This document shows, piece after piece, positions 1 to 64,000 of a stretch of 64,000 nt of DNA. Position numbers and translations under genes: made by a program. A model generated the notes under the pieces. That model ran no database searches. It saw nothing but the letters and a program-made list of their open reading frames with translations, and was not told where the DNA came from. The DNA lies in assembly GCA_013289705.1 (NCBI GenBank), contig JABCZM010000005.1, forward strand, positions 1-64,000. Reading direction: 5' to 3'. Numbering within the stretch: position 1 is the first letter of the stretch; each line of letters opens with the position of its first letter. Source of the DNA: Candidatus Saccharimonadota bacterium (GTDB lineage: Bacteria; Patescibacteriota; Saccharimonadia; Saccharimonadales; UBA4665).

Positions 1-549
1 ATCCCAAAGCAAACACAGAAAGTTCACCCCAAGAAACAGCTTAGTTGGTTCAAGCAGGCTTGGGAGTATCTGCAGCGGCTCCTGCGTACGCCGCTGCTGC
101 CACCGATTCCGGTGACTCAGTTACAGAGAGGAGGAAAAAAGTGAGTGTGGGTCAGCGTGCTGGCCCATCCCGGAATGTTACGAGTACAATAGACAATGCC
201 GCTGGCGACATGAATGCTCCAGACAGAGTCCTTGGAGCGCCCGCAGCACAATCAGCTGCGACGATGTCTGCGACAAGCCAATAAGGAGCGAGAAGGTAGT
301 AAAGGCTGCCATGCCTACGAGTAAGGTACGGCGACGGCCGAATAGGTCGGCTACCCGTCCGCCGAGCAGCAAGAAGCCGCCAAAGCTAAGCGCGTAGGCC
401 GTAACAACCCACTGCAGTGCGCTGGTAGTAAAGTGAAGCTGCTGCTTTATTGTCGGCAAGGCGACATTAGTAATGGCGTTATCGAGCACGACCATAAACT
501 GGGCGATGGCTACGAGTACGAAAATGAGCCATTTGGAAGGTGTTTTCAT
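1..549 (-). pseudogene. DHA2-type MFS drug exporter, frameshifted remnant
   Basis: The reading frame from ATG at 549, behind a strong AAGGAGG site, gives the N-terminal half-bundle of a 14-helix drug:proton antiporter: first helix, the MVVLDNAITNVALP motif, and the GRVADLFGRRR loop between helices 2 and 3. Just after RALQGL (near 240) the frame breaks; the expected next block, GAFMSPAALSIVLVTFRDGP, continues in another frame and then meets a TGA near 170. From there to base 1 I see only weak resemblance to the continuing transporter. The gene leaves the window on its C-terminal side. It faces the MarR gene at 581, a classic exporter-repressor arrangement. The frameshift is clear to me; that the whole gene is dead is an inference. 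Confidence 0.7.
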
Positions 550-580
550 AATTAGTTGCCTCCTTATGATCCGTTCTAGC

Positions 581-985
581 ATGAAGGGCAAGTATGCCAT
601 TGTAGAAACTGCCGAAGCGAACAACATTACCATGATGCAGGCGCTTACACTGTGCTTGCTTGAGCCTGATCAGTCCGTGCCTATGAAAAGCCTCTCTACC
701 TTTATGAGCTGTGACCCGAGTAATATTACCGGCATAGTCGAGCAGCTGGTAACGGAAGGTCTGGTCGACCGCAAAGAAGCACTGCACGACCGCCGTATCA
801 AGACGATAACACTGACAGAAAAAGGTCTGAGTTTGCGGGACAAATTCCTAGAACTTACTACCAGCACCCGTTTACCAAACCTTGATGCACTGAGTGAGAC
901 CGAAACCGAGCAGCTCGTAACCATCCTAGAAAAGGCCACAGCCACGAGCGTCTCGCAAAGTGTTTCTGCTCCCTTTGTAGTCTGA
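581..985 (+). CDS. MarR-family transcriptional regulator
   Basis: Winged-helix regulator of about 134 residues. The recognition-helix region (MKSLSTFMSCDPSNITGIVEQL) and wing (VDRKEALHDRRIKTITLTEKG, with the DxR motif) match MarR. Family members usually have about 20 more residues ahead of this point, and an earlier in-frame ATG at 566 is possible, but extension beyond that runs into the oppositely oriented exporter start at 549, so the leader between the two genes is only about 30 bp. It probably represses the neighbouring exporter; since that exporter is broken, the regulator may be orphaned. The start codon is uncertain. Confidence 0.8.
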   Translation: MKGKYAIVETAEANNITMMQALTLCLLEPDQSVPMKSLSTFMSCDPSNITGIVEQLVTEGLVDRKEALHDRRIKTITLTEKGLSLRDKFLELTTSTRLPNLDALSETETEQLVTILEKATATSVSQSVSAPFVV

Positions 986-1125
986 CAGTCGTCGGGTCGA
1001 CGACCCAGTCAACTTATCAGATGTGCTACAAGCTTTAATCCAGACTAATCTCACATGAACACCCCAGCTGGCTCACGTGTACTTACCGTCACCGAGCGAC
1101 GGTTGAGCTGTCCCCATACTACCCC

Positions 1126-1797
1126 TCAGCGAACGTAATACTCCTCAAGTGTAAGGCCCGTTTGGTGCAGCCGTGTCGCTAACTTTATGCCGACATAGCG
1201 ATAGTGCCACGGCTCGTACTCGTACCCCGTAATTGCCTGTTTATACGCAGGGTAGCGTAGGATGAAGCCGTACCTGTATGCATTGGATTCCAACCATGCG
1301 GCGGCATGTGTCAATGCAAAACAAGCTTGGGCGGGACAGAAATAATTCCATGCTATTATGTCGGCGGCAAGGCCCGTTTGGTGTTCGCTTGTGCCAGGAG
1401 GCGCAACTTCGTCTGTGGCGCTTGACCCCAATTGCGATACCAATGCTGTATATAGGGCATTTTGGTCGTCGTACGACCGATAGCCGCTTGATAGCATTAC
1501 GTAGATGTTATTACTTGAAGCGGCCTGAAAGAGCTTTGCGAGAGCAATTGCAGCAGGTAAACGAAGTTGCATTTCAGAGTTGTCCGGATACGCGGCTAAT
1601 AGCACATCCGGAACAGTAAGGTCGGATGGAACATATGTTTTTGGCTGTAGGGGATGTTGTTTATTGACCAGGATCTGTAGACTATCACTAGTAGGAAGTG
1701 GCATAGAGTGCGCCTGTGCGGATACGGGCGTAGTATAGCAGGTGATAGCCAATAAACAGAGGCTAGCTGCCAGCCGCTTGATCAGTGACCTATCCAC
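1126..1797 (-). CDS. D-alanyl-D-alanine carboxypeptidase, peptidase M15B (VanY/DacB-type)
   Basis: Secreted peptidoglycan peptidase of 223 residues. A signal peptide (KRLAASLCLLAITCYTTPVSAQA) precedes the M15 domain, which shows the substrate-binding SSGYRSYDDQ motif, the first zinc ligands in SEHQTGLAADI, and the C-terminal EPWHYRYVG motif carrying the catalytic Glu and the last His ligand. The family trims the terminal D-Ala from stem peptides. GTG at 1797 is chosen as start because it overlaps the upstream stop codon (1790) by a few bases and has a GGGGAA site; the longer upstream ATG would overlap the previous gene by 80 bp. It is cotranscribed with the polymerase-like gene upstream. Confidence 0.88.
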   Translation of the reverse strand: MDRSLIKRLAASLCLLAITCYTTPVSAQAHSMPLPTSDSLQILVNKQHPLQPKTYVPSDLTVPDVLLAAYPDNSEMQLRLPAAIALAKLFQAASSNNIYVMLSSGYRSYDDQNALYTALVSQLGSSATDEVAPPGTSEHQTGLAADIIAWNYFCPAQACFALTHAAAWLESNAYRYGFILRYPAYKQAITGYEYEPWHYRYVGIKLATRLHQTGLTLEEYYVR

Positions 1798-3001
1798 GGC
1801 TTTTTCCCCGGGCGTACGGTCGCAATAGGCAAATCCACAAAAGTAACTCGACCTCAATATTGGTAACATTTGTTACATAGTAGCCAGCAATGAGCAGCGC
1901 ACAGTATGCGAACATTGTATCCTCACTAGGCCTTCGTAGGCCTATAAAAACCAATAGTATAGTCAATGTAACAAATGACAAGCCACCTATCCAACCAATG
2001 GCGAGTATGCGGTCAATAAAAATATCATGGCTGCTGTTAAAAAAATAGCCTTCACGGCATGTTTGTTGGAGTTGGGCAGTGTGCAAAGTTGGACATGCTA
2101 GCGCATCGGCTACGTTTCCTGGTCCGTAGCCAACTAGTGGTTTATGTAAGGTAGCCTCGATGGCGTAACCTTGTAGACTTAGCCTATACCGCAGGCTTTC
2201 GTTCGCATAAGAGAGATTTGTCAGGCGCTGCAAAGACAAAAGGCCGAGGCCGCTGATAGTTACTACCGATATAGCACCATACAAAACACACGTTTTTATA
2301 GTTAATCGTCGTTCCGTAACCAACTTCACTAAAATTACTAACCCTAACAGGAATAGGGCGGCTCGAGTTTGTGTCAAAAACAGGACAAGCAGCAACGATG
2401 CCTGCCCTACTATCAAATACTTTTTCAAGTGTGGGTATGTACCGAGTAACGCCAGTCCTATCAAAAACCCACAGGCACTTCCTATCCCCAATATATCTGC
2501 TTGAGCAAAAACGCCACCGATACGCCCTATACTATGAAACCGGAGTACGTTATAGGGGATCGCGGTGAGGGAAACGGATAAGAGAATACCGTAGAGCCAA
2601 ACCATGAGTCGCTCGGCGCGTATGGTACGAAGCAAAAGCCCACCGCCAATACATGCCAGAAAACCTGTAGCCCCTAGCCGTATATAGGGTGCGCCGAGTA
2701 GACCATAAGTTTTGTGGGGATTTACTAGGAGGCTGATAAGGAGCGGGATAATAAATGCTAGCAACAAAAGCGTCACACGCTTAGGCTGTCCTTGAAAAAT
2801 GATATGCCACTGGAGAGCGATCGTTATCCAAGAAAAAATACCGACTAGTAGTAGTACTAATCCCTGCATATCGATATTGCGTCCACTGTCAAACGGAACA
2901 AGGAAAGATAGAACCCCCATGAACATAAAGGCAGCGTAACCGTAGGCGCTGCCTCTTATTTTCTCAATGTAGTGTCTGCTATGGTGTGTTTTGTGGCTCA
3001 T
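1790..3001 (-). CDS. O-antigen ligase / Wzy-like polytopic membrane protein
   Basis: Protein of 403 residues with about ten to twelve hydrophobic segments. The long periplasmic-type loop and the conserved C-terminal block of the O-antigen ligase/polymerase superfamily can be seen: TQTRAALFLLG, then KPLVGYGPGNVADAL, then NSSHDIFIDRILAIGWIGG. The family joins lipid-linked glycans to acceptors at the outer face of the membrane. Without an outer membrane in this lineage the likely role is assembly of a surface glycan or glycosylation of an envelope protein; substrate unknown. Its stop overlaps the start of the M15 carboxypeptidase, so both are likely one unit. Confidence 0.75.
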   Translation of the reverse strand: MSHKTHHSRHYIEKIRGSAYGYAAFMFMGVLSFLVPFDSGRNIDMQGLVLLLVGIFSWITIALQWHIIFQGQPKRVTLLLLAFIIPLLISLLVNPHKTYGLLGAPYIRLGATGFLACIGGGLLLRTIRAERLMVWLYGILLSVSLTAIPYNVLRFHSIGRIGGVFAQADILGIGSACGFLIGLALLGTYPHLKKYLIVGQASLLLVLFLTQTRAALFLLGLVILVKLVTERRLTIKTCVLYGAISVVTISGLGLLSLQRLTNLSYANESLRYRLSLQGYAIEATLHKPLVGYGPGNVADALACPTLHTAQLQQTCREGYFFNSSHDIFIDRILAIGWIGGLSFVTLTILLVFIGLRRPSEDTMFAYCALLIAGYYVTNVTNIEVELLLWICLLRPYARGKSRG

Positions 3002-3042
3002 GCTAATGTCTGAATAGCTTGCCTACCATTACAGGATATCAA

Positions 3043-3696
3043 TTAATTGGTTGGAACATAGAAGATCGCACCATGGTTTACCCAGCCTTGCTTAACCAAA
3101 GTACTTACTTCACTTGCGCTTGAAGTGTCTAAATGAATGTGTGGTGGGTTAATTGTATTATTTTGTAGATGATACACGGGCTGTGTTTTCGCTACTTGTG
3201 TAGGATAGGCGAAGAAAGCAATCCCCTTATCTTGCCAGCCATATTGCTTTTCCAGTACCGTGATTTCACTTGTATTGAGCGTGTAGTAGTGTCCTTGGCT
3301 GCTCAGGTAAAGCATATGCACGGGTTGCGTGCCTGTTGCTTTATTGGCGTATGCTCGAAATGCTATTAGCTCACGTTTGTAGCCACTGCTTGGTGTAATA
3401 GAGTTGAAGCTTAGCAAACGGTCGTTGGCGCTGTTGATATAACGGTAAACTTGTTGGCTAGGAATTACGGGTAAGCTAACTGGTGAACTTGCTGGGATGG
3501 CAGTCGACTTACAGGTTGTCCCAGAAGTGGGCGCCGAAACGGATACCCCTGATACTGATCCAGAAACGGGGGTACATGAATCAGCGTGAGAGATTACTAA
3601 GAGATACGAGCCAATAATGCCGACAAGCACGACTACGCCAGCCATTACCACTGTATGGCTGAAGCCTGCAGGATTTAATTTTTTAAGTTTTTGCAT
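3043..3696 (-). CDS. secreted protein with DUF5648-like repeats
   Basis: 217 residues behind a good AGGAGC site at the ATG (3696). The leader (LNPAGFSHTVVMAGVVVLVGIIGSYLL) is the single-helix export leader common on Saccharibacteria envelope proteins. The mature part carries repeats of the type VYRYINSANDRLLSF, PVHMLYLSSQGHYYT and QPVYHLQN with aromatic 'GW..KGIAFFAY' turns, the pattern of DUF5648 modules often found on surface enzymes. No catalytic residues are evident. Probably an anchored or secreted envelope protein; binding partner unknown. The next gene (O-antigen ligase-like) follows 41 bp downstream on the same strand. Confidence 0.7.
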   Translation of the reverse strand: MQKLKKLNPAGFSHTVVMAGVVVLVGIIGSYLLVISHADSCTPVSGSVSGVSVSAPTSGTTCKSTAIPASSPVSLPVIPSQQVYRYINSANDRLLSFNSITPSSGYKRELIAFRAYANKATGTQPVHMLYLSSQGHYYTLNTSEITVLEKQYGWQDKGIAFFAYPTQVAKTQPVYHLQNNTINPPHIHLDTSSASEVSTLVKQGWVNHGAIFYVPTN

Positions 3697-3857
3697 TTTT
3701 GCTCCTGAATTAAGGTTCTGATTAGAATGTAAGGGGTAATCATCTTGCTGTCAATAGCATTCCCAGATGGTGTCAAACCAAGACAGTTGCCTGTTAGGTC
3801 AGGTTCTAAGATACCGAGTCAACAAGTAGACAAAATGGCCTTCTGATAAGACATCTG

Positions 3858-6143
3858 CTAGGCAGCATCAAGACTAGTTACCTTGAGCCCCATGGTTTCG
3901 GCCAGGCTTGCCAGGGCCTCATCAATCGCTATGAGGTCACGGATGGCTGGCTGTGCTTTCTTGGCACGCTCGGAACCGGCTTCTAGACGACGCTCAATCT
4001 CGTCGAACAATGAGGCGGCGCGCACAAACGTACCAGCCTTTTGTCCGTCAACTGCCTGAAGTAGTACGTTTATGGAAGTGTTGAGGACTTCACTGGCTTG
4101 GCCTAACTCTTTTCGTGTAGCACTGTCGAGCTCAGGGTTTTTTTGAGCGTCATTGACCAGTTGTCGTCCGTAGTGTCGATAGGTGCCAGCCAAGCCAAGA
4201 AGTTGACTAGCTTCTTCGTCCAGGTCGCCAAATAGGTTTTTTCTGAGAGGTTCAGCAGTAGTAAGAAGAGCTTGATGTGCGGCATCTAAGGCTCGGGCGT
4301 CATGGCGCAGGGTAGTTTCGGTATCTTTGCCAAGCAATCGACGGGTAGCATTATTAACCAACGTAGCCATGGCGTTCATGTGTCCGCGTGTTGCAACTGT
4401 TAGAACATGCCGAGTTCGGAGGGGGAGCACGAAAGTGACGACGAGTATGGCTATGACCGCACCAAGTGCTGTTTCCGCCAAGCGGGTGTAGAGTAAATTG
4501 TTTGTGAACTCTCCTATTTGCGAGTAGAGCTGTGACAGCAGCACGACGAGCGCCGTGACAAACAGCGCATAGTTGATCCGTATGAGGTAGAAGCCTAAGA
4601 ACTCAGCAATGAGGATAACCGCGATTGCCCAATTTGTATGAGCACCAACGGCGTGTGCTAGGGTAATGCCAATGCCGACTCCCGCTAACGTACCAACGAT
4701 ACGTAATATGGCTTTGCGTGTTTGCTCGCCACTATTGTTAGTGCCCGCAAGCGTCACCATGACCGCTATGACTGCCCAGTAAAAATGGCTGCCAGAAAGC
4801 GCATCACCGGCTATAATGGCAATAGCTGCAGCTACCATCGTTTGAATGGTTGTACGGGTATGGCGGTTCAAGCTAATTCCATTCCGCGCATGGGCGTCAC
4901 TTTCGGTAGATGCTTGGGAACTAACTGCCGCCGAACCCGGTAACCAACCAGCCGCAAGTTTTACGGGTGACTGGAATGCCGCACCCTCAGCATGGCTAGC
5001 AGCTTGCTGGCCAGCAGCGAGCCAATCGGTCAGAGCGTCGGCTAGGTTAATGATGGATCCTGCAAAGCGGTGTACGACGATGGCGGCATGATGGTCGGCT
5101 TCTTCTGGTTGTGAGATAGGCTGAGTTGTATTGCGTACGTGGTCTATTAGCTTCTGGCCGGCTGCCTTTGCTGCTGGAAGGTTGTTGGCATCAATTTCCA
5201 GAAGTGCCTGATGAATTATTTGCCGTTGCTGCTTCGGTATGTCTAGTGTACGCATAAATCGGGTGAAACGGACGATATTACTTAAAGCCAGCTCGACGTC
5301 AAATATCCGTTCGTGTAGCCGCTGGGCGGATGACCCCTCGGCAACTGCCGCCGGTACTGTCAGCTGGGCGTCAATTATGAGCGCGGCCTCGTTTAAGCGC
5401 ATTAGTTGACGGTGCATGCGTTTGTCCAGGAGGCTGTCGGTAGCTTCCTGGCTGTCAAAGATGGTTAAGGCTAGGTGTACGACCTTGCGAGCACGAGCAG
5501 CGTATGAACGCTGTGCTCGTCGCAGGGCTTTATCATAACGTGGATAAAAGAACACTAGATGGATGACGACACCTACGGCTACGCCAAGGGCAAGCTCTGC
5601 TGCGAGCCAGCCAATAGCAGAGATGGCGATAGCGCCCTTCGAGAGATAGCCAACAAGAAAGCCGACGAATAATAGAGAACCAGCCAATCCGCCACGGTGG
5701 CCATACTTTCGTGTGTACGTACCAATGCCGAGCAGTATTACTAAAAGAACGAGGCCTAGTACTCGATATTTATTGATAGCAAGCCCCAAAGCCAAGGCTG
5801 CAACTGCCGGAACATAGACGAATAATACGCTCAGTAACTGGTCTCGGACTTTTATATCAGTCATTGCTGCTCCAACAAATTGGGCTATTACGGCGCCAAG
5901 TGTCATGGCAAGGACAAGTAGGCCGTGGTGTTGCATATTCACCAAGGCCGCTTGGGCTGGTGGTAGCACGGCGCCGTGAGTATTAATGAGCAGAGCATGG
6001 GTACGATGGACAAACAACCATTCTGCAGCCATACCAGCAGCTGTTGCCAGTACGGCCTCGGCGGCCTTACGGAACCGGTTTAGGCCAGGGTCGGAGCCCA
6101 AGAGACGGTCTACCCACTTTTCATAGATGATAGTAAGATTCAT
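3858..6143 (-). CDS. FUSC-family membrane protein (YccS / aromatic acid exporter type)
   Basis: 761 residues with the duplicated FUSC architecture: two clusters of about five or six membrane helices (roughly residues 25-200 and 435-570), each followed by a large soluble helical region. The second cluster starts with HTRTTIQTMVAAAIAIIAGDALSGSHFYWAVIAVMV, the diagnostic helix entry of this family. Members export aromatic acids or other amphipathic compounds, but specificity cannot be read here. It lies 61 bp after a MarR gene on the same strand and is very likely regulated by it through the palindrome at 6636-6657. Confidence 0.85.
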   Translation of the reverse strand: MNLTIIYEKWVDRLLGSDPGLNRFRKAAEAVLATAAGMAAEWLFVHRTHALLINTHGAVLPPAQAALVNMQHHGLLVLAMTLGAVIAQFVGAAMTDIKVRDQLLSVLFVYVPAVAALALGLAINKYRVLGLVLLVILLGIGTYTRKYGHRGGLAGSLLFVGFLVGYLSKGAIAISAIGWLAAELALGVAVGVVIHLVFFYPRYDKALRRAQRSYAARARKVVHLALTIFDSQEATDSLLDKRMHRQLMRLNEAALIIDAQLTVPAAVAEGSSAQRLHERIFDVELALSNIVRFTRFMRTLDIPKQQRQIIHQALLEIDANNLPAAKAAGQKLIDHVRNTTQPISQPEEADHHAAIVVHRFAGSIINLADALTDWLAAGQQAASHAEGAAFQSPVKLAAGWLPGSAAVSSQASTESDAHARNGISLNRHTRTTIQTMVAAAIAIIAGDALSGSHFYWAVIAVMVTLAGTNNSGEQTRKAILRIVGTLAGVGIGITLAHAVGAHTNWAIAVILIAEFLGFYLIRINYALFVTALVVLLSQLYSQIGEFTNNLLYTRLAETALGAVIAILVVTFVLPLRTRHVLTVATRGHMNAMATLVNNATRRLLGKDTETTLRHDARALDAAHQALLTTAEPLRKNLFGDLDEEASQLLGLAGTYRHYGRQLVNDAQKNPELDSATRKELGQASEVLNTSINVLLQAVDGQKAGTFVRAASLFDEIERRLEAGSERAKKAQPAIRDLIAIDEALASLAETMGLKVTSLDAA

Positions 6144-6204
6144 CGGATTAGCTCCGTAGTAAGTAAGACTATTTTACTGATTTCTGCTGCCATATGACCT
6201 CTTC

Positions 6205-6633
6205 CTAACGTAGTACATTGATAATTTTTTTGAGTGATACTTCTAGGCTCTGTAGTTCTTCTGCGCTGAGCGTCTGCACCATAATGCGCCGGATTTTACG
6301 GGCAGGGTCTGGTATTTGCCGAAAGTTCTCCTCGCCCTCCGGTGTGAGCCGGAGCTTATTACTGCGCCGGTCGCCCGTGTCTTTGATTCGCACCAACCAA
6401 CCCTTCCGTACCAATACGTCCACGATAAGTGTCAGGGTTGAGGCCTGTATTTCCATGGCTTCGATAAGCTCTGTTTGGGTCGGCTCACCGTAGCGGCTGA
6501 TGAAGTGCAGAACACGGTATTGGCTGCGGGCAATGCCATGCTCTTTGAGCGCATGGTCAATTTCGCAGCCAATCAGGCGGGCGCTACGGTTTATAAGTGC
6601 GGTCAGGCTAGGTTTCTCTTTGTTACATGACAT
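6205..6633 (-). CDS. MarR-family transcriptional regulator of the FUSC operon
   Basis: 142-residue winged-helix protein. The HTH (TQTELIEAMEIQASTLTLIVDVL) and the wing (RKGWLVRIKDTGDRRSNKLRLTPEG, including the DxRSxxxxLT signature) are clear. First gene of a two-gene unit with the FUSC transporter. A near-perfect 22-bp inverted repeat begins 2 bp upstream of its start codon and covers the likely transcription start, so autorepression is expected. No strong Shine-Dalgarno is visible. Confidence 0.88.
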   Translation of the reverse strand: MSCNKEKPSLTALINRSARLIGCEIDHALKEHGIARSQYRVLHFISRYGEPTQTELIEAMEIQASTLTLIVDVLVRKGWLVRIKDTGDRRSNKLRLTPEGEENFRQIPDPARKIRRIMVQTLSAEELQSLEVSLKKIINVLR

Positions 6634-6635
6634 AT

Positions 6636-6657
6636 ATTACTTAGGTACCTAACTAAT
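6636..6657. promoter_or_regulatory. 22-bp palindromic operator of the MarR-FUSC unit
   Basis: A perfect inner palindrome TTAGGTACCTAA (6641-6652) extends to ATTA on the left and TAAT on the right with a single unpaired position per arm. A leftward -10 box TATACT lies directly beside it at 6658-6663, so a bound dimer would block the transcription start. Assignment to the adjacent MarR is inferred from position. Confidence 0.75.
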
Positions 6658-6871
6658 AGTATACACGCTTTCCACGATTAAGGAAATGCTAAAGCATATA
6701 CGGCACAATTTCAGGCTGCGGCATAAAATAGTTGGGCATAGGGCTTCGCGATCCTCTGGTAATAATGGGTACTATATGACGTGCGTATGCCGGCCAGCCA
6801 TTAGATAACACCGTGCAGGGTAATTTTGTTGTAATTTAGAGTACAAGCGTATAGAGTTAGGCATAAGCATA

Positions 6872-9800
6872 ATGATTAAGAAATTAACGCAGCACACCAA
6901 GCATAGTGTACATTCGACAAGGCGGGTGGCTCGTAGGGCAACACGAATAGTCCGTAAATCGCCCATTGTGCATGATCATAGAATCTGGGTAGCTGGTGGT
7001 GTAATCGTGTTGCTCGCAGTCTTCTGGGCCTTGCCGACTTTTGCCGCCAAAGCGCCTGGTCAGTTGGGCTACAATATCAAGCGTGCCGAAGAATCTATTG
7101 CATCCAATCTAGCACCACTGAGCAGTTGGCGCGACTCGCTCAAACTAGACTTTGCAAATAACAGAGTGTTCGAAGCCGCATATATAGCAAATAAGGCCAA
7201 CCAGAGTGGTCACAGTAACCAGGCTAAAACGGCCAGTACTATCAACAACTTGCTGAACACCTATGAAGATGTCTATGAAGCACGAACTTCCGCGCTCAAC
7301 CAGAAGCTGGATGATAACAAGAAGCTTTCTAAGACTGCATTGCAGAAATCCCAAACGAGCACTGCCGATACCTACGATGAATTGCAGCTACTGCGCTTAC
7401 AAGCTCCACCGACGAGCCAACTAGCGGTCTTGACTAGTATTGATGATACGCAGCAAAATCTGGCCGCTATCAGTGACGGGCTAGGCTTGAGGCCGCTGTC
7501 TAACGGCGACTTATCCGAACTGGCCAAGCTTGTTCCTGTGGGCGTGATTACCCAAACTCAAGTAGATCAACTAGCTGCCATTCCGAATAGTCGTTTATTG
7601 CACGCTCAGCTAGTGAATATGATAAATGCTGGCCAGTTGCCCTCTGATATTACCTACATACTTGACCAAGACTTGATCAGACAAGTGGATCCGGGCCATG
7701 CAAAAAGTTTCGCGGCAGTCTCGGAATTTGAACAAATGCAACGGATTAGCGCCGTAGTGGCTGCCAGTCGCCCAACTTCTGCCCAGCAAAAGGAAATCCA
7801 AACTTTCGTAGCTGCCTATAAGCCCGGCCAGACACTCCCGACCGACAGCAATACTGAGCGCTACACAACGCCAATTATCTATGGTATTTCCTTGTCCGGA
7901 CGTTTGCTGACCGATTTATCGGTTCTGAAGCCCGTGCACATGAGCAGTGATAACCAAGCTTTAATGAACAACTGGGAAAAAGTGGTTGACCCACCCAATC
8001 TCAGTGTTATTTATGAACGGCTTATGACGAGTGCCCAAACTGATCCCCAGTTGGCCCTGAGTACCATGACTCGGATGCAACAAGAACTAGTGGATGCCCA
8101 AAAATCCCAAGTATCGTACCTGGTCATGCCTCCCGGCTGGAGCAGTAGCCAGCTGCCAACACTGAACCAACAGATGGGCATAGAAATTGCCCAAACCAGC
8201 TTTGCTGCCGCTAAGCCTGATATTGACCGGCAGCTAGCCCAACTTTTAACGACGCAAGACCAGCTACAGGCAAGACTTGGTAGTCTGCAACAATCTGATG
8301 CCAAGACGATTACCGAACTTCAGGCCAAGATTGATAGCTTTACTGGCACACCTGAGCAGCTCACTACGCTGAAAGATCAATTGGCTGCGCTTGTCCAGAC
8401 TCAAAATACTACCGTCACTAACTTACAGACTCAGATTACGAGTGTTAGCGATGCCCATACTCAACTGGACGATAAAATTGACAAGCTACGCCAGGATCAA
8501 CTAACCAGCTTATATGAGCTAGAAATTCGTGCTACTAACACGGCCCAAACTCTTACCGACACTGCCAAAAGTGATTTGGTTACTCGATTAAACCGGGTCG
8601 AGGCTTCTAGTCAGACACTTGTAAGCAACCTGGAGACAAGAGTGAATAACCTGGGCAACGACCAGACCCAGCTTAAAGCACAGCTGAACGGCGAGATTGC
8701 GACCATCAAGTCTAATTACCAGAATTTGAAAACCGATGTTCAGTCTCAGCTAGATGCTGGTGTCGCCATTAGCGCCGGATTACAAACTAATTTGAACCAG
8801 GCTCAATCAACCATAGCTGGCCAACAGACTAAATTAACTATTTTGAGTAACAACGCTACAGCTTTGACAACCTTTGTAAACCAGCTCAAAACCGATTCAG
8901 AAACCCAAGTAAACAATTTGCAGAACCAGCTTGATGTCGTCAGCCTTGATCAGCAAACTACCCGAATGGCCGTGAGTGATCTGCAGACTATCACCCAAAC
9001 CAGTGCAGGGTTGATCAGTGGACTACAAACCAGAATCGATGGTTTGGATGCCAGCCAAAGCACGCTCAGCAACCAACTGACCAGCTCGGTCGCTACCATT
9101 CGGGACGATCAGGCGCAATTTGCAGCCTATGTACAAGCGCAGATAACAGCCGGCGCAACTACGAGTGCCAATTTACAAAACACGCTGCAAGCCGTCCAGA
9201 CTAGCCTAAGCCAACAGGCGAATCAGTTGAACGGTTTGGGCACAAGCACCAGCGCCCTGGCAACACTCGTGAACCAAGTTCAATCAAGTACCGAGGCTCA
9301 AACTAGTAATCTGCAGGGTCAGATTAACGGGCTTAATGTAGACCAGCAAGCAACTAAGGCATCAATCACTGCCTTGCGCGATCAGCAGACGGCCGCTGTG
9401 GGGCAATTGAACGGCCAAGTCGCCAGCCTAACGGTATTACAGGCCGAAGCCGGAGCAGTCATTAATGTACTGGCTCAACAAGCTAGCCAGGCCCAGTCAC
9501 AGATCAACAGTCTTACGAGTAACTTCACTGTCCTACAGACAACTGTAGGTGTTATTCAGCAAGACCAGGATAGCTTGCAAGCCAGTGTGGCTGATCAGCA
9601 GTCGGAGCTTGACAGCTTAACCACCCAGACACAGTCTGCGCTGGATAGCCTTACGCAACAACAGACTCAGTTGGTGACTCAAGTCAACAATCTATCGGGT
9701 AGTGTAGCAAACTTGATTCAGACGGTCGGTACCATTCAAACTGCCAGTACCGCTACCCAGGCGCAACTAAATACTTTGCTGGCCAATCCGCCGTGGGCTA

Positions 9801-10105
9801 TTCCGGCTGGTACCTACGTGACGCAAAGTCAGTTCGACACGTTAGCCGCGCAAATCAATACTCAATTTGCAGCTAAGTCAGCAGCGCTGGATGCTCAATT
9901 CCAGACATACCAGACACAGCTGAATGCCACGGTTTCGCAGCTCAACAACCAGGTTCAGACTATCACTACTACTACCACAAATACTGCAAGCGCACAGACG
10001 CAGCAGCAAGCCCAAATAAATACCCTTAACACACAGGTTCAGGCGCTGCAAACCCAGGTGCAACAATTGCTTAACACTACACCCGCACCACATACCGGAC
10101 TGTAA
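6872..10105 (+). CDS. large membrane-anchored coiled-coil envelope protein
   Basis: 1077 residues. A basic N-terminus (residues 1-35, rich in Arg/Lys) is followed by one membrane segment (about 38-58, WVAGGVIVLLAVFWALPTFAA). Residues 60-430 form a helical region rich in Ala/Gln whose first part (APGQLGYNIKRAEESI) resembles the DUF5667 type found on Gram-positive-like surface proteins. From about 430 to the end the sequence is a near-continuous Gln/Thr/Ser/Leu-rich coiled coil with Pro-free heptads, including a duplicated 131-residue block (585-715 and 716-846). The C-terminus is short and low-complexity. Likely a long fibre projecting from the cell membrane; no enzyme motif. Function not recognised. 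The start is ATG with a weak TTAGGC site. Confidence 0.75.
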   Translation: MIKKLTQHTKHSVHSTRRVARRATRIVRKSPIVHDHRIWVAGGVIVLLAVFWALPTFAAKAPGQLGYNIKRAEESIASNLAPLSSWRDSLKLDFANNRVFEAAYIANKANQSGHSNQAKTASTINNLLNTYEDVYEARTSALNQKLDDNKKLSKTALQKSQTSTADTYDELQLLRLQAPPTSQLAVLTSIDDTQQNLAAISDGLGLRPLSNGDLSELAKLVPVGVITQTQVDQLAAIPNSRLLHAQLVNMINAGQLPSDITYILDQDLIRQVDPGHAKSFAAVSEFEQMQRISAVVAASRPTSAQQKEIQTFVAAYKPGQTLPTDSNTERYTTPIIYGISLSGRLLTDLSVLKPVHMSSDNQALMNNWEKVVDPPNLSVIYERLMTSAQTDPQLALSTMTRMQQELVDAQKSQVSYLVMPPGWSSSQLPTLNQQMGIEIAQTSFAAAKPDIDRQLAQLLTTQDQLQARLGSLQQSDAKTITELQAKIDSFTGTPEQLTTLKDQLAALVQTQNTTVTNLQTQITSVSDAHTQLDDKIDKLRQDQLTSLYELEIRATNTAQTLTDTAKSDLVTRLNRVEASSQTLVSNLETRVNNLGNDQTQLKAQLNGEIATIKSNYQNLKTDVQSQLDAGVAISAGLQTNLNQAQSTIAGQQTKLTILSNNATALTTFVNQLKTDSETQVNNLQNQLDVVSLDQQTTRMAVSDLQTITQTSAGLISGLQTRIDGLDASQSTLSNQLTSSVATIRDDQAQFAAYVQAQITAGATTSANLQNTLQAVQTSLSQQANQLNGLGTSTSALATLVNQVQSSTEAQTSNLQGQINGLNVDQQATKASITALRDQQTAAVGQLNGQVASLTVLQAEAGAVINVLAQQASQAQSQINSLTSNFTVLQTTVGVIQQDQDSLQASVADQQSELDSLTTQTQSALDSLTQQQTQLVTQVNNLSGSVANLIQTVGTIQTASTATQAQLNTLLANPPWAIPAGTYVTQSQFDTLAAQINTQFAAKSAALDAQFQTYQTQLNATVSQLNNQVQTITTTTTNTASAQTQQQAQINTLNTQVQALQTQVQQLLNTTPAPHTGL
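8624..9409 (+). repeat. two tandem 131-codon repeats inside the coiled-coil protein
   Basis: Residues 585-715 and 716-846 align end to end with the same spacing: S[NG]L[EQ]TR opens each copy, followed by DQ..., A[GV][VA].[IT]S[AT], a QQ block, then [ST].ALTT[FL]VNQ, and finally [TS]NLQ[NG]Q[LI]. The two blocks at 8624-9016 and 9017-9409 are diverged at nucleotide level, so the duplication is old. Confidence 0.7.
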
Positions 10106-10131
10106 ATTAAAATTGATTAGGGAGAAAAGGC

Positions 10132-10338
10132 ATGAAGATGAACATACTAGATAAGACGGCATACACGCTACTCGTAATTGGCGGCTTAAATTGGGCGCTC
10201 ATCGGGTTTTTTAATTATAATTTGGTTGGCAAAATTTTTAGTACTGATGTGGCGCGGATTATATATTCGGTTGTGGGTGTAGCTGCTCTGTATGGAGTAT
10301 TTACGATCGTAAGGATGAAGTCCCAGTCGCAAAAATAG
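10132..10338 (+). CDS. DUF378 small membrane protein
   Basis: 68-residue protein with two membrane helices. The pattern DKTAYTLLVIGGLNWALIGFFNYNLV...YSVVGVAALYGVF is the DUF378 family, whose members are short inner-membrane proteins of unknown role. ATG at 10132 is preceded by AGGGAGAAAAGG. It follows the coiled-coil gene after 26 bp and may be cotranscribed with it. Confidence 0.88.
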   Translation: MKMNILDKTAYTLLVIGGLNWALIGFFNYNLVGKIFSTDVARIIYSVVGVAALYGVFTIVRMKSQSQK

Positions 10339-10360
10339 CAAGTGGTAACTAGTCAAAGTG

Positions 10361-10395
10361 TTGACATGTTAATATTAACACGTTAACATAGACGT
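10361..10395 (+). promoter_or_regulatory. leaderless promoter with palindromic operator
   Basis: -35 TTGACA (10361-10366), 17-bp spacer, -10 TAACAT (10384-10389), then only 6 nt before the ATG at 10396. The spacer contains the perfect palindrome TGTTAATATTAACA (10367-10380) and a further half-site GTTAACA overlaps the -10. The MarR gene it drives is the likely ligand. Confidence 0.8.
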
Positions 10396-10815
10396 ATGGA
10401 TCAACCACTAACCTATGTATTGCACCAGCTTGTATCCCTCATGGATACCGCGGCTGATAGGCTACTCAAGGAACATTTTGGCATCTCATACGGTCGCTTT
10501 CATTTTCTTTTAATACTCTCAAAATCGCCACGTACCACGCAGCACGGGCTAACTACAAAACTTGGCCACAGTGACGCGGCCATAAGCCGGATGGCCAACG
10601 TATTACAAAAAGAGCACTTGCTTACTATTTCTCAGGATCCATCGCATGCTCGGCGAAACAACTTGGTGCTTACTGCTGCTGGCACTAAACTGGTGTACGA
10701 TGCGGGCGACATGCTAGAAACGACGTTTGGTGACCTTCTACAGATGTCTCGCATTGATCTTGATGCTTACTACCAGATGACAGTAAAGATCAGCAAAGCA
10801 TTGCAGAAATACTAA
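10396..10815 (+). CDS. MarR-family transcriptional regulator of an MMPL exporter
   Basis: 139-residue winged-helix regulator. HTH (TTQHGLTTKLGHSDAAISRMANVL) and wing (SQDPSHARRNNLVLTAAGTKLV) are typical, although the wing lacks the usual DxR spacing. No ribosome-binding site precedes the ATG; the start lies at the expected +1 of a good promoter, suggesting a leaderless mRNA. The MMPL exporter follows 23 bp downstream with its own GGGAGAGGGA site, so the two form an autoregulated operon. Confidence 0.87.
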   Translation: MDQPLTYVLHQLVSLMDTAADRLLKEHFGISYGRFHFLLILSKSPRTTQHGLTTKLGHSDAAISRMANVLQKEHLLTISQDPSHARRNNLVLTAAGTKLVYDAGDMLETTFGDLLQMSRIDLDAYYQMTVKISKALQKY

Positions 10816-10838
10816 GCACAACAAAGGGAGAGGGATAT

Positions 10839-12992
10839 ATGTTTAAGAAATTAGGGAGCACTGTCTACGGTCACGCTAAACTTGTTCTAGGTGTATCGCT
10901 AGTGGTATTAGTGCTTGCGGCGGTTACTGGCGTCCATGCTTTTGGCAAGCTCAAGACAGGTGGCTTTGATGACCCGTCGTCACAATCGAGCCAAGCAGCG
11001 AACCTTATTACGCAGCATTTTGGCGGCGCATCAAACCTAGTACTGCTTGTGAAAGCGAAGCAGGGAACAGTTGACACCCTTGCTATTGCACAGGCTGGCA
11101 CTGGCCTTACCGCGAAGGTCTCGAAGGATTCTAGAATAAGTAGTGTTGTTTCGTATTGGACAACGCACAATCCAGCACTCCGTTCCAAGGATGGCGGCTA
11201 CGGCTTGGTGGTTGGGCACCTTAAGGATGAAGACCAAGGCACGGTGAAAAAAATCTTGGCTGAGTATAGCCAAGATGGCCCTGTCGTGAGTGTACAAATT
11301 GGTGGTTCGGCAGCTGTCGGACAGGATATTAACGGGCAGGTTGGCAAAGACCTGGGCCTGGCGGAAGGTATTGCCATACCACTCACGTTGCTGCTTCTCG
11401 TAGTCGTGTTTGGCAGTATGGTGTCGGCACTACTGCCACTGGCAATTGGAATCGTGTCTATTTTTGGTACCTTTGCAGAATTGAGCATGTTGGGGAGCGT
11501 TACCGATGTTTCAATTTATGCTATCAACCTCACGACCGCACTGGGGTTGGCCTTGGCGATTGATTACGCGCTATTTATTGTCAGCCGCTTTCGAGAGGAG
11601 TTAGATGGCGGCAAAACGGTCCAGCAGGCAGTTGTCCAAAGTACGGCTACGGCTGGCCGCACAGTCATATTCAGCGCTGTCACCGTGGCAGTAGCGCTCT
11701 CGGCTTTGGCAGTTTTCCCTTTATATTTCTTGCGGTCATTCGCTTATGCCGGCATTGGGGTGGTGGCAATCTCGGCATTGTCGGCAGTCATTATCCTGCC
11801 GGCACTATTAACGGTGCTTGGTAAGCATATTGAGGCTGGGAAAATACCCTGGGTTCGTGGCCACCGCAAGATTGAAGCACCGTTTTGGCGCCATGTGGCA
11901 ACATTCGTCATGCAGCACCCGGCAATGACGGCCTTGCCAGTTATTATTTTACTGGTTGTACTGGCTAGTCCGCTGCGGAACATCACCTTTGGTACGCCAG
12001 ACGGCAGAGTGTTGCCTACAAGTGCCGGGTCCCGCCAAGTTGGTGATATCCTGTTGTCTGATTTCACTAGTAACCAATCGGCCGAGACGGATGTGGTGGT
12101 AATTGGCACGGCCGGAAACAGCCAACTGGCTACCTATGCTTCGCGCATCTCGGCACTGCCGCGAGTCAGTGATGTTGAAGGCAGTGCTGGCGTATTTCGA
12201 GCTGGGCACCAGGTTTCGTCAATGCCGACAAGCCCTGCTAAACCAGATGCCAGGTTACTCACTGTACGAGTACTGCTCGACGGCCAGTCCGATGCCGCCC
12301 AGGCACTTGTCAAAACAATTCGGGACGTGCCGGTACCATCCGGTGACCAAGTGTATGTCGGTGGTTCTAGCGCAACATTGGTTGATACGAAACAGTCCAT
12401 AGCGACACATTTGCCACTGGCGATACTAATTGTGGTAGCCGCAATGCTCGTCGTCTTGTTCTTGTTCACCGGGAGCATTGTCCAGCCCTTGCGGGCCTTG
12501 GTGCTTAATAGCTTTACGCTGGCAGCGACCATCGGTGTTGTGGTGTGGATCTTTCAGGAAGGCCACCTGGCTTCACTACTCGGCTTCACTGCTTTGCCGA
12601 CCAACATACCGATGACAATACTGCTCCTGTGTATCGCCTTTGGGCTGTCGATGGACTATGAGGTCTTTCTCATGAGCCGCATAAAGGAGATGCACGATAA
12701 AGGTGCCAACACAACTGACGCCGTCAAGCATGGCCTGGCCCGGGCTGGCCGGATTGTTTCGGCAGCAGCAGGCATCTTAGCGCTCAGCTTCTTTGCCTTT
12801 GGGACTGCCCGCATTAGCTTTTTGCAATTATTTGGTATCGGCACCGGATTAGCAGTGCTGATTGACGCGTCACTAATGCGCGGCGTGCTAGTGCCAGTAT
12901 TCATGCATATTTTTGGCGAGCATGCCTGGTATGCTCCGAAAATTCTCAAGCAACTACATAAGCGTATCGGTATTTCGGAGAGCTCCTCCTAG
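10839..12992 (+). CDS. MMPL/RND-superfamily transporter
   Basis: 717 residues arranged as the MMPL duplication: one helix, an extracytoplasmic domain (about 30-170), five helices with the DYALFIVSRFREE motif, then a second copy with an extracytoplasmic domain (about 370-520) and helices containing SMDYEVFLMSRIKE. The two DY(A/E)xFxxSR motifs carry the proton-relay Asp-Tyr pairs expected in this family. Members export lipids, siderophores or drugs; in actinobacteria-like cells mostly lipid envelope components. Substrate here unknown; control by a MarR protein favours a toxic-compound exporter. Confidence 0.9.
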   Translation: MFKKLGSTVYGHAKLVLGVSLVVLVLAAVTGVHAFGKLKTGGFDDPSSQSSQAANLITQHFGGASNLVLLVKAKQGTVDTLAIAQAGTGLTAKVSKDSRISSVVSYWTTHNPALRSKDGGYGLVVGHLKDEDQGTVKKILAEYSQDGPVVSVQIGGSAAVGQDINGQVGKDLGLAEGIAIPLTLLLLVVVFGSMVSALLPLAIGIVSIFGTFAELSMLGSVTDVSIYAINLTTALGLALAIDYALFIVSRFREELDGGKTVQQAVVQSTATAGRTVIFSAVTVAVALSALAVFPLYFLRSFAYAGIGVVAISALSAVIILPALLTVLGKHIEAGKIPWVRGHRKIEAPFWRHVATFVMQHPAMTALPVIILLVVLASPLRNITFGTPDGRVLPTSAGSRQVGDILLSDFTSNQSAETDVVVIGTAGNSQLATYASRISALPRVSDVEGSAGVFRAGHQVSSMPTSPAKPDARLLTVRVLLDGQSDAAQALVKTIRDVPVPSGDQVYVGGSSATLVDTKQSIATHLPLAILIVVAAMLVVLFLFTGSIVQPLRALVLNSFTLAATIGVVVWIFQEGHLASLLGFTALPTNIPMTILLLCIAFGLSMDYEVFLMSRIKEMHDKGANTTDAVKHGLARAGRIVSAAAGILALSFFAFGTARISFLQLFGIGTGLAVLIDASLMRGVLVPVFMHIFGEHAWYAPKILKQLHKRIGISESSS

Positions 12993-13037
12993 TAATCGTT
13001 GCAACCTGGCAATCACGACTCCAGATATCGAGGACAG

Positions 13038-13059
13038 TTAGCAAAAGCTAAAGTTTTTT
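13038..13059 (+). terminator. probable intrinsic terminator after the MMPL gene
   Basis: Stem TTAGC/GCTAA with an AAAA loop followed by AGTTTTTT. The stem is short (5 bp), so strength is doubtful. It overlaps the 3' end of the convergent phosphatidyltransferase gene. Confidence 0.4.
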
Positions 13060-13638
13060 GTACGCAAATACGACGCGCTGGCCAACGGTAATTGCCGACA
13101 ACACGATAAGAATTAAGAAAGTACACGACATAATATTCTGGCTGCCAAGCAATACGTGGGGCCAGATTGCATACAGAACAAGTCCTATGAATATGGCAAT
13201 CAGTCGTTCGGTTCGTTCCATGATGCCAACGTTCGCGACCAGTTTATTTTTTGCAGCCAGCTCTGTTCGTGAACGAATATAGCTTATTAAATAGGTCAAA
13301 AGTACCAGTGTCAGTGCGATATTCCAGCCGACGATGCCAGCAAATCCAAACGCCACAATAATGGTAAAGTCGGCAAATCGGTCGACGGTGGAGTCAAGAA
13401 AACCGCCAAATGCGGTAACTTTATTTTGTGAACGAGCGACAATGCCATCGAGCATATCAACAATGTTGCATATGAAAACGGCTAGCGCTAACGCGTACAT
13501 CTTGTGCTGGACAAGAACAAAAAAGAGCACCGGGAATACTAATCCTAGTAACGTTATAAAATTAGGATTTACTTTGCGTAACGGATAGGCAATTGGCCGT
13601 AAGGACTTTTCTGCGATAGGTTTTAGTACGCCAAGCAT
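13048..13638 (-). CDS. CDP-alcohol phosphatidyltransferase family protein
   Basis: 196-residue integral membrane enzyme. The catalytic signature D..DG..AR........G...D...D is complete (DMLDGIVARSQNKVTAFGGFLDSTVDR), about residues 60-90, with six hydrophobic segments. The family transfers phosphatidyl groups from CDP-diacylglycerol to alcohols such as glycerol 3-phosphate or inositol phosphate; the acceptor cannot be told. Upstream, TTGCCC-17-TATACT ends 8 nt before the ATG, so the mRNA may lack a leader. Confidence 0.87.
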   Translation of the reverse strand: MLGVLKPIAEKSLRPIAYPLRKVNPNFITLLGLVFPVLFFVLVQHKMYALALAVFICNIVDMLDGIVARSQNKVTAFGGFLDSTVDRFADFTIIVAFGFAGIVGWNIALTLVLLTYLISYIRSRTELAAKNKLVANVGIMERTERLIAIFIGLVLYAIWPHVLLGSQNIMSCTFLILIVLSAITVGQRVVFAYKKL

Positions 13639-13740
13639 TCAAGGGTAGTATATTGCATACGCCTAGTTCGGGCAACCATCAAGGCAGAAGCCTCTCTGTA
13701 GGCTGAAAGGGAGGTTTGAGCGGACTACATTCCTAAGAAG

Positions 13741-14172
13741 TTACGCGTTGCCAGCTTGTAGAATCGAAAAGCGGTTATCTTCGGTGTCCATGGCCGAAAT
13801 CCACAGGCCAACGCCAGGGATCATTTGCGGTTCATCGGTGTGGTTGCCGTTTTGATCCATGCCGCCGAGGATTTTACCGCCGGCCGCTACTACTGCCGCC
13901 ATGGCTTCATGTATGTCATCGACAGATACAACTACTGACGGTGCTTGAGATAGCGGACTGTCAGTTTTCTGGTAAAAACCACCGTTGATCGCACCGGGAG
14001 TTTGGACCATACCCTTATCGTCGGTTGCGGTGGTGTGGGCGACGACGTAGTTGCCCATGTCTGGCCCCATCGACTCGGTTTCCCAGCCGAAAGCCGTTTC
14101 GTAAAACTTGACCATGCGAGCTCGGTCTTGATAGCCCATTTCAAAGTGCACTACTGGATTTGGTTTGCTCAT
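13741..14172 (-). CDS. VOC-superfamily (glyoxalase/bleomycin-resistance-like) protein
   Basis: 143 residues with one pair of beta-alpha-beta-beta-beta modules: VVHFEMGYQDRARMVKFYETAFGWE at the start and VSVDDIHEAMAAVVAAGGKILGG plus PGVGLWISAMDTEDNRFSIL in the second half. This is the VOC fold of small metal-dependent lyases and antibiotic-binding proteins. The metal ligand set is not obvious, so no reaction is proposed. ATG follows TAGGAGGG. Confidence 0.82.
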   Translation of the reverse strand: MSKPNPVVHFEMGYQDRARMVKFYETAFGWETESMGPDMGNYVVAHTTATDDKGMVQTPGAINGGFYQKTDSPLSQAPSVVVSVDDIHEAMAAVVAAGGKILGGMDQNGNHTDEPQMIPGVGLWISAMDTEDNRFSILQAGNA

Positions 14173-14291
14173 AATTTGCCCTCCTATTTACATCTTTAGG
14201 ATAGCACTTTTGTCTAATTGCTGAAATGGCCGAGAGCATAGTGCTCGAATGCTAAAGCTTTGCCTGCCAAGGCTTAGCCTTAAAGAGTGAT

Positions 14292-14831
14292 CTATAAACC
14301 GACACGTATACGTTGTCGAAGCCGCGGAGCTCTATACAATGATTTTTGCTTTAGGAATCCGTAATAGCCAAGAATCCCGGCAAATCTCTCAAGTGAAGCA
14401 ACGCTTTTAATCTCTGTATCTTCATTGCTTATGATCCAACCCTTCCGTTGCGGAGGATTTGGAAGTTCATCACTGGGCGGCGAGCTTGCTATTGCTCTGC
14501 TAAACCGAAGCGACTCAACTGGCTCCAGAAAAACATTGCGCCTTTCTATCCTGCCATCTGCGGTATATCGATATTGAGGGCCTATATTCGTCGGGTTGTA
14601 CTCGACGGCTCTTTCGTTAATCTGTACTTGCAGTGGTTGGCCGTCTTTTCGGGTAACGGTTATTCCGGCTCTGTTGATATCTAGCTCAAGCTGAATCTTA
14701 CCGTCAACGTCTTGCGCATCAATCTGTACTACATTATCCAATGAGACCGCCCCAATTGTCAGAGGTAGCCTGTATAGGTCATACAGATCGTCTGACATGA
14801 AGAAGGTGTCTTGCTCAGATGCTACTAACAT
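14292..14831 (-). CDS. hypothetical protein, 179 aa
   Basis: No family recognised. The first 100 residues look beta-rich with alternating hydrophobics (IGAVSLDNVVQIDAQ, KIQLELDINRAGITV) and an adjacent YTADGRIERR turn; the last third is basic and helical. An internal ATG (MSDDLYDLY) 11 codons in is possible, but the promoter geometry favours the ATG at 14831: an extended -10 box ends 6 nt before it with a consensus -35. No ribosome-binding site. Stands alone with no operon partner. Confidence 0.65.
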   Translation of the reverse strand: MLVASEQDTFFMSDDLYDLYRLPLTIGAVSLDNVVQIDAQDVDGKIQLELDINRAGITVTRKDGQPLQVQINERAVEYNPTNIGPQYRYTADGRIERRNVFLEPVESLRFSRAIASSPPSDELPNPPQRKGWIISNEDTEIKSVASLERFAGILGYYGFLKQKSLYRAPRLRQRIRVGL

Positions 14832-14866
14832 TTAACTATATTAGCATAATAATAGTAATAGGTCAA
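14832..14866 (-). promoter_or_regulatory. leaderless promoter of the 179-aa gene
   Basis: Reading leftward: -35 TTGACC (14866-14861), 17-bp spacer ending in TGC (extended -10), -10 TAATAT (14843-14838), 6 nt, then ATG at 14831. From here to about 15060 I see no gene. Confidence 0.75.
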
Positions 14867-15064
14867 ATTTTAACCAAGATCTTTGGTAGAGTATTACGGG
14901 TAGACAAATTAGGAGTCTTAGAAATCTATAGATTGCTCAAAGCGAATTGAAAGACCTCATGTCTCTGTAGACTAGGTGCCTTTACGACGTTTAGTACAGT
15001 CTTGACTATAGAGTCTCAGCCCATTCCAGACTTGTCATGACATCGGCCCTGTCGGAGGAACAGT

Positions 15065-15280
15065 TTATGAAGCGGTAGGGAATGAACCTCTTCGCCACCA
15101 TCGGCATAGAGATCTGATAACACCGTCACGAAAGCCAACTACCACTTGTATGATCAGTACGTCTTGTTTGTGTGCAGCAGCTACGGCCACTCGAACCTTA
15201 TCCAAATACGCTTCTTTATCTTTCAGCCTATCGACAATCTTAGACTGTACATCCATTATCAGTAATGCAGGCTTCTTCAT
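15065..15280 (-). pseudogene. isochorismatase-family hydrolase, N-terminal fragment
   Basis: The first 50 residues match the start of isochorismatase-like cysteine hydrolases: KKPALLIMDVQSKIVDRL holds the catalytic Asp (D10), followed by AAHKQDVLIIQVVVGFRDG. The conserved frame is lost directly after FRDG and the remaining 20 codons are unrelated; the catalytic Lys and Cys regions are absent and are not found in other frames downstream. An intact paralogue exists at 25730-26317. Truncated remnant. Confidence 0.7.
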
Positions 15281-15385
15281 CCTTTCATAATACCACTTGG
15301 CTGAGTCAACAATACTTGCTTTGCAATTTCAGCTCAAATGGGCTTTGTGCACGGCAAGGAGGTGCAGTAATCATCTGAACCCTGA

Positions 15386-15753
15386 CTATAGATGTGCTAT
15401 CAGATGCACAACAAAGGGCGTTGTTGCTAGCGCTATTAGTAGCCCTACTGAAACTTGGGAGGTGGCAAACTCGACATCTAGATGTTCTAATTCCGAGAAC
15501 GTTATAGAATTAAACCCAATGGGCGCAAGACTGGCGAATACGGCGATCTCTGCGCTCAGACCATGTAGACCAAGGAGCTATCAAGTCTGACTTTGAGGAT
15601 TGAGGTAAATATTAGGGCTGGCGTACCGGCAAAGAAAACAAGCTTCAGCAAAGAGCTGCCGTCATTAGATGTGAGAAATTTAGCTTTCTTTAAGCCATAT
15701 CCGGCAGCAAACACCAACAGTAAAGGCAATATCTTTAGGGTCGCATCGAGCAT
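15386..15753 (-). pseudogene. AEC-family (auxin efflux carrier-like) transporter with internal deletion
   Basis: The 5' part from ATG 15753 encodes the AEC N-terminus (LLLVFAAGYGLKKAKFL, then LLKLVFFAGTPALIFTSIL). A TGA follows after 65 codons. In a shifted frame further on, to the TAG at 15386, the C-terminal end of the same family appears (SLAPIGFNSITFSELEHLD, then VSVGLLIALATTPFVVHL). About 180 middle codons are missing, so the gene has an internal deletion plus frameshift. A promoter-like TATACT and a GAGAGG site still precede the start. Confidence 0.75.
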
Positions 15754-15895
15754 GTCGCCTCTCAGTATAGCAGGAGGATATTACCTAGCGGTATAATCTT
15801 TATACTGGCTGAGATAAATCTCACAATTGGAGTCCAATGCTGGTGAGTGTCCAGCAAGTGCGCTAGAATGTGCGTAGATATAAAGGAGGAAGCCT

Positions 15896-16753
15896 GTCAG
15901 CCTAGAGCACACAAAACGAATCGGGCTTGTCCTTCTCGGTAGTGTCATAGCTGCGGTTGGCTTGCAGTTTTTTCTTTTGCCTAATCACCTGATCGATGGA
16001 GGTGTGACAGGTCTGGCGATTATTGCGGCTCGATTGACCGGTCTACCACTTAGTGTGTTCTTAATCGTGCTTAATGCGCCGTTTATTGTGCTCGGATACA
16101 AGAGGTTTGGCAGGACGTTTGCCATGTATTCGGTGATGGGTATTGTGATGTTGGCAGCGCTAACGGTTGTACGTGCGCCGCATAGTCTCACTGATGTGCC
16201 AATACTGGCTGCGGTGTTTGGCGGCATGATCGTCGGTATTGGCGTGGGGATTGTAGTACGCTACGGCGGTATTATTGACGGCGCTGATACTATTGCGCTT
16301 ATCATCGATCGCGTCACCGTGTTTTCTGTGGGTGAGGCGATTATGACAATCAACGGCATTATTATTACGGTGGCCGGCTTTGTGTTTGGTTGGGATGCCG
16401 CTATGTATTCGCTGATCGCCTATTTCGTGGCACACAAAGCCATTGACGTAATGGTGGATGGGCTCAATGAGTCACGTACGATGTGGATCGTCAGTCTGCA
16501 GGTGCGCAATATTGGTAAGGTGATTAACGAGCTTATTGAGGAACCAGTGACGTATGTTAAAGAGAGTAATCCGCGGGATCACGAACCCCACGGCGTCATG
16601 CTGGCGGTCATAACGCGATTTGAAGAAGAGAAGGTGAAGAATGCGATACGAAAAGTCGACCCAAGGGCATATATCGTTGTGACCAGCGCCCACGAAGTAA
16701 TCGGCAGAATATCAGAAGGTTCGTTGTATCGTGATGTGCGGCCACCTGCGTAG
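15896..16753 (+). CDS. YitT-family membrane protein with C-terminal DUF2179 domain; no standard start codon at the expected place
   Basis: About 285 residues. The membrane part holds five or six helices and the family signature FFLLPNHLIDGGVTGLAIIA; YGGIIDGADTIALIIDR is the second internal repeat. The last 90 residues form the cytosolic DUF2179 domain (RTMWIVSLQ..., EPHGVMLAVITRFEEEKV). The homologous N-terminus (SLEHTKRIGLVLLGSVIAAVG) is in frame from about 15899, and AGGAGG sits at 15884-15889, but the codon at the proper distance is GTC (15896), not ATG/GTG/TTG. The next usable codon is TTG at 15962, which would delete half of the first helix. Either the start was mutated, an unusual initiator is used, or there is an assembly error. 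Confidence 0.75.
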   Translation, partial: VSLEHTKRIGLVLLGSVIAAVGLQFFLLPNHLIDGGVTGLAIIAARLTGLPLSVFLIVLNAPFIVLGYKRFGRTFAMYSVMGIVMLAALTVVRAPHSLTDVPILAAVFGGMIVGIGVGIVVRYGGIIDGADTIALIIDRVTVFSVGEAIMTINGIIITVAGFVFGWDAAMYSLIAYFVAHKAIDVMVDGLNESRTMWIVSLQVRNIGKVINELIEEPVTYVKESNPRDHEPHGVMLAVITRFEEEKVKNAIRKVDPRAYIVVTSAHEVIGRISEGSLYRDVRPPA

Positions 16754-16779
16754 GGTGTTTACAAATTAATACTCGCGAT

Positions 16780-17424
16780 CTATTGCATCTCTGCAAAAAC
16801 AACAATCCGTTTATCAAACTCGTTGGTACCCTTGATGACGCTTCCAGCACAGGTAATCAGATTGAGCCCAGGTCGGCCGGGATCAACTGGGTTTAGGACG
16901 GCAGCCATATCAACGCTGGCAGCATCATAAATTTGAGTTTTTACGACGGTGTAAGTAATGTTTGAGCCATCGCCTTTTTCAATCACTATGTTTTGGCCTG
17001 GCTTGAGTAGCTTTAGGTTATAAAAAACACCCGCCGTTGACCAGCTTGAGACATGTCCATCGATTAATGTTGCTCCGGCTTGGCCGGGCTTGCTGCTCTG
17101 ATTAAACCAGGCAGTATCGTAAACATTGTCGGGGGAGCCAACTTGTCCGGTTTTGGTTTGGCCGACCGATCGTACTATAGCCTTAACATTGATAGAGGGT
17201 ATGTACATATATCGCGGCAGATCGGCAGCAACTTTGTATTTGTCAAAATCATTGCCGGTTGGCCTACGGGTGCTTGGAGCCTGTTTTACGGCCTGAGAGT
17301 CTGCCAATCTCTGTTGGTCGGCAACTACAATGCCAATAACAAAAACGAGCAGGCCACTAACCAGTAATAGTAGTGGCAAATACTTAGGCAGACGCCGTTT
17401 TAGCGTAGGCGGCTTTTTGTTCAT
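16780..17424 (-). CDS. sortase (class E/F-like), dedicated to the adjacent surface protein
   Basis: 214 residues: cytosolic basic start, one membrane helix (PLLLLVSGLLVFVIGIVVA, about residues 15-35), then the sortase beta-barrel. Catalytic residues are all visible: His in TLIDGHVSSW, Cys in LNLITCAGS, Arg in FDKRIVVFAEM. The ATG at 17424 shares its A with the TGA stop of the upstream gene (TGATG), so translation is coupled. The upstream gene carries an APQTG sorting signal, making it the obvious substrate. A longer upstream start at 17481 would overlap that gene and is less likely. Confidence 0.88.
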   Translation of the reverse strand: MNKKPPTLKRRLPKYLPLLLLVSGLLVFVIGIVVADQQRLADSQAVKQAPSTRRPTGNDFDKYKVAADLPRYMYIPSINVKAIVRSVGQTKTGQVGSPDNVYDTAWFNQSSKPGQAGATLIDGHVSSWSTAGVFYNLKLLKPGQNIVIEKGDGSNITYTVVKTQIYDAASVDMAAVLNPVDPGRPGLNLITCAGSVIKGTNEFDKRIVVFAEMQ

Positions 17425-19244
17425 CAGCGCTTGCTGTATTTGCGAGATACGAGGGCTATGGCCGCTAGGCCCATTGACCACAGAGAGAACTCGGCCAATG
17501 TTACTAAGGGGCTAGACGCCGCATTCCCAAAACCAGTTTGCGGGGCACCGGGGGTAGTAGCACTGACGCTGGCGAGTGCTGCTGGTACGATGGTGCTTAC
17601 AGGGGCCGTGGTTGCAATGCCTACAGGATCTTGAATGATGCCATTTGGCAGCCCATCACTATCGTAGGCCCCGCCATCTGTCACGTTGTAGGTAACGGTT
17701 GTTTTCACCACTCCACCAACTGTCCGGGTGCCAAACACAGCGCCAGCAACGGTGCTATACGCATGTGTTGTCGGATTGTAATAGCGTAGTACAGAGCCAC
17801 TCGTGTCATATTGTTTGTCATAAATTATGGTGACTGGTACGGTCATGCCAGCACTTGGGCAGTAGACATTAAAAGCGGTCATGGTGCCGAGCTGCGGAGC
17901 ATAACCAGTATCGACCTTAAAATAGTTAGCATCAAACCATTGTGGATTGCCCAGCGTACAAGTACTGTTGCTTGGTATTTCTATGGTTGACCAGACGCCG
18001 TTGGCGTTAGACACCGAAGCAACGGTTGGTTGCCAGGCATCTAAAACACCGTCGCCATTGGCATCATCGTTGTTAGGTACACCGGTTTCGGTAAAGTTAA
18101 CAATATTTTGTAATGTTGGATAACCGGCCGTGGTTGACCATGTTCCAGAAAAATCCCAGGCTCCAAATGGTCCGTTGCTAGTATTGTGCTTAAAATACCC
18201 TGGTGCGCTGTTGGCGACGTTTTCGGCCGTACAATTGGCGGAACCACCATTATTGCAGCTGAGGCCGTTGGCCAGATATTGATCAAAGAAGTTATTAGTT
18301 GCAGTACCGTTGCCGCCACCAAAGAATGCTCCCACTGAAGCACCGTTCCCGGCAGTAATAGTATTTGCGGCAAAAGAATCAGTTACCGTTAAACCAGATG
18401 CGCTGCCAGCAAAGCCGCCGATTTCAGCCGCGCCAGTATCGACGTTAAGCGTCATCGCACTGTATGAGCGGCTAATGGTGGTGTTGGGGGTAAACGAAAT
18501 ACCTATCAGGCCACCGCTGGCCAAAGGTACAAAAACTGGCGGCTGAGGGTTAGGCATAGTGTTGGTGACGCCAACAAGGTTTAAGGTGCCATCGGCATAA
18601 CTGTCTGAAATAGCACCATCGCTTCCATAGCTTATGCCGACTAAGCCACCGGTGTAGTCATTACTGGTTATGGTGCCAGAAAAGGAGCTGTCACTAATAG
18701 ATGAACCATCTTTAAGCTGGGCTACGATGCCGCCAACGTAGACACCACCCCCAAACCCGCCGTTTGTAGTACCTGTTATGATCATGCTGGAGTGTAGGTT
18801 CTGCATTGTAGTATTTGAAGCAAAGACAACAAAACTACCTAGGTACGCACCGCCGCTGACAGTACCGCTCGATATAGTAATGTTTTTGATAGTTGCGCCG
18901 CTGGTTTGGTAAAACAAAGCATAGGAATCTAAAGCGAGTTGCTTAATAGTGTGGTTCTGGCCATCCAATGTACCCGTAAACGGTGCACCGCCCGCAAGAT
19001 GCTGGAAGCTGGTGCCCGTACAGTCAATATTGGTAACAATAACGTAATGAGCTGACAAATTGTTGTTGATTTCTTCCAGCTGGCCGCAGGTAGCAATACG
19101 ATATGGATTATCTGCCGTGCCGCTACCGTAAGCCGAATAAGCATAGGCCGTCATCGGCATTAAAAGAGTGGCTACACCAACAATTAAAGTTATTACTACG
19201 CTAGATATAGCCGCAATCGCTCGATGCACTCTCTGTCTCCCCAT
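17424..19244 (-). CDS. GLUG-repeat cell-wall-anchored surface protein
   Basis: 606 residues. The start chosen is ATG 19244 (MGRQRVHRAIAAISS), giving a good signal peptide ending near AYAYS. Residues about 45-330 contain right-handed beta-helix/GLUG-type repeats, e.g. FTGTLDGQNHTIKQLAL, GGIVAQLKDGSSISDSSF, GGLVGISYGSDGAISDSYADG, GGFAGSASGLTVTDSF. A Thr/Ser/Pro-rich stalk leads to a sorting signal: PGAPQTGFG, a hydrophobic stretch (LAEFSLWSMGLAAIALV) and a basic tail RKYSKR. GLUG repeats are frequent in bacterial adhesins. The motif APQTG differs from canonical LPXTG at its first position. Likely attached to the envelope by the coupled sortase downstream. Confidence 0.85.
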   Translation of the reverse strand: MGRQRVHRAIAAISSVVITLIVGVATLLMPMTAYAYSAYGSGTADNPYRIATCGQLEEINNNLSAHYVIVTNIDCTGTSFQHLAGGAPFTGTLDGQNHTIKQLALDSYALFYQTSGATIKNITISSGTVSGGAYLGSFVVFASNTTMQNLHSSMIITGTTNGGFGGGVYVGGIVAQLKDGSSISDSSFSGTITSNDYTGGLVGISYGSDGAISDSYADGTLNLVGVTNTMPNPQPPVFVPLASGGLIGISFTPNTTISRSYSAMTLNVDTGAAEIGGFAGSASGLTVTDSFAANTITAGNGASVGAFFGGGNGTATNNFFDQYLANGLSCNNGGSANCTAENVANSAPGYFKHNTSNGPFGAWDFSGTWSTTAGYPTLQNIVNFTETGVPNNDDANGDGVLDAWQPTVASVSNANGVWSTIEIPSNSTCTLGNPQWFDANYFKVDTGYAPQLGTMTAFNVYCPSAGMTVPVTIIYDKQYDTSGSVLRYYNPTTHAYSTVAGAVFGTRTVGGVVKTTVTYNVTDGGAYDSDGLPNGIIQDPVGIATTAPVSTIVPAALASVSATTPGAPQTGFGNAASSPLVTLAEFSLWSMGLAAIALVSRKYSKR

Positions 19245-19351
19245 GTTGCTTATGACTATACCGATTTCCAGAAAATAAACAATCCTATTAAGCAGGGTGG
19301 GATACAAAGCCTCACTGGGTTCTCTATGATTAGGCCTACGTCACGAGGTGT

Positions 19352-19780
19352 CTACTTAATGGGGACCGACTTGGCTTCAATCCTGGCAGGTTTTGCTGTC
19401 GGCATACTTACCTTCAGGACCCCGTCTTTGAACTCGGCCTCAACTTCATCAGTTTTAGTACCTTCCGGTAGGGTGACGCGGCGCAGGTAGCGATTGCTGC
19501 TCTCGCGGAAGTAGTAGCGTCGCTTGTCTTTATCTTCTTTCTTTTCTTGATGTTCGGCTGAAATCTCCAGCATACCTTCATCGGCCGTTACCTTAACCTC
19601 ATCTTTTTTAAAGTTCGGCAGGCTAACCTCTGCCACCAATTTGCCGCTCTCTTCGTAGAGATCCATGGTGGTTAAGTCCGTAAGCGATGGCAGTAACCCC
19701 CAATTGTTATCCCAAATTTTGTCTAAATCTCGTTCCATCTTCTGCAAATCACGTAATGGATTGTATCGTACTAATCGCAT
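19352..19780 (-). CDS. small heat-shock protein, Hsp20 family
   Basis: 142 residues with a complete alpha-crystallin domain: LVAEVSLPNFKKDEVKV..., ...YFRESSNRYLRRVTLPEGTKTDEVEAEFKDGVLKVSMP, and a short tail ending in the I-x-(V/I)-type motif (SVPIK). ATP-independent holdase that keeps unfolding proteins soluble. ATG at 19780 follows AGGAGGTGA at 5 nt, the strongest ribosome-binding site in the window; the GTG two codons earlier overlaps that site and is rejected. Confidence 0.93.
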   Translation of the reverse strand: MRLVRYNPLRDLQKMERDLDKIWDNNWGLLPSLTDLTTMDLYEESGKLVAEVSLPNFKKDEVKVTADEGMLEISAEHQEKKEDKDKRRYYFRESSNRYLRRVTLPEGTKTDEVEAEFKDGVLKVSMPTAKPARIEAKSVPIK

Positions 19781-19821
19781 GGTCACCTCCTTTGTTCTAG
19801 ATAGCTGCTACTGCAAAACCC

Positions 19822-20217
19822 TTAGCCAATGGGTGCATGGTGATGCAGCGTGGGCGTGTGGTGCTCATGATCAACAATGCTGTGTCGTGCGTGGCGAGCT
19901 GTATTTATGAGCCAAGCTACGCCTAAAACGGCTGCCAGACTGTAGAACACGAATTTGCTGGTCATAATTACTCCAATTACTGCCAAAACAACAGCAAGTG
20001 ATCCTAAGACCATTTCAGTTAGATTGAGTATGCTCCGATTGGCAAAGTCAAAGCTGCTAAAGGCAAACATTACCAAGCCAACTAAGGCTAACGCGGCCAC
20101 AGCACTGCGCCAGCTGCCTATTGTCGCCCACGAGTAGCCGTAATGTTTAGCATATACAATTGAACCACCACCGATTGCCACTAGCGTGGCTACCACGTCT
20201 CTCCATGAAAGTTTCAT
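19822..20217 (-). CDS. small membrane protein, 131 aa
   Basis: Four hydrophobic segments (about residues 8-25, 38-55, 68-85, 88-105) and a His-rich tail (ARHARHSIVDHEHHTPTLHHHAP). No family recognised. ATG after GCAGGAGGACATC. The His cluster could bind a metal, but that is speculation. Sits just upstream of Hsp20 on the same strand with a 41-bp gap, so cotranscription is possible. Confidence 0.7.
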   Translation of the reverse strand: MKLSWRDVVATLVAIGGGSIVYAKHYGYSWATIGSWRSAVAALALVGLVMFAFSSFDFANRSILNLTEMVLGSLAVVLAVIGVIMTSKFVFYSLAAVLGVAWLINTARHARHSIVDHEHHTPTLHHHAPIG

Positions 20218-20408
20218 GATGTCCTCCTGCTACCAAATTCTAATATTAAGTCTCTCCCAGCCGTCGTTTGATGACAGTTTGTTTTCGTTGCTTCCATAGC
20301 CTACCTCCTCGCCTTACCTAAGGCTAAGTATGCGCCTAGCTGGGATAACTGTCTGTAAATAATGCCGCTTTAGCGTGGTTTACCCGTTCCTCTAGCCTGG
20401 CAGCGAAC

Positions 20409-20516
20409 ATGGCATGCTACTTTGGCAGCTTCAAGACAACGATTGTCTCGTACTTGGTGGCATTTTTGTTGAACGCCTACTTCTATAGGAAGGTAGCCAG
20501 GGAGTTACTTGAATAA
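20409..20516 (+). CDS. possible small membrane ORF or gene remnant, 35 aa
   Basis: In the 335-bp space between two leftward genes, one rightward frame encodes GSFKTTIVSYLVAFLLNAYF followed by YRKVARELLE, a plausible single membrane helix with a basic end that looks like the C-terminus of a transporter. The frame stays open for about 20 codons upstream of the ATG without another start and there is no ribosome-binding site, so a decayed gene end is as likely as a real small gene. Confidence 0.3.
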   Translation: MACYFGSFKTTIVSYLVAFLLNAYFYRKVARELLE

Positions 20517-20552
20517 GAGATTACATAACCCGTGTTGGCTATCTGGATGTAA

Positions 20553-20990
20553 CTAACCACCGTTGCCGGATAGAGTGCTGAAGCTGCTTGTACCGTTACT
20601 GGTTACGGTGCCTGCTGCACTAATCATGCCGGTATTGTTAAGTATGCCGGAGTTAAAGCTACCATTTACGGTAATAACTAGGCTCGTTTTGGCTTTGTTT
20701 ACAAGTGCTGTTTTGGTAAGTCTGAGATTGTTCTTTGCCGGAATGGTTGTGGCATAGCTGACCTTGTCAGAAGTTATTTGGTTATTTGCATAGCACCAGG
20801 TGGCCTGTATGGTTAGGGTGTCATTTGTAAGTTTATAGGCTCTGCCTTGTGAATAGTAACTGCCAACCGCGACATACGAAACAGTTTTGCAACCTTGCGG
20901 ATGTTTAACCTGAGACGCAGCGGAAACCGTCCCAATAGGCAGTCCGCTAACTATCGTCAAAACCGCAGCAATAGCTAATAACTTCTTCAT
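20553..20990 (-). CDS. secreted hypothetical protein, 145 aa
   Basis: Clear signal peptide (KKLLAIAAVLTIVSGLPIGTVSAAS), then about 120 residues rich in Thr, Ser, Asn and Val with beta-strand periodicity, two Cys (CKTVSY..., ATWCYAN) that could form a disulfide, and a Gly/Ser-rich C-terminus. No family recognised. ATG preceded by TGAGGAA. The 280 bp to its right contain no gene that I can support. Confidence 0.7.
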   Translation of the reverse strand: MKKLLAIAAVLTIVSGLPIGTVSAASQVKHPQGCKTVSYVAVGSYYSQGRAYKLTNDTLTIQATWCYANNQITSDKVSYATTIPAKNNLRLTKTALVNKAKTSLVITVNGSFNSGILNNTGMISAAGTVTSNGTSSFSTLSGNGG

Positions 20991-21276
20991 GTAGTAAATT
21001 CCTCAGTATTATTTATGAAATAATATAACTATGCACGATATTTGTCAATTTTTAGTGTATATTCTCACTAATCCTTTCTGGACAATTAGCTCCCCGAGCA
21101 ATACACGAACGGCGGCAGTCAGTCGCACGGTTGCCAGCTCTCATGCGCTCGCTGGGCCGGACGATTGCATAAAGTTACACCACGCGCGCAGGTACTAGTG
21201 CGGACTACTTGAGCAAGCGCGTAGAGGGCTCGACTTTATAGATTAAAAGTTTGGGTACGGGGTATATACTATGGTT

Positions 21277-21456
21277 ATGATTAAAAAATACCCTTATTGG
21301 ATGTATGTAGTTGGTGTTTTTATAGCCTGGGCAATAGTATTGCTGCTAGTCTGGAGGTTGGCCGGTGCAAACAGATTCCATAGTGTGCTTATTTTCGGTA
21401 GCGGTTTCTTGCTTGGGGTGCTAGCGGCGAGTCTTGCGCGAAAGGTTTACAAATAG
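21277..21456 (+). CDS. small membrane protein, 59 aa
   Basis: Two hydrophobic helices (YWMYVVGVFIAWAIVLLLVWRL and SVLIFGSGFLLGVLAASLA) separated by a short loop. An ATG two codons earlier (21271) exists, but TATACT at 21265-21270 ends exactly 6 nt before the ATG at 21277, the same leaderless geometry seen at many other genes here. No family recognised. Confidence 0.6.
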   Translation: MIKKYPYWMYVVGVFIAWAIVLLLVWRLAGANRFHSVLIFGSGFLLGVLAASLARKVYK

Positions 21457-21461
21457 TCGAC

Positions 21462-21632
21462 ATGAGAAGAAACGCAGTGGTTATATCTTATTTTGTGTTG
21501 ATGGTGGCCATTATAGTTTCTGTGGATCTTCTCTTTTTCAGACACCGGTTCGATGAACGGCTAATCGCGAATATAGCAATTGTGTTGGTGTTTGCCGCCC
21601 TTTATTATCTACTATTTCCAAAACGTCCATAG
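21462..21632 (+). CDS. small membrane protein, 56 aa
   Basis: Begins 5 bp after the previous small gene. Two hydrophobic segments (AVVISYFVLMVAIIVSVDLLFF and IANIAIVLVFAALYYLLF) around a charged loop (RHRFDERL). The tight spacing and matching topology suggest a pair of interacting membrane proteins expressed together. No family recognised. Confidence 0.5.
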   Translation: MRRNAVVISYFVLMVAIIVSVDLLFFRHRFDERLIANIAIVLVFAALYYLLFPKRP

Positions 21633-21675
21633 TTGGCTAGCTCAAGGGTCATCTTACAGTGTCTCGAAAGTTGTA

Positions 21676-21704
21676 AGGCCGCTAAAACAGCGGCCTGATA
21701 TAAT
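21676..21704 (+). promoter_or_regulatory. hairpin directly fused to a -10 box ahead of the LCP gene
   Basis: Perfect 8-bp inverted repeat AGGCCGCT (21676-21683) / AGCGGCCT (21689-21696) with loop AAAAC, followed after 2 nt by TATAAT (21699-21704). The GTG start lies 8 nt later. No U-run follows the stem, so this is not an ordinary terminator; it occupies the spacer/-35 region and may be an operator. Confidence 0.55.
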
Positions 21705-21712
21705 AGAACTCA

Positions 21713-23341
21713 GTGGGTAATAAAAGATACAAATCATATTCGGGCAGTCTAGATGGTATTGTTCGGCCTGCACGAGGTCGAGTACACCAACATGGGCGTA
21801 CCCAGATTCCCGTCCAATCCGCGGGCTCTAAAAGTATTAGCCAACCAGCCGTTAACACTCCTCCCTCGATACCCACACTGACTGCCTTTGGTACCAGCTC
21901 CCCTTATGCTAATCAGCCGCGAAGCAGTAGTCGGTCCCTGCGACCTAAAATAAAGCGGGGGTGGTCTCGCAGACGTAAAATTGTCAGTTCGGTATTTGTC
22001 GTTTTACTGATTGGCTTTGCTTTTGGTGGTTGGTATGGTGCACGACTAGTTGGTAATCTTGACAAGGTCTTCCACGGCAATGTCTTTAGCGATGTTCATG
22101 CTCTCGTAAGCCAAACAAAGCTTAAAGGTGAAGACCAGGGTCGGGTAAACATTCTGCTAGCCGGTGACTCGGCCGACGATCCCCACCATGGTGGGGCACA
22201 GCTCACTGACTCCATTATGGTCGTGAGTATAGATACGAAAGATCATACCGGTTTTATGCTCAGTATTCCTCGAGACCTGTGGGTCAATATTCCCAATTGG
22301 TCACATCAAAAGATTAACGCTGCTAACGATGTGACTAGCTTTAGTCAAGCTGGTTACCCCAAAGGAGGTATGGGGCAGCTTGAACAGATCGTCCAGACCA
22401 ACCTCGGTATCCCCATTGATTACTATGCGCTCATTAACTACGCGGCATTCAAGGATGCAGTTAACGCTGTTGGCGGTATTACTATTAATATTCAAAGCTC
22501 TGACCCGAGAGGATTATTTGACCCAAATATTAGTAAGGCGGACGGTGGTCCACTGAAACTACCGAATGGGACAATAACACTTAACGGCCAGACAGCCCTC
22601 GACTTAGCTAGAGCTAGAGGTGATCCTTGCGGCTGTGGCCAGTATGAGTACGGCTTCCCACAGAGTGACTATAACCGCACGCAACATCAGCGGCAAATGT
22701 TGTCAGCACTGGCCTCCAAGGCTCAGACTGCTGGGGTAATTGCGAACCCGATTAAGATCGACCAGCTATTTAACAGCTTTGGCAATAATATAGCAACTGA
22801 CTTAAATTTGCAGGACGTCTTGCGTTTTGTGCAGATTACCAAAGGTATGAGTGCGTCTAGCCTGCAGCCATTGGCGCTCGCAAATAGTGGTCAAAATGCG
22901 CTGCTAAGTGCATATACGGCTCCTGATGGTGAGGAGGCTCTCATTCCGAAGGCCGGCATTGACGACTTTGGGGCAATACAGCAATACTACCAGCAATTGA
23001 CGTCAGATAGCCCGGTCGTCAAAGAAGCGACAACGGTAGTCATATTGAATGCGAGCAGCGCTACGGGCCTAGCTCATAAAGAAGAAGCGGCTTTACAGGC
23101 AAAAGGCTTTAATGTGGTCGGGGCATATGATGCTAATGGACAATATCCAAATTCGATGATCGTAGATCTATCTAATAATCAGAAGCCAGCTTCAAAACAA
23201 TTACTACAGTCAATATTTACTCGAAATACGACGACTGTGACGAGTACATCGGCTTCAACCGAAGCTAATGAGGCAGCTAGCTACAATGCCAACTTTGTGG
23301 TTATCCTTGGGCAGAGCTCAGTGACGACCACAAATCCTTAG
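21713..23341 (+). CDS. LytR-CpsA-Psr (LCP) family protein with LytR_C domain
   Basis: 542 residues: a long cytosolic Ser/Arg-rich region (1-85), one membrane helix (IVSSVFVVLLIGFAFGGWYGARLV), the LCP domain (about 135-350) with NILLAGDS, TDSIMVVSIDTKDHTGFMLSIPRDLWV (the pyrophosphate-binding Arg/Asp region), and LARARGD...DYNRTQHQRQML, then a LytR_C domain (VVILNASSATGLAHKEEAALQAKGF, about 440-500). LCP enzymes transfer glycan polymers from undecaprenyl carriers to peptidoglycan. The GTG start has no ribosome-binding site and sits 8 nt after TATAAT, so the mRNA is probably leaderless. Confidence 0.9.
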   Translation: MGNKRYKSYSGSLDGIVRPARGRVHQHGRTQIPVQSAGSKSISQPAVNTPPSIPTLTAFGTSSPYANQPRSSSRSLRPKIKRGWSRRRKIVSSVFVVLLIGFAFGGWYGARLVGNLDKVFHGNVFSDVHALVSQTKLKGEDQGRVNILLAGDSADDPHHGGAQLTDSIMVVSIDTKDHTGFMLSIPRDLWVNIPNWSHQKINAANDVTSFSQAGYPKGGMGQLEQIVQTNLGIPIDYYALINYAAFKDAVNAVGGITINIQSSDPRGLFDPNISKADGGPLKLPNGTITLNGQTALDLARARGDPCGCGQYEYGFPQSDYNRTQHQRQMLSALASKAQTAGVIANPIKIDQLFNSFGNNIATDLNLQDVLRFVQITKGMSASSLQPLALANSGQNALLSAYTAPDGEEALIPKAGIDDFGAIQQYYQQLTSDSPVVKEATTVVILNASSATGLAHKEEAALQAKGFNVVGAYDANGQYPNSMIVDLSNNQKPASKQLLQSIFTRNTTTVTSTSASTEANEAASYNANFVVILGQSSVTTTNP

Positions 23342-23454
23342 CATGATAAACAGTAAGTAGATAGCTATTCATCCAAGGCGACCGTAAAAGGATAGAATTA
23401 CGAATAATATGGTCTTTGTTGCCTCAGACTTTGTAACTCATGAAATGAAAATTT

Positions 23455-23483
23455 TTGACAATAGTATTTTATAATGCTAACGT
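23455..23483 (+). promoter_or_regulatory. leaderless promoter of a 30-codon ORF
   Basis: -35 TTGACA (23455-23460), 17-bp spacer ending in TGC (extended -10), -10 TAACGT (23478-23483), then 6 nt to ATG 23490. A second possible -10, TATAAT, overlaps the spacer. Confidence 0.65.
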
Positions 23484-23489
23484 AACCCT

Positions 23490-23582
23490 ATGATTTTTAG
23501 ATTGATTACTAGAAACACCTATTATGCCACTTCTCTGAAGGCGGCAACTGCTGCTATGGCCTATCGACGCTATAGCTACTAG
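23490..23582 (+). CDS. 30-aa leader peptide or small protein
   Basis: A basic, aromatic small ORF: four Arg plus one Lys and five Tyr, with Tyr-Tyr in the middle and the ending AYRRYSY. It has a strong promoter and no ribosome-binding site, and is followed 25 bp later by a rho-independent terminator and then by the HAD phosphatase gene. The order promoter, Tyr/Arg-rich ORF, terminator, gene is that of a transcription attenuator, but no alternative antiterminator fold was verified. It could equally be a stand-alone small protein. Confidence 0.45.
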   Translation: MIFRLITRNTYYATSLKAATAAMAYRRYSY

Positions 23583-23607
23583 ATATAACTACTCAACAGG
23601 ACTACAA

Positions 23608-23629
23608 ACCGCCACCAAGGCGGTTTTTT
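23608..23629 (+). terminator. intrinsic terminator / attenuator candidate
   Basis: Stem ACCGCC/GGCGGT with loop ACCAA and a following run of six T. It lies 26 nt upstream of the HAD phosphatase start and after the 30-codon ORF. Confidence 0.85.
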
Positions 23630-23654
23630 AATATTTAGAATAATGGAGAAAATC

Positions 23655-24596
23655 ATGAGCGAACACCAACCAACCTGGGATGAGCCAAGAATGCCCGCGC
23701 CAAACCTAATCAGGACAGCACAAGACGAAGAACAAGCATTGTGGGCAATAAAAAGTAACAGAAAACCGGTAATAATTTTAAGCGATTTTGATAATACGCT
23801 TTGCGACACGTCCACCTTTGACCCCAAAACTAATGACCACAGCCCTTTGCTGGACGCTGAGCTTGTAAAGTTAGCCACTAAGAAGCCCCTCGTTGTGGCG
23901 ACCGGCCGACGAGCCAACCATACCTGGCTACCTACTATGTGGACGAGTGGTTTAGTGCACCCAGTAATTCCCATCATCGCAGAAAACGGGGGTGTCTTAA
24001 ATGTGCTTCACCAAGATGGATTGGTGGAACACGCCTTACTAGCGCCCACTGATCAGATCAATGATCTAAAAGTCTGGGCAACCGATATTGCAGTGCAACA
24101 CCAAACAGAATTGGGCAAAAAGGTTGCAATTAAACAAGGCTTGTCGGCGCTAGTCATGCGTGTCCAGAATGAAGCGGGTGAATCCCCTCGGCAGGATCAA
24201 CGAACCTTACTGCAGTTCTTGGGTTCGGCGGGACTCCCCGAGGCCTTTGTAGCCATACACTCAGGCAATTCCTTGACATTACAACCGAAGGGTATCGATA
24301 AGGCAAGGGCATTTCATGAAGTGCTTGACGGTCTTGGCATAGAGCGATCAGAGATTCAGGTAATAGGGGTTGGCGATTCGGCCAATGACGAAGCAATATT
24401 TGAAGAATCCGACGTTAGTGTTGGCGTACATTTCGACGTTGCGCATCTCGTGGATATAGCAGGCTTACGTGGTGTGGAAACAACAAAGTTGTTGCTTGGG
24501 TTTCCTTTTCAAACACGGGCTGTAAACTTTGATGAGTTCGCATCTTATAGTGCTACGATTGGAGCGACCATCGCAAAGGAACGGCCTCGTTCATAA
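23655..24596 (+). CDS. HAD-superfamily hydrolase, Cof/type IIB-like
   Basis: 313 residues. All four HAD motifs can be seen: I, ILSDFDNTLCD (nucleophile and acid Asp, about residues 39-49); II, VVATGRRA; III, Lys in LQPKGIDKARAF; IV, GVGDSANDEAIFE. The type II cap lies between motifs II and III. Members dephosphorylate sugar phosphates or similar metabolites; substrate unknown. The in-frame ATG at 23643 is ignored because GGAG within it is the ribosome-binding site for ATG 23655. Expression may depend on read-through of the terminator at 23608-23629. Confidence 0.85.
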   Translation: MSEHQPTWDEPRMPAPNLIRTAQDEEQALWAIKSNRKPVIILSDFDNTLCDTSTFDPKTNDHSPLLDAELVKLATKKPLVVATGRRANHTWLPTMWTSGLVHPVIPIIAENGGVLNVLHQDGLVEHALLAPTDQINDLKVWATDIAVQHQTELGKKVAIKQGLSALVMRVQNEAGESPRQDQRTLLQFLGSAGLPEAFVAIHSGNSLTLQPKGIDKARAFHEVLDGLGIERSEIQVIGVGDSANDEAIFEESDVSVGVHFDVAHLVDIAGLRGVETTKLLLGFPFQTRAVNFDEFASYSATIGATIAKERPRS

Positions 24597-24639
24597 TTCA
24601 ATCCTGCAATAGTTTTTTGGAAAATCAAACTGGCCAGAC

Positions 24640-24695
24640 AGGGGTAGGGAAGCAAACTTTTACAGAGCAGTTAGGTTTTTATGTCCAGCACATTT
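24640..24695 (+). repeat. diverged copy of the GNQTF-type tail sequence
   Basis: GGGGTAGGGAAGCAAAC is nearly the same as the segment at 37637-37653, and in the same frame gives GVGKQTFTEQLGF before a TGA. No clear tRNA-end core precedes it. Probably an old relative of the repeats at 25171, 35471 and 37625. The rest of 24597-24757 holds nothing else that I recognise. Confidence 0.4.
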
Positions 24696-24757
24696 ATTGA
24701 CAAACCGCTGCGTTGGTCAGAAACTTTTTCGGCTTTTGTTCACCGTTTTACCACGGG

Positions 24758-25063
24758 CTAAGATTGTTTGGCGCCAAGTACCCAACGCACAGAAGGACTT
24801 ATTGATTTATCTGTACGGTGAATGCACCCCAACCAACAACAGGGTCGGCGCATCCCCTCCTTTAATTCCGAAACTACCCGTTTGACATGGTCCGCCCGAG
24901 TCTCTGGCTTCTTTGGTGAAATAGTCCAGCAAATCCATTCATTGCGTGCTAGCGGGGTAATATCTTCCCAGAGCGCCAATGCTTTCTTGTCTGCTCGGAG
25001 CGCCTCCCTAAGATCCGTTGGCAATTTATGCACTACACCGTTAGAAATTTGTTTCGTAGTCAT
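24758..25063 (-). CDS. YdeI/OmpD-associated family protein
   Basis: 101 residues. The block HKLPTDLREALRADKKALALWEDITPLARNEWICWTISPKKPETRADHVKRVVSELKEGMRRPCCW is the conserved C-terminal region of the YdeI ('bacteriocin-protection, OmpD-associated') family: helical, with the KxPETRxxRI-like motif near position 70. Molecular role of the family is poorly defined. The chosen ATG (25063) has no ribosome-binding site; TACTAT lies 6 nt upstream, as in the leaderless genes. Confidence 0.8.
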   Translation of the reverse strand: MTTKQISNGVVHKLPTDLREALRADKKALALWEDITPLARNEWICWTISPKKPETRADHVKRVVSELKEGMRRPCCWLGCIHRTDKSISPSVRWVLGAKQS

Positions 25064-25170
25064 GTAGTTATAGTAACTCGAATTACATTTGTTTTCACGA
25101 GTTTCAATCTTAGATGTCACCAGTAGTTTTACCTAAATACTCAATGGATTAAAGTTCGAATATATGCTCT

Positions 25171-25223
25171 TGGTTGGGATAGGGTCCGAGAATCAAACTT
25201 CTGAGGATGAGCTAGATTTCGAT
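25171..25223 (+). repeat. copy A: tRNA-Gln 3'-end-like core plus conserved coding tail
   Basis: TTGGTTGGGAT (core, one G short and with substitutions) followed in frame by GIGSENQTSEDELDFD; the frame continues about 14 codons to TAG at 25273-25275. Against copies B and C most base changes are synonymous. It marks the left part of the accessory region. Confidence 0.5.
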
Positions 25224-25255
25224 ATTTCAACGCTTGACTCAATCTGTGAACCATA

Positions 25256-25401
25256 CTATAAACTAAACCAGTAGTTGTCATACTGATCAATAACTTTTGC
25301 TGCAGCGTATAGAACAAGCTCGGCATCAACGTTGCCTTTTACGAAGATTTTACCATTTGCCCGATGAACAAATAAGCTTTTTCTACGCCGTATTTGTTCA
25401 T
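25256..25401 (-). pseudogene. NYN-domain (LabA/DUF88-like) nuclease, deleted remnant
   Basis: From ATG 25401 the frame gives NKYGVEKAYLFIG, then jumps frame to GKIFVKGNVDAELVLYAAAKVIDQYDN before stopping. In intact NYN proteins these two blocks are about 30 residues apart and the second holds one of the acidic catalytic Asp residues. The N-terminal strand with the first Asp and the C-terminal half are missing, so this is an internally deleted gene fragment. Confidence 0.65.
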
Positions 25402-25405
25402 ACTA

Positions 25406-25433
25406 AAACTCTACAGTTTTCTCTGTAGAGTTT
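25406..25433. terminator. perfect 11-bp hairpin, probable terminator
   Basis: Arms AAACTCTACAG and CTGTAGAGTTT around TTTTCT. The arms end in A/T runs, so it could act in both directions. It stands between the NYN remnant and the SDR remnant. Confidence 0.5.
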
Positions 25434-25486
25434 GAAAAAACATCATGGCTGAGTATCATCGACAAGGCTAGGACTGCATTCGTGTT

Positions 25487-25698
25487 TTGCAATATTTAGT
25501 GGGAGGAAAAACCTATGCCCAGAGTAGGACGGCCTCGCGGTTGAAGCTGCTAAGCGCTGGGCTGCTGATGGTATTCGTCGCGGTGTCGCGGCCTATACTA
25601 TTGACCCCGAAAACGCTGAGCACCTATGGCGCGTATCACTCGAAATGGCTCACCAAAGCCGGTTTCGGCCAGGCATAGCCCTCAATTTTCCGCTATAG
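25487..25698 (+). pseudogene. short-chain dehydrogenase (SDR) C-terminal remnant
   Basis: One frame gives GGKTYAQSRTAS (the SDR catalytic YxxSK region with Lys replaced by Arg); after a frameshift another frame gives AAKRWAADGIRRGVAAYTIDPEN and EMAHQSRF, the helix and strand that follow in family members. The nucleotide-binding half is absent. Dead fragment. Confidence 0.65.
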
Positions 25699-25729
25699 GG
25701 GGTACGACGGGGTAGTGACTGGTAGTTGG

Positions 25730-26317
25730 CTATGCTTTTTGTAGTAGCTCGGGCAGCTCGGCGGTGCTGATGACATATGCCTGCATAGGCAGTACGTGCT
25801 CGGTCAGCGTCTTGTGAACCTCATCGTTGTGGTCGGCTGTCAAGTCCTTAAGTACGTAAATGCGGTAGTCACGATCGGCAGCTTCACGAGTGGTTGAGAG
25901 CACGACGCCGCTAGTAGAAATACCCGTTAGAATGAGCGTGTCAATATCTTTGGCCTTGAGTTGCTCATCCAGATCGGTCGTAGAAAAGGCGCCGAAGCGT
26001 ATCTTCCGGACAACGATATCACCTGTCTGTGGTTCAAGTTCAGCATGAATTTGCGACTCTGGAGCTTCGTGATGGAGCATTTTTTGGTCACCAATTGAGG
26101 CAAATACCTTGTTGGTTTCCGGAATAGCCTGGTAGTCATCTTCGTTGAAGGCCACCCATACGTAGCCGACGTGGATACCGTTATCACGGGCGAACTGGAT
26201 TGTCGGGGCCATCTTAGCCAGTAGCTCCTGGTTTGCCATCTGGTTAACCATGGCATTTTGGTAATCCATGACCAGCAAGGCAGTGTGTTTGGGGTCGATA
26301 GTTGGTGTTTGGTTCAT
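25730..26317 (-). CDS. isochorismatase-family hydrolase
   Basis: 195 residues, full length. Catalytic Asp in ALLVMDYQNAMV, Lys in DIVVRKIRFGAF, and the third motif TGISTSGVVLSTTREAADRDY. The nucleophilic Cys of amidohydrolase members falls in this motif and here the position reads Val/Ser, a variant seen in a subgroup of uncharacterised members, so cysteine-type chemistry should not be assumed. Last gene of a MarR-MFS-hydrolase operon (28-bp gap after the MFS gene); the hydrolase may modify the compound that the transporter exports. Confidence 0.87.
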   Translation of the reverse strand: MNQTPTIDPKHTALLVMDYQNAMVNQMANQELLAKMAPTIQFARDNGIHVGYVWVAFNEDDYQAIPETNKVFASIGDQKMLHHEAPESQIHAELEPQTGDIVVRKIRFGAFSTTDLDEQLKAKDIDTLILTGISTSGVVLSTTREAADRDYRIYVLKDLTADHNDEVHKTLTEHVLPMQAYVISTAELPELLQKA

Positions 26318-26345
26318 ATAGTTCTCCTTTAAATTTTACTACTTA

Positions 26346-27755
26346 TTAAATTGCAGGTTCCTGCTCGATTTGCGCAGCACTGGCCGACGTCCGTTTAAGG
26401 TGTTTATCCGCGACCGTCAGCACCAGCGCGGCCACGCTCACGACAATCATGACTATACCGATGCTATGCAGGCCATGATCACTGACACTGCTATGAAAGG
26501 TGATACTGATAAGGGTAGACGATGCAATCGAACCGATGTAGCCGAAAGTTCTGAATAGGCCTGAAGCGGTACCGAGCTGACTGGGGCGTACCTGTTTATA
26601 CAGAGCTGTCTGGTTGGCGCTAGCACCCATACCAAGCGCCACCCCAAACAGCAAAGTGATGAATACTAATAGTATCAGCGAGCTCGTGCTCGTCAATAGC
26701 AGGACGCCGATTGACCCGAGTAGTGCGGTGACTGCCGCCGTGATGAGTGGCCAGCGTACCAGATTACGCCTGGATATCGACCGTACCACCAAGGCCGACA
26801 AGGCACTCATTGGTAATATGAGCATGCCTGCCTTAAGAGCGCTCAGCCCCCGGATAGCCTGCAGCCACTGTGTCAATCCGTAAAGCACCGTATAGATACA
26901 GAGCGTAATGAGCGCCCAACGGAGATATGTCCGGGTAAGCGCCTTGTCTTTGGCGAGTAGACGGATGTCGAAGAATGGGTGTTTCGCCCGAAGTTCCCAG
27001 ACACTCAATGCAATTCCAGCGATGACCGCGATAATGAGCCCGAGCCAATGCGGCTGCGGCAACGACATCAAGAATACCAATAGTGAGGTGATGGTGCTAG
27101 CGAATAGCAGGATGCCCAAGACGTCGATACGAGAAGCGACTTCCCGCGCCTTTAGCTTACCGATTGGCGCATCACGTTTCAGCCAGCGAGCCGTCAGAGC
27201 AATCGTGATAAGGCCCAGCGGAATGTTAATCAAGAAAGTTGTCCGCCATCCCCAGGCACCAACCAGGACACCGCCAATAGGTAAGCCAAGGGCAGAAGTA
27301 GCACTACCGGCGATTTGCAGACCACCCAGTACCTTGCCGGGTGGTTCTTTCATGCCCGAATCAAGTGCCCTGCGCCGGATCATGAGCATTGCAGACGGGT
27401 ATGCTGTGGCAGTGCCGATGCCGATACATACGCGGGCCACGATGAGCGCCGTCAGGCTATTGCCTATCGCCCCAATAAGGCCGCCGATGAGCACTGCTAG
27501 CGCGCCAGCCAGAAAAACGCGGCGCGGGCCAAATTCCTCAGACAGTTTGCCAGATGTCGGCTGGGCGATGGCACTGGTCAAATACAGCGCCGATATGAGT
27601 ACGGTGGTCTGTGCGATAGAAACGTGTAGTGCCAGGGCAATCGGCACCAGTGCAGTTGCCAGTAGCGAGCTGTTCATTGGGTTTAGTGTTGAACCCAAAT
27701 ACAGTGGCGTAGTAAAACGCCATGAAAATGGGTCAGTAAGTTTAGACTTATTCAT
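26346..27755 (-). CDS. MFS drug exporter (DHA2-like)
   Basis: 469 residues with about 14 hydrophobic segments. Motif A lies in SGKLSEEFGPRRVFLAG, motif B in ARVCIGIGTATAYPSAM, motif C-like Gly/Pro pattern in GLPIGGVLVGAWGWRTTFLINIPLG. ATG 27755 follows GAAAGGA; the upstream start is rejected because it overlaps the MarR gene. Proton-coupled efflux under control of the MarR protein encoded just upstream is the natural reading. Confidence 0.88.
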   Translation of the reverse strand: MNKSKLTDPFSWRFTTPLYLGSTLNPMNSSLLATALVPIALALHVSIAQTTVLISALYLTSAIAQPTSGKLSEEFGPRRVFLAGALAVLIGGLIGAIGNSLTALIVARVCIGIGTATAYPSAMLMIRRRALDSGMKEPPGKVLGGLQIAGSATSALGLPIGGVLVGAWGWRTTFLINIPLGLITIALTARWLKRDAPIGKLKAREVASRIDVLGILLFASTITSLLVFLMSLPQPHWLGLIIAVIAGIALSVWELRAKHPFFDIRLLAKDKALTRTYLRWALITLCIYTVLYGLTQWLQAIRGLSALKAGMLILPMSALSALVVRSISRRNLVRWPLITAAVTALLGSIGVLLLTSTSSLILLVFITLLFGVALGMGASANQTALYKQVRPSQLGTASGLFRTFGYIGSIASSTLISITFHSSVSDHGLHSIGIVMIVVSVAALVLTVADKHLKRTSASAAQIEQEPAI

Positions 27756-27777
27756 ACGATTCCTTTCTATGTACTGT

Positions 27778-28227
27778 TTATTGTTTGGAGTTGGCGAGGC
27801 GTTCCAGGAGTTCAATGGCCTGGTCGAGCACGACACGTTCTGTGTCGTTTAGATTGGCCGCAATAGCCTGGGCTAGCCATTCTTCGCGTGAAGCTCGCAG
27901 CGTTTGGCGCAGTTGCCTACCGGCCGAAGTAATACTGAATATTGTCTTGCGTCCATCATTTGGGTCGGTCGCTGCAACTAGTAGGCCGGCTTCTTTGAGC
28001 TGGGGGATAATCTGGGATACTGCTTGCTGAGTGATGTGTTCAAGCGCTGCCAGTGTAGAGGTTGTGGCCGGGCCATCAGCATCGAGGTGCCGGAGAACCG
28101 CTACCTGGGTCATGTTGAGGCCGGGAAAATCGGCATCCATCTTGGTATGCAGGCGGGATAAGACATGCTTCAGCGCCAAGGCCAACCGTACGGCCTGTTC
28201 CCGATTTTGCAGATTCTCCTTTTCCAT
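27778..28227 (-). CDS. MarR-family transcriptional regulator of an MFS operon
   Basis: 149 residues. HTH (TTSTLAALEHITQQAVSQIIPQLKEAG) and wing (DPNDGRKTIFSITSAG) are clear. The ATG lies exactly 6 nt after a consensus promoter and a 14-bp-arm palindrome overlaps the spacer, so the gene is probably autorepressed and its mRNA leaderless. MFS and isochorismatase genes follow closely. Confidence 0.9.
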   Translation of the reverse strand: MEKENLQNREQAVRLALALKHVLSRLHTKMDADFPGLNMTQVAVLRHLDADGPATTSTLAALEHITQQAVSQIIPQLKEAGLLVAATDPNDGRKTIFSITSAGRQLRQTLRASREEWLAQAIAANLNDTERVVLDQAIELLERLANSKQ

Positions 28228-28274
28228 ACCTTCAGTATAAACTACACAAGCTACTTTATCAAGTAGCTTGTGTA
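28228..28274 (-). promoter_or_regulatory. leaderless promoter with long palindromic operator
   Basis: Reading leftward: -35 TTGATA (28262-28257), 17-bp spacer, -10 TATACT (28239-28234), 6 nt, ATG. Inverted repeat TACACAAGCTACTT / AAGTAGCTTGTGTA (28243-28274, 4-bp centre) covers the -35 box and spacer. Confidence 0.85.
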
Positions 28275-28394
28275 AATTGCTTGACTATTTGACCTGCGAC
28301 TACACTACGCAGATATAGTATCGGAAACCCTCGATCTGGAGTCATCCATACGGAACGGTGGGATTTTACTCAGGCCGAATAGATCGGGCGCAGT

Positions 28395-29378
28395 TTAAAT
28401 CTCACTAATAACGTCAAAGCCCTTAACGCTTCCAGTAATAGCAAGGCCTATGATCTTGCCGCTACAAATCCCTTTTTGTCTTATTTTCTTGGCCACTTCA
28501 TTGAGCGTAGCACCGGAGCCAACCGCATCATCTATGAGTAAAATATTCGTATACTTGCTTGTGTCGTCAACAACGATTGTTTCTCGTGCATTGATGATCC
28601 TATCCCCAAGCTTGTTGAGTGTTTTCTGAGGAACAATAATAGGTGTTTTAATCTTTAGCAATGAAATTGTTCGCTCATCAAGTGCGAGGCGTTTCTCAAG
28701 CTGCTTCATAAGCTGTCGCTCTCGCTTGACGGTCGGAGGAATATACGCAATACCATCGATGTCAAACTTTTCTATAACGTTTAGGACTTCCGATCGTATG
28801 CTGTCGATGAGCTGGTTCATCAAAGTTTGGTCCTGACTTTGTTTTGCAAATAGAAGCAGTTGTCCAAGTTTTGTTTTCCCAAAAATCTCGACACTATAGA
28901 AGTCCAGGTAGAAAGCTTCATCGAGTGCTACGTCATCAAATGTTGACCGAAACTTGGCCATGCCATTAATTAGGCCGCCTACTTTATGCTTGTTATATTT
29001 CTCAGTGGTATCTTTGTAAAGTTTGGCCATCTTCATAACATCTTGTTTTCTTTCCGTACACCATGCTATGAAGCCATTCCAGCCACTAGTCTTTTCACCG
29101 AAAGGGGTGATATATAGAAAATTATTCTCAATCATTTTTTTAGTTTTGGGGTCAACGGCATAAGTAGCTGCTGCTATGGGCTTACGCGTAGCTATCTTCG
29201 TAGGTAGCGAATAGTACACCTTTGGAGGCCTACCGATTTTAGTTACAGCGCCTTCGTCGATAAGTCGATTTAGTATTCGATGTATTGCCTGTCTAGATAT
29301 AGCAAGATAATCAGCAATCTCATTAACGGTTGCCTGATTTGCTTTGAGGTACTGAACTATTTTCTCTGCATTATCCAC
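28395..29378 (-). CDS. HTH-phosphoribosyltransferase fusion (ComF-like PRTase domain)
   Basis: 327 residues. Residues 1-60 form a winged HTH (NEIADYLAISRQAIHRILNRLIDEGAVTKIGRPPKVYYSL). Residues about 75-200 are an all-helical region of unknown type. Residues 200-327 form a type I phosphoribosyltransferase domain with the PRPP loop ILLIDDAVGSGATLNEVAKKIR. In PurR-like regulators such a domain senses PRPP; in ComF proteins the role is unclear. The GTG start is 6 nt after a -10 box and a palindrome overlaps the promoter, so it is likely a self-regulated nucleotide-metabolite sensor. Target genes unknown. Confidence 0.82.
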   Translation of the reverse strand: MDNAEKIVQYLKANQATVNEIADYLAISRQAIHRILNRLIDEGAVTKIGRPPKVYYSLPTKIATRKPIAAATYAVDPKTKKMIENNFLYITPFGEKTSGWNGFIAWCTERKQDVMKMAKLYKDTTEKYNKHKVGGLINGMAKFRSTFDDVALDEAFYLDFYSVEIFGKTKLGQLLLFAKQSQDQTLMNQLIDSIRSEVLNVIEKFDIDGIAYIPPTVKRERQLMKQLEKRLALDERTISLLKIKTPIIVPQKTLNKLGDRIINARETIVVDDTSKYTNILLIDDAVGSGATLNEVAKKIRQKGICSGKIIGLAITGSVKGFDVISEI

Positions 29379-29422
29379 ATGCTTATTCTAGCAAGTTTAC
29401 AGTTTACAGTCAACTGTAAACT
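29379..29422 (-). promoter_or_regulatory. promoter and palindromic operator of the HTH-PRTase gene
   Basis: Reading leftward: -35 TTGACT (29413-29408), 17-bp spacer, -10 TAGAAT (29390-29385), 6 nt, GTG. Palindrome AGTTTACAGT / ACTGTAAACT with CA centre (29401-29422), plus an extra direct half-site GTTTACA at 29395-29401. Confidence 0.8.
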
Positions 29423-29472
29423 AAACGAATTGCAGCCGAGTGCTCGTTCAGCATGTCTTTAAAACTAACGAT

Positions 29473-29600
29473 TTACCGCGAGGCCAATTTTTGAGTAACC
29501 AAAATTTTTACAGCGTAGTTATTACCATGACCGGATGGTCTAGGGTTTCGACCAATCACCAATGCTGGTCTTTTTGTATTCGACACAGTACGCGATGAAG
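29473..29600 (-). pseudogene. possible PemK/MazF-like toxin remnant
   Basis: A leftward frame ends in NTKRPALVIGRNPR...NNYAVKILVTQKL, which resembles the RPALV(I/L) and TQ(K/N)L strands of some PemK-type proteins. The N-terminal half of the open frame overlaps the promoter of the HTH gene and shows nothing recognisable. Weak call. Confidence 0.22.
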
Positions 29601-29735
29601 TCTTATTACTACGGTCTTGAGTTGCGAGAGGGTACGAAGGCCTTCGTTGAGCATCGAAGCACTTCGAACTCTTGCAGAGTTTATATCGACGAGTTACAAT
29701 TCGATACATAGTAATAATTGGAGGAATTAAACATT

Positions 29736-30071
29736 GTGAAGAAGGAAGAGTACATTACTGCGAGTGCCTTAGCAGAAGAACATAGTGTAACCATGAGTAC
29801 TGTGCGAAGAAGAATACAGGAAGGAGTGCTCTTTAAAGGTGCTAAAAAGGAGAAAATGAGCTTCGGCGAAGTGTGGAAGATACCACGCTCGGAGGCCGAA
29901 GCAATCACGCTTAAAGAGCTCTCACCAAAGCTTTTTCAGGCTAGGAATAAAGGTAAGATTGAGCCAACCCACAACGATGGAACTGAGCTTATACCAAAAT
30001 CAATTGATAGTTCTCTTGAAGCCAGAGTAGCGGCAATTGAGCAACTACTTATAAAACACCTAGCACAGTAA
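29736..30071 (+). CDS. small HTH DNA-binding protein, 111 aa
   Basis: N-terminal HTH of the excisionase/MerR-like type (EYITASALAEEHSVTMSTVRRRIQEGVLFKGAKK) with a tryptophan-bearing wing (EVWKIPRSEAEAI), then a linker and a C-terminal helix (SLEARVAAIEQLLIKHL) suited to dimerisation. GTG 29736 is chosen; GGAGGA lies 10 nt upstream, and a TTGCAG-17-TACAAT promoter further back gives about 30 nt of leader. Target unknown. Confidence 0.65.
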   Translation: MKKEEYITASALAEEHSVTMSTVRRRIQEGVLFKGAKKEKMSFGEVWKIPRSEAEAITLKELSPKLFQARNKGKIEPTHNDGTELIPKSIDSSLEARVAAIEQLLIKHLAQ

Positions 30072-30127
30072 ATTACTGGCTGAACATGCTGGTCTGGAAC
30101 CTTTTCGTACTATGTACAGCCTAATCA

Positions 30128-31432
30128 TTATTTAGTAGCAGTAGTTGATCGAATCATGTGAGCATTTTGGCCGCGGTCGTAGCTTACGGCGCTGCTATCA
30201 AAGGCCGAGACCTGGGCTGGGGTTTTGCCTGGGAAAACTTCCACCTTCATTGCTTCAGGACCAGTTACTTCAATGAGGGCAGTTGCTTGAGCGGCACCTG
30301 ACTCGAACTTAATGCCTTTAGAAAATTGACCACTCCACGTGCTACCATCAGCCGTGGTGTGCGTGATACTTCCAAGCTGTACTTTAGCTATGCCCGAGCC
30401 ATTCGTTATCTTTGTCCAATCGGGATTACCTATAGCAGAAAATTGCATGGGTTGGCCTTGGTAGTTACCGGTTGAGAATACTTCTGAGCCTGGATCAATG
30501 TTGTCATAAGCGAGTGCCAGGTGTGTTGATGAATAGGAGTATTGACCGGCGCTATTACCGCCTGGTGTGCCGGCGTATCCGTTGGAACCAACTTCAAACC
30601 AGTTTCCAACAGCTTCATTTATAACGTCGTTGTCTATTTTGCCATCTAGCGGAGCAACTGTTCTTAGGTAAAAAGGTAGGATTTGACTCTTTACGCTAGC
30701 TGTAAAGAAGTCTAGTGGCTGAGCGGTATTAATCTTCCAGGGTTCAGCGTTATTGTAAGCAATCGGGTTGAGAAAGCCCTTAAGAGTTGTCTGTGTATTC
30801 CATACTTGGAAATCTAGAGACTGGTGGCCGACGTAGCCAATTAACTCACCTGATTTTACTGGTATATGGACGTTGCCGTTACTATTTGGACCCCAGCCTT
30901 TTGGCAAAGCAGCCTTAACTGCGGGAGCAATACTAGTCATGAGGTTGTAATTACTCATAAATGTGCAGCTATGAGAAATAGTCGCCCACCAGGCATCTTT
31001 GGTGCCGTCGTTAGTGAATTCCACGGTCGTTATGACGCCGTCCGCGTCCGCATAAACCGGGTAGGTATTAACCGGAGCATTTTGATCGGCACCATAGTAA
31101 TACTCGTGGTCGGCTGGCGTTACGTGAGGTCCCGTCATCAATCCCATCGACTCTATTGTACTTATATCACTTGGATTCATCGGCGCATGAGTCAGCGGTC
31201 GAGTACCGGTACCGCTGCACTGGCCATTACTAAGAGCTAAGCCCTTGGTGACTGGGTCTAGCGAGTTGGCGTTACCTTCACTGGTTGAGCCATTGCCTGT
31301 ACTTGAATTGTTTTTATCATGATTACGTGAGCTTAGTACTTTGTAGCCAGCAAAGCCTATAAAACCTATGATTACTATCATGAGCAAGACTATGGTGAGG
31401 TGGAAGCCGTTCTCGTCATTTTTTATTTTCAT
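30128..31432 (-). CDS. membrane-anchored envelope protein with M23-like fold
   Basis: 434 residues. The leader KNDENGFHLTIVLLMIVIIGFIGFAGYKVL is the Saccharibacteria-type single-helix anchor, followed by an Asn/Ser/Gly linker. The central region (about 95-260) contains HEYYYGADQ, PVYADADGVITTVEF, WWATISHSCTFMSNYN and GELIGYVGHQSLDFQV, which resembles the beta-sheet layout of lysostaphin-like M23 domains, but I cannot show a full HxxxD/HxH zinc site, so activity is doubtful. Likely extracytoplasmic. Gene stands alone. Confidence 0.6.
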   Translation of the reverse strand: MKIKNDENGFHLTIVLLMIVIIGFIGFAGYKVLSSRNHDKNNSSTGNGSTSEGNANSLDPVTKGLALSNGQCSGTGTRPLTHAPMNPSDISTIESMGLMTGPHVTPADHEYYYGADQNAPVNTYPVYADADGVITTVEFTNDGTKDAWWATISHSCTFMSNYNLMTSIAPAVKAALPKGWGPNSNGNVHIPVKSGELIGYVGHQSLDFQVWNTQTTLKGFLNPIAYNNAEPWKINTAQPLDFFTASVKSQILPFYLRTVAPLDGKIDNDVINEAVGNWFEVGSNGYAGTPGGNSAGQYSYSSTHLALAYDNIDPGSEVFSTGNYQGQPMQFSAIGNPDWTKITNGSGIAKVQLGSITHTTADGSTWSGQFSKGIKFESGAAQATALIEVTGPEAMKVEVFPGKTPAQVSAFDSSAVSYDRGQNAHMIRSTTATK

Positions 31433-31582
31433 TGACTATTTGATAATAGTCGCACAATCATATAAAAGCAATGTTGCTTAAGCCTAGGTGAGCTAACCCA
31501 CAGTACAGAGTTCTAGCCTATACTGACCTTGAAGAGCTTATGCGTCTTGCGAGATAACAGAAACTCCGCTTTATTTTACCTA

Positions 31583-32839
31583 CTAATATGAGCCGATCGG
31601 ACGCTTGGTGCGCCTATAAAGATGTCCTGCCATTTCTGGTACGGGGCCTCTTTGACCTTCCTTTTTAAGTTTCTTAACAAGTCGAGCGGTTGGATTTAAC
31701 TTGTTGGTTAGCGAAGACAGCCTAAACATAACGTCTATTCTTGGAAATGCTTCATCAAGGGCATCTACGAGCTGGGCTGCGGCTGAATCTGAACCGAGTT
31801 TGTCCCGCTCAACGCCATCTTCAAAATATGCCGCTACGAAGAGTCGAATATCGACTGGTTTTACGCCCTTGCTGCAGAGTGTATTAAGAAGCCATTGCTC
31901 CCGTACGTAGTGCTGCATATCATCAACTTTTGGTGGCGTATCAATATCGCCACTAATTAGAGCTGTGGCCATTCTCTCCGTCATTGCTTCATTAAGTGCT
32001 GAGCCACCAGTATTTGGCATTGCAGTAGAGCGAAAGAGGGGGCGCAGCCTGAAAATACGTGATAGTCCACTGCTATTACGCCAATTATCCTTTGTCTTTT
32101 CTGGCAGGATGTCTCTCCCCGCAAGCACATGGTTTGCTTCATGGGTGTAGTTTAATGGATGCCCTTCAATAGCAGGACCCATCGTTATTTCCGTACCGTT
32201 TGTAAATGCATCTGCGCCTACCCTTTGTACTTCAAAGCCATCATCAAGAAAGACTGGTATCTCATCAAGACAACCAAGTTTTGTAAGTAGACTAGCAGGT
32301 ATCCAGCCTTCGTCTACGGCTCGCGTAATTGATGTTTTGTATCTTTCTCTGATTTCAGGCAGTTCCTCGCGTTCATAGAATCGCTGGTTTTGGGCATGGT
32401 AATAATTATGACGTTGGAGTACATTAAGGGCTGTTTCGTCGCTCACCTGCTTTTTATCCGCAAGGTTAGCTGCGAGGATTGCAGGGTCTTCTTCGGTTCC
32501 GGTTGCACGTCGCAGCCATTCAGGCATATCTGTAGGGACTAAAAGGCTATTCACATATGTTGGGTTGCTGCTCTTTAGGGCTGCCTTTATCATTCGTCTT
32601 GCCATGTAGAGCTGAGTTCTGTAGGGATCAATCCTGGGCGGCGTATCAGTGTCTGAGCTCATAAGCCCTGTAACTCTTTGCTCCTCATTGTTAACTGCGG
32701 CATGGCCGAGGGCGTGATGATAGCTACCGTCTTGAAACTCAGTGCCTGGCTCAAGGCCGACTTCTTGAGTTCGCAAATCTTCATCCGGCACAAATGCAGG
32801 ATGCATTTCCGAGCTAATGTTCGTTGAGGCGTGTGTCAT
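31583..32839 (-). CDS. predicted zincin-type metalloprotease, 418 aa
   Basis: Family not recognised. The sequence HPLNYTHEANHVLAGRD contains HExxH (about residues 228-232), and about 45 residues later NEAMTERMA offers a Glu suitable as third zinc ligand, the gluzincin-like arrangement. The N-terminal 100 residues are acidic and unstructured-looking; the C-terminus is basic (RLVKKLKKEG...RTKRP). No signal peptide or membrane helix. Upstream, an extended -10 (TGCTAAAAT) and the 22-bp box at 32889-32910 precede the start. Substrate unknown. Confidence 0.6.
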   Translation of the reverse strand: MTHASTNISSEMHPAFVPDEDLRTQEVGLEPGTEFQDGSYHHALGHAAVNNEEQRVTGLMSSDTDTPPRIDPYRTQLYMARRMIKAALKSSNPTYVNSLLVPTDMPEWLRRATGTEEDPAILAANLADKKQVSDETALNVLQRHNYYHAQNQRFYEREELPEIRERYKTSITRAVDEGWIPASLLTKLGCLDEIPVFLDDGFEVQRVGADAFTNGTEITMGPAIEGHPLNYTHEANHVLAGRDILPEKTKDNWRNSSGLSRIFRLRPLFRSTAMPNTGGSALNEAMTERMATALISGDIDTPPKVDDMQHYVREQWLLNTLCSKGVKPVDIRLFVAAYFEDGVERDKLGSDSAAAQLVDALDEAFPRIDVMFRLSSLTNKLNPTARLVKKLKKEGQRGPVPEMAGHLYRRTKRPIGSY

Positions 32840-32888
32840 GGGCAGGTTTCAAGTGATATTTTAGCATAAAAGTATATAAAAAACAAGC

Positions 32889-32910
32889 TGGCTGGGCGTA
32901 TATCCGCCAC
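32889..32910 (+). repeat. copy E: 22-bp tRNA-end-like core, identical to copy F
   Basis: Begins TGGCTGGGCG and ends CCGCCAC; all 22 bases are identical to 38606-38627. The first 8 bases equal the reverse complement of the tRNA-Gln 3' end including CCA. The inner part (TGGCGGATATACGCCCA on the other strand) is nearly palindromic. It lies 50 bp upstream of a leftward gene, so an operator is the alternative reading. Confidence 0.6.
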
Positions 32911-33066
32911 CGGGAACCCTTTTAGCTGATTTGATCCTAGTCGCTCAAAAACTAACTAAAACAACTTGGCTTCACTTACTATGAAAGAAAAGTTACGATG
33001 GAACATGGGCGAAGTTGGAAGATAACTCAAATGTTGAGCCCGTATCTGCAGTACCACCGTCAGATA

Positions 33067-33330
33067 CTAGACCGTTTTAACAAGTTCACCAGTCTTTTCG
33101 AAGACAAACAATGAACTTTTATGAGTAGTAGCTTGTTTCTTCGCTTCAATAAGAGCTTGGGCTTTATTCGTAAAGCTACCGATACGTTTTTGGCTGCCTG
33201 CTAGTGAGACGTTCCAACCAGTCTCGGTGGCTACAACAAAGACGCTATTATAGCCTTTATCAACAGCCGTGGTATATTCACGGATTTGTGGGTTGGATGT
33301 CGATGGTGTCGGTAGTGTCTTAAGGGTCAT
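33067..33330 (-). CDS. DUF2188 protein, possible partner of the zeta-like kinase
   Basis: 87 residues. GYNSVFVVATETGWNVSLAGSQKRIGSFTNKAQALIEAKKQATTHKSSLFVFEKTGEL has the DUF2188 pattern: two short repeats of strand-turn-strand, an A-rich helix, and a final 'h..G.i' strand. Its start overlaps the stop of the kinase-like gene (ATGA), so the two are translated together. The layout resembles a toxin-antitoxin pair, but DUF2188 has no proven antitoxin role that I can cite. Confidence 0.75.
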   Translation of the reverse strand: MTLKTLPTPSTSNPQIREYTTAVDKGYNSVFVVATETGWNVSLAGSQKRIGSFTNKAQALIEAKKQATTHKSSLFVFEKTGELVKTV

Positions 33331-33806
33331 GATGATTGCGTTATTAACTTCTTAATACTACCTTCAGTATACTGCTCACGCTGTAAAAACTCAATAAGTG
33401 TTGGTCGGTTATCGAAGCCAAGTTCTCGAAAGCTCATTGATGAACTGTTGCTTGTATATGTAACCTTACTCATAATGATTGTGATTGGAATATCGGGATA
33501 TTTTTCTGCAATAGCAAGTAGAGTAACTCTCGTGGCACTATGTGTGCGATAAAAGTGCTCGTCTGAAAATTTGCGGTCACGATTTAAGAACGCCACAAAC
33601 GCTACTGGAAAACTTTCTGGCAAAACACAGTGTATAGCGACACGCTTCTCGGCCTTTAGAGCCCTCTTTATTTTAATCTCTGCCCCAGTGAATGTTGGCA
33701 AAGTACCGTCAAGTATGATCGCTTCTGTATCGGTAAGATACTCTGATACATACTCAGATTTACCTGAAGCAGTTCCACCGGCCAAAGTATTTTGGCGAGA
33801 TATCAT
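33327..33806 (-). CDS. zeta-toxin-like P-loop kinase, 159 aa
   Basis: Walker A GGTASGKS begins at residue 10, followed by DTEAIILDGTLPTF (Walker-B-like/catalytic Asp region), KIKRALKAEKRVAIHCVLPE and a basic FLNRDRKFSDEHFYRTHSATRV lid. This order fits the zeta/UDP-GlcNAc kinase group, although at 159 residues it is shorter than typical zeta toxins and may be a minimal form. The 420 bp to its right (33807-34225) hold only a 7-bp hairpin (ACATTAT/ATAATGT, about 34110-34126) and no supported gene. Confidence 0.7.
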   Translation of the reverse strand: MISRQNTLAGGTASGKSEYVSEYLTDTEAIILDGTLPTFTGAEIKIKRALKAEKRVAIHCVLPESFPVAFVAFLNRDRKFSDEHFYRTHSATRVTLLAIAEKYPDIPITIIMSKVTYTSNSSSMSFRELGFDNRPTLIEFLQREQYTEGSIKKLITQSS

Positions 33807-34225
33807 TACACACCCACTTATTACGTGTGAGAATAAAAGACTCGTATGCGTCGCATTCTCGCGAGCAGCACAAACTTTAAATATACTTTGCCCTGAAGAT
33901 CAGATGCAGGCTTGGGAGTCATTAAGCTAGATCCCGAGATCAAGTTGGCCAGCATATGTCATTTACAAATGTAATATTTCTTGCGCGCTCACTAAATAGA
34001 CAGAATATAAACAAAAGGGAAGGTAGGGGTACGCAGACACACCGGCTATCGCGCGGAGCAAGTCGCAAAAATTCTTTTGCAACATGCACTAGACACGTAT
34101 ACTCATTGCACATTATTTGATAATGTACGACGCCTTGGCCTGCGGACATCACGAGTCTAGGGGGATTCGGCTAAGTCTGTGTAGAGACAGAGCAAGTGTT
34201 ACGGACATTTATCTCTGTTAGCTGT

Positions 34226-35011
34226 TTAAATTGACGATGTAGTCTTTTTAGTTCCCTTATTTTTGTTAATTTCAGCTGCTTTTTTGCGAATGGAGTCTTT
34301 TTTAGTGTCGAACAAAAGATCAAGGGCTAATGAGTATATTTCAACACCGTCTAGAAAATCGCTAATAGTTAAAGTGGTGTCATGCGTTCCTTCATTTCCA
34401 ATCCACTTTACCGCTTCGAGCAAATTTGCAACTTCTTTGTTTTTTTCTTCAAATAGCTTGATTCTCTCATGCGTGGTGCGCCTAAATTGTTTACCGTTCT
34501 TATCTTTGAACTTATAAACATTTTGGCTTGTGAGTAGTTCGTCGATTGATGTTCTAATTCTGCTTGCCGCAAGATCAGGACTAGTAAACATAGCCTCGGA
34601 TGCCGACTGGATGTATTCTTTTACTTCTTTTGGGCATTTTGCTGGCAATGCCATAAGTATCATGGCCGGTGACATATATTTAACCGAATATACTTCTTCG
34701 TAGTTAAGTTCCGGTCTGCCGTCACCTGTATAGTCTGGTTCATAGTACTGATCCATGATGTAGGTGCCTACCATGTAGACTTTTTGTCCACAAGACTGAC
34801 ATGCACATATAGCCGCAAAATCCCCGCCGATCCACATAGGATCCCATGCCTCATGATCAAGTTCATTTTGAGATTCTATGGACTCTGAGGAGTTAAGGTT
34901 TGTAATCATCTGGCTATAATTTTCACAGTTAGGGCACTGGAATTGAGGAAAACGATTCTTGGAGACCCTGTTGCAAAGCTTAATAATTGATAATTTTTTC
35001 TTATCATCCAT
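34226..35011 (-). CDS. DUF4145-domain protein with zinc finger
   Basis: 261 residues. Two CxxC pairs (FQCPNCENY and CACQSCGQKV, about 30 and 75) form a zinc ribbon in the N-terminal part. The C-terminal region (AASRIRTSIDELLTSQ..., TTHERIKLFEEKNKEVANLLEAVKWIGNEGTHDTTLTISDFLDGVEIYSLALDLLF) is the DUF4145 helical domain, which is often found on its own or fused to restriction and other defence proteins. ATG 35011 is preferred to the TTG two codons earlier. Divergent from the Trypco2-like gene. Confidence 0.8.
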   Translation of the reverse strand: MDDKKKLSIIKLCNRVSKNRFPQFQCPNCENYSQMITNLNSSESIESQNELDHEAWDPMWIGGDFAAICACQSCGQKVYMVGTYIMDQYYEPDYTGDGRPELNYEEVYSVKYMSPAMILMALPAKCPKEVKEYIQSASEAMFTSPDLAASRIRTSIDELLTSQNVYKFKDKNGKQFRRTTHERIKLFEEKNKEVANLLEAVKWIGNEGTHDTTLTISDFLDGVEIYSLALDLLFDTKKDSIRKKAAEINKNKGTKKTTSSI

Positions 35012-35063
35012 ATTCAATCTACTATAACATCTAAGGATGTCCGGGCTTCGTTATACTTTAACT

Positions 35064-35366
35064 ATGGATATAGAAGAATTCGTCAAGAACGTACTCTCAC
35101 AAATAACAAATTCAGTAAACAAAAACACAAGCGGTGAGGATATTATTTACCGAGTTGATTACAACAAGGGAGTCGACTTTGACTTGGCAGTGACTACAGT
35201 TGAGACCAGAACCGAGGAGAAGGGTGTTTCGGGAGGTATAAAAATTAAAGTTGTTGGAGCAGAAGGCTCAAAAGGCACAAAAACACAAAACAGCTCAGAG
35301 CAAACTTCCAGGGTTCAATTCAACGTTAATCTCAGAAAAGAGCCAAACCCTCAATTAAGAATCTGA
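35064..35366 (+). CDS. Trypco2-like (trypsin-co-occurring) domain protein, 100 aa
   Basis: DIEEFVKNVLSQITNSV helix, then VDFDLAVTTVETRTEEKGVSGGIKIKVVGAEGSKGTKTQNSSEQTSRVQFNVNL. The alternation of VDFD.AVT, the Gly-rich GGIKI.VV and SSEQ.SRV.F.V strands matches the small beta domain described as Trypco2 in predicted NTP-dependent conflict systems. ATG 35064 is chosen because TATACT (35052-35057) ends 6 nt before it. The assignment rests on pattern memory, not a search. Confidence 0.6.
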   Translation: MDIEEFVKNVLSQITNSVNKNTSGEDIIYRVDYNKGVDFDLAVTTVETRTEEKGVSGGIKIKVVGAEGSKGTKTQNSSEQTSRVQFNVNLRKEPNPQLRI

Positions 35367-35432
35367 CCTCACTTGTATAGTCGGAGTTGCGAAGTACGTC
35401 CACCAAGGGGAAGGTATTTGTAAGTTTTGTAA

Positions 35433-35472
35433 AATAATAATGACATACAATTGCACGTATGTCATTATTATT
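35433..35472. terminator. perfect 16-bp hairpin before copy B
   Basis: Arms AATAATAATGACATAC and GTATGTCATTATTATT with an 8-nt loop. A/T-rich ends allow bidirectional termination. The core ATGACATAC-n8-GTATGTCAT recurs at 38295-38320 before copy D. Confidence 0.75.
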
Positions 35473-35525
35473 GGATGGGGATTGGGTGTGGGAACCAAAC
35501 TTTTGAAAAGGAGTTAGATTTTGAT
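35471..35525 (+). repeat. copy B: tRNA-Gln 3'-end-like core plus conserved coding tail
   Basis: TTGGATGGGGAT core (one mismatch to the tRNA end) starts at the last bases of the hairpin. In the frame TGG-ATG-GGG it reads GIGCGNQTFEKELDFD and then about ten acidic codons to TAG. Of the codon differences from copies A and C in the GNQTF...DFD block, several are synonymous. Confidence 0.6.
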
Positions 35526-35642
35526 GTCCGAGATCTGGACGATATTTTTATTTAGACTGAATAGCACCAAGAACTTTGTTATCCTTGATGGCCTTACGAA
35601 CTAACTTCCTAAAAGATTTGTCTGACATACTTCTATTTTACA

Positions 35643-36704
35643 CTATTGCGATACCTCAGAGCTAATAATTTCTATCTTATTAATAAACTCTCGGATATCC
35701 AAAAAGTAGTTTGGGTAGGCTTGTTTTAGGGATTTTAACCTTCCTGCTGATACCAGAACAGGCTCAATCTGCTCACCATTTGCCGCTTTAAGCTCGGCGG
35801 CCTCGTAAGCCTTAGCTGCTGCAGAAAGTCTATTCTTGGGGAAGGAAGAAATATTTACCGTATGTTCCTCAGGATTCAGGATAATAAGGTGATAGTAGCC
35901 GTTCACCTTATTTCCATGAATAGCATCAGCTGCAACCGAAATGCCTGCAAGTTGCTCGAGTAGGTTAAGGCCTTTGGCCATTTTCGAAAGCTTCTTGAAC
36001 ACCTGAACGGCAGTTAATTGAGCATGTTTAGTGACTGGCGGAGACTTTTCAAGATGGGCAAAAGCTGACGAGGCCAGGGTAAAGAACTCCAGCCAATCTT
36101 CGCTACCATTTCCTGATTTAAGAGCCTCTTGCCTAAACACACCCACCGTTTCTACGGCAGTTGCCCAGTTGTGCTGTAACTTAGTACGAAGCTGCAACTC
36201 AATCAGCAAGCCATTATATTCTGACGCAATGCCATTTCGGGCCAATGTATTATTATAGCGAAAGACAAGATGAATCCCTCTATAACCGTCTGGCTTAGGC
36301 TCTAGAATGTAGTCCTTGTGAGACACTAATTCATGGGTAAAACGCCTCGTATCTATGTACTGCTTTTCAAGCTCCCTAACCTCATCAATACTATTTACGA
36401 TTGCTCTGACTCCGCCAATGTCCTGCATTCGAGCTAGTTTCATGGTTGGGTAACGATTGAGCTTATCGATAATTGTTGGTAATCGCTTTAATCTCTGGGC
36501 TACGATTGAATCTTCAAAGTGTTTTGTTTTATCTCTCAAAGTTGAATTGAACGTGTTTATGGGGTAGCCGTGGCTTACTCTCCACGAGTTAAGCATGTCT
36601 ACGGCTTCTAGATATTTAGGACTACCAACCCTCGCTGAAAGCAAAGTTTCGCCAACTTTATTAATTTCTGATCTAGACAGCTTGGGGACTTTTGGAAATG
36701 ACAT
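35643..36704 (-). CDS. RelA/SpoT-domain protein (small alarmone synthetase-like)
   Basis: 353 residues. The synthetase fold is visible: SIVAQRLKRLPTIIDKLNRYPTMKLARMQDIGGVRAIV (R and D of the ATP/Mg site), DYILEPKPDGYRGIHLVFRY (the G-loop Tyr), and LLIELQLRTKLQHNWATAVE (ExQxRT...W motif). No HD hydrolase domain precedes it and no TGS/ACT follows; the C-terminal 120 residues are helical and unassigned. Such stand-alone synthetases on mobile DNA may act as toxins (toxSAS) or anti-phage effectors, or make (p)ppGpp. TATAAT ends 7 nt before the ATG; no ribosome-binding site. Confidence 0.82.
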   Translation of the reverse strand: MSFPKVPKLSRSEINKVGETLLSARVGSPKYLEAVDMLNSWRVSHGYPINTFNSTLRDKTKHFEDSIVAQRLKRLPTIIDKLNRYPTMKLARMQDIGGVRAIVNSIDEVRELEKQYIDTRRFTHELVSHKDYILEPKPDGYRGIHLVFRYNNTLARNGIASEYNGLLIELQLRTKLQHNWATAVETVGVFRQEALKSGNGSEDWLEFFTLASSAFAHLEKSPPVTKHAQLTAVQVFKKLSKMAKGLNLLEQLAGISVAADAIHGNKVNGYYHLIILNPEEHTVNISSFPKNRLSAAAKAYEAAELKAANGEQIEPVLVSAGRLKSLKQAYPNYFLDIREFINKIEIISSEVSQ

Positions 36705-36845
36705 TACTTAAATTATACATCTTTAATACCCTAAGGCCTGACAAGTGGGATCCTAGGCGCTAAAGTGCATTAAAGTCACTTGGGTTTCTTAGGGCTGTCT
36801 TTAGTAGACATACTACGCAACTATTCAACGGTGATAGTCTAAAAC

Positions 36846-37514
36846 TTAGCTATTTGCATACCACTCAATAATTTTATCTCTATTTTCTCTCCATAGAGCG
36901 GAACCAATAATTATCGCAACAATGCCGACGCCAATAATCAATAAAATCTTATGATCAGTTGCGGCATTTTTTGCAGCCAGTGTTGCGTCAGCTTTCTGCT
37001 TCAGGTCGGAGCTTGATTTATATGCAGTGGTATACGCTGTCGTGTACGCAGCATCATAAATGGGTACGCAAGCAGAATCATAGCTTCGTTGGTAAGCATC
37101 CACATAATCTTGCGCTTGAGGAGTATTAAATTTAACGGGCTGGGAGCAGAAAGTATTTGCTTGAGAATTTTGCCCGGATGAACTAGCTCCGTTACCGTTA
37201 GCCGTGCCATCATCAGTCCCGTTGCTCGTTGCATTGCTCGCAATGTATGCATTGTTGTCACTAGCATATTTAGCTCCGTTCGTATTTCCTTGATCAGTAT
37301 TCGAAGGAGAAATACCAAGTTCTGCGTTGCTGCAGTAATGGTCGCCTGCTACTGGGTAACCTAGGTGGTGCGGTGACGGATCACCGGTGTCCCAGCAGTA
37401 CCAATAAGTTTGTGCCAAAGCGTGGGCGGTACTAAGCAATACAATAAGCCCGGTAATAAGCATAAGCCCGGTAATAAATTTTGCGAGTCGTTTATGAGCG
37501 TATGCAATCATCAT
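36846..37514 (-). CDS. secreted/membrane protein, 222 aa
   Basis: Signal peptide (AKFITGLMLITGLIVLLSTAHALAQ), a Cys/Trp/His-rich extracytoplasmic block (YWYCWDTGDPSPHHLGYP...HYCSN), an Asn/Gly/Ser-rich linker, a repetitive Tyr/Ala block (DAYQRSYDSACVPIYDAAYTTAYTTAYK) and a C-terminal membrane helix (ILLIIGVGIVAIIIGSALW) with basic tail. Single-span envelope protein; no family recognised. Sits between copies B and C together with the RelA/SpoT-like gene. Confidence 0.6.
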   Translation of the reverse strand: MMIAYAHKRLAKFITGLMLITGLIVLLSTAHALAQTYWYCWDTGDPSPHHLGYPVAGDHYCSNAELGISPSNTDQGNTNGAKYASDNNAYIASNATSNGTDDGTANGNGASSSGQNSQANTFCSQPVKFNTPQAQDYVDAYQRSYDSACVPIYDAAYTTAYTTAYKSSSDLKQKADATLAAKNAATDHKILLIIGVGIVAIIIGSALWRENRDKIIEWYANS

Positions 37515-37598
37515 TTTCTAACCTAGTTATATTTCATAACAGTACTACATTAGTGAGAAATATCAAATCACGGCTACATTTAACATGTCTAAAACAAA

Positions 37599-37619
37599 AA
37601 GTCGACAATTCGTCGACTT
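37599..37619. terminator. 8-bp hairpin before copy C
   Basis: Arms AAGTCGAC and GTCGACTT, loop AATTC, preceded by an A-rich run that would be a U-run for leftward transcripts. Confidence 0.6.
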
Positions 37620-37624
37620 CATAT

Positions 37625-37680
37625 CTTGACTGGGGATTGGGGTCGGGAACCAAACTTTTGAAGATGAATTAGACTTTGAT
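37625..37680 (+). repeat. copy C: tRNA-Gln 3'-end-like core plus conserved coding tail
   Basis: TTGACTGGGGAT core (CTGGGGAT identical to the tRNA end). In frame CTG-GGG-ATT it reads GIGVGNQTFEDELDFD and continues about 14 codons to a TAG. Follows a perfect hairpin and precedes the BrnT-BrnA genes. Confidence 0.62.
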
Positions 37681-37749
37681 GCGGCTGAATTCTATACAAC
37701 CTACCATAAGCATATTGTATAGAATATAATTATGTGTATAATAGTATGT

Positions 37750-38022
37750 ATGGGTTTTGAATGGGATGATAGTAAGAACACGCTTAACATCAACAAGCAT
37801 GGGCTGTCATTTTACGAAGCTCAAGATGCTTTCTTTGACGCGGGCAGGGTTACCTTGGAAGACACCAAGCACTCACCTACGGAGAAAAGATACTTTTGCA
37901 TCGGCAAAACGGCTCGTGGCGGTATTGCCACGGTAAGGTTCACTATAAGGAATGGCAATATTCGCATCATCGGTGCTGGGTATTGGCGGAAAGGAAAGAA
38001 AATATATGAGCAACAACATTAG
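37750..38022 (+). CDS. brnT: BrnT-family toxin
   Basis: 90 residues, RelE/BrnT fold. FEWDDSKNTLNINKHGLSFYEAQDAFFD and the second half (RYFCIGKTARGGIATVRFTIRNGNIRIIGAGYWRKGKKIYEQ) follow the BrnT pattern, including conserved 'W.....N..KHG..F' and the basic 'R.I.A....K.E...Y'-type end. Members are ribonucleases that block translation. ATG 37750 is preferred over 37732: TATAAT lies 7 nt before it with TTGTAT 16 bp further upstream. Confidence 0.87.
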   Translation: MGFEWDDSKNTLNINKHGLSFYEAQDAFFDAGRVTLEDTKHSPTEKRYFCIGKTARGGIATVRFTIRNGNIRIIGAGYWRKGKKIYEQQH

Positions 38023-38263
38023 ATATACTGACGCTCCCACTGACATGGAGCAGTTACTTGATACAGCGGTTATCACTGACGGTTTACTGCCATCTCCATC
38101 CGAGCTTGTCCGCAAGACGGAAAAGGAACGAATTACCATCGCGATTGATAAGCACAGTCTTGAGCTCTTTAGGCAATACGCAAAGAAGCACGATGCTAAA
38201 TATCAGAGTATGATTAACGGTGTTCTAGGATCATACGCTAAAAAGTTCCTAAGTCATAAATAG
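38006..38263 (+). CDS. brnA: BrnA-family antitoxin
   Basis: 85 residues. The C-terminal half (ERITIAIDKHSLELFRQYAKKHDAKYQSMINGVLGSYAKKF) is a ribbon-helix-helix DNA-binding unit, and the N-terminal half would bind the toxin. ATG 38006 follows GGAAAG and lies inside the toxin's 3' end (17-bp overlap), as usual for toxin-first BrnTA operons that the antitoxin represses. Confidence 0.87.
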   Translation: MSNNIRYTDAPTDMEQLLDTAVITDGLLPSPSELVRKTEKERITIAIDKHSLELFRQYAKKHDAKYQSMINGVLGSYAKKFLSHK

Positions 38264-38290
38264 CCAGCACTAAGACGGTTTGCTATAAAT

Positions 38291-38324
38291 AAAAATGACA
38301 TACTTTTGACGGTATGTCATTTTT
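38291..38324. terminator. perfect 13-bp hairpin after BrnTA, before copy D
   Basis: Arms AAAAATGACATAC and GTATGTCATTTTT with 8-nt loop; a good terminator for brnA. The inner part (ATGACATAC/GTATGTCAT) is the same as in the hairpin at 35433-35472. Confidence 0.85.
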
Positions 38325-38326
38325 AC

Positions 38327-38340
38327 TGGCTAGGGATGAG
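38327..38340 (+). repeat. copy D: tRNA-Gln 3'-end-like core
   Basis: TGGCTAGGGATGAG differs by one base from TGGCTGGGGATGAG at 53515-53528 (tRNA-Gln 3' end on the other strand). The downstream tail differs from copies A-C. Confidence 0.6.
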
Positions 38341-38428
38341 TCTGGTAGTTGGAGCCCCTGATAATGGATCTCAGATACGTATTGCAGAGTATAATTCAGG
38401 TTATATTCGTTAATGTTTGAAGGCTTTA

Positions 38429-38575
38429 CTACTGACTTCCTTCTGGGAATCGGCTAACATAACCGTAGATTTCTTTAATGTCGTTGCTGAGTGCTTCGAT
38501 ATCGCCTTTTATGGGATCAACTGTCTCTTCAACAATCGTACGTATCGCTTGCAGGTCATCAAATGTTAGGCTCAT
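38429..38575 (-). CDS. small helical protein, 48 aa
   Basis: SLTFDDLQAIRTIVEETVDPIKGDIEALSNDIKEIYGYVSRF forms a short amphipathic coiled-coil hairpin of the 'DL.AIR.IV.E...PI..DI..L..D...IY' type that recurs as small phage- or mobile-element proteins. No ribosome-binding site. ATG 38575 is chosen because upstream codons overlap the repeat region. Function unknown. Confidence 0.55.
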   Translation of the reverse strand: MSLTFDDLQAIRTIVEETVDPIKGDIEALSNDIKEIYGYVSRFPEGSQ

Positions 38576-38605
38576 ACATTTTTTTAACATGTGCGGCAAA
38601 TACTT

Positions 38606-38627
38606 TGGCTGGGCGTATATCCGCCAC
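38606..38627 (+). repeat. copy F: 22-bp tRNA-end-like core, identical to copy E
   Basis: Same 22 bases as 32889-32910. Lies 31 bp upstream of the 48-aa leftward gene. Confidence 0.6.
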
Positions 38628-38673
38628 TGGCAAAGTGTCAACTTTTCGAATATGAAGGAAGGTCGGCTTGTTA

Positions 38674-39015
38674 TCAAATTGTACTTGTAGCTGGCCGCTT
38701 TGTACGAAGTTTGAATCCTTTTTCTTTGTCTCTACGATCCTTAAATAGTATCAGAACGAGATAGCCTGCGATGACGTACATACACCATGCTAAGATTCCT
38801 AACCAAATCGGTATATTTGCTTTGTTATCACTATTGTAGCCCCACATTGCTAGTGCTATTTCTAAAATAGCAATAGTAGTAATGCTCGCAACCATTTGTT
38901 TGAGTGAGGGGTTACGTCTCAGCATAAGTTTATAGACAATTGCTGCTATCAAAGACGGAATAGTTGCGGGAAAAAATACAAGCCCTGCGACGGTAATGCT
39001 TATGTGTTTGACCAT
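38674..39015 (-). CDS. small membrane protein, 113 aa
   Basis: Three or four hydrophobic helices (ISITVAGLVFFPATIPSLIAAIVY, MVASITTIAILEIALAMWGY, IPIWLGILAWCMYVIAGYLVLILF) and a basic C-terminal tail (KDRRDKEKGFKLRTKRP). No family recognised. TATATT ends 7 nt before the ATG and there is no ribosome-binding site. Divergent from the 47-aa gene on the right. Confidence 0.6.
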   Translation of the reverse strand: MVKHISITVAGLVFFPATIPSLIAAIVYKLMLRRNPSLKQMVASITTIAILEIALAMWGYNSDNKANIPIWLGILAWCMYVIAGYLVLILFKDRRDKEKGFKLRTKRPATSTI

Positions 39016-39058
39016 ACTATTTAATATAGCAGAGTTATGTAGACGCTATAAACTGCTT

Positions 39059-39202
39059 ATGCTTTGGCTGGGGCGTGAGTTCCTTAAGATAACCCTTGCC
39101 GATCTAGATAATAGTGCCGAGATTGACGTTCAGGAGATCCGACAACTTATAGATGATGAGTCAGATAGTTCTGCATCGGCTCCAGAAAAGAGTATGGCGT
39201 AA
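39059..39202 (+). CDS. small acidic protein, 47 aa, starting on a tRNA-end-like core (copy G)
   Basis: Codons 2-5 (TTTGGCTGGGG, 39063-39073) match the tRNA-Gln 3'-end core in the same frame as the recombinase-linked ORF. The protein continues REFLKITLADLDNSAEIDVQEI and ends Ser/Ala-rich. TATAAA ends 6 nt before the ATG. Its TAA overlaps the ATG of the Mrr-like gene (TAATG), so the two are coupled. Possibly a partner or immunity factor of the nuclease, or simply a junction product. Confidence 0.5.
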   Translation: MLWLGREFLKITLADLDNSAEIDVQEIRQLIDDESDSSASAPEKSMA

Positions 39203-39768
39203 TGGCTCGGTTGTATTGCAGACGCTCTGATGATCACGTTGGATTCATCATAGTTATTCTAGCCGCAGGAACAGTCTGGGCGCACAGAGTAGTGTTTACC
39301 AGGATCGAGCACCTCTTGCCCGTTATATGGATTACTGCGTTGATAATAGTAGGTTTAGTAATCCTTACTAGACTTGGTATGAGAATCAATAAGAATCGGC
39401 GTCTATATCGGGCTGATGCGATAGATATAGACACTATGACTGGGCTAGAGTTTGAAAGATACGTAGCCAAACTCTTAAAGACCCGGGACTACAGCCGTAT
39501 CCGACTAACTGAATATTACGATCTAGGAGTAGACATCATTGCCGAAAAAGACGGTATCAGATGGGGTATTCAGGTAAAGCGCTACTCCGGCTTAGTGAAA
39601 GCTAATGCCATAAGAGAAGCAGTGACCGCGCTGAGGTACTATGAATGTGATAGAGCTATGGTTATATCAAACAGCACCTATAGTCATACAGCTATGGAAT
39701 TAGCTTGGAGTAATGATTGTATCCTCATAGATAGGAATAGATTGGTGTCATGGGTTTTGTTGGGCTAA
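39202..39768 (+). CDS. membrane-anchored Mrr-like restriction endonuclease
   Basis: 188 residues. Two membrane helices (about 12-30 and 38-58) precede a PD-(D/E)xK domain: GLEFERYVAKLLKTRDYSRIRLTEYYDLGVDIIAEKDGIRWGIQVKRYSG shows the catalytic D (LGVDII) and the QxK motif (IQVKRY), followed by EAVTALRYYECDRAMVISNSTYSHTAMELAWSNDCILIDR, the Mrr_cat helical end. Mrr proteins cut modified or foreign DNA. Membrane tethering suggests action on incoming DNA; that is inference. Confidence 0.85.
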   Translation: MARLYCRRSDDHVGFIIVILAAGTVWAHRVVFTRIEHLLPVIWITALIIVGLVILTRLGMRINKNRRLYRADAIDIDTMTGLEFERYVAKLLKTRDYSRIRLTEYYDLGVDIIAEKDGIRWGIQVKRYSGLVKANAIREAVTALRYYECDRAMVISNSTYSHTAMELAWSNDCILIDRNRLVSWVLLG

Positions 39769-39854
39769 TGCCACTCTTCTGGGACTTTTGCAGTGTCGAT
39801 AAGCGAGAATTTTGTACCTGACTTTTGCCATGCCTTCGCATTCATACAGTGCAT

Positions 39855-40589
39855 TTAGGGCTTGCCCATACGTCGCGATTTCATCTCATAATGACGTATA
39901 AACCAATCTTCTGTGCTTTGCGCATCTTCCTCGGTTTTCCTCGCTTCACCGATAATTAATTGAACTTCACGATTTTGGGTAGACTCTACATACTCTATCC
40001 CAATAATTATTTTAATCATCTTGTCTTTTGGGGCTTTTTTAATTTCTTGATCAAGGTGTTCGATTAAATCATAATAAAGGATACCAACATTTAATGTATG
40101 TGTGCCTGTGTGCGGATTAACAACGTGCATATTGGTGATGCCATCTGACCCACTCATTGAAATCCATATCGAAGGTCTTATAGTTTTTTGCCCAATTTTG
40201 GCTTTTACCCACTCTTCATTATGAGTTAAAACATCTCGATAAAGATTCCATACCAGATTAGGACCTGGAACTTTGAGAAGTCCCAACAAGGTTCCAGGTC
40301 CTATGCCTTGGGCTCTCGCAATAGCCTCTATAGAAGGCATGATCATACGAACTAGACCAAACACGGCGGATCGACTTGCGCTGTCTTTATTGGTCTCGTC
40401 TAGTATTGAGATAAGGTAACGACCCGCTCCACTCTCTAGGCTTTGCTTGATCTCTTCCAGGTGCCTCTTGTAGTTATATTCTTGAAGGATATATTTTGTA
40501 CCAGAGCTCTCGTGCCAACGTCGGCCATTAATCATGCGCCCATTTGTAGGCTCGGTAGGATCGGAGAAAACTTGCCCTAACTTATCCAT
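39855..40589 (-). CDS. hypothetical protein, 244 aa
   Basis: No family recognised. A helical first half with a conserved-looking block (SAVFGLVRMIMPSIEAIARAQGIG, PGPNLVWNLYRDVLTHNEEW) and a strand-rich second half (IWISMSGSDG, TLNVGILYYDLIEHLDQEI, IKIIIGIEYVESTQNREVQLIIGEA). It starts 8 bp after the XRE regulator's stop and is surely cotranscribed with it, so it may be the effector of a regulator-effector (toxin-antitoxin-like) pair. Soluble. Confidence 0.55.
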   Translation of the reverse strand: MDKLGQVFSDPTEPTNGRMINGRRWHESSGTKYILQEYNYKRHLEEIKQSLESGAGRYLISILDETNKDSASRSAVFGLVRMIMPSIEAIARAQGIGPGTLLGLLKVPGPNLVWNLYRDVLTHNEEWVKAKIGQKTIRPSIWISMSGSDGITNMHVVNPHTGTHTLNVGILYYDLIEHLDQEIKKAPKDKMIKIIIGIEYVESTQNREVQLIIGEARKTEEDAQSTEDWFIRHYEMKSRRMGKP

Positions 40590-40597
40590 CTATATAA

Positions 40598-40810
40598 TCA
40601 GCCCAGGAGATACAAAATCTTCGAAGGATCCACATTGAGCGCTTTAACAAGTTTTTTAATTGACTCTGGAGACGGCTTACTAACCCCACGCTCTATCTTG
40701 GCGTAAGTGTTAGGGTAGAGACCAGCTTTCTTTGCCACCTCAACCTGAGTCAGTCCACTTTTAAGGCGGGCTTCTTTGAGTATTTCTGCGGCAGTTTTAT
40801 CTTTAGGCAT
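40598..40810 (-). CDS. XRE-family HTH regulator, 70 aa
   Basis: KTAAEILKEARLKSGLTQVEVAKKAGLYPNTYAKIERGVSKPSPESIKKLVKALNVDPSKIL is a complete lambda-Cro-type HTH: helix 2-3 QVEVAKKAGLYPNTYAKIE. ATG 40810 is chosen over an upstream ATG that adds an unrelated leader. First gene of a two-gene unit with the 244-aa protein; likely its repressor and perhaps its antitoxin. Confidence 0.85.
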   Translation of the reverse strand: MPKDKTAAEILKEARLKSGLTQVEVAKKAGLYPNTYAKIERGVSKPSPESIKKLVKALNVDPSKILYLLG

Positions 40811-40985
40811 AGCGTTACATATTCTTTCTTGTGCTAGTGAACTATGTGTTAAGTGTAGCATGAGCCATTCTCGCTAGAATAGTCTCGACCATATTTTAAA
40901 GATGAGCATTATCCCAGGTTTGACATCAGTGATATGATGTTCTCGTATAGTTTAAGAGGTGGGTGAATAAGGGATCTACGCGCTC

Positions 40986-43715
40986 ATGCATCACCTCCTA
41001 AACGAAATTCTCAATGGGCCAGCTCGCTACTCCGTTCGGCACCACTTTAGCCCACTTTGGACGTTAGTCTTTGTGCTTGGTATTTTGCTGGCTGAATTTA
41101 TCGCGGTATATCTTATTGGCTATCTTATAGTAAAGGCTATACAAAGCACTCGCCCATTCGTAGGTTGGATACTTCGGCGCTGTGGAGTCGGTAAGATCAA
41201 CAACCCCCAAACCTTCCTGGAATTGACTATCCCCGTAGATACCACCAAGTCAGCTTTTGCCACTGAGCAACTCCATATATTGCTACGCAGCTTAGTAACC
41301 TATAACAAAACCTGGGAACGGCTAGCCGCTTATAAGAAGCCTTATTCTCTCGAGCTATACGGAACCCATGATGACGGTATCCGCTTTATCCTTATGATTC
41401 CGACCTTTGCTGAAGATATTGTCCGCCGTAATCTCCTGTCCTTTCTACCCGGACTGAAGATTAAGCCAGTCGACGACTACCTGAGAGCCATTAAAAACGT
41501 TTCAGTTGGTGTTATTGAGCTACGGCTCGGCTCAGACTTTGTGCTGCCTCTGCAAGATCATAAGGCTTTAGCTGAACATGATCCGATGGCCTACCTCACT
41601 GGGCATATGACGAAATTGTTGCCAAAAGAATTAGTAGCTTCCCAACTCGTAGTTACACCACTCTTCAGCACGACTCATCACCAAGTTTTACGCCATATAC
41701 GTGGTATACAAGGCCGGATAGCTCTCAACAAAGAGCTGTCTTCTAAGCTGGTTAAACAACGCACGCCGCAAGGGTATATCTGGTTACTGGTGTGGTATCC
41801 ACCGGTCTGGTTCCTCGGGGCTATGTTCAAAGTTGTCACAGGATTAGCTGAGATATTAGGCTCGGCTTTCTCCAGAGATCACGATCTACCTGAATTCATG
41901 AAGAGTGACCGTGGCCAGGGCAAATCGAGTAATCCTTATGAGCTAGAGCTCGGCAAGCTGATAAAGTCTAAACTCGACCAGCAACTGTTTGAAGTAACGA
42001 TGCGGATTTTGGTAGCCTCTCCCGATCCTACGACTATTACGAATCGGCTGGATGCTATAGCTGAGTCATTTAAGCCTTTTACGAGTACCTACCAATCGAT
42101 CAGGGTTCGGAGTGATATGCCGTTTACCACGACTGGTACTCAGTATTTCACGAAGTTCAAAGCCCGAATCTTATCCGTGCATCATCTGAGCCAACCAACC
42201 ATACTGTCTAGTTCTGAACTATCCGATCTCTACCATTTCCCAAATACCGATCTGACTAAGACTGAAGGGTTAGTAAAAAGCCGGAGCCGAGAACTGCCTA
42301 CGCCGTTATCTATAAGCCGGAGCGATACGCAGCTAGACGTTATCGTCGGTGTTAACGAGCATGGTGGTGAGCAGCAACCTATTGGCTTAACGCTAGAGCA
42401 ACGCCGGATGCATACCTACGTCATTGGTAAGACTGGCACTGGTAAAACTACTTTGCTAACCAGCTCTATCTATCAGGATATGATTAGTGGTAAAGGCCTG
42501 GCCGTGCTTGATCCTCATGGTGATATGTTCCAAGAACTACTGAGCATTGTTCCAGAGCATAGACGTAAGGATGTAGTCGTGTTTGATCCCTCTGACCGTG
42601 ACTTCCCAATTGGTCTTAATATTTTAGATCCAGATTTGGAGTTTGCTGACGATGAAGATAAAGAGCAGTGGATTACCGGCAATGTCCTATCTGTCTTTGC
42701 CAAGCTTGCTGACGAAAAGCTGTGGGGACCTCGTATGGAACATGTGCTGCGGAGTACGACTCTAACGGCGCTACAGACATCCAACCCCAGTTTATATACC
42801 ATTCAGCGGCTTCTGACGGACAGACCGTACCAGAAGGCGGTGGCCAAGACATTAAAGGATCCAGTGCTGAAGCAGTTCTGGCAAAAAGAGTTTGCTCTCA
42901 TGGGCGGTATGCAGATGGCGAATGTCACCCAGCCTTTAACAAACCGTTTAGGGCACTTTATTACCACGAAGATGTCGCGGCATATCCTCATGCAGGGAAA
43001 AAGTACGCTCCGTATCGCTGATATCATGAATGAAGGTAAGATCTTACTGGTTAACCTATCTAAGGGTGATATTGGTGAAGACCAAAGTACATTCTTTGGT
43101 ACGATTCTGACTTCGTTCATCTGGATGGCCGCCTACCAGCGAACTAAGATCCCAGAAAAACAAAGGCGAGACTTCTTTCTTTATGTTGATGAGTTTCAGA
43201 ACTTCGCAACGCCACGGTTTGCAGAGATAACCAGTGAAGGTAGAAAGTTTCGGGTTTCGCTCATCGTCTCACATCAGAACATTGCCCAGATAGAAGACAA
43301 GAATATTTTAAAAGTTATGGCAGGTAACGCGCACGCTATCATCGCCCTGAAGAGCAGCCCTGATGATGAAGCCTTTATGTTGCCGTTTATGAAGCCGGTG
43401 GTTGAGCGTGGTGACATCGTGAATCTGGCGCCGTATCATTTCTATATGAAGACCACAGCAGACGAGAGCGAGGATGCTTTTTCTGGGGTAACGGTACCAT
43501 TGGAGGTAGAAGTCTCGGATGACGTACGCCAGCAAGTTATTGCCTACAGTCAGAAACAGTATGGGACGCCGAAGAAAACCGTTGAGGCTTATATGGAGAA
43601 GTTGTTTGGGATGGAGCAGCAGACCAGGATATCTAATGTGACTACGAAGAAAGTTGCTAAAAGACCTAAGAGCAACCCAAAGAGTAAAAATGTAAAGAAG
43701 CAATACGGAACCTAG
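40986..43715 (+). CDS. type IV secretion/conjugation coupling ATPase (VirD4/TraG/TraD-HerA type)
   Basis: 909 residues. N-terminal membrane helix (LWTLVFVLGILLAEFIAVYLIGYLI). A long region (60-430) precedes the motor domain: Walker A YVIGKTGTGKTTLL (about 480), LAVLDPHGDMFQELL (Walker B of the HerA-like start), later FFLYVDEFQNFATPRFAEITSEGRKFRVSLIVSHQNIAQI (second acidic box and sensor), and KSSPDDEAFMLPFM. Pumps DNA through a membrane channel during conjugation. No other secretion subunits are seen in the window, so it may use machinery encoded elsewhere. C-terminal tail Lys-rich. Confidence 0.88.
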   Translation: MHHLLNEILNGPARYSVRHHFSPLWTLVFVLGILLAEFIAVYLIGYLIVKAIQSTRPFVGWILRRCGVGKINNPQTFLELTIPVDTTKSAFATEQLHILLRSLVTYNKTWERLAAYKKPYSLELYGTHDDGIRFILMIPTFAEDIVRRNLLSFLPGLKIKPVDDYLRAIKNVSVGVIELRLGSDFVLPLQDHKALAEHDPMAYLTGHMTKLLPKELVASQLVVTPLFSTTHHQVLRHIRGIQGRIALNKELSSKLVKQRTPQGYIWLLVWYPPVWFLGAMFKVVTGLAEILGSAFSRDHDLPEFMKSDRGQGKSSNPYELELGKLIKSKLDQQLFEVTMRILVASPDPTTITNRLDAIAESFKPFTSTYQSIRVRSDMPFTTTGTQYFTKFKARILSVHHLSQPTILSSSELSDLYHFPNTDLTKTEGLVKSRSRELPTPLSISRSDTQLDVIVGVNEHGGEQQPIGLTLEQRRMHTYVIGKTGTGKTTLLTSSIYQDMISGKGLAVLDPHGDMFQELLSIVPEHRRKDVVVFDPSDRDFPIGLNILDPDLEFADDEDKEQWITGNVLSVFAKLADEKLWGPRMEHVLRSTTLTALQTSNPSLYTIQRLLTDRPYQKAVAKTLKDPVLKQFWQKEFALMGGMQMANVTQPLTNRLGHFITTKMSRHILMQGKSTLRIADIMNEGKILLVNLSKGDIGEDQSTFFGTILTSFIWMAAYQRTKIPEKQRRDFFLYVDEFQNFATPRFAEITSEGRKFRVSLIVSHQNIAQIEDKNILKVMAGNAHAIIALKSSPDDEAFMLPFMKPVVERGDIVNLAPYHFYMKTTADESEDAFSGVTVPLEVEVSDDVRQQVIAYSQKQYGTPKKTVEAYMEKLFGMEQQTRISNVTTKKVAKRPKSNPKSKNVKKQYGT

Positions 43716-43732
43716 GCTTTAATATATGACCA

Positions 43733-44803
43733 CTACCAGCGTTCTTTACTGGTAAAAGTCTTGTAGTGAGTCATTTCCTCTTCGTTAACGGAAGGCGTAG
43801 TCTTGACTATTGAGTCTTCTAGCATACTTTGGTCGATAACGTCCTTATCCCGCATAACTGCCATGCGAGCAGCTTCGTTAACAACCAGCTCGATGTCGGC
43901 GCTAACATAGTTCGCTGCTAATCCTGCTAATTTGTCGTAGTCTATTTTACCCACTGGGCGATCAGATAGAAAAAGCTTAAATAAGTCATGTCTAGCCTGG
44001 TCATCTGGTGGAGGTACAAATATACGTTTATCCATTCTTCCGGCTCTTAAGATTGCAGTATCTATCAACTGAGGGCGATTCGTTGCCGCAACAACAAGAA
44101 TATTATTCTTGCCCGCATCGTTCAACTGCATCAGGAATTCGTTTACTTCTTCCTGCTTGTACTGCATCTCGGCACCAAGACCCTCTCTTTTGGGTATTAA
44201 GCCTTCGATCTCGTCTATAAAGACGAGTGAGGGGGCTTTTAACTTTGCCATATCAAATAACTTACCGACCTTGCCTACGGTGCCATGAATATAAGAAGAT
44301 GATATATCTGAGTGTTTAACTTCAAGAAAGTTATATCCAAGCTCTTCGGCTAGTTTACGAACAATGAAGGTTTTCCCGCAACCTGGAGGGCCAAACAATA
44401 GTATGCCGTTTGGAACAGTTATCTTAAACTTCTCGTACTTTTCTGGGTTTTGTAATGGTTTGATGACATCTTCTAAAAGTAGACCCTTTAACGCTACCAT
44501 GCCCGCAACCGCCTCGAACCCTTTAATCTGAGTTAGGCTCTCCAGAATTGCCGTTACATGTTCAATAGAGTGTGAAGCCGTAACAATCCCTAAATATTCA
44601 GTTCCATTTACTGTTATCTTAATCAATTCGGTTTTCTTGCTCTTAATTTCTGATGGCTTAAGATTTGTAAAAAGATACATATACTTACCGTCCGTGAGCT
44701 TATATATCTCAGTGAAGAAGACTTTATCAACTCTACTCTTAACTTCCTGCCCAGAAGGTAATTTATATCCGTTATATAGAATAGGCTTAGATACTTCTGT
44801 CAT
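43733..44803 (-). CDS. AAA+ ATPase of the Hsp70-linked operon
   Basis: 356 residues: an N-terminal beta-type domain (1-110), then a classical AAA module: Walker A GILLFGPPGCGKTFIVRKLAEELG, pore-loop region SSSYIHGTVGKVGKLFDMA, Walker B PSLVFIDEIEGL, sensor 1 NNILVVAATNRPQLID, Arg fingers RAGRMDKRIFVPPPD, and a C-terminal helical lid. Similar to the proteasomal/FtsH/Vps4 clade without a protease domain, so it is likely an unfoldase or disassembly motor. Begins 4 bp after the stop of the J-like gene and closes a four-gene operon that starts at 49694. Confidence 0.88.
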   Translation of the reverse strand: MTEVSKPILYNGYKLPSGQEVKSRVDKVFFTEIYKLTDGKYMYLFTNLKPSEIKSKKTELIKITVNGTEYLGIVTASHSIEHVTAILESLTQIKGFEAVAGMVALKGLLLEDVIKPLQNPEKYEKFKITVPNGILLFGPPGCGKTFIVRKLAEELGYNFLEVKHSDISSSYIHGTVGKVGKLFDMAKLKAPSLVFIDEIEGLIPKREGLGAEMQYKQEEVNEFLMQLNDAGKNNILVVAATNRPQLIDTAILRAGRMDKRIFVPPPDDQARHDLFKLFLSDRPVGKIDYDKLAGLAANYVSADIELVVNEAARMAVMRDKDVIDQSMLEDSIVKTTPSVNEEEMTHYKTFTSKERW

Positions 44804-44807
44804 TGTC

Positions 44808-46679
44808 TTATCTTAAACCATTACATTCAGTTGCTTTATCGTTAACCTGTTGAACCAAACTGTTCTGCTGGGGTATCAGATTATTATAATCAGTTGTATC
44901 GCCGCTTGATTGGTATGAAGTCTCCTGAGCATTAACCGAGTCTAGCTGACTTTTTAAACTATTGTACTGAGTAACGCAATCGTTGTAAGCTTGTGAACTA
45001 TTTCCACTCGATGAGCCTGAAGAACTTGCACCAGTACTGCCCGAGCCACCTGAACCTGAGTTTGAAGAATTGCTACTGTGACTACTAGCTACTCCAATAA
45101 TAATAAAAATACCAATTGTAATTGCCCAGCCAATTAAACTTTTTACATGTTTTTGTCTCTGAAGTTGTGGTATTTTTGCTGCTAAATTACCCGTTATAAC
45201 AGAATCTATAAGTATGATTAATATACTGCTTTCGAATTGGTCTTTAAAATGTTTCTCTGCCTGCTCTACTACACTACTTCTTAGACTATCAACGGCCTGA
45301 CCACTTCTCTGGTCTTTTCCTAACAGTTCAGTAAGCCTGTTGATCTCGGCTATCATATCATCAACGTATTCTTTACTGATATTTGTATCTTCTAGGTAAC
45401 TATAGATAAATTCTACATTTGAAGTAAGTAGATTGACGGCCTCAGAGTAGTCTTTATCATCGTATAGCTTTTTACCTTCATTGAATTGTTTTATTGCCAG
45501 TTCTGTTAAGCACCACTTTAACCTTTGTGCCAAAAATTCTTGAAGCTCTTTATCCTTAGGGTATTTTGATTGAGTATCCACGATTAAATCTAAAGCTTCA
45601 GCATACTTACCCGCTTCTTGCAGGTCAGTGATAGGCTTCATTATCTTATCCCTACCTACTAATCTCCTTAAGTCACTTAAGTCATCTTCGAGCCTAGCCT
45701 TTAGGGTGGGTGTTCCACATATTTCGAGTGCAATTTTTAGAATACTGCCCGACTTAGCAGCATCATTAAGATTATTATAAAGATTAAGGCCGACACTCCT
45801 CATTGATTCTGCCGCCTTATCTCTCATAGCTTTTGACTGGCTATCATTATAAAGACCGATATCTTTTAACTTATTGAAACTGTTCCTTAGAATGATTACT
45901 AAACTTTTAAGCTCATCCAGTTTTTCTTTTGAAATGAGTTTTTCATCGGTGATCTTTATATTTTTTAGTTTCATCGATGCATTGTTAATTGTTTCGTATA
46001 TAGGAGCAAGCAAGTCTTTCTCAACTTTAGCGCCTTTAACTTTGAAGGCTCTCTGAAATTCTGCAACAAAGTTGTTATCACCAAGCTCCTTGCTAACATC
46101 GGTGTAATAGTCTGACAAAGTATTTACTACACCCGACTTGAAGCTACTCACTGCCTCAACACTAGTACCTAGCTCATCATTAAGCTGATAAATCTTAGTA
46201 AATGATGACCAAAACTTTTCTGACTCAACGATTTCCTGCCATGTTCGTATAGATCGATTTAAATACTGCTTAGTTCCAGTACTTGCTAGTATTGTTAAGA
46301 GAACCGCTAAATTACGTTTAGCTATAAAGCCTTTTGCGGTTTCTTGTTCAGCCGATTTGTGCCAATCAGTAACAACTTCTGCTGTACGGTTATTTTGTAG
46401 TTTCTTAAAATCATCATCTATATCAGTATTTGCTGAGTCAAACCAGTAGAAATATTCAGAGATACGCTTAGTCGGAGAAGTTAAGTTCTGTAGTGCAAGT
46501 TTTACGCTATTATCTGTTCTTACTGGTTTAAGTATTTTTAGGTCTTGGTCATATTCAGGAACTTCATCTATCTTTAGTAAGTTCGATAACTCCTTAGCTC
46601 GATGATTAATTTCTTTCTGTGTGGAGCTTATATCTAGCCCCAAAACATTAAAACCATTTTTGCTAAAGAGATCTGCCAT
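44808..46679 (-). CDS. membrane protein with J-domain-like N-terminus and helical repeats
   Basis: 623 residues. Residues 8-80 (GFNVLGLDISSTQKEINHRAKELSNLL..., ALQNLTSPTKRISEYFYWF) have the helix pattern of a J domain ('F.vLGl....s..eI..ra..l...L... al..L..p.kRi..e.fWf') but lack the HPD tripeptide. Residues 85-480 are helical with TPR-like pieces (AGKYAEALDLIVDTQSKYPKDKELQEFLAQRL; FNEGKKLYDDKDYSEAVNLL). A membrane helix (LIGWAITIGIFIIIGVASS, about 515-535), a Ser/Gly linker and a small Cys-bearing extracytoplasmic coil end the protein. Start overlaps the Hsp70 stop by one base (TAATG). Confidence 0.75.
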   Translation of the reverse strand: MADLFSKNGFNVLGLDISSTQKEINHRAKELSNLLKIDEVPEYDQDLKILKPVRTDNSVKLALQNLTSPTKRISEYFYWFDSANTDIDDDFKKLQNNRTAEVVTDWHKSAEQETAKGFIAKRNLAVLLTILASTGTKQYLNRSIRTWQEIVESEKFWSSFTKIYQLNDELGTSVEAVSSFKSGVVNTLSDYYTDVSKELGDNNFVAEFQRAFKVKGAKVEKDLLAPIYETINNASMKLKNIKITDEKLISKEKLDELKSLVIILRNSFNKLKDIGLYNDSQSKAMRDKAAESMRSVGLNLYNNLNDAAKSGSILKIALEICGTPTLKARLEDDLSDLRRLVGRDKIMKPITDLQEAGKYAEALDLIVDTQSKYPKDKELQEFLAQRLKWCLTELAIKQFNEGKKLYDDKDYSEAVNLLTSNVEFIYSYLEDTNISKEYVDDMIAEINRLTELLGKDQRSGQAVDSLRSSVVEQAEKHFKDQFESSILIILIDSVITGNLAAKIPQLQRQKHVKSLIGWAITIGIFIIIGVASSHSSNSSNSGSGGSGSTGASSSGSSSGNSSQAYNDCVTQYNSLKSQLDSVNAQETSYQSSGDTTDYNNLIPQQNSLVQQVNDKATECNGLR

Positions 46680-49219
46680 TACTTAGTAATTCCTGCCGTA
46701 TTGCTTGTTATCTCTTCCTGCTCTTCAGTAGGCAACATATCAAGCAGATTACGAACGCACCGTTTTAGCTCTTCGAAATCATTCTGCTCGATTGCAGTAT
46801 CTGCTTTTTTAATGAAGTACTCACCATCTGTTTGATTTTCTAGCTTAGATTTCTTACTTTTAATTTCATTTAATTGCCAAACCCAGAAAGATGGATCTTG
46901 GACTAGAGCACGATATGTCACATCACGTACTTGTTGAATCACACGGTTTAGCATATCTTTATCTTCATTCTTTACGGCCTGATTACCCTCGCTTCGCAAC
47001 ACTTTTAGCTGTTCAACTATGCGGTCTTTCTCTTTATCTTCATTTAGGTTATTTAGTAATTCTTGTGCGTTATTAAATACTTCCTCAAACTCACTTTTGA
47101 GTTGCGGTAATTCTTTGGAGTGTTCAAGTTTATCAAGTTTCGTCTCTAATTCACGTAGGTCACGTTCTGCCTTATTCTTGTCGTCAACATCTGTACCGGC
47201 ATTTTTTATATTGCCTGAGAGCGTATCAATGCTGTTTTCAAGTTGGTTAAATTGATCTTCGGGTATATTGCTCTTGATTTTGCTTAGTCTTACTTTCTGA
47301 GCGGTTAAATTCGCCTCAAGATCAACAATATCCACTGCTTGGGCATATTTATCTACTCTAGTATTTATGGCGAGCTCTATACTGGGTAAATATGCCTCAA
47401 TCGTAACTGTCCTAGAGTCATCAATTTTAATCGTAAGGTCTACTTCAGTATCTGCTGGTAGGTCATAAGGTAGTTGCTTGCCATCAATCTTAAGCGTAGT
47501 AATAACTTGATTGCCTCTAGGTACGTCTGCCTCACCTTCATAGACTTTTATTGGTAACTGGTTATCTTTGCCTTTTTCAAGTTTCTTAAGTGTGCGGTAA
47601 GTACGAGTTTCACTTAAAGGAGGTATGCTGTTCTTTTCAAAGTATGGGTCACACACTTCTTTATATTGGAAGTCACTGTTAATACCTTTTTCTGCATATA
47701 TCACACCTATGGTATGCGGTATTGGAGAACCAGATACTGTTAGGCCATGAGTTATACTAAACGATTCTGGATAGACGGGTAGCGAGTTCCCATTATCGTC
47801 AAACAGATACAGCCAGTAAACATTTTGAACACTCTTTTGGACAGTGATTGTGTCAAAAAAGTTTCCAGATTTTAGCTTGATCTTCGAACTGGTATAAGAA
47901 CCATCGTCAGATTGAATTTGGAGATAATAGTCCTGGTCGTTATTTTTTAATTCCTCTGCAGTTCCTGTGACTGTTTGTTCCTCTTCTGATGTCATAGCAT
48001 CATAATGTAATGTGAGATGAATTTCTCCACTAATCTTAGTGTGTGTTTCCGAAAGAATATCTTGTGGCACTCTCTGACTTAGACCGAATAAACATGCCCC
48101 TCTGGCAACTATAGTAAGTGGATCAACGGAGTTATCAATGGTAAGCTTAAAAACCGTCTCTAGTGTTTTCTTTATGTATGGGATTTGAGTAGGGCCACCG
48201 ACAAGAACAATTCTATTAATAGCCGACGCTTGTATACCAGAATCCTTAATTGTTGCGCTAGTTAACTCTATTGTTTCATCAACTTTTGACTTTATGAGTT
48301 TTTCAAATTCTTCACGGGTCAAATCAACAGATACATAAATGTCTTCTCCACCAGAAATACCTTTCGCAATATCTTCAATTTCAATAGTCGTTTTATCAAA
48401 CTGGCTTAGCTCAACTTTTGCTGTCTCGGCTAATGCTTTTAATCGAGCAAATGCGCTCTTTACTCTCAGGTCTTCATTACTTCTACTAAAATCTTTCAAC
48501 TTATATTTATCTAAAATAGCAGGTCTTAATACCTCATCCACTATTAGCCAGTCAAAGTCTTTACCACCTAGAAAATTATTGCCGCTGTGTGCAAGCACAG
48601 TTAAAACACCGTCTTTAGAAGATATCAAAGCTACGTCAAAAGTCCCACCGCCCAAGTCATAAACTAGCCAGTTCTGATTATTAGTATTATCAAATCCATA
48701 GGCGATTGCAGCAGCTATGGGTTCTTGGAGTAGAACTACATATTTAAATCCTGCTAACGACCCTGCACGCTTAGTTGCTTCAGCTTGTAGTGATGAGAAG
48801 TAGGCAGGCACAGTTATTACCGCATATTCAGTTTCGGCTTCAGGATATCTTCTATTAACGTCTTCTTTAAGACTTATCAGTATCTCGGCTGAAATTTCTT
48901 CAGGGGACATGTCAGTGTTATTTCTCTCAAAGTGAACTTTTTCTGAAGTCCCCATAAGTCGCTTAACTTCGGCCTTATTATTGTTGAATTCGTCTTCAGA
49001 TGAACTCTTAAATAGCTTGTCATATGATTTACGGCCTACGACTTTATTTTTGGCTTTATCTATACCAAATACCGACGGTGTATAGTCGTCTTGCATGGAG
49101 TTTTTTACAATTTCTGGCTTGCCATCAATATTTATTGCAACTTCAGAATTAGTAGTACCTAGGTCAATACCTAGCTTTATGGTGCCGTCCTGTTTAGTTC
49201 TATCTTTTTTAGGGTTCAA
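46679..49219 (-). CDS. unusual Hsp70 (DnaK-like) chaperone with inserted beta domain
   Basis: 846 residues; TTG start at 49219 because no other start precedes LGIDLGTTNSEVAI. The nucleotide-binding domain is complete: GIDLGTTNS (phosphate 1), YAVITVPAYFSSLQAEATKRAGSLAGF, LVYDLGGGTFDVALIS (phosphate 2), IVLVGGPTQIPYIKKTL (adenosine). After it (about 390-500) an extra beta-rich domain (IHLTLHYDAMTSEEEQ... NVYWLYLFDDNGNSLPVYP) precedes a substrate-binding-like sheet (QLPIKVYEGEADVPRGNQ... VDLTIKIDDSRTVTIEAYLP). A long charged coiled coil (620-840) replaces the usual lid. It overlaps the upstream GrpE-like gene by 11 bp. Distinct from housekeeping DnaK (about 610-640 residues). Confidence 0.9.
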   Translation of the reverse strand: MNPKKDRTKQDGTIKLGIDLGTTNSEVAINIDGKPEIVKNSMQDDYTPSVFGIDKAKNKVVGRKSYDKLFKSSSEDEFNNNKAEVKRLMGTSEKVHFERNNTDMSPEEISAEILISLKEDVNRRYPEAETEYAVITVPAYFSSLQAEATKRAGSLAGFKYVVLLQEPIAAAIAYGFDNTNNQNWLVYDLGGGTFDVALISSKDGVLTVLAHSGNNFLGGKDFDWLIVDEVLRPAILDKYKLKDFSRSNEDLRVKSAFARLKALAETAKVELSQFDKTTIEIEDIAKGISGGEDIYVSVDLTREEFEKLIKSKVDETIELTSATIKDSGIQASAINRIVLVGGPTQIPYIKKTLETVFKLTIDNSVDPLTIVARGACLFGLSQRVPQDILSETHTKISGEIHLTLHYDAMTSEEEQTVTGTAEELKNNDQDYYLQIQSDDGSYTSSKIKLKSGNFFDTITVQKSVQNVYWLYLFDDNGNSLPVYPESFSITHGLTVSGSPIPHTIGVIYAEKGINSDFQYKEVCDPYFEKNSIPPLSETRTYRTLKKLEKGKDNQLPIKVYEGEADVPRGNQVITTLKIDGKQLPYDLPADTEVDLTIKIDDSRTVTIEAYLPSIELAINTRVDKYAQAVDIVDLEANLTAQKVRLSKIKSNIPEDQFNQLENSIDTLSGNIKNAGTDVDDKNKAERDLRELETKLDKLEHSKELPQLKSEFEEVFNNAQELLNNLNEDKEKDRIVEQLKVLRSEGNQAVKNEDKDMLNRVIQQVRDVTYRALVQDPSFWVWQLNEIKSKKSKLENQTDGEYFIKKADTAIEQNDFEELKRCVRNLLDMLPTEEQEEITSNTAGITK

Positions 49220-49694
49220 GGAGGACGACCTTTGCCTTTCTAATTAACTGACCCTTATGAGTGATTGCAGGTTCGTGTGTCTCTTTAATCATGCTCTGCC
49301 TAATCTTAGGGTCTTTCTCCACTGCAAGAACATCGAGGTTCATACCTTCATTATATTTTTGATCAGCGTATTCAGTAACCCCAATGTCATTACGGTCTAA
49401 GTATCTGGATAATTTAGAGTAGGAGTTTTGGAGTGCCTTAACTTGATCTGGGCTAACTGATGACTCAATCTTTTCCAAACGCTTCTTCAAACGCCAAACC
49501 TCTATGCCTAGTTCAACGAGGCTATTAGTTTCTGGCGAGATTTGAATAAATTTGGGAACTACTGACTGGACAATTTGCAGCCTTACGCTCTGTAAAGCTA
49601 AGACGATACGCTGTAAAGCTAGATACAAGACCAAGGAGACCATTATTATAAGGGTGGCTATGGTAATTACAGTAATCGTCTGTTCTTGGTTCAT
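49209..49694 (-). CDS. membrane-anchored GrpE-like protein, 161 aa
   Basis: One membrane helix (ITVITIATLIIMVSLVLYLAL), a coiled coil (IEVWRLKKRLEKIESSVSPDQVKALQNSYSKL) and a small C-terminal beta domain (YADQKYNEGMNLDVLAVEKDP... ITHKGQLIRKAKVVLLEP). The ending 'kG.liR.A.V.v' and the coil-plus-beta-domain order resemble GrpE, the DnaK nucleotide exchange factor, but similarity is low. First gene of the operon, directly followed by Hsp70, which supports the reading. Confidence 0.6.
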   Translation of the reverse strand: MNQEQTITVITIATLIIMVSLVLYLALQRIVLALQSVRLQIVQSVVPKFIQISPETNSLVELGIEVWRLKKRLEKIESSVSPDQVKALQNSYSKLSRYLDRNDIGVTEYADQKYNEGMNLDVLAVEKDPKIRQSMIKETHEPAITHKGQLIRKAKVVLLEP

Positions 49695-49756
49695 ATTAAT
49701 AACTCTTCAGATACATATTACAACATTACTCTAATACTGCATAAAAACTGCGCTAT

Positions 49757-49866
49757 CTTTACGTAATCTTCCAGCCTACATCCCGAACTCACCTGGCAAG
49801 GTAGTACAAGTCTCCACCTTGTCAGGTGAGTCTCCTTAGGATGTCTTGAGTCGCCGTTACGTAAAG
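49757..49866. other. 110-bp nested inverted repeat between divergent operons; oriT or regulatory RNA candidate
   Basis: Outer arms CTTTACGTAA (49757-49766) / TTACGTAAAG (49857-49866), middle arms ACATCC (49778-49783) / GGATGT (49839-49844), inner 16-bp arms beginning ACTCACCTGG (49787-49802) / ending CAGGTGAGT (49816-49831) with one G-T wobble and a 13-nt loop. All nest concentrically. It lies between the GrpE-like gene and the rightward 89-aa gene, on an element with conjugation-type genes. Confidence 0.7.
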
Positions 49867-49880
49867 TAAAGGAGGCGGAA

Positions 49881-50150
49881 ATGCAGAACAATCTATCAAC
49901 ATATAACGGGTGGAGTAACCGAGAAACCTGGTTAGCCAGTTTGTGGCTTACGAACGACGAATCAAGCTATGAGGTTATGCTGGCAGCTAAGCGACAGGCG
50001 AAGACGACGTTTGAGCGAGCTGACTGGCTAGAACGACAGTTACGCGAGCAACTTGCCGATGAGGCCGGTGATGCCAGTCTCTGGTGTGATTTGCTTACTA
50101 CTGCCTTTGCCCGAATCAACTGGGTTGAGGTTGTTGAGCATAACCAGTGA
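49881..50150 (+). CDS. mobile-element protein with NGWSNRETWL motif, 89 aa
   Basis: YNGWSNRETWLASLWLTNDESSYEVM is the hallmark of a small family (I recall it as DUF7249) carried by phages and conjugative elements, followed by a helical segment ADWLERQLREQLADEAGDASLWCDLLTTAFARINWVEV. Function unknown. Strong AAAGGAGG site 6 nt before the ATG. The nested inverted repeat lies immediately upstream. Confidence 0.72.
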   Translation: MQNNLSTYNGWSNRETWLASLWLTNDESSYEVMLAAKRQAKTTFERADWLERQLREQLADEAGDASLWCDLLTTAFARINWVEVVEHNQ

Positions 50151-50206
50151 GGTATTGCCCTGAGCATGGCGGTAAACTGCTCGTAAATAAGCACAATGCT
50201 TTTAGA

Positions 50207-51004
50207 TTAAACCTCTTCCCAGATAATCCCCGTAACACCCTCTGACCTTACGCTTGCGACCGTTGCAAAACGCAGAATAACGTCTTCTGGGATATCATCG
50301 TCCCAGATATCGGCTAGAAGCTTGCGTGTCCGTCGTTTGGCGTAAGCAAGCTCAGCTATTGTTGGACAGGCGATTAGGATAATTGGTGGCTTGTCGTCAC
50401 CGGTTCTATTCTCCCATTCGCCATCTTCTAGGTATGCTATGTAATCATTGAGGCGTTTCTTAACCATGTAACGGGGAGTTGTCGGGTCAAAGACCTCTAA
50501 TAAGTAAGTCTTCTTGTTTCTAGACGTTTTCTTTATAAAACAGAGCTGCGGATGTGGCTCTGTTAGAAATGCATAATCACTGTCAGGGTCGGCATAATCT
50601 GAAGCCGTTACGAATGCGTAGTGTGTACTGCTGGTTGTTTTGGATTTTAGCGTAAGGCAACAATCAGCGATCAGCAGGCAGCGAGCTATAAAGTCTGGTT
50701 TACGTGCTGGTTCTCGGTAGCGTTTGCGCAGCTCTTCTGCTGGATACTCGTCAGTTGTTCGTAGGTATCGTATGCCATTAAGCCCAAGGTAGTAGATAGC
50801 GGGCTTGGTTTTTTCTACAAAGTTATCACCATCGTAGATCCATTCGATGTACTGTTTATCCCTGAGATCTTTAAGCCACTCAGCAATACGCCGGTTATTC
50901 TTGTGTCCCATGAGTGCTTGTATCTGTATGCGATTTAGGAATCGGTATTTGTATAGTAGCTTGAGTATGTCTTGTTGTTTGGTGGTTATCGGGGATAGTT
51001 TCAT
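50207..51004 (-). CDS. replication-relaxation family protein
   Basis: 265 residues. N-terminal winged HTH (TTKQQDILKLLYKYRFLNRIQIQALMGHKNNRRIAEWLKDLRDKQYIEWIY) with the YYLGLNGIRYLR wing, then a nuclease-like alpha/beta domain (HYAFVTASDYADPDSDYAFLTEPHPQLCFI, TYLLEVFDPTTPRYMVKKRLNDYIAYLEDGEW, PIILIACPTIAELAYAKRRT), which fits the Replic_Relax family of plasmids and integrative elements. Probably acts on the element's own DNA at replication or transfer. TTACAT-16-TATAAA ends 5 nt before the ATG; no ribosome-binding site. Confidence 0.75.
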   Translation of the reverse strand: MKLSPITTKQQDILKLLYKYRFLNRIQIQALMGHKNNRRIAEWLKDLRDKQYIEWIYDGDNFVEKTKPAIYYLGLNGIRYLRTTDEYPAEELRKRYREPARKPDFIARCLLIADCCLTLKSKTTSSTHYAFVTASDYADPDSDYAFLTEPHPQLCFIKKTSRNKKTYLLEVFDPTTPRYMVKKRLNDYIAYLEDGEWENRTGDDKPPIILIACPTIAELAYAKRRTRKLLADIWDDDIPEDVILRFATVASVRSEGVTGIIWEEV

Positions 51005-51163
51005 GATGATTTATAGTTTGAGAGAGTAGTGATGTAAGTGAGTGTAGTTGTAAGTAGTAATGAGCGGTAGTTATGAGCGATGAGTATAATTACTGCCTAC
51101 CCCTCCTACTCCTTTTATTTATAGGGTAGATAACACAGATATTTTAACTCAACAGATATGACA

Positions 51164-51219
51164 ACGCAAAATACTGTCATCGCCCATGATGACAGTCTTA
51201 GGTAGAAGATTTTACCTAC
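51164..51219 (-). terminator. two adjacent hairpins in the gap left of the 131-aa gene
   Basis: TACTGTCATC/GATGACAGT-type 9-bp stem with a 6-nt loop, and next to it TAGGTA/TACCTA around GAAGATTT. For the leftward 131-aa gene they would act as a weak terminator. The gap also holds two GTAGT-ATGAGCG-like short direct repeats near 51055-51090. Confidence 0.4.
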
Positions 51220-51232
51220 TTTAACTAGAGAC

Positions 51233-51628
51233 TTAAGCTGCTACGCCGCCAGTTTCCAGTACATCAAGCAACTGCCACAGCCATTTCTCGGTGCCTAGCT
51301 CATCGATGAGCTTTACGTTAGCAGCCACCCAGGTAGTACTATCTACGATTGGTTCATGCTCGCCTTGTAATCTCGTGGATAGAGAGACTGCATTACGTGG
51401 ACATATAACCGTGTAGGTTGGGGTATCTTGCTGTTTTGTAGATAGCGATACCAGTAACTGTTCAACCCAACTAGGGCTACCCATTTCTTTAATGAGCTGG
51501 GAATTCTTTAGAACCCAGTCTTCTTTAGCTGTTTCGATATGCTGATTCTGGAATAGATAGTCAGCAAAGGACACTGCGTAAAAAGGGTTGATGATACTGT
51601 CTCGTACATTGTCCTCGGTAGGTTCCAT
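51233..51628 (-). CDS. hypothetical protein with internal duplication, 131 aa
   Basis: Two 45-residue copies align: AVSFADYLFQN...DWVLKNSQLIKEMGSPSWVEQLL and AVSLSTRLQGE...TWVAANVKLIDELGTEKWLWQLL, sharing AVS, WV..N..LI.E.G...W..QLL. Helical, soluble, no known family. The ATG at 51628 is preferred to 51646 because TATACT ends exactly 6 nt before it. Likely an accessory gene of the integrative element; divergent from the recombinase operon. Confidence 0.6.
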   Translation of the reverse strand: MEPTEDNVRDSIINPFYAVSFADYLFQNQHIETAKEDWVLKNSQLIKEMGSPSWVEQLLVSLSTKQQDTPTYTVICPRNAVSLSTRLQGEHEPIVDSTTWVAANVKLIDELGTEKWLWQLLDVLETGGVAA

Positions 51629-51718
51629 GGAATTAGTATAACCCATACTTGGTTTGGTGGGCCTTCAAAACCCGATATAGCAGATATCCATAGCTCCGAT
51701 AATAACCATAAAAAGTAC

Positions 51719-51766
51719 TTGCAACTATCCTAGCTAGAATAGTATAATTAGTCTAGTAAGGATAGT
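51719..51766 (+). promoter_or_regulatory. promoter and imperfect palindromic operator of the recombinase operon
   Basis: -35 TTGCAA (51719-51724), 18-bp spacer, -10 TATAAT (51743-51748). Arms ACTATCCTAGCTAGA (51724-51738) and TCTAGTAAGGATAGT (51752-51766) pair at 13 of 15 positions and bracket the -10 box. AAGGA gives a ribosome-binding site about 11 nt before ATG 51774. Confidence 0.7.
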
Positions 51767-51773
51767 TATCGCC

Positions 51774-51947
51774 ATGTTGTACGAGGGTAGCAACCAGACT
51801 CAGGAAAAGGACAAAGTAGAAGTTCTACGACTTATTCTGGAACGCGAGCAGGGGCGGCCAGTCGCGTACGATGAGGCGCTGGAAGTAGCCGAGTCACTGA
51901 TCAGTTTCTTTGAGGTATTGATACAGAAAGAGGAGCGAGTGTTGTGA
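51774..51947 (+). CDS. small protein coupled to the serine recombinase, 57 aa
   Basis: KDKVEVLRLILEREQGRPVAYDEALEVAESLISFFEVLIQKEE: two helices with the 'LRxIL..EqGRpv.yeEA.Eva..Li.fyevL' pattern common to tiny ORFs ahead of large serine recombinases in CPR and Firmicutes elements. The stop overlaps the recombinase GTG (GTGA, 4-bp overlap). Possibly a recombination directionality or accessory factor; that is inference. Confidence 0.65.
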   Translation: MLYEGSNQTQEKDKVEVLRLILEREQGRPVAYDEALEVAESLISFFEVLIQKEERVL

Positions 51948-53434
51948 GCCAAGACACGAACGCCGTTATTATCGCCCGCGTCTCAAGCAAGCGACAAGAA
52001 GACGAGGGCTACTCGTTACCGGCTCAGAAAAAACTCCTGAATCGTTACGCCCTCGATAAAGGCTTAAATCCCATAAAGACCTTTGAGATAACCGAGTCAG
52101 CCTCTAAGGCCATCCAACGACGTATCTTCAAAGAGGCCATGAAGTTCATTGAAGACAACAAGGTTAAACACCTCATTGTTGAGAAGGTAGATCGACATGT
52201 CCGAAATCTCCACGATGCTGTCGAGACGAACGACTGGTTAATGGCTGATGAGGCCAAACGAGTCCACTTTGTAAAAGACTCGCTGATCATGCATAAAAAC
52301 TCTCGGTCTCAAGAGTGGCTCAACTGGGGCATACGAGTTGTTATGGCCAAGAACTACATCGACAACTTGCGCGAGGAGGCTATGAAGGGCTGGGCGGAGA
52401 AACTAGCCCAGGGCTGGCTACCAGGTGTCCCGCCTCCAGGTTATATGACGGTTACGCAAAATGGTAAGCGTATCCATGTACCAAACTCTGCGACCATGCC
52501 ATTAATGAAGAAGGTCTTTGAGGCGTACCTAGAACCAAGTCAGTCTATCGCCTCAACTGCCGATACCATGAAGCATATGGGCATAACCACCCGCAAGGGG
52601 CGGCCGTATTATAAGAGTCAGGTACAACGAATCCTAACCAACCCCTTCTATATAGGTATTAACCGTTGGAACGGCAAAGACTACCCTGGTGCTCAGGAAA
52701 CGTTCATTAGTAAGGAGCTGTTCGATAAAGTACAAAATAAGATGCGTCGCAAGTTACCGACGCGCTATCGCCAACATAACCCCGTACTTAAGAACCTCAT
52801 TCACTGCAAGAGTTGTGGCGGTATCGTGACGTGGCAACTTCAAAAAGGGCACTACTATGGAACCTGTCAGCGTGCCAGTGAAGCCTGTAAGGGACGCAAG
52901 TTGTTGCGGGAGGATAAGATTGAAGCTGAGATAATGACCATGCTTAAACAGCTTGTCAGTCCGTCAGAAGAAGTCATCGCCTGGGTGGCGACAGCCATGC
53001 AGGAGCGTCATCAGGACTCAATCGAGACTAACGATCAGCTAACGTCCTCTATCCAGGCTCAGGTTGCTCGTCTTACGCGCATGGATACTAATCTATACGA
53101 CGATAAACTAGCTGGTGAAATACCGGCTGAGCGATATGAGCAAAAACACGCTGAGCTGATGGCTGAGAAAGCCCAACTGGAAGAGCGTCTAAGCAAGATT
53201 GATCAATCACTCGGCATTCTCCTTGAGAAGAAGCTTGTCTTGCTAGAACTATCCCAGAAAGCTTCTGAGCTATACCCCAATAAGACACCGGAACAGAAAC
53301 GCACCATAATAACCAAACTATTCCAGAAACTAACCTATGACAACGGTGTCGTATCTGTTAACTATACGAATTTTACCCGGGCAATCGCCCAGAATGTGTT
53401 CAAAACTAATAATTTGCTAGGAGGCAAGATATGA
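51944..53434 (+). CDS. large serine recombinase (integrase)
   Basis: 496 residues. Resolvase domain with the nucleophile in IIARVSSKRQEDEGYSLPAQ (Ser near residue 14), VEKVDRHVRN (conserved Arg), then the recombinase domain (GYMTVTQNGKRIHV..., TTRKGRPYYKSQVQRILTNPFYIGINRWNG), a zinc ribbon (HCKSCGG... GTCQRASEACKG) and a long coiled coil (about 370-440). Such enzymes integrate and excise mobile DNA at short att sites without host factors. It sits 80 bp from the 3' end of tRNA-Gln, the likely target. GTG start within the previous gene's stop. Confidence 0.92.
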   Translation: MSQDTNAVIIARVSSKRQEDEGYSLPAQKKLLNRYALDKGLNPIKTFEITESASKAIQRRIFKEAMKFIEDNKVKHLIVEKVDRHVRNLHDAVETNDWLMADEAKRVHFVKDSLIMHKNSRSQEWLNWGIRVVMAKNYIDNLREEAMKGWAEKLAQGWLPGVPPPGYMTVTQNGKRIHVPNSATMPLMKKVFEAYLEPSQSIASTADTMKHMGITTRKGRPYYKSQVQRILTNPFYIGINRWNGKDYPGAQETFISKELFDKVQNKMRRKLPTRYRQHNPVLKNLIHCKSCGGIVTWQLQKGHYYGTCQRASEACKGRKLLREDKIEAEIMTMLKQLVSPSEEVIAWVATAMQERHQDSIETNDQLTSSIQAQVARLTRMDTNLYDDKLAGEIPAERYEQKHAELMAEKAQLEERLSKIDQSLGILLEKKLVLLELSQKASELYPNKTPEQKRTIITKLFQKLTYDNGVVSVNYTNFTRAIAQNVFKTNNLLGGKI

Positions 53435-53592
53435 GTAACCAAACTTTACCAAATGACCAGAACGACAGATATAAAAAGGCTATAAAAGCTCACGAGAATG
53501 CTCTACGTACTATTTGGCTGGGGATGAGGGATTCGAACCCCCGATCGTGGAACCAGAATCCACTGCCTTACCACTTGGCCAATCCCCATTAA
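53431..53592 (+). CDS. small ORF coupled to the recombinase and running into the tRNA; att-spanning gene candidate
   Basis: ATG overlaps the recombinase stop (ATGA) behind AGGAGG. The first 28 codons (NQTLPNDQNDRYKKAIKAH...) are element-specific; from the Trp codon at 53515 onward the frame reads through TGG-CTG-GGG, i.e. antisense to tRNA-Gln, and stops past it. The C-terminal half is therefore not a natural protein sequence. In the excised circle the same reading frame would join whatever follows the core at the element's left end; copies A-C supply such a tail (GNQTFEDELDFD) in the right frame. Confidence 0.5.
   Translation: MSNQTLPNDQNDRYKKAIKAHENALRTIWLGMRDSNPRSWNQNPLPYHLANPH
53515..53588 (-). 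tRNA. tRNA-Gln (anticodon CUG), CCA encoded
   Basis: Acceptor stem TGGGGAT/ATCCCCA, D arm GCC/GGC, anticodon stem GTGGA/TCCAC with loop TTCTGGT (CTG at positions 34-36, reading CAG), T arm GGGGG-TTCGAAT-CCCTC, discriminator G and encoded CCA. The 3' end faces the recombinase. Its 3' end (TGGCTGGGGAT on the plus strand) is the sequence repeated across 25-39 kb. Confidence 0.95.
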
Positions 53593-53675
53593 TGATCTGC
53601 TCGTTTTTTACGAGCTACAGTGCACGATTATACAAAAAAATCATGCGTTTGAACAGGGCTGGAAAGAAAATTAGC

Positions 53676-53897
53676 ATGAGCAATTTTTCTCCGCACGTTA
53701 GTTTGCTACTATTGCAGGCAATGAGATTTATATTTCTGTTTATCTTTATCTTTTTCTTCGTCATTATGCCCATGTACTTATTAAATACGTTTGTCATGCC
53801 AGAGATAAACGGCATCGAATCGTCCTATGCGAACGCTGGCAAGATGGCGGATAATATTGCCGCAGGTTCTACCACGACGACCACAATAGCTCGCTAG
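53676..53897 (+). CDS. small membrane protein, 73 aa
   Basis: One strong hydrophobic helix (MRFIFLFIFIFFFVIMPMYLL) after a short N-terminus, then an acidic/Thr-rich tail (GSTTTTTIAR). ATG 53676 follows GGAAAGAAAA. The longer open frame that starts inside the tRNA is artefactual. No family recognised. Confidence 0.55.
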   Translation: MSNFSPHVSLLLLQAMRFIFLFIFIFFFVIMPMYLLNTFVMPEINGIESSYANAGKMADNIAAGSTTTTTIAR

Positions 53898-53938
53898 GCT
53901 GGCGGTTGTTGAGGCTGCTCGTTATACTAATATATGCC

Positions 53939-54586
53939 ATGTTCTACATACGAAAAGTCAAAAAATTTTGGGCTAGCCTGGTGCTGGCGGCATTCGCAGG
54001 TGTTATTTATTGTTCGTGGCCGCTAGGCTATTTGTTGAATCCGGCAGTGAGCAGGCGTGGACTGGCCAGTGAACTGGAAGCGTTGCATCAGCCATACAAC
54101 TGGTTGTTTATTTTGCTTGATGTGCTCAGTGGGTTACTGGTAACGGCGGTGGCTTTGCTGCTGTGGCGCCGCAGTCGCGACAAATTGCATAAAATTGTGC
54201 TGGTGAACTTCGCGCTGTTTGGTATATTAACGCTGATTGATGCGCTATTGCCGATGAGCTGCGACCCGTCGCTTAAGGTCTGTCCGGGCTTGAGCCACCA
54301 GCCGCTCTTGGTGTTGCACGGCATCGCTAGCATTGTTGCATCGGTGTGCTTGTTTGTGAGCGCCGTATTGGTGTGGTGGGCTAAACGTCAGTATGCGGCG
54401 TCGTTGCTGATGAGTACGCTCATGGCTGGCTGGGCGCTGTTTGGTATTTTTTCGGTTTACTTCTTTTTTGAGCCAGGGCCAGGCTATTTGGCGCAACATT
54501 ACTACATTACGCTATGCAGTGTTTGGGTAATGGTGCTGCCGCTCATGTTTGCACCAAAAACGCAGCTGGCGAAGCTTAATGCTTAA
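53939..54586 (+). CDS. DUF998-like integral membrane protein
   Basis: 215 residues with about seven helices. The pattern 'LLDVLSGLLVTAVALLLW', 'LFGILTLIDALLPMSCDPSLKVCPG', 'HGIASIVASVCLFVSAVLVWW' and the conserved Cys/Asp/Pro loop match DUF998. ATG 53939 is chosen; TATACT lies 10 nt upstream. Role unknown. Confidence 0.72.
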   Translation: MFYIRKVKKFWASLVLAAFAGVIYCSWPLGYLLNPAVSRRGLASELEALHQPYNWLFILLDVLSGLLVTAVALLLWRRSRDKLHKIVLVNFALFGILTLIDALLPMSCDPSLKVCPGLSHQPLLVLHGIASIVASVCLFVSAVLVWWAKRQYAASLLMSTLMAGWALFGIFSVYFFFEPGPGYLAQHYYITLCSVWVMVLPLMFAPKTQLAKLNA

Positions 54587-54644
54587 TTGCTTGATTCTAC
54601 TATGATGCTCGTGCTAAGCTAATTGGGCTTAACAATTAAAAATA

Positions 54645-54740
54645 TACGGAGTGCAGCGAGAGATCTAGCTCATCGACCTGCCAGCAACCTGCTATAAGCA
54701 AAGTAAGGTGCTCCATCTAGCCCGCTTGGGTCGTACCGCG
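54645..54740 (+). ncRNA. SAM-clan riboswitch (SAM-I/IV-like) upstream of metK
   Basis: The leader between TATACG (54645) and about 54740 contains the SAM-binding core elements of the SAM-I clan: GAGAGATCTAGCTCATCGACC, CCAGCAACC, AAGGTGCTCCATCTAGCCCG, in order and spacing like GAGAGG...GGCAACC...GGTGCTAATTCC, but the kink-turn TGAAaCC segment is absent, as in the SAM-I/IV variant group. Position directly before metK supports SAM-responsive feedback. Fold not computed. Confidence 0.72.
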
Positions 54741-54822
54741 TGTGGAAAGATATTTTCTCTTTTTCAAGACAGAAGATAGCTTTTCTTGCTACGACGAACC
54801 TACAGCAGAGAGGATATTTTTT

Positions 54823-55944
54823 ATGTCAATCGTAACCTTCTTCACCAGTGAGTCAGTTTGTGCCGGTCACCCAGACAAAATTTGTGATGCCATTAGCGAT
54901 GCGCTGGTTGATGCCGCGCTTGCCCAAGATCCACACTCACGCACCGGCATTGAAACCGTAGCCGGAGCAAATCAGATCTGTTTATTTGGTGAAATTAAAA
55001 CCAATGCCGTGATCGATTTCGAAGAAATTGTTCGTGCTAAAGTCAAACAACTTGGCTATACCAACCCAGCCTGGGGCTTCAGCCAGGAATCCAGTTTTAG
55101 TAACGATGTGCATCAGCAATCACCAGAAATCGCCTTAGGTGTTGATGGCGACGACACCGGTGCCGGTGACCAAGGCATGATGTTTGGCTTTGCCTGTGAC
55201 GAAACACCAGAGCTAATGCCGCTGCCAATTGCCATTGCACACGCCTTAGCCCGACGCATCGACGAAGCCCGCGAAAGTGGTGAATTAACCTGGCTGCGCC
55301 CTGATGGCAAAGCACAGGTAACCGTTCGCTACGAAGACGGCAAGCCAGTTGCAATCGAAAAAATTGTTGCTGCCGTGGCTCACGGCGAAGAAACATCCGC
55401 CGAACAGGTTCGTGCCGACGTCATTGCAAAGATTTTCCAGCCAGTGCTCGATCACTACCAATTGCCATTACCAGCCGACGAAAACATTGTCGTCAACGGC
55501 ACCGGCTTGTGGCACATCCCCGGCCCAGAAAGTGATGCAGGACTCACTGGCCGCAAGATTGTGGTTGATACCTACGGTGGCTACGCGCGCGTTGGCGGTG
55601 GTGCATTCAGCGGTAAAGACCCAAGCAAGGTCGACCGTTCCGGTGCGTATGCCGCACGTTACATTGCCAAAAACATTGTCGCTGCCGGCCTGGCAACCAA
55701 ATGCGAAGTTGGCCTGGCGTACGTCATTGGCCAGCCATTGCCACTCATGCAAACCATCGAAACTTTTGGCACCGAAACCGTCAGCCAGGAAGAACTCCAT
55801 GCCTTCAAAAACAAGCTTATCGACACATCTGTAAAAGGTATTATCGACACGCTTGATCTAGCCCGCCCGATCTATAGCCAAACCAGCGCCTATGGCCACT
55901 TTGGTAAGTCGGATTTGCCTTGGGAACAGATCAAAAAAGTCTAA
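54823..55944 (+). CDS. metK: S-adenosylmethionine synthetase
   Basis: 373 residues. Makes SAM from methionine and ATP. Signatures: FTSESVCAGHPDKICDAISDALVD (ATP/Mg site), GAGDQGMMFGFACDET (the GAGDQG motif), and GGGAFSGKDPSKVDRSGAYAARY (the GGGAFSGKD motif). ATG 54823 follows GAGAGGA. Codon use is richer in GCC/GGC-type codons than the island genes to the left, consistent with a highly expressed core gene. Controlled by the riboswitch upstream. Its 3' end overlaps rarA by 14 bp tail to tail. Confidence 0.97.
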   Translation: MSIVTFFTSESVCAGHPDKICDAISDALVDAALAQDPHSRTGIETVAGANQICLFGEIKTNAVIDFEEIVRAKVKQLGYTNPAWGFSQESSFSNDVHQQSPEIALGVDGDDTGAGDQGMMFGFACDETPELMPLPIAIAHALARRIDEARESGELTWLRPDGKAQVTVRYEDGKPVAIEKIVAAVAHGEETSAEQVRADVIAKIFQPVLDHYQLPLPADENIVVNGTGLWHIPGPESDAGLTGRKIVVDTYGGYARVGGGAFSGKDPSKVDRSGAYAARYIAKNIVAAGLATKCEVGLAYVIGQPLPLMQTIETFGTETVSQEELHAFKNKLIDTSVKGIIDTLDLARPIYSQTSAYGHFGKSDLPWEQIKKV

Positions 55945-57109
55945 GACTCTTTAGCTTTTCGGGCAAAAAACCTTCGGGATGCTCGAAACCAGCCTCCCAT
56001 TTGGTACCCTTGCCGTAGCCCAGATCTTTCATAAGTTTTGTCGGCGCGTTGCGCAGGTGAATGGGTACCGGTAAGTCAGGATTGTCCCGAGCGGCGTTTA
56101 AGGCTCCGTTCATGGCGTCGGCAATGTCGCGCGATTTGTTAGTTTTGGCGAGTACAGTGGCGCAATGAAACAGATTATATTGGCATTCTGGCATACCAAT
56201 GCGCTCTACGGCTTGGAAGGTAGCAACAGCCAAATTTAAGGCTGCCGAAGCAGCCAACCCAACGTCTTCGGATGCAAAAATAACCATTCGGCGGGCAACA
56301 AACTTTGGGTCTTCGCCAGCTTGCAGCATCCGAGCCAAATAATATAGCGTAGCGTTAGCATCACTGCCACGCATTGACTTTATAAAAGCACTGATGATGT
56401 TGTAATGATTTTCGCCGGCTTTGTCATAGCCCGGAACTCGCTTCTGGGCTGCGGTTTTTACAATATCTGGCGTGATCGTCCCCGTTGTTAATTGTGTTGC
56501 TAGTTCCAGATTGCCTAATGCCACACGCGCATCTCCACCCGACAATGCTGCCAATAAATCAATGCTTTTTGCCGGTAACCGTTTGGCCGATAGTTTCTCG
56601 GTTTTTGCTGCTTGTGTGATGATCTGTACCAATTCGTCTTTGCCGAGTGGTTCCAGGACAAGTACGCGCGAACGGCTCAGTAACGGGTTAATAACTTCAA
56701 AACTTGGGTTTTCGGTCGTCGCACCAATCAGAATAATCGTGCCGTCTTCAACATGTGGCAAAAAAGCATCTTGCTGGGCTTTGTTAAAACGGTGGATTTC
56801 GTCCACAAACAGAATAGTCCGCATTGCTAAGCGGCGATTTTGCTGAGCTAGTTCAACGACTTTTACGACGTCAGCCTTTTTTGCAGTGACGGCACTCAGC
56901 TCAACAAACTCCGCTCCTGTTTCGCGGGCAATAATCCGCGCCAGCGTTGTTTTACCAGACCCTGGTGGCCCCCACAAGATCAGCGACGTCGGCTGCTTTT
57001 TATCAATGATCTCATGAATAATCTTGCCTACGCCAACTAAATGCTCTTGCCCAACAACATCGGCCAGTCGTTCGGGTCTCATCTTCTCCGCTAAAGGTCT
57101 TGTATCCAC
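55931..57109 (-). CDS. rarA: replication-associated recombination protein A (MgsA/RarA-type AAA+ ATPase)
   Basis: 392 residues. RPLAEKMRPERLADVVGQEHLVG N-terminus, Walker A ILWGPPGSGKTTLARIIA, Walker B TILFVDEIHRFNKAQQDAFL, sensor 1 IILIGATTENPSFEV, Arg finger SRSRVLVLEPL, then the C-terminal tetramerisation domain (HYNIISAFIKSMRGSDANATLYYLARML... RRMVIFASEDVGLA). Clamp-loader-like protein that acts at stalled forks. Confidence 0.95.
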   Translation of the reverse strand: MDTRPLAEKMRPERLADVVGQEHLVGVGKIIHEIIDKKQPTSLILWGPPGSGKTTLARIIARETGAEFVELSAVTAKKADVVKVVELAQQNRRLAMRTILFVDEIHRFNKAQQDAFLPHVEDGTIILIGATTENPSFEVINPLLSRSRVLVLEPLGKDELVQIITQAAKTEKLSAKRLPAKSIDLLAALSGGDARVALGNLELATQLTTGTITPDIVKTAAQKRVPGYDKAGENHYNIISAFIKSMRGSDANATLYYLARMLQAGEDPKFVARRMVIFASEDVGLAASAALNLAVATFQAVERIGMPECQYNLFHCATVLAKTNKSRDIADAMNGALNAARDNPDLPVPIHLRNAPTKLMKDLGYGKGTKWEAGFEHPEGFLPEKLKSLRLF

Positions 57110-57133
57110 GCTACCAGTGTACTACGAATCGAC

Positions 57134-58123
57134 TTAGCGGTTCTTTTGGCGGTCGGTTTCGTCTTCGATTTCGTGGCCGACGATTTCTTCGAGCAAGTCT
57201 TCGATGGTTACGATGCCAACGATGTGGTCGTCACGTTCCACGGGTAAGAGGTGCGTGCCCGATACAATAAACTTGCGAAACAACGTATCTAGCGCCGTGC
57301 GGCTGCCAACGATTTGTGAAGGATATAGGGGTAAATCTTCAATCTTTTGTGGCTCATCATCAAAGTCAATATCAACTAAATCTTTCATCAGTAGTACCCC
57401 ATATGAGCGGGTTAAGTTCTGATCTAAAATCGGGATACGACTGTAGCCCTTGGCCTTGATTTCATCAATAATGTCGGCGTCGATGATGGTGCCGGGCGTG
57501 AGCCAATACGCATTGCGGATTTTGGTCATGATGTCGCGGACGTGTTTTTCGCTGAGCGTCAGGGCACCTTGCATGATTTCGACTTCATCTTCGTCTAGTT
57601 CACTTTGGTCGTTCTTAAGGTGCTCGCCGATAAGCATGCCCAATTCATGACGACTTTGAATGGGGAGCAGTTCTTTGCCGAGCATTTTATCGAGCAGCAA
57701 CTGCAACGGTTTAGAAATTGGGTAGGTTACGTAAATCATCACCACTAGCATCGGTGCAAAAAAAGCGGTAAATTGTAGTGCCTTTCGACTAAACACAGCC
57801 TGCGGAAAGATCTCGCCAAATAGAACGATTAGCAGCGTGCTTATCAGCCCAGCAATGAGTCCGTGCACGGCACTATTGCCTCCGCCAAGTGCGTGATCGA
57901 GCACCAATGAAGTGGCAGAAATTACCGCCACGTTAGTAAGCAAAATGCTCGATAAGCTCAAGTTGCTATTTTTACGGAGCGGATACACGCGCGCTGCAGC
58001 AACATTGCCAAGCTTACGCTTGCGTCGCAAATCGCTGACACTGAGGCTCATCAGTGCCACGTTGAGCCCAGAACAGATGGCCGAAAGCGCCACCAGTACA
58101 ACTATAGCCAATGCGTTTAGCAA
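57134..58123 (-). CDS. CNNM/HlyC-CorC family protein (DUF21 plus CBS pair)
   Basis: 329 residues. N-terminal DUF21 membrane domain with three helices (LAIVVLVALSAICSGLNVALMSLSVSDLRR..., LIAGLISTLLIVLFGEIFPQAVFSR, FFAPMLVVMIYVTYPIS), then two CBS domains (MTKIRNAYWLTPGTIIDADIIDEIKAKGYSRIPIL; LDTLFRKFIVSGTHLLPVERDDHIVGIVTIEDLLEEIVGHEIEDE). CNNM-type proteins are linked to Mg2+ (or other cation) export, with CBS domains sensing ATP-Mg. Lies 25 bp upstream of rarA on the same strand, so cotranscribed. Confidence 0.9.
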   Translation of the reverse strand: MLNALAIVVLVALSAICSGLNVALMSLSVSDLRRKRKLGNVAAARVYPLRKNSNLSLSSILLTNVAVISATSLVLDHALGGGNSAVHGLIAGLISTLLIVLFGEIFPQAVFSRKALQFTAFFAPMLVVMIYVTYPISKPLQLLLDKMLGKELLPIQSRHELGMLIGEHLKNDQSELDEDEVEIMQGALTLSEKHVRDIMTKIRNAYWLTPGTIIDADIIDEIKAKGYSRIPILDQNLTRSYGVLLMKDLVDIDFDDEPQKIEDLPLYPSQIVGSRTALDTLFRKFIVSGTHLLPVERDDHIVGIVTIEDLLEEIVGHEIEDETDRQKNR

Positions 58124-58309
58124 AATAGTGGTTGCCCCACTAATGGTATTAGAATCGTTGCAGGGAGAGGATCGGTAGTCACCATATATGTCTCTCTATT
58201 CTAACGGTGAACTGGGCGCTTTGCAACAGGGTTCATCCGTGATTTTCCACACTTGCAATCGTGAGCCTGGAAGCATAAGCTATATGTTAGGAAGTGTGAG
58301 GCTTCCTGT

Positions 58310-58340
58310 AGACCTGAGTCATCGACTCGGGTCTTTTTTT
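58310..58340 (+). terminator. strong intrinsic terminator; possible short RNA upstream
   Basis: 10-bp stem AGACCTGAGT/ACTCGGGTCT (one G-T pair), loop CATCG, then seven T. No gene ends here on this strand. A TTGCAA-17-TAAGCT promoter-like pair at about 58255-58283 would give a short RNA of about 50-60 nt with a second hairpin GGAAG/CTTCC. Otherwise 58124-58445 holds only the promoters of the flanking genes. Confidence 0.75.
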
Positions 58341-58445
58341 GTATACGCTGAGCAGATCTGAAGCGTTGAACAATCCGTATCGACTTTGTCTTGAATCAAA
58401 CTACTAGTGCTTGCATCGGAGCCTGCGACATCATAGTATGGCTAC

Positions 58446-58829
58446 ATGTCAGCAGAAAAACCAAAAGCAATCGCCCGCGAAGAGCTTTGGTGGCCGTTTA
58501 TTGGTAGGGCACTTGTAGCTCCCGATGCACCGCAGCCGGCCAGCTTCCAATATCTGTTCGAGTCAACCTTTGCGCAGGCCATGAAGTTGCCGCCGGCGCA
58601 GCGCCCCATAACATCCCTAACAGATGATTTACTGGCACTAGAAGCAGACAAACAAATTGTTATTGACGATCAAGGCAGTTTCGAACTTTCACCAGAAGCA
58701 GAGGCCGCCGCTCAACACCTTCCAGAACTAACCTCCGTCGCTAATGGCACGGCTCTCAGCCGTTTTGGCACGAATGTGACTGATTTTGCAGCAGTGTTTT
58801 CTAGCCGGTCTCAAAAATCAAATTATTAA
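58446..58829 (+). CDS. hypothetical protein, 127 aa
   Basis: No family recognised. Acidic, helical; contains WWPFIGRALVAPD, FQYLFESTFAQAMKLPPAQRPITSLTDDLLALEADKQIVIDDQGSFELSPEAEAAAQHL. Driven by a leaderless promoter: TTGCAT (58411-58416), 17 bp, TAGTAT (58434-58439), then 6 nt to ATG. No ribosome-binding site. Confidence 0.6.
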   Translation: MSAEKPKAIAREELWWPFIGRALVAPDAPQPASFQYLFESTFAQAMKLPPAQRPITSLTDDLLALEADKQIVIDDQGSFELSPEAEAAAQHLPELTSVANGTALSRFGTNVTDFAAVFSSRSQKSNY

Positions 58830-58894
58830 CTTCTTATGAAACTTAATTGATTTCGTTCCAAAACTGAGCTGATGGTGCTATTCTCGATAGCATC

Positions 58895-59353
58895 ATGAAG
58901 GTTACTGAATCACGGAAGGCCGATCGACCAAGAGGGAAACTAGAGATATTTCGAGCCCAGGTAGCCGAATATAGAGGAACATCGGTCGCAGAACTGATGA
59001 AATATGCTCGCCTAGAATATCACACCATCCAGAAACGAACGCCTAGACGTATTCCGTATGTGCGCTCGAAATATTTCGTGAAGGATAAGATATTTTTAAA
59101 TACTTTCTGGGATCATGTAAATCAGAAGCGAGTCAGCGATAAGATCCGACGACTTAGGCTATTTGGTTGTGCTATCGAGCTTATTCGTAAGTCTCCATTG
59201 GCACCCGAAACGGTGCAAAGCCCGACAAATGGTAATGAGCTTCTCCATCGCATGTATGGTGTTTCGACCAACAGCACGGTGTTCTGTGTACAAATTAAGG
59301 AAAACAAGAAGACTCATCGAAAAGATTTTATCTCTGTATTTCCAATAAAATAG
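58895..59353 (+). CDS. hypothetical basic protein, 152 aa
   Basis: Strongly basic (about 20% Lys/Arg). A middle block IPYVRSKYFVKDKIFLNTFWDHVNQKRVSDKIRRLRLFGCAIELIRKS and the end FCVQIKENKKTHRKDFISVFPIK look like the core and final strand of a small RelE/PIN-type toxin fold, but I do not recognise the family with certainty. A GATG-TGCTAT/ATAGCA-TC inverted repeat overlaps the region just upstream of the ATG and could be an operator. No obvious antitoxin partner. Confidence 0.55.
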   Translation: MKVTESRKADRPRGKLEIFRAQVAEYRGTSVAELMKYARLEYHTIQKRTPRRIPYVRSKYFVKDKIFLNTFWDHVNQKRVSDKIRRLRLFGCAIELIRKSPLAPETVQSPTNGNELLHRMYGVSTNSTVFCVQIKENKKTHRKDFISVFPIK

Positions 59354-59365
59354 CGTAAATAAAAA

Positions 59366-59408
59366 AGGCCTTCCGCAGTGTAGTTCGATGACTACGGGCC
59401 GAAGGTCT
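59366..59408 (-). terminator. long hairpin, leftward terminator
   Basis: AGGCCTTC/GAAGGTCT outer arms and GTAGT/ACTAC inner arms; the A-run at its left becomes a U-run for leftward transcription. It also follows the 152-aa gene and may serve both strands. Confidence 0.4.
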
Positions 59409-59475
59409 TGCGACTATTGTAACAATTAGTACACGGTAGATCAAGCCAAGATAGCTTACGGTCATCGGAAAGTGC

Positions 59476-59504
59476 TTGACAAGATTAATAATCTATGATA
59501 GTAT
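59476..59504 (+). promoter_or_regulatory. strong promoter of the 6S-like RNA
   Basis: -35 TTGACA (59476-59481), 17-bp spacer, -10 TAGTAT (59499-59504); +1 expected near 59511, which is exactly the first paired base of the ncRNA closing stem. Confidence 0.8.
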
Positions 59505-59510
59505 AGAGCC

Positions 59511-59700
59511 ACAAACGAATTCTCTTGAAAATAAAAATTCGGCAGTACTAGAATCTTCCCGGTGAGACAAACGGGCGTCTACCAACCCATTTGTGGCACA
59601 TTTTGCCCAGAGGTGGTAGATCGTATCAGAAAGTAAGCTAGGAAGCGCTTTGAAATTCGTTTGTACCAAAAACACAGCCCCTCATAGGCTGTGTTTTTTA
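59511..59700 (+). ncRNA. ssrS: 6S RNA-like noncoding RNA (ssrS candidate)
   Basis: About 155 nt enclosed by a perfect 11-bp closing stem (ACAAACGAATT at 59511-59521 with AATTCGTTTGT at 59654-59664), an internal bubble, CTTCC/GGAAG, a CCCG/CGGG side hairpin, a long apical stem TCTACCA/TGGTAGA and a GGCA/TGCC tip. A separate terminator (ACACAGCC/GGCTGTGT plus T-run, about 59671-59700) ends the transcript. One-rod architecture, length and lone strong promoter fit 6S RNA, the RNA polymerase regulator. Family not verified by covariance search. Confidence 0.55.
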
Positions 59701-59716
59701 TAATTCAAAACTCGTA

Positions 59717-59818
59717 CTAGCTGACGCGAGCGTACAGGTCGGCAAATGATGCACGCTCTGATGGGTCCATTGATTTGAATTCTTGTTCTGCGATTTTTTC
59801 CCAGTTGGTCCGTGTCAT
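59717..59818 (-). CDS. conserved-looking small protein, 33 aa
   Basis: TNWEKIAEQEFKSMDPSERASF followed by ADLYARVS, an amphipathic helix pair. ATG 59818 has a good AGGGAG site 6 nt upstream and the ORF ends just before the ncRNA's bidirectional terminator hairpin. The size and clean signals support a real small gene of unknown role. Confidence 0.55.
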   Translation of the reverse strand: MTRTNWEKIAEQEFKSMDPSERASFADLYARVS

Positions 59819-59943
59819 GGTCGACTCCCTAATTAACACCTACTATGTTAAGCATTGTGACGGTGAGGCGCTATGAGATATCTTGCATTTGCAGTTAAGC
59901 GGTCCTGTTTTCACCCTAACAATGGTATTCTAGGTGCAAGATT

Positions 59944-61290
59944 ATGCAGCAGTTTTTTGCGTTTTTACCGAATTTGTTTGGCCGCGGAGGCGGTGGTGGT
60001 TCTGGTGGTGGCAGTGGTGGAGGAGCCGGTGGTATTTTTGTGCTGCTGGGCTATGTGCCAGCGCACTATTACGGCGTGCTCCTTCACAAAAAACTCAACA
60101 ATCCGCTTGGTGTTGTCCTTATGGTCATCGGCACGCTGCTATATGCTACGCCTTGGATGTTCTTGGGCGGCTATGGCATATTTGTGGGCTTGCTAGCACT
60201 TGTGGGTGGTCCGGCGGGTTATTTCGGCTGGTTTAGCAAGGTAAGTGCCAAAATGCGCAAAAAGGCCAGTGTGGATATTGCCAAGGCGGCTAGCCAGGAT
60301 AGTGCATGGGATCAACAGGCACTCACTAAGTATGTGACGCAAGTGTTCTACGCCTACCAACAAGACTGGTCAACTTTTAATATTGAACGTATCAAAACCT
60401 ATACCACGCCGCGCTTTGCGTACCATACGCATCTGATGCTAGCAGCAATATATCAGCGCAGCCGTACGAATGTGGTTGAAAATCCTAAACTTATCGAGAC
60501 GTTTCCAGTAGAAATTCACGATGCCGTAGACAACAGTCAAGACAGCGTAACGTTCTATGTGAACGCCAGTGCTCATGATCGCCTCATCGAAAACATTGAC
60601 GGTCAAAAGACGGAGCTGTTTGTCGACAATAGTGCTTTTTTGGAAAACTGGCGTTTTGTACGCAATGGCAACGCCTGGCTGCTTGATGGGATTGATCAAT
60701 ATACCAACAATCAATATTTGCATCGTCCAGATATCGAAGCATTTGCGGCCCAGAATGGGTTGTACTATAGCCCGGATTGGGGCTGGCTGCTGCTGCCACG
60801 CCGTGGACAATTGTTTAGCGGTGGCAAGTTTGGTAAAAGTGATATCAATAACCACGCCATCGGTATGTATAAAAACGTGCTGATTGAATTGTATGCGTAC
60901 TTGCCAAAGCCACTATCGGATAGTCGTGATAAATCCCAGTTTATTATTGCCCAGGCTGCGTTACCAAAGCGCTACGAATCAATTATTGTTGAGGCTCGCG
61001 AGGGTGGTGTAAAAGACAAGTTGCGTCGCACACCCAGTGGCTATAATGCGCTCAGTCTAGAGTGGCCCGATTTTAACCGGCGCTACCGAGTATTTGCTAC
61101 AAATGTTGAGCAAGTCACCGCTTTTGAACTATTGCACCCAGTGTACATGGAAAAGTTATTTGCACTACCGTTCAAGGTGAGCATAGAAGTTGTTGATAAT
61201 GTAGTCTACCTATACACCAAAGACAAAAATGCCAACTACGCCACAATGTATGCGCTGCTAAAAGACGCCTTTGAAGAGATGAAACTCTAA
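59944..61290 (+). CDS. Tim44-like domain membrane protein, 448 aa
   Basis: Starts with a short helix and a Gly-rich run (RGGGGGSGGGSGGGAGG), then two membrane helices (IFVLLGYVPAHYY..., VVLMVIGTLLYATPWMFLGGYGIFVGLLALVGG). Residues 110-270 resemble the Tim44/MBA1 lipid-binding fold (ALTKYVTQVFYAYQQDWSTFNIERIKTYTTPRFAYHTHLML... VTFYVNASAHDRLI... FLENWRFVRNGNAWLLDGI). The last 200 residues resemble DUF3137 (YESIIVEAREG, FNRRYRVFATNVEQVTAFELLHPVYMEKL). AGGTG at 8 nt before the ATG. Function unknown, probably envelope. Confidence 0.75.
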   Translation: MQQFFAFLPNLFGRGGGGGSGGGSGGGAGGIFVLLGYVPAHYYGVLLHKKLNNPLGVVLMVIGTLLYATPWMFLGGYGIFVGLLALVGGPAGYFGWFSKVSAKMRKKASVDIAKAASQDSAWDQQALTKYVTQVFYAYQQDWSTFNIERIKTYTTPRFAYHTHLMLAAIYQRSRTNVVENPKLIETFPVEIHDAVDNSQDSVTFYVNASAHDRLIENIDGQKTELFVDNSAFLENWRFVRNGNAWLLDGIDQYTNNQYLHRPDIEAFAAQNGLYYSPDWGWLLLPRRGQLFSGGKFGKSDINNHAIGMYKNVLIELYAYLPKPLSDSRDKSQFIIAQAALPKRYESIIVEAREGGVKDKLRRTPSGYNALSLEWPDFNRRYRVFATNVEQVTAFELLHPVYMEKLFALPFKVSIEVVDNVVYLYTKDKNANYATMYALLKDAFEEMKL

Positions 61291-61353
61291 GTGGATTTTC
61301 ATGGCGGACTAGGGATGTGGAAGAGGAGTGTCTTGGGGGTGTTTCTCTGTGTA

Positions 61354-61662
61354 TCAGAAGATTCTGTCTATATCTCTACGTCCGTATAGCATACGTCTGA
61401 CTATCATGGTGTCGTCTATAACAACGTAGAAAATCAGGTAGCTGCCTACGAGAATTCTACGGTACGGATGTTGCCGAGGTTCCATTGATCTATACGGGGC
61501 TGTATGTAATGGCGTGTCAAGTTGTTTTGTAATGGCAGCTTCCACGTCGCTTACTAATGTTTTTGCCGCAAGCTCGTTTTTAAGTTCAAGCAGGATATAG
61601 TCAGTAATCGTGTCTAAGTCTTTGTAAAATAGTGGCGAATAGCGAAGCTTTAAACTAGCCAT
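61354..61662 (-). CDS. ParE/RelE-family toxin
   Basis: 102 residues: LRYSPLFYKDLDTITDYILLELKNELAAKTLVSDVEAAITKQLDTPLHTAPYRSMEPRQHPYRRILVGSYLIFYVVIDDTMIVRRMLYGRRDIDRIF. The 'A...L..I..YI......A', 'YR.l.vg.Y.ifY.v....i.v.rv.ygrrD' pattern is ParE-like; such toxins attack gyrase or ribosome-bound mRNA. It overlaps the antitoxin gene by 8 bp. Confidence 0.9.
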   Translation of the reverse strand: MASLKLRYSPLFYKDLDTITDYILLELKNELAAKTLVSDVEAAITKQLDTPLHTAPYRSMEPRQHPYRRILVGSYLIFYVVIDDTMIVRRMLYGRRDIDRIF

Positions 61663-61921
61663 TCATTTTTACTTTAATTTTAGAAAATACGTCCTCATGC
61701 ATAAGGGTTTCAGGGTGGTCTCTGGCGTAAGCATCAGCCTCATCCAAGGCTCGTTCAATATAGTCTAGGTGTGCCATCTTACTGAACTTGTCAAAACTCA
61801 GGGTTACCATAGAAGCCCTTCCGTTTACGGTAAAGATGATGGGCTTATCTTTGCCGTTTACCTCTCTTTCCACTTCCGAGAAGTGATTTCTAAGATCAGA
61901 TATAGGTCTAATGTTGAGCAT
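61655..61921 (-). CDS. Phd/YefM-family antitoxin
   Basis: 88 residues: NIRPISDLRNHFSEVEREVNGKDKPIIFTVNGRASMVTLSFDKFSKM is the Phd DNA-binding dimer fold; the C-terminal half (LDYIERALDEADAYARDHPETLMHEDVFSKI) is the toxin-neutralising region. ATG follows GAAGGGA. A perfect 22-bp palindrome overlaps the promoter, so autorepression by the antitoxin or complex is expected. Confidence 0.9.
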   Translation of the reverse strand: MLNIRPISDLRNHFSEVEREVNGKDKPIIFTVNGRASMVTLSFDKFSKMAHLDYIERALDEADAYARDHPETLMHEDVFSKIKVKMNG

Positions 61922-61939
61922 GGGGCTATCCCTTCAATG

Positions 61940-61961
61940 TGTTATCATAATTATGATAACA
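61940..61961. promoter_or_regulatory. perfect 22-bp operator of the Phd-ParE operon
   Basis: TGTTATCATAA joined to its exact reverse complement TTATGATAACA. The leftward -10 TATGAT lies within it; TTGAAG 16 bp upstream is the -35. Confidence 0.87.
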
Positions 61962-62052
61962 TGTGCTTCAAGAATCTCGTAAAAGTTCCATTAAATTATG
62001 CGAGAACTTGCCAAGTCTTGCACGCCAAGCATAAGTTGTATAAGGTGTAGGT

Positions 62053-62925
62053 ATGTTGTTTGTATCGTCGCTCGCGACACGTCCATCTATTGGTCAGACA
62101 CTGATAGAGGTGTTGATTACACTGCTCGTTTTGCTGCTATTGCAACTGATGGTCCGTATATCGGTGAGCCAAATAGTCAATCGGCTGGTGCAGTCGCGCA
62201 ATCATCATTCAGAAGTCGAAGAGCGCAAGCGCGAAGAAACGTTAACGCGGATTTTCCGGACGGCTTCTATGGCGATTTTGTGGATTATTGGCATATCAAT
62301 CATTTTGGGCGAGCTGCATGTTAATATCGCGGCACTGATAACCGGCGCCGGGCTCATTGGTGTGGTGTTGGGCCTTGGCGCGCAGAGCACGATTAAAAGC
62401 TACTTGGCAGGTTTGTTTATTATCTTGGAAAACCAGTATCGGGTGGGCGATATTATAACGCTGAACGGCTTGGGCATTCAGGATGGTGTATCAGGCGTGG
62501 TCGAAGATATTAGTATACGCATTACCAAGTTGCGTGATCTGGACGGCAACTTGCATATTGTTAGTAATGGCACAGCGCAGGTTATTACCAATCGCACGTT
62601 CCAGTACGCCAAAGTAAACATTGATGTGCCCGTAAGCTACGATGCCGACATTGATAAAGTCCAGAAGGTCATCGACGAAACCGGTACGGCCATGGCTAGT
62701 GACGAAGCTTGGCAAAAACTTATTCTAGAACCAATTAAGTTTTTGCGTGTTGATAGCTTTAATGACTTTTCGGTAACCGTGAAATCATTAGGTAAGGTTC
62801 AGGCCGCTGCGCAGTGGGATGTCGCTGGTGAGTTCCGGCGCCGGGTTAAAAAAGCGTTCGAAAAGCATGACATCCAGATTCCGCTACCGCAGGTTGTGGT
62901 GCGTCAGCCCAAAAAATCATTGTAG
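62053..62925 (+). CDS. MscS-family mechanosensitive ion channel
   Basis: 290 residues: two or three N-terminal helices, the pore helix TM3 (AALITGAGLIGVVLGLGAQSTIKSYLAGLFIILENQYRVGDIITLNG), the beta domain (GVVEDISIRITKLRDLDGNLHIVSNG) and the C-terminal alpha/beta part (NIDVPVSYDADIDKVQKVIDETG). Opens under membrane tension to release solutes. AAGGTG 5 nt before the ATG. Overlaps the convergent Fur-family gene by 9 bp. Confidence 0.92.
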   Translation: MLFVSSLATRPSIGQTLIEVLITLLVLLLLQLMVRISVSQIVNRLVQSRNHHSEVEERKREETLTRIFRTASMAILWIIGISIILGELHVNIAALITGAGLIGVVLGLGAQSTIKSYLAGLFIILENQYRVGDIITLNGLGIQDGVSGVVEDISIRITKLRDLDGNLHIVSNGTAQVITNRTFQYAKVNIDVPVSYDADIDKVQKVIDETGTAMASDEAWQKLILEPIKFLRVDSFNDFSVTVKSLGKVQAAAQWDVAGEFRRRVKKAFEKHDIQIPLPQVVVRQPKKSL

Positions 62926-63345
62926 TCGTGATAATTGACAGTTGTAGCACAGACCACGAATTTCTAGCTGGTGATCTTGTGGCTCAAACTTTTGAGCGGC
63001 TGCTAGGGCATGCAAACGCTTTTCGAGATCGTCATCTTTCGGCAGGGCAATAACTTTGCCGCAGTGCAAGCAACTCAAATGGTGATGGTGATGAATGAAA
63101 TCACCCGTCAGCTCAAGTTTATATTTCCAGCCAATCTGTAGCCGTTGCACGATGCCGAGCTGTTCAAATAGTGCAACTGTGCGATAAATACTGGCGCGAT
63201 CGGTTTGCGGACAGCGTGCAACTAGCTCGTGCATGGTTTGCGGTTCTTCGTTTTGCAGGGCACTAAAAACCACCTGGCGTGGCTTAGTCATACTAAAGCC
63301 ATGTGCTTTTAGGGCGATTTCTAACTGCTCGATTGCTTCACTCAT
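62917..63345 (-). CDS. Fur-family metalloregulator
   Basis: 142 residues. Winged HTH (TKPRQVVFSALQNEEPQTMHELVARCPQTDRASIYRTVALFEQLGIVQRL) and the metal-binding dimer domain with HHHHHLSCLHCGKVIALP and CYNCQ (structural CxxC pairs) plus the His-rich strand. Could be Fur, Zur or PerR; residues do not decide. ATG 63345 lies 7 nt after TATGAT with no ribosome-binding site; an ATTGC/GCAAT inverted repeat overlaps the promoter. Confidence 0.9.
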   Translation of the reverse strand: MSEAIEQLEIALKAHGFSMTKPRQVVFSALQNEEPQTMHELVARCPQTDRASIYRTVALFEQLGIVQRLQIGWKYKLELTGDFIHHHHHLSCLHCGKVIALPKDDDLEKRLHALAAAQKFEPQDHQLEIRGLCYNCQLSRLQ

Positions 63346-63383
63346 GATCGCAATCATATCATAAATTGCGACAAATTTGCAAT
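63346..63383 (-). promoter_or_regulatory. leaderless promoter and likely autoregulatory box of the Fur-family gene
   Basis: Reading leftward: -35 TTGCAA (63382-63377), 18-bp spacer, -10 TATGAT (63358-63353), 7 nt, ATG. The 19-bp ATTGC-n9-GCAAT repeat (63365-63383) covers the -35. Confidence 0.7.
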
Positions 63384-63411
63384 AATAAATGAGCCGTAGC
63401 ATCATAGAATC

Positions 63412-64000
63412 ATGAGTAGTGTCGCAGAATCCAATATTCAAGAATTTGCAGATCAGTTTGCAGCCGGACAGCAAGCCTTCGACGGCCAAATACAGGCTTC
63501 AGATCTGGGCGGCATGGTTGCCCATGAGGCGGAATCGGCTGCGGTGCGTGATCTATTAACAGATCAGGCCGCCGATAACCATGGTTTCCACTTGCTCGAA
63601 ATAAATGCGGGTTTGCTGCGCAATGATCCTAACTTACGTCCGATGATTGGACGAGTACTTTTGATAGCAAACAGGAGTTTAGAAGCGTTTTCGCCGGCGA
63701 TTATTACGACGCTTGGAGAAGGCAATGCCGCGCAATTCAGACTAACAAGGCTCAATGTGCCATTTGTTCCGGCGGTTGGGTTTACACCTGGCCAGCATTT
63801 TGGGCTGTCGCTCAAGGCGCAAACCAGTGTTCCAGAATTTGGTCGGCATACTGGTGCGGGCAACTTTGAGGCCGGACACTTTAGTACTTTTCTGATCGGT
63901 ACTCGTAACGATACACTGGCAAGAGATATTACAACACGCGGCGATACGGCAAGTCATTCGGCTATCGCTGGTGGTGTACCAGAGGCTATGAAGCAAGCAC
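63412..64000 (+). CDS. hypothetical protein, truncated at the window edge
   Basis: An open frame runs from ATG 63412 to the end of the window without a stop (196 codons). Ala/Gln/Asp-rich start (SNIQEFADQFAAGQQAFDGQIQASDLGGM), then a helical/strand mix containing LRNDPNLRPMIGRVLLIANRSLEAF, LTRLNVPFVPAVGFTPGQHFGLSL, EAGHFSTFLIGTRNDTLARD. No family recognised; no signal peptide. The start is 66 bp from the divergent Fur-family gene. Confidence 0.65.
   Translation, partial: MSSVAESNIQEFADQFAAGQQAFDGQIQASDLGGMVAHEAESAAVRDLLTDQAADNHGFHLLEINAGLLRNDPNLRPMIGRVLLIANRSLEAFSPAIITTLGEGNAAQFRLTRLNVPFVPAVGFTPGQHFGLSLKAQTSVPEFGRHTGAGNFEAGHFSTFLIGTRNDTLARDITTRGDTASHSAIAGGVPEAMKQA

Follow-up and report, generated by a model that had tools for sequence, protein, structure and literature searches.

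We identified an operon in the genome of a Candidatus Saccharimonadota bacterium that encodes a GrpE-like protein, an Hsp70, a J-like/TPR membrane protein and an AAA ATPase, and in which both sides of the canonical J-Hsp70 switch are, by residue comparison, lost together while the ATPase residues are kept. Profile searches and predicted structures establish the identities of the parts, their intact ATP sites and the loss of the HPD-R167 contact from both partners, and comparisons among genomes establish that the set spreads horizontally and is exchangeable within its host element. From its genomic context, we infer a role in conflicts between the host or its element and phages or other mobile DNA. 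On balance, we consider it probable that this is a mobile cargo module for such conflicts, most likely directed at phages, that would remodel proteins at the membrane through an HPD-independent Hsp70 cycle.

Within the whole 64-kb stretch of DNA analysed (hereafter, the window), ORF calling recovered the four overlapping or abutting genes of the preliminary description, together with their 11-bp overlap, 1-bp overlap and 4-bp gap (Table 1). The start codon of the Hsp70 gene is TTG, as it is in the Hsp70 gene of a second genome, G002. The same four genes occur in the same order in G002 and in a third genome, G272, whose J-like proteins are 65% and 40% identical to that of the window, respectively; the operon is therefore not a chance reading. 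With a GC content of 0.38, compared with 0.45-0.51 in the flanks, it is richer in A+T than any other part of the window. The housekeeping dnaK, grpE and hrcA genes of the same genome (assembly of 1.24 Mb, 97% complete) are located elsewhere, on contig C4.

Table 1. Genes and other features in and around the operon (positions in the window)
Feature	Position	Strand	Description
RelA/SpoT-like protein	35643-36704	minus	assigned by eye; PADLOC candidate PDC-S33 match 3e-121; same A+T-rich region
BrnT/BrnA-like toxin-antitoxin pair	37732-38263	plus	assigned by eye; overlapping small ORFs
Mrr-type nuclease domain	39202-39768	plus	Pfam Mrr_cat 6e-24; behind apparent membrane helices (by eye)
TraG/TrwB-like ATPase	40986-43715	plus	Pfam TrwB_AAD_bind 7e-6; backbone, left edge of cargo slot
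AAA ATPase	43733-44803	minus	356 aa; Pfam AAA; fold of ~93-aa N-terminal domain not assigned
J-like/TPR membrane protein	44808-46679	minus	623 aa; HPD-less J domain 46658-46449; helical solenoid; TM 45137-45081; two-Cys helical-hairpin ectodomain 44999-44814
Hsp70	46679-49219	minus	846 aa; NBD 49174-48086; insert ~48058-47735; SBD-beta ~47719-47369; charged helical tail ~47332-46682
GrpE-like protein	49209-49694	minus	161 aa; N-terminal TM ~49670-49614; GrpE domain ~49523-49212
Replication-relaxation protein	50207-51004	minus	Pfam Replic_Relax 1.2e-9; backbone, right edge of cargo slot
Large serine recombinase	51944-53434	plus	Pfam Resolvase + Recombinase; end ~80 bp from tRNA-Gln
tRNA-Gln(CTG)	53515-53588	minus	ARAGORN; probable integration site

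The nucleotide-binding domain (NBD) of the Hsp70 is normal (residues 16-378; Pfam HSP70, 4.2e-81), and the inserted domain reported before was likewise recovered. It replaces the linker, comprises ~110 residues (~388-498) without any match to DnaK or its SBD, and is followed by a genuine SBD-beta (profile match to the DnaK SBD at residues 501-617, P 2.3e-10). The C-terminal tail had been described as a charged coiled coil in place of the usual lid; ~220 charged helical residues do replace the lid, while the coiled coil is a by-eye reading from composition. Residues D8, T11, K70, E171, D194 and T199 are kept in 14/14 family members.

R167 is the residue acted on by the HPD aspartate, with D393 and D481 as its intramolecular partners, and the HPD-R167 contact is treated as the universal switch of Hsp70 machines (PMC7289447). 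In all 14 family Hsp70s, R167 is replaced by V, A, S or E and N170 by Q, versus R and N, respectively, in 43/43 housekeeping DnaK proteins. The family carries the signature KRxMGT in place of KRxIGR, and Asp occupies the D393 linker column in 1/14 members, in an alignment that is uncertain at the insert. On the J-like side, the absence of HPD noted earlier holds for every J-like protein compared (HPD in 0/12, the window protein plus 11 homologues). With HPD lost in the one partner and R167/N170 in the other, both sides of the switch are gone together, and these residue patterns suggest a chaperone machine that is probably active but triggered differently.

For the J-like and GrpE-like proteins, single-sequence profile tests are too weak, and the figures given here come from family profiles; the AlphaFold2 models of both are single chains, with alignment rows from Patescibacteria only. 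The N-terminal ~70 residues of the J-like protein match DnaJ J-domains (Prob 91, P 1e-6, score 37.7, compared with at most 14.9 among 60 shuffles). A profile built from Patescibacteria only also matches (Prob 93), one built from plasmid proteins only is weak (Prob 11.5), and the two groups match one another (Prob 93). By profile, then, the J-like protein is a true relative of J domains that lacks HPD. Its model (pLDDT 83) contains a helical solenoid as well as a helical hairpin predicted with good confidence (residues 561-622); the solenoid gave weak TPR matches, none of the PDB folds matched it below E 0.001, and a sequence search of the PDB with the J-like protein returned no match.

The GrpE-like family profile matched housekeeping GrpE (Prob 95, P 2.4e-8) with a score of 56.6, whereas 40 column shuffles scored 13.0 at most. 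The Pfam GrpE model is sub-threshold for the window protein (E 0.0076) and matches 5/11 homologues (best 3.6e-6), and the best 12 PDB folds for its AlphaFold2 model (pLDDT 84) are all GrpE or GrpEL1. The protein is thus, by predicted fold and profile, a real GrpE relative, and the GrpE-type exchange factor that is a feature of the canonical DnaK system is present here. Profile searches had been proposed in the preliminary description as a check of the subunits, and they place both putative co-chaperones among true GrpE and J-domain relatives. The single membrane helix read in each of them was also found by hydropathy, at residues 9-27 of the GrpE-like protein (hydropathy 2.72) and 515-533 of the J-like protein; none is predicted in the Hsp70 or the AAA protein.

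Beyond its membrane helix, the J-like protein ends in a two-Cys ectodomain whose arrangement varies within the family. In G506, the TM helix and two-Cys ectodomain form a separate gene between those for the J-like and AAA proteins (L113:3971-4453). Two HPD-containing J proteins of related genomes have TM helices and the same two-Cys ectodomain (L010:8792-9742 and L013:1462-2403), and ORFs of 330-380 aa in several further genomes of the order gave weak matches to it; these weak matches suggest a chromosomal Saccharibacteria gene. In Aminobacter and Sinorhizobium, the J/TPR protein has a two-Cys outer domain fused to it; in other Proteobacteria this domain is separate, and in Vibrio and Shewanella it is joined to a peptidoglycan-binding domain. 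A profile test found no homology between the Patescibacteria and Proteobacteria types, which are analogous.

The fourth gene had been assigned to the AAA unfoldase clade, an assignment borne out by its Pfam matches (AAA, 2e-34, and AAA_lid_3) and by its nearest curated families, PAN, FtsH and Cdc48. It is a classical AAA protein with Walker A and B motifs, sensor 1 and an Arg finger, motifs that were checked in 10 homologues. Its best PADLOC match is IetA (2.5e-36), although PAN/FtsH/Cdc48 models score higher. A separate observation is that the family AAA of Haliscomenobacter is fused to an N-terminal protein kinase (L021:11356-13167). The N-terminal domain of the window protein was considered as a kinase-lobe remnant and the profile test was negative (Prob <1).

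The operon was initially placed inside an element with a conjugation ATPase and several conflict genes, and a TraG/TrwB-like ATPase, an Mrr-type nuclease and the PADLOC candidate PDC-S33 are indeed found near it. No second att copy of at least 13 bases for the tRNA-Gln site was found within the window. A sister element occurs in the closed genome G005 in the same tRNA-Gln/metK neighbourhood, with a recombinase 64%, a TraG ~63-64% and a Replic_Relax protein 48% identical to those of the window; ~1.9 kb of other genes lie between its recombinase and the tRNA, and its exact att site may differ from that of the window. Between TraG and Replic_Relax, the G005 slot holds a NUDIX gene, a trypsin-like protease and unassigned genes, and no chaperone operon. 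As this sister element carries other cargo in the same slot, the operon is, on comparative grounds, exchangeable cargo and not transfer machinery. Assembly of the transfer apparatus, one of the jobs suggested for the operon at the outset, is accordingly disfavoured, G005 having TraG, Replic_Relax and the recombinase without it. The element of a further genome, G003, has a TraG ~64% identical and no chaperone operon, with a KAP NTPase related to PifA/QatA adjoining TraG, and in G015 the tRNA-Gln is present without an element. The protease of the G005 cargo and its 377-aa partner (L134:17351-19405) are possibly another conflict pair.

The set is sporadic, occurring in ~1% of sampled Patescibacteria, and its J-Hsp70 interface is non-canonical; it is neither a conserved part of core genomes nor ordinary housekeeping DnaK/GrpE/DnaJ. 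Full-length or near-full-length J-like proteins are present in 4 of ~400 genomes of the order, including the query genome, and an SBD-CT profile run over 380 genomes of the phylum scored strongly in the query genome, G440 and G506, with one weak match besides. One copy, on a 6.9-kb contig of G351, adjoins ftsA, with no mobile gene visible on that short contig. Eighty genome-contig loci retrieved with peptide patterns were rejected: the patterns also fit housekeeping DnaK, and no locus was a family member by motif, length or strong SBD-profile score. These loci served as the DnaK, DnaJ and GrpE controls.

The GrpE-like, Hsp70, J-like and usually AAA genes recur together across phyla. Plasmid copies were found in Pseudomonas, Vibrio, Haliscomenobacter, Polaromonas, Shewanella, Aeromonas, Aminobacter and Sinorhizobium (Pseudomonadota and Bacteroidota), with the AAA gene absent from the alphaproteobacterial sets and the Pseudomonas set. 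In Shewanella and Aeromonas, the operon lies directly downstream of tnsABCDE as Tn7-like cargo; in these elements, six further genes for secreted, RDD and membrane proteins follow it (L023:19342-23149 and L024:19468-23275). Among 5,426 complete E. coli genomes, one, HeN100, has the set, and its proteins, which were absent from the profiles that scored them, matched the family at 3.5e-39 (GrpE-like), 4e-17 (J-like) and 7e-123 (Hsp70). The searches made of phage records found no family member, and tblastn of plasmid and phage collections with the J-like protein gave no match.

Defence genes are frequent neighbours of these copies. In E. coli HeN100, the complete set, a five-gene operon (NZ_CP044443.1, ~4115537-4122320), is located in a tRNA-Phe island, with cadC on its other side and with rdrB of RADAR and a remnant of dptF next to it, and the G440 copy is adjoined by a Type III R-M system and AbiU. 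Gabija stands beside the copies on the Polaromonas and Sinorhizobium plasmids, and the Aminobacter copy has a weaker Gabija-like pair next to it; Zorya adjoins the family operon on the Polaromonas plasmid, and further plasmid neighbours include BREX, a Type IIG enzyme, and DndC- and DrmC-like genes. Taking the eight plasmids together (n = 8), defence genes were found near the operon in 7/8 plasmid windows, versus 3/8 (clear scores) to 5/8 (liberal scores) of control windows placed half a plasmid away on the same plasmids; the scan of the controls drew on annotation and a selection of proteins. The difference is suggestive but falls short of significance. The Hsp70, J-like and GrpE-like proteins are not represented among the PADLOC 2.0 models, and Hsp70 goes unmentioned in the main text of DefensePredictor and of a Tn7 cargo survey.

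Of the jobs proposed in the preliminary description (transfer-apparatus assembly, stress control after transfer or an NTP-driven defence system), an NTP-driven conflict or defence role appears to fit these contexts best. Nothing found speaks for stress control after transfer: no CIRCE element was detected in the window, and the operon has neither a small Hsp nor a protease. In a conflict or defence role, the J-like/TPR protein would hold the Hsp70/AAA machine at the membrane, and its ectodomain, in some relatives accompanied by a peptidoglycan-binding domain, would dock to or sense the envelope. Once infection or DNA entry begins, both motors, Hsp70 and AAA, would engage and remodel a protein complex that is either incoming or associated with the envelope, with a client or TPR contact, not HPD, as the Hsp70 trigger and the GrpE-like factor resetting the Hsp70. 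The operon encodes no effector enzyme, which counts against the conflict reading. Because it contains no nuclease or toxin gene, the machine would be likelier to remodel its target directly, or to gate an effector encoded elsewhere, than to cut nucleic acids. A bolder version, which we offer tentatively as a serious possibility, is that the family is an undescribed phylum-crossing defence system, a membrane-tethered, HPD-independent Hsp70/GrpE/J-like/AAA machine that recognises and dismantles invader protein complexes at the envelope and is carried from host to host by integrative elements, Tn7-like transposons and plasmids.

Chaperones also invite a reading as protein-quality-control cargo for stress tolerance, in which an extra membrane Hsp70/AAA set refolds or extracts damaged membrane proteins, in the manner of transmissible stress-tolerance islands. 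Every part of the operon is a chaperone or unfoldase relative with intact ATP sites, the GrpE-like and J-like proteins are membrane-anchored, and the plasmids with the Tn7-like copies also bear metal-resistance genes. We nevertheless consider this unlikely: no CIRCE heat-shock element was found within the window, a small Hsp, ClpB and a protease are all absent from the operon, canonical J coupling is lost, and the sister cargo is a trypsin-like protease or adjoins a KAP NTPase, none of them stress genes. An entry- or surface-exclusion factor that guards its element at the envelope against phages or related elements, as opposed to general defence, would account for the membrane and outer domains, for the link between the two-Cys outer domain and a peptidoglycan-binding domain in some relatives, and for the location on mobile elements; ATP-driven Hsp70 and AAA motors are, however, unlike known exclusion proteins, and we regard this explanation as improbable. 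More doubtful still is a part in the transfer or maintenance apparatus, where the machine would assemble or energise a TraG-linked conjugation complex. The operon directly adjoins the TraG-like ATPase in the window and has two membrane-anchored subunits, yet TraG is kept without it in the G005 and G003 elements, and no TraG neighbour is present in the stretches examined of the G272, G506, Tn7-like and E. coli copies.

If the favoured role is indeed defence, the module adds Hsp70 remodelling to the means by which bacteria stop invaders. A widespread family in which ATPase, J fold and exchange factor persist while both sides of the HPD-R167 contact are lost is a natural test of the purpose of the switch and of its possible substitutes, and the E. 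coli HeN100 copy opens both questions, switch and defence, to testing in a laboratory strain.

Several known systems resemble the operon in part. With housekeeping DnaK-DnaJ-GrpE it shares the NBD, SBD-beta, J-domain and GrpE folds and the ATP residues, but it is without HPD and the R167/N170 contact, and it has a linker insert, a helical tail for the lid, membrane anchors and an AAA partner. Zorya has an envelope-anchored, peptidoglycan-linked membrane part with cytoplasmic ATPases; the operon would be similar in joining an envelope- or peptidoglycan-linked membrane part to cytoplasmic ATPases, but has no ZorA/ZorB motor. IetAS (the IetA AAA protein plus a subtilisin) is akin to it through IetA, the best PADLOC match of its AAA protein, and a Pfam scan found no subtilisin-like IetS in the operon or its nearest neighbours.

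Within the open-licence PMC literature, the systems that come closest are GAP1-N2 systems, with their Hsp70/GrpE/J theme, and CoCoNuT CnuD, neither of which is this set. The GTPase-centred GAP1-N2 conflict systems have an Hsp70/GrpE/DnaJ-TPR theme (Kaur et al., 2020, eLife, PMC7159879) and resemble the operon in that an Hsp70 and a GrpE are encoded together with a J or TPR protein in operons predicted to serve conflict. For the window copy, a Pfam scan that took in the operon and the ten surrounding proteins found neither a GAP1-N2 GTPase nor an FNIII protein; the operon differs, moreover, in adding an AAA ATPase, in being without HPD, and in spreading on integrative, Tn7-like and plasmid elements. 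CnuD of type III CoCoNuTs, an Hsp70-like protein linked to McrB/McrC and HEPN, is reported to have degenerate Walker A-like motifs (PMC11090510). Pfam and PADLOC found no McrB/McrC homologues in the operon or its nearest neighbours; close to the Haliscomenobacter copy, annotation gives an McrC-like gene inside the BREX cluster. CnuD and the operon are alike in an Hsp70-like NBD/SBD with coiled coils in defence loci, both coiled coil and defence locus being putative for the operon, but the family Hsp70, without McrBC, has intact ATP residues and GrpE and J partners of its own.
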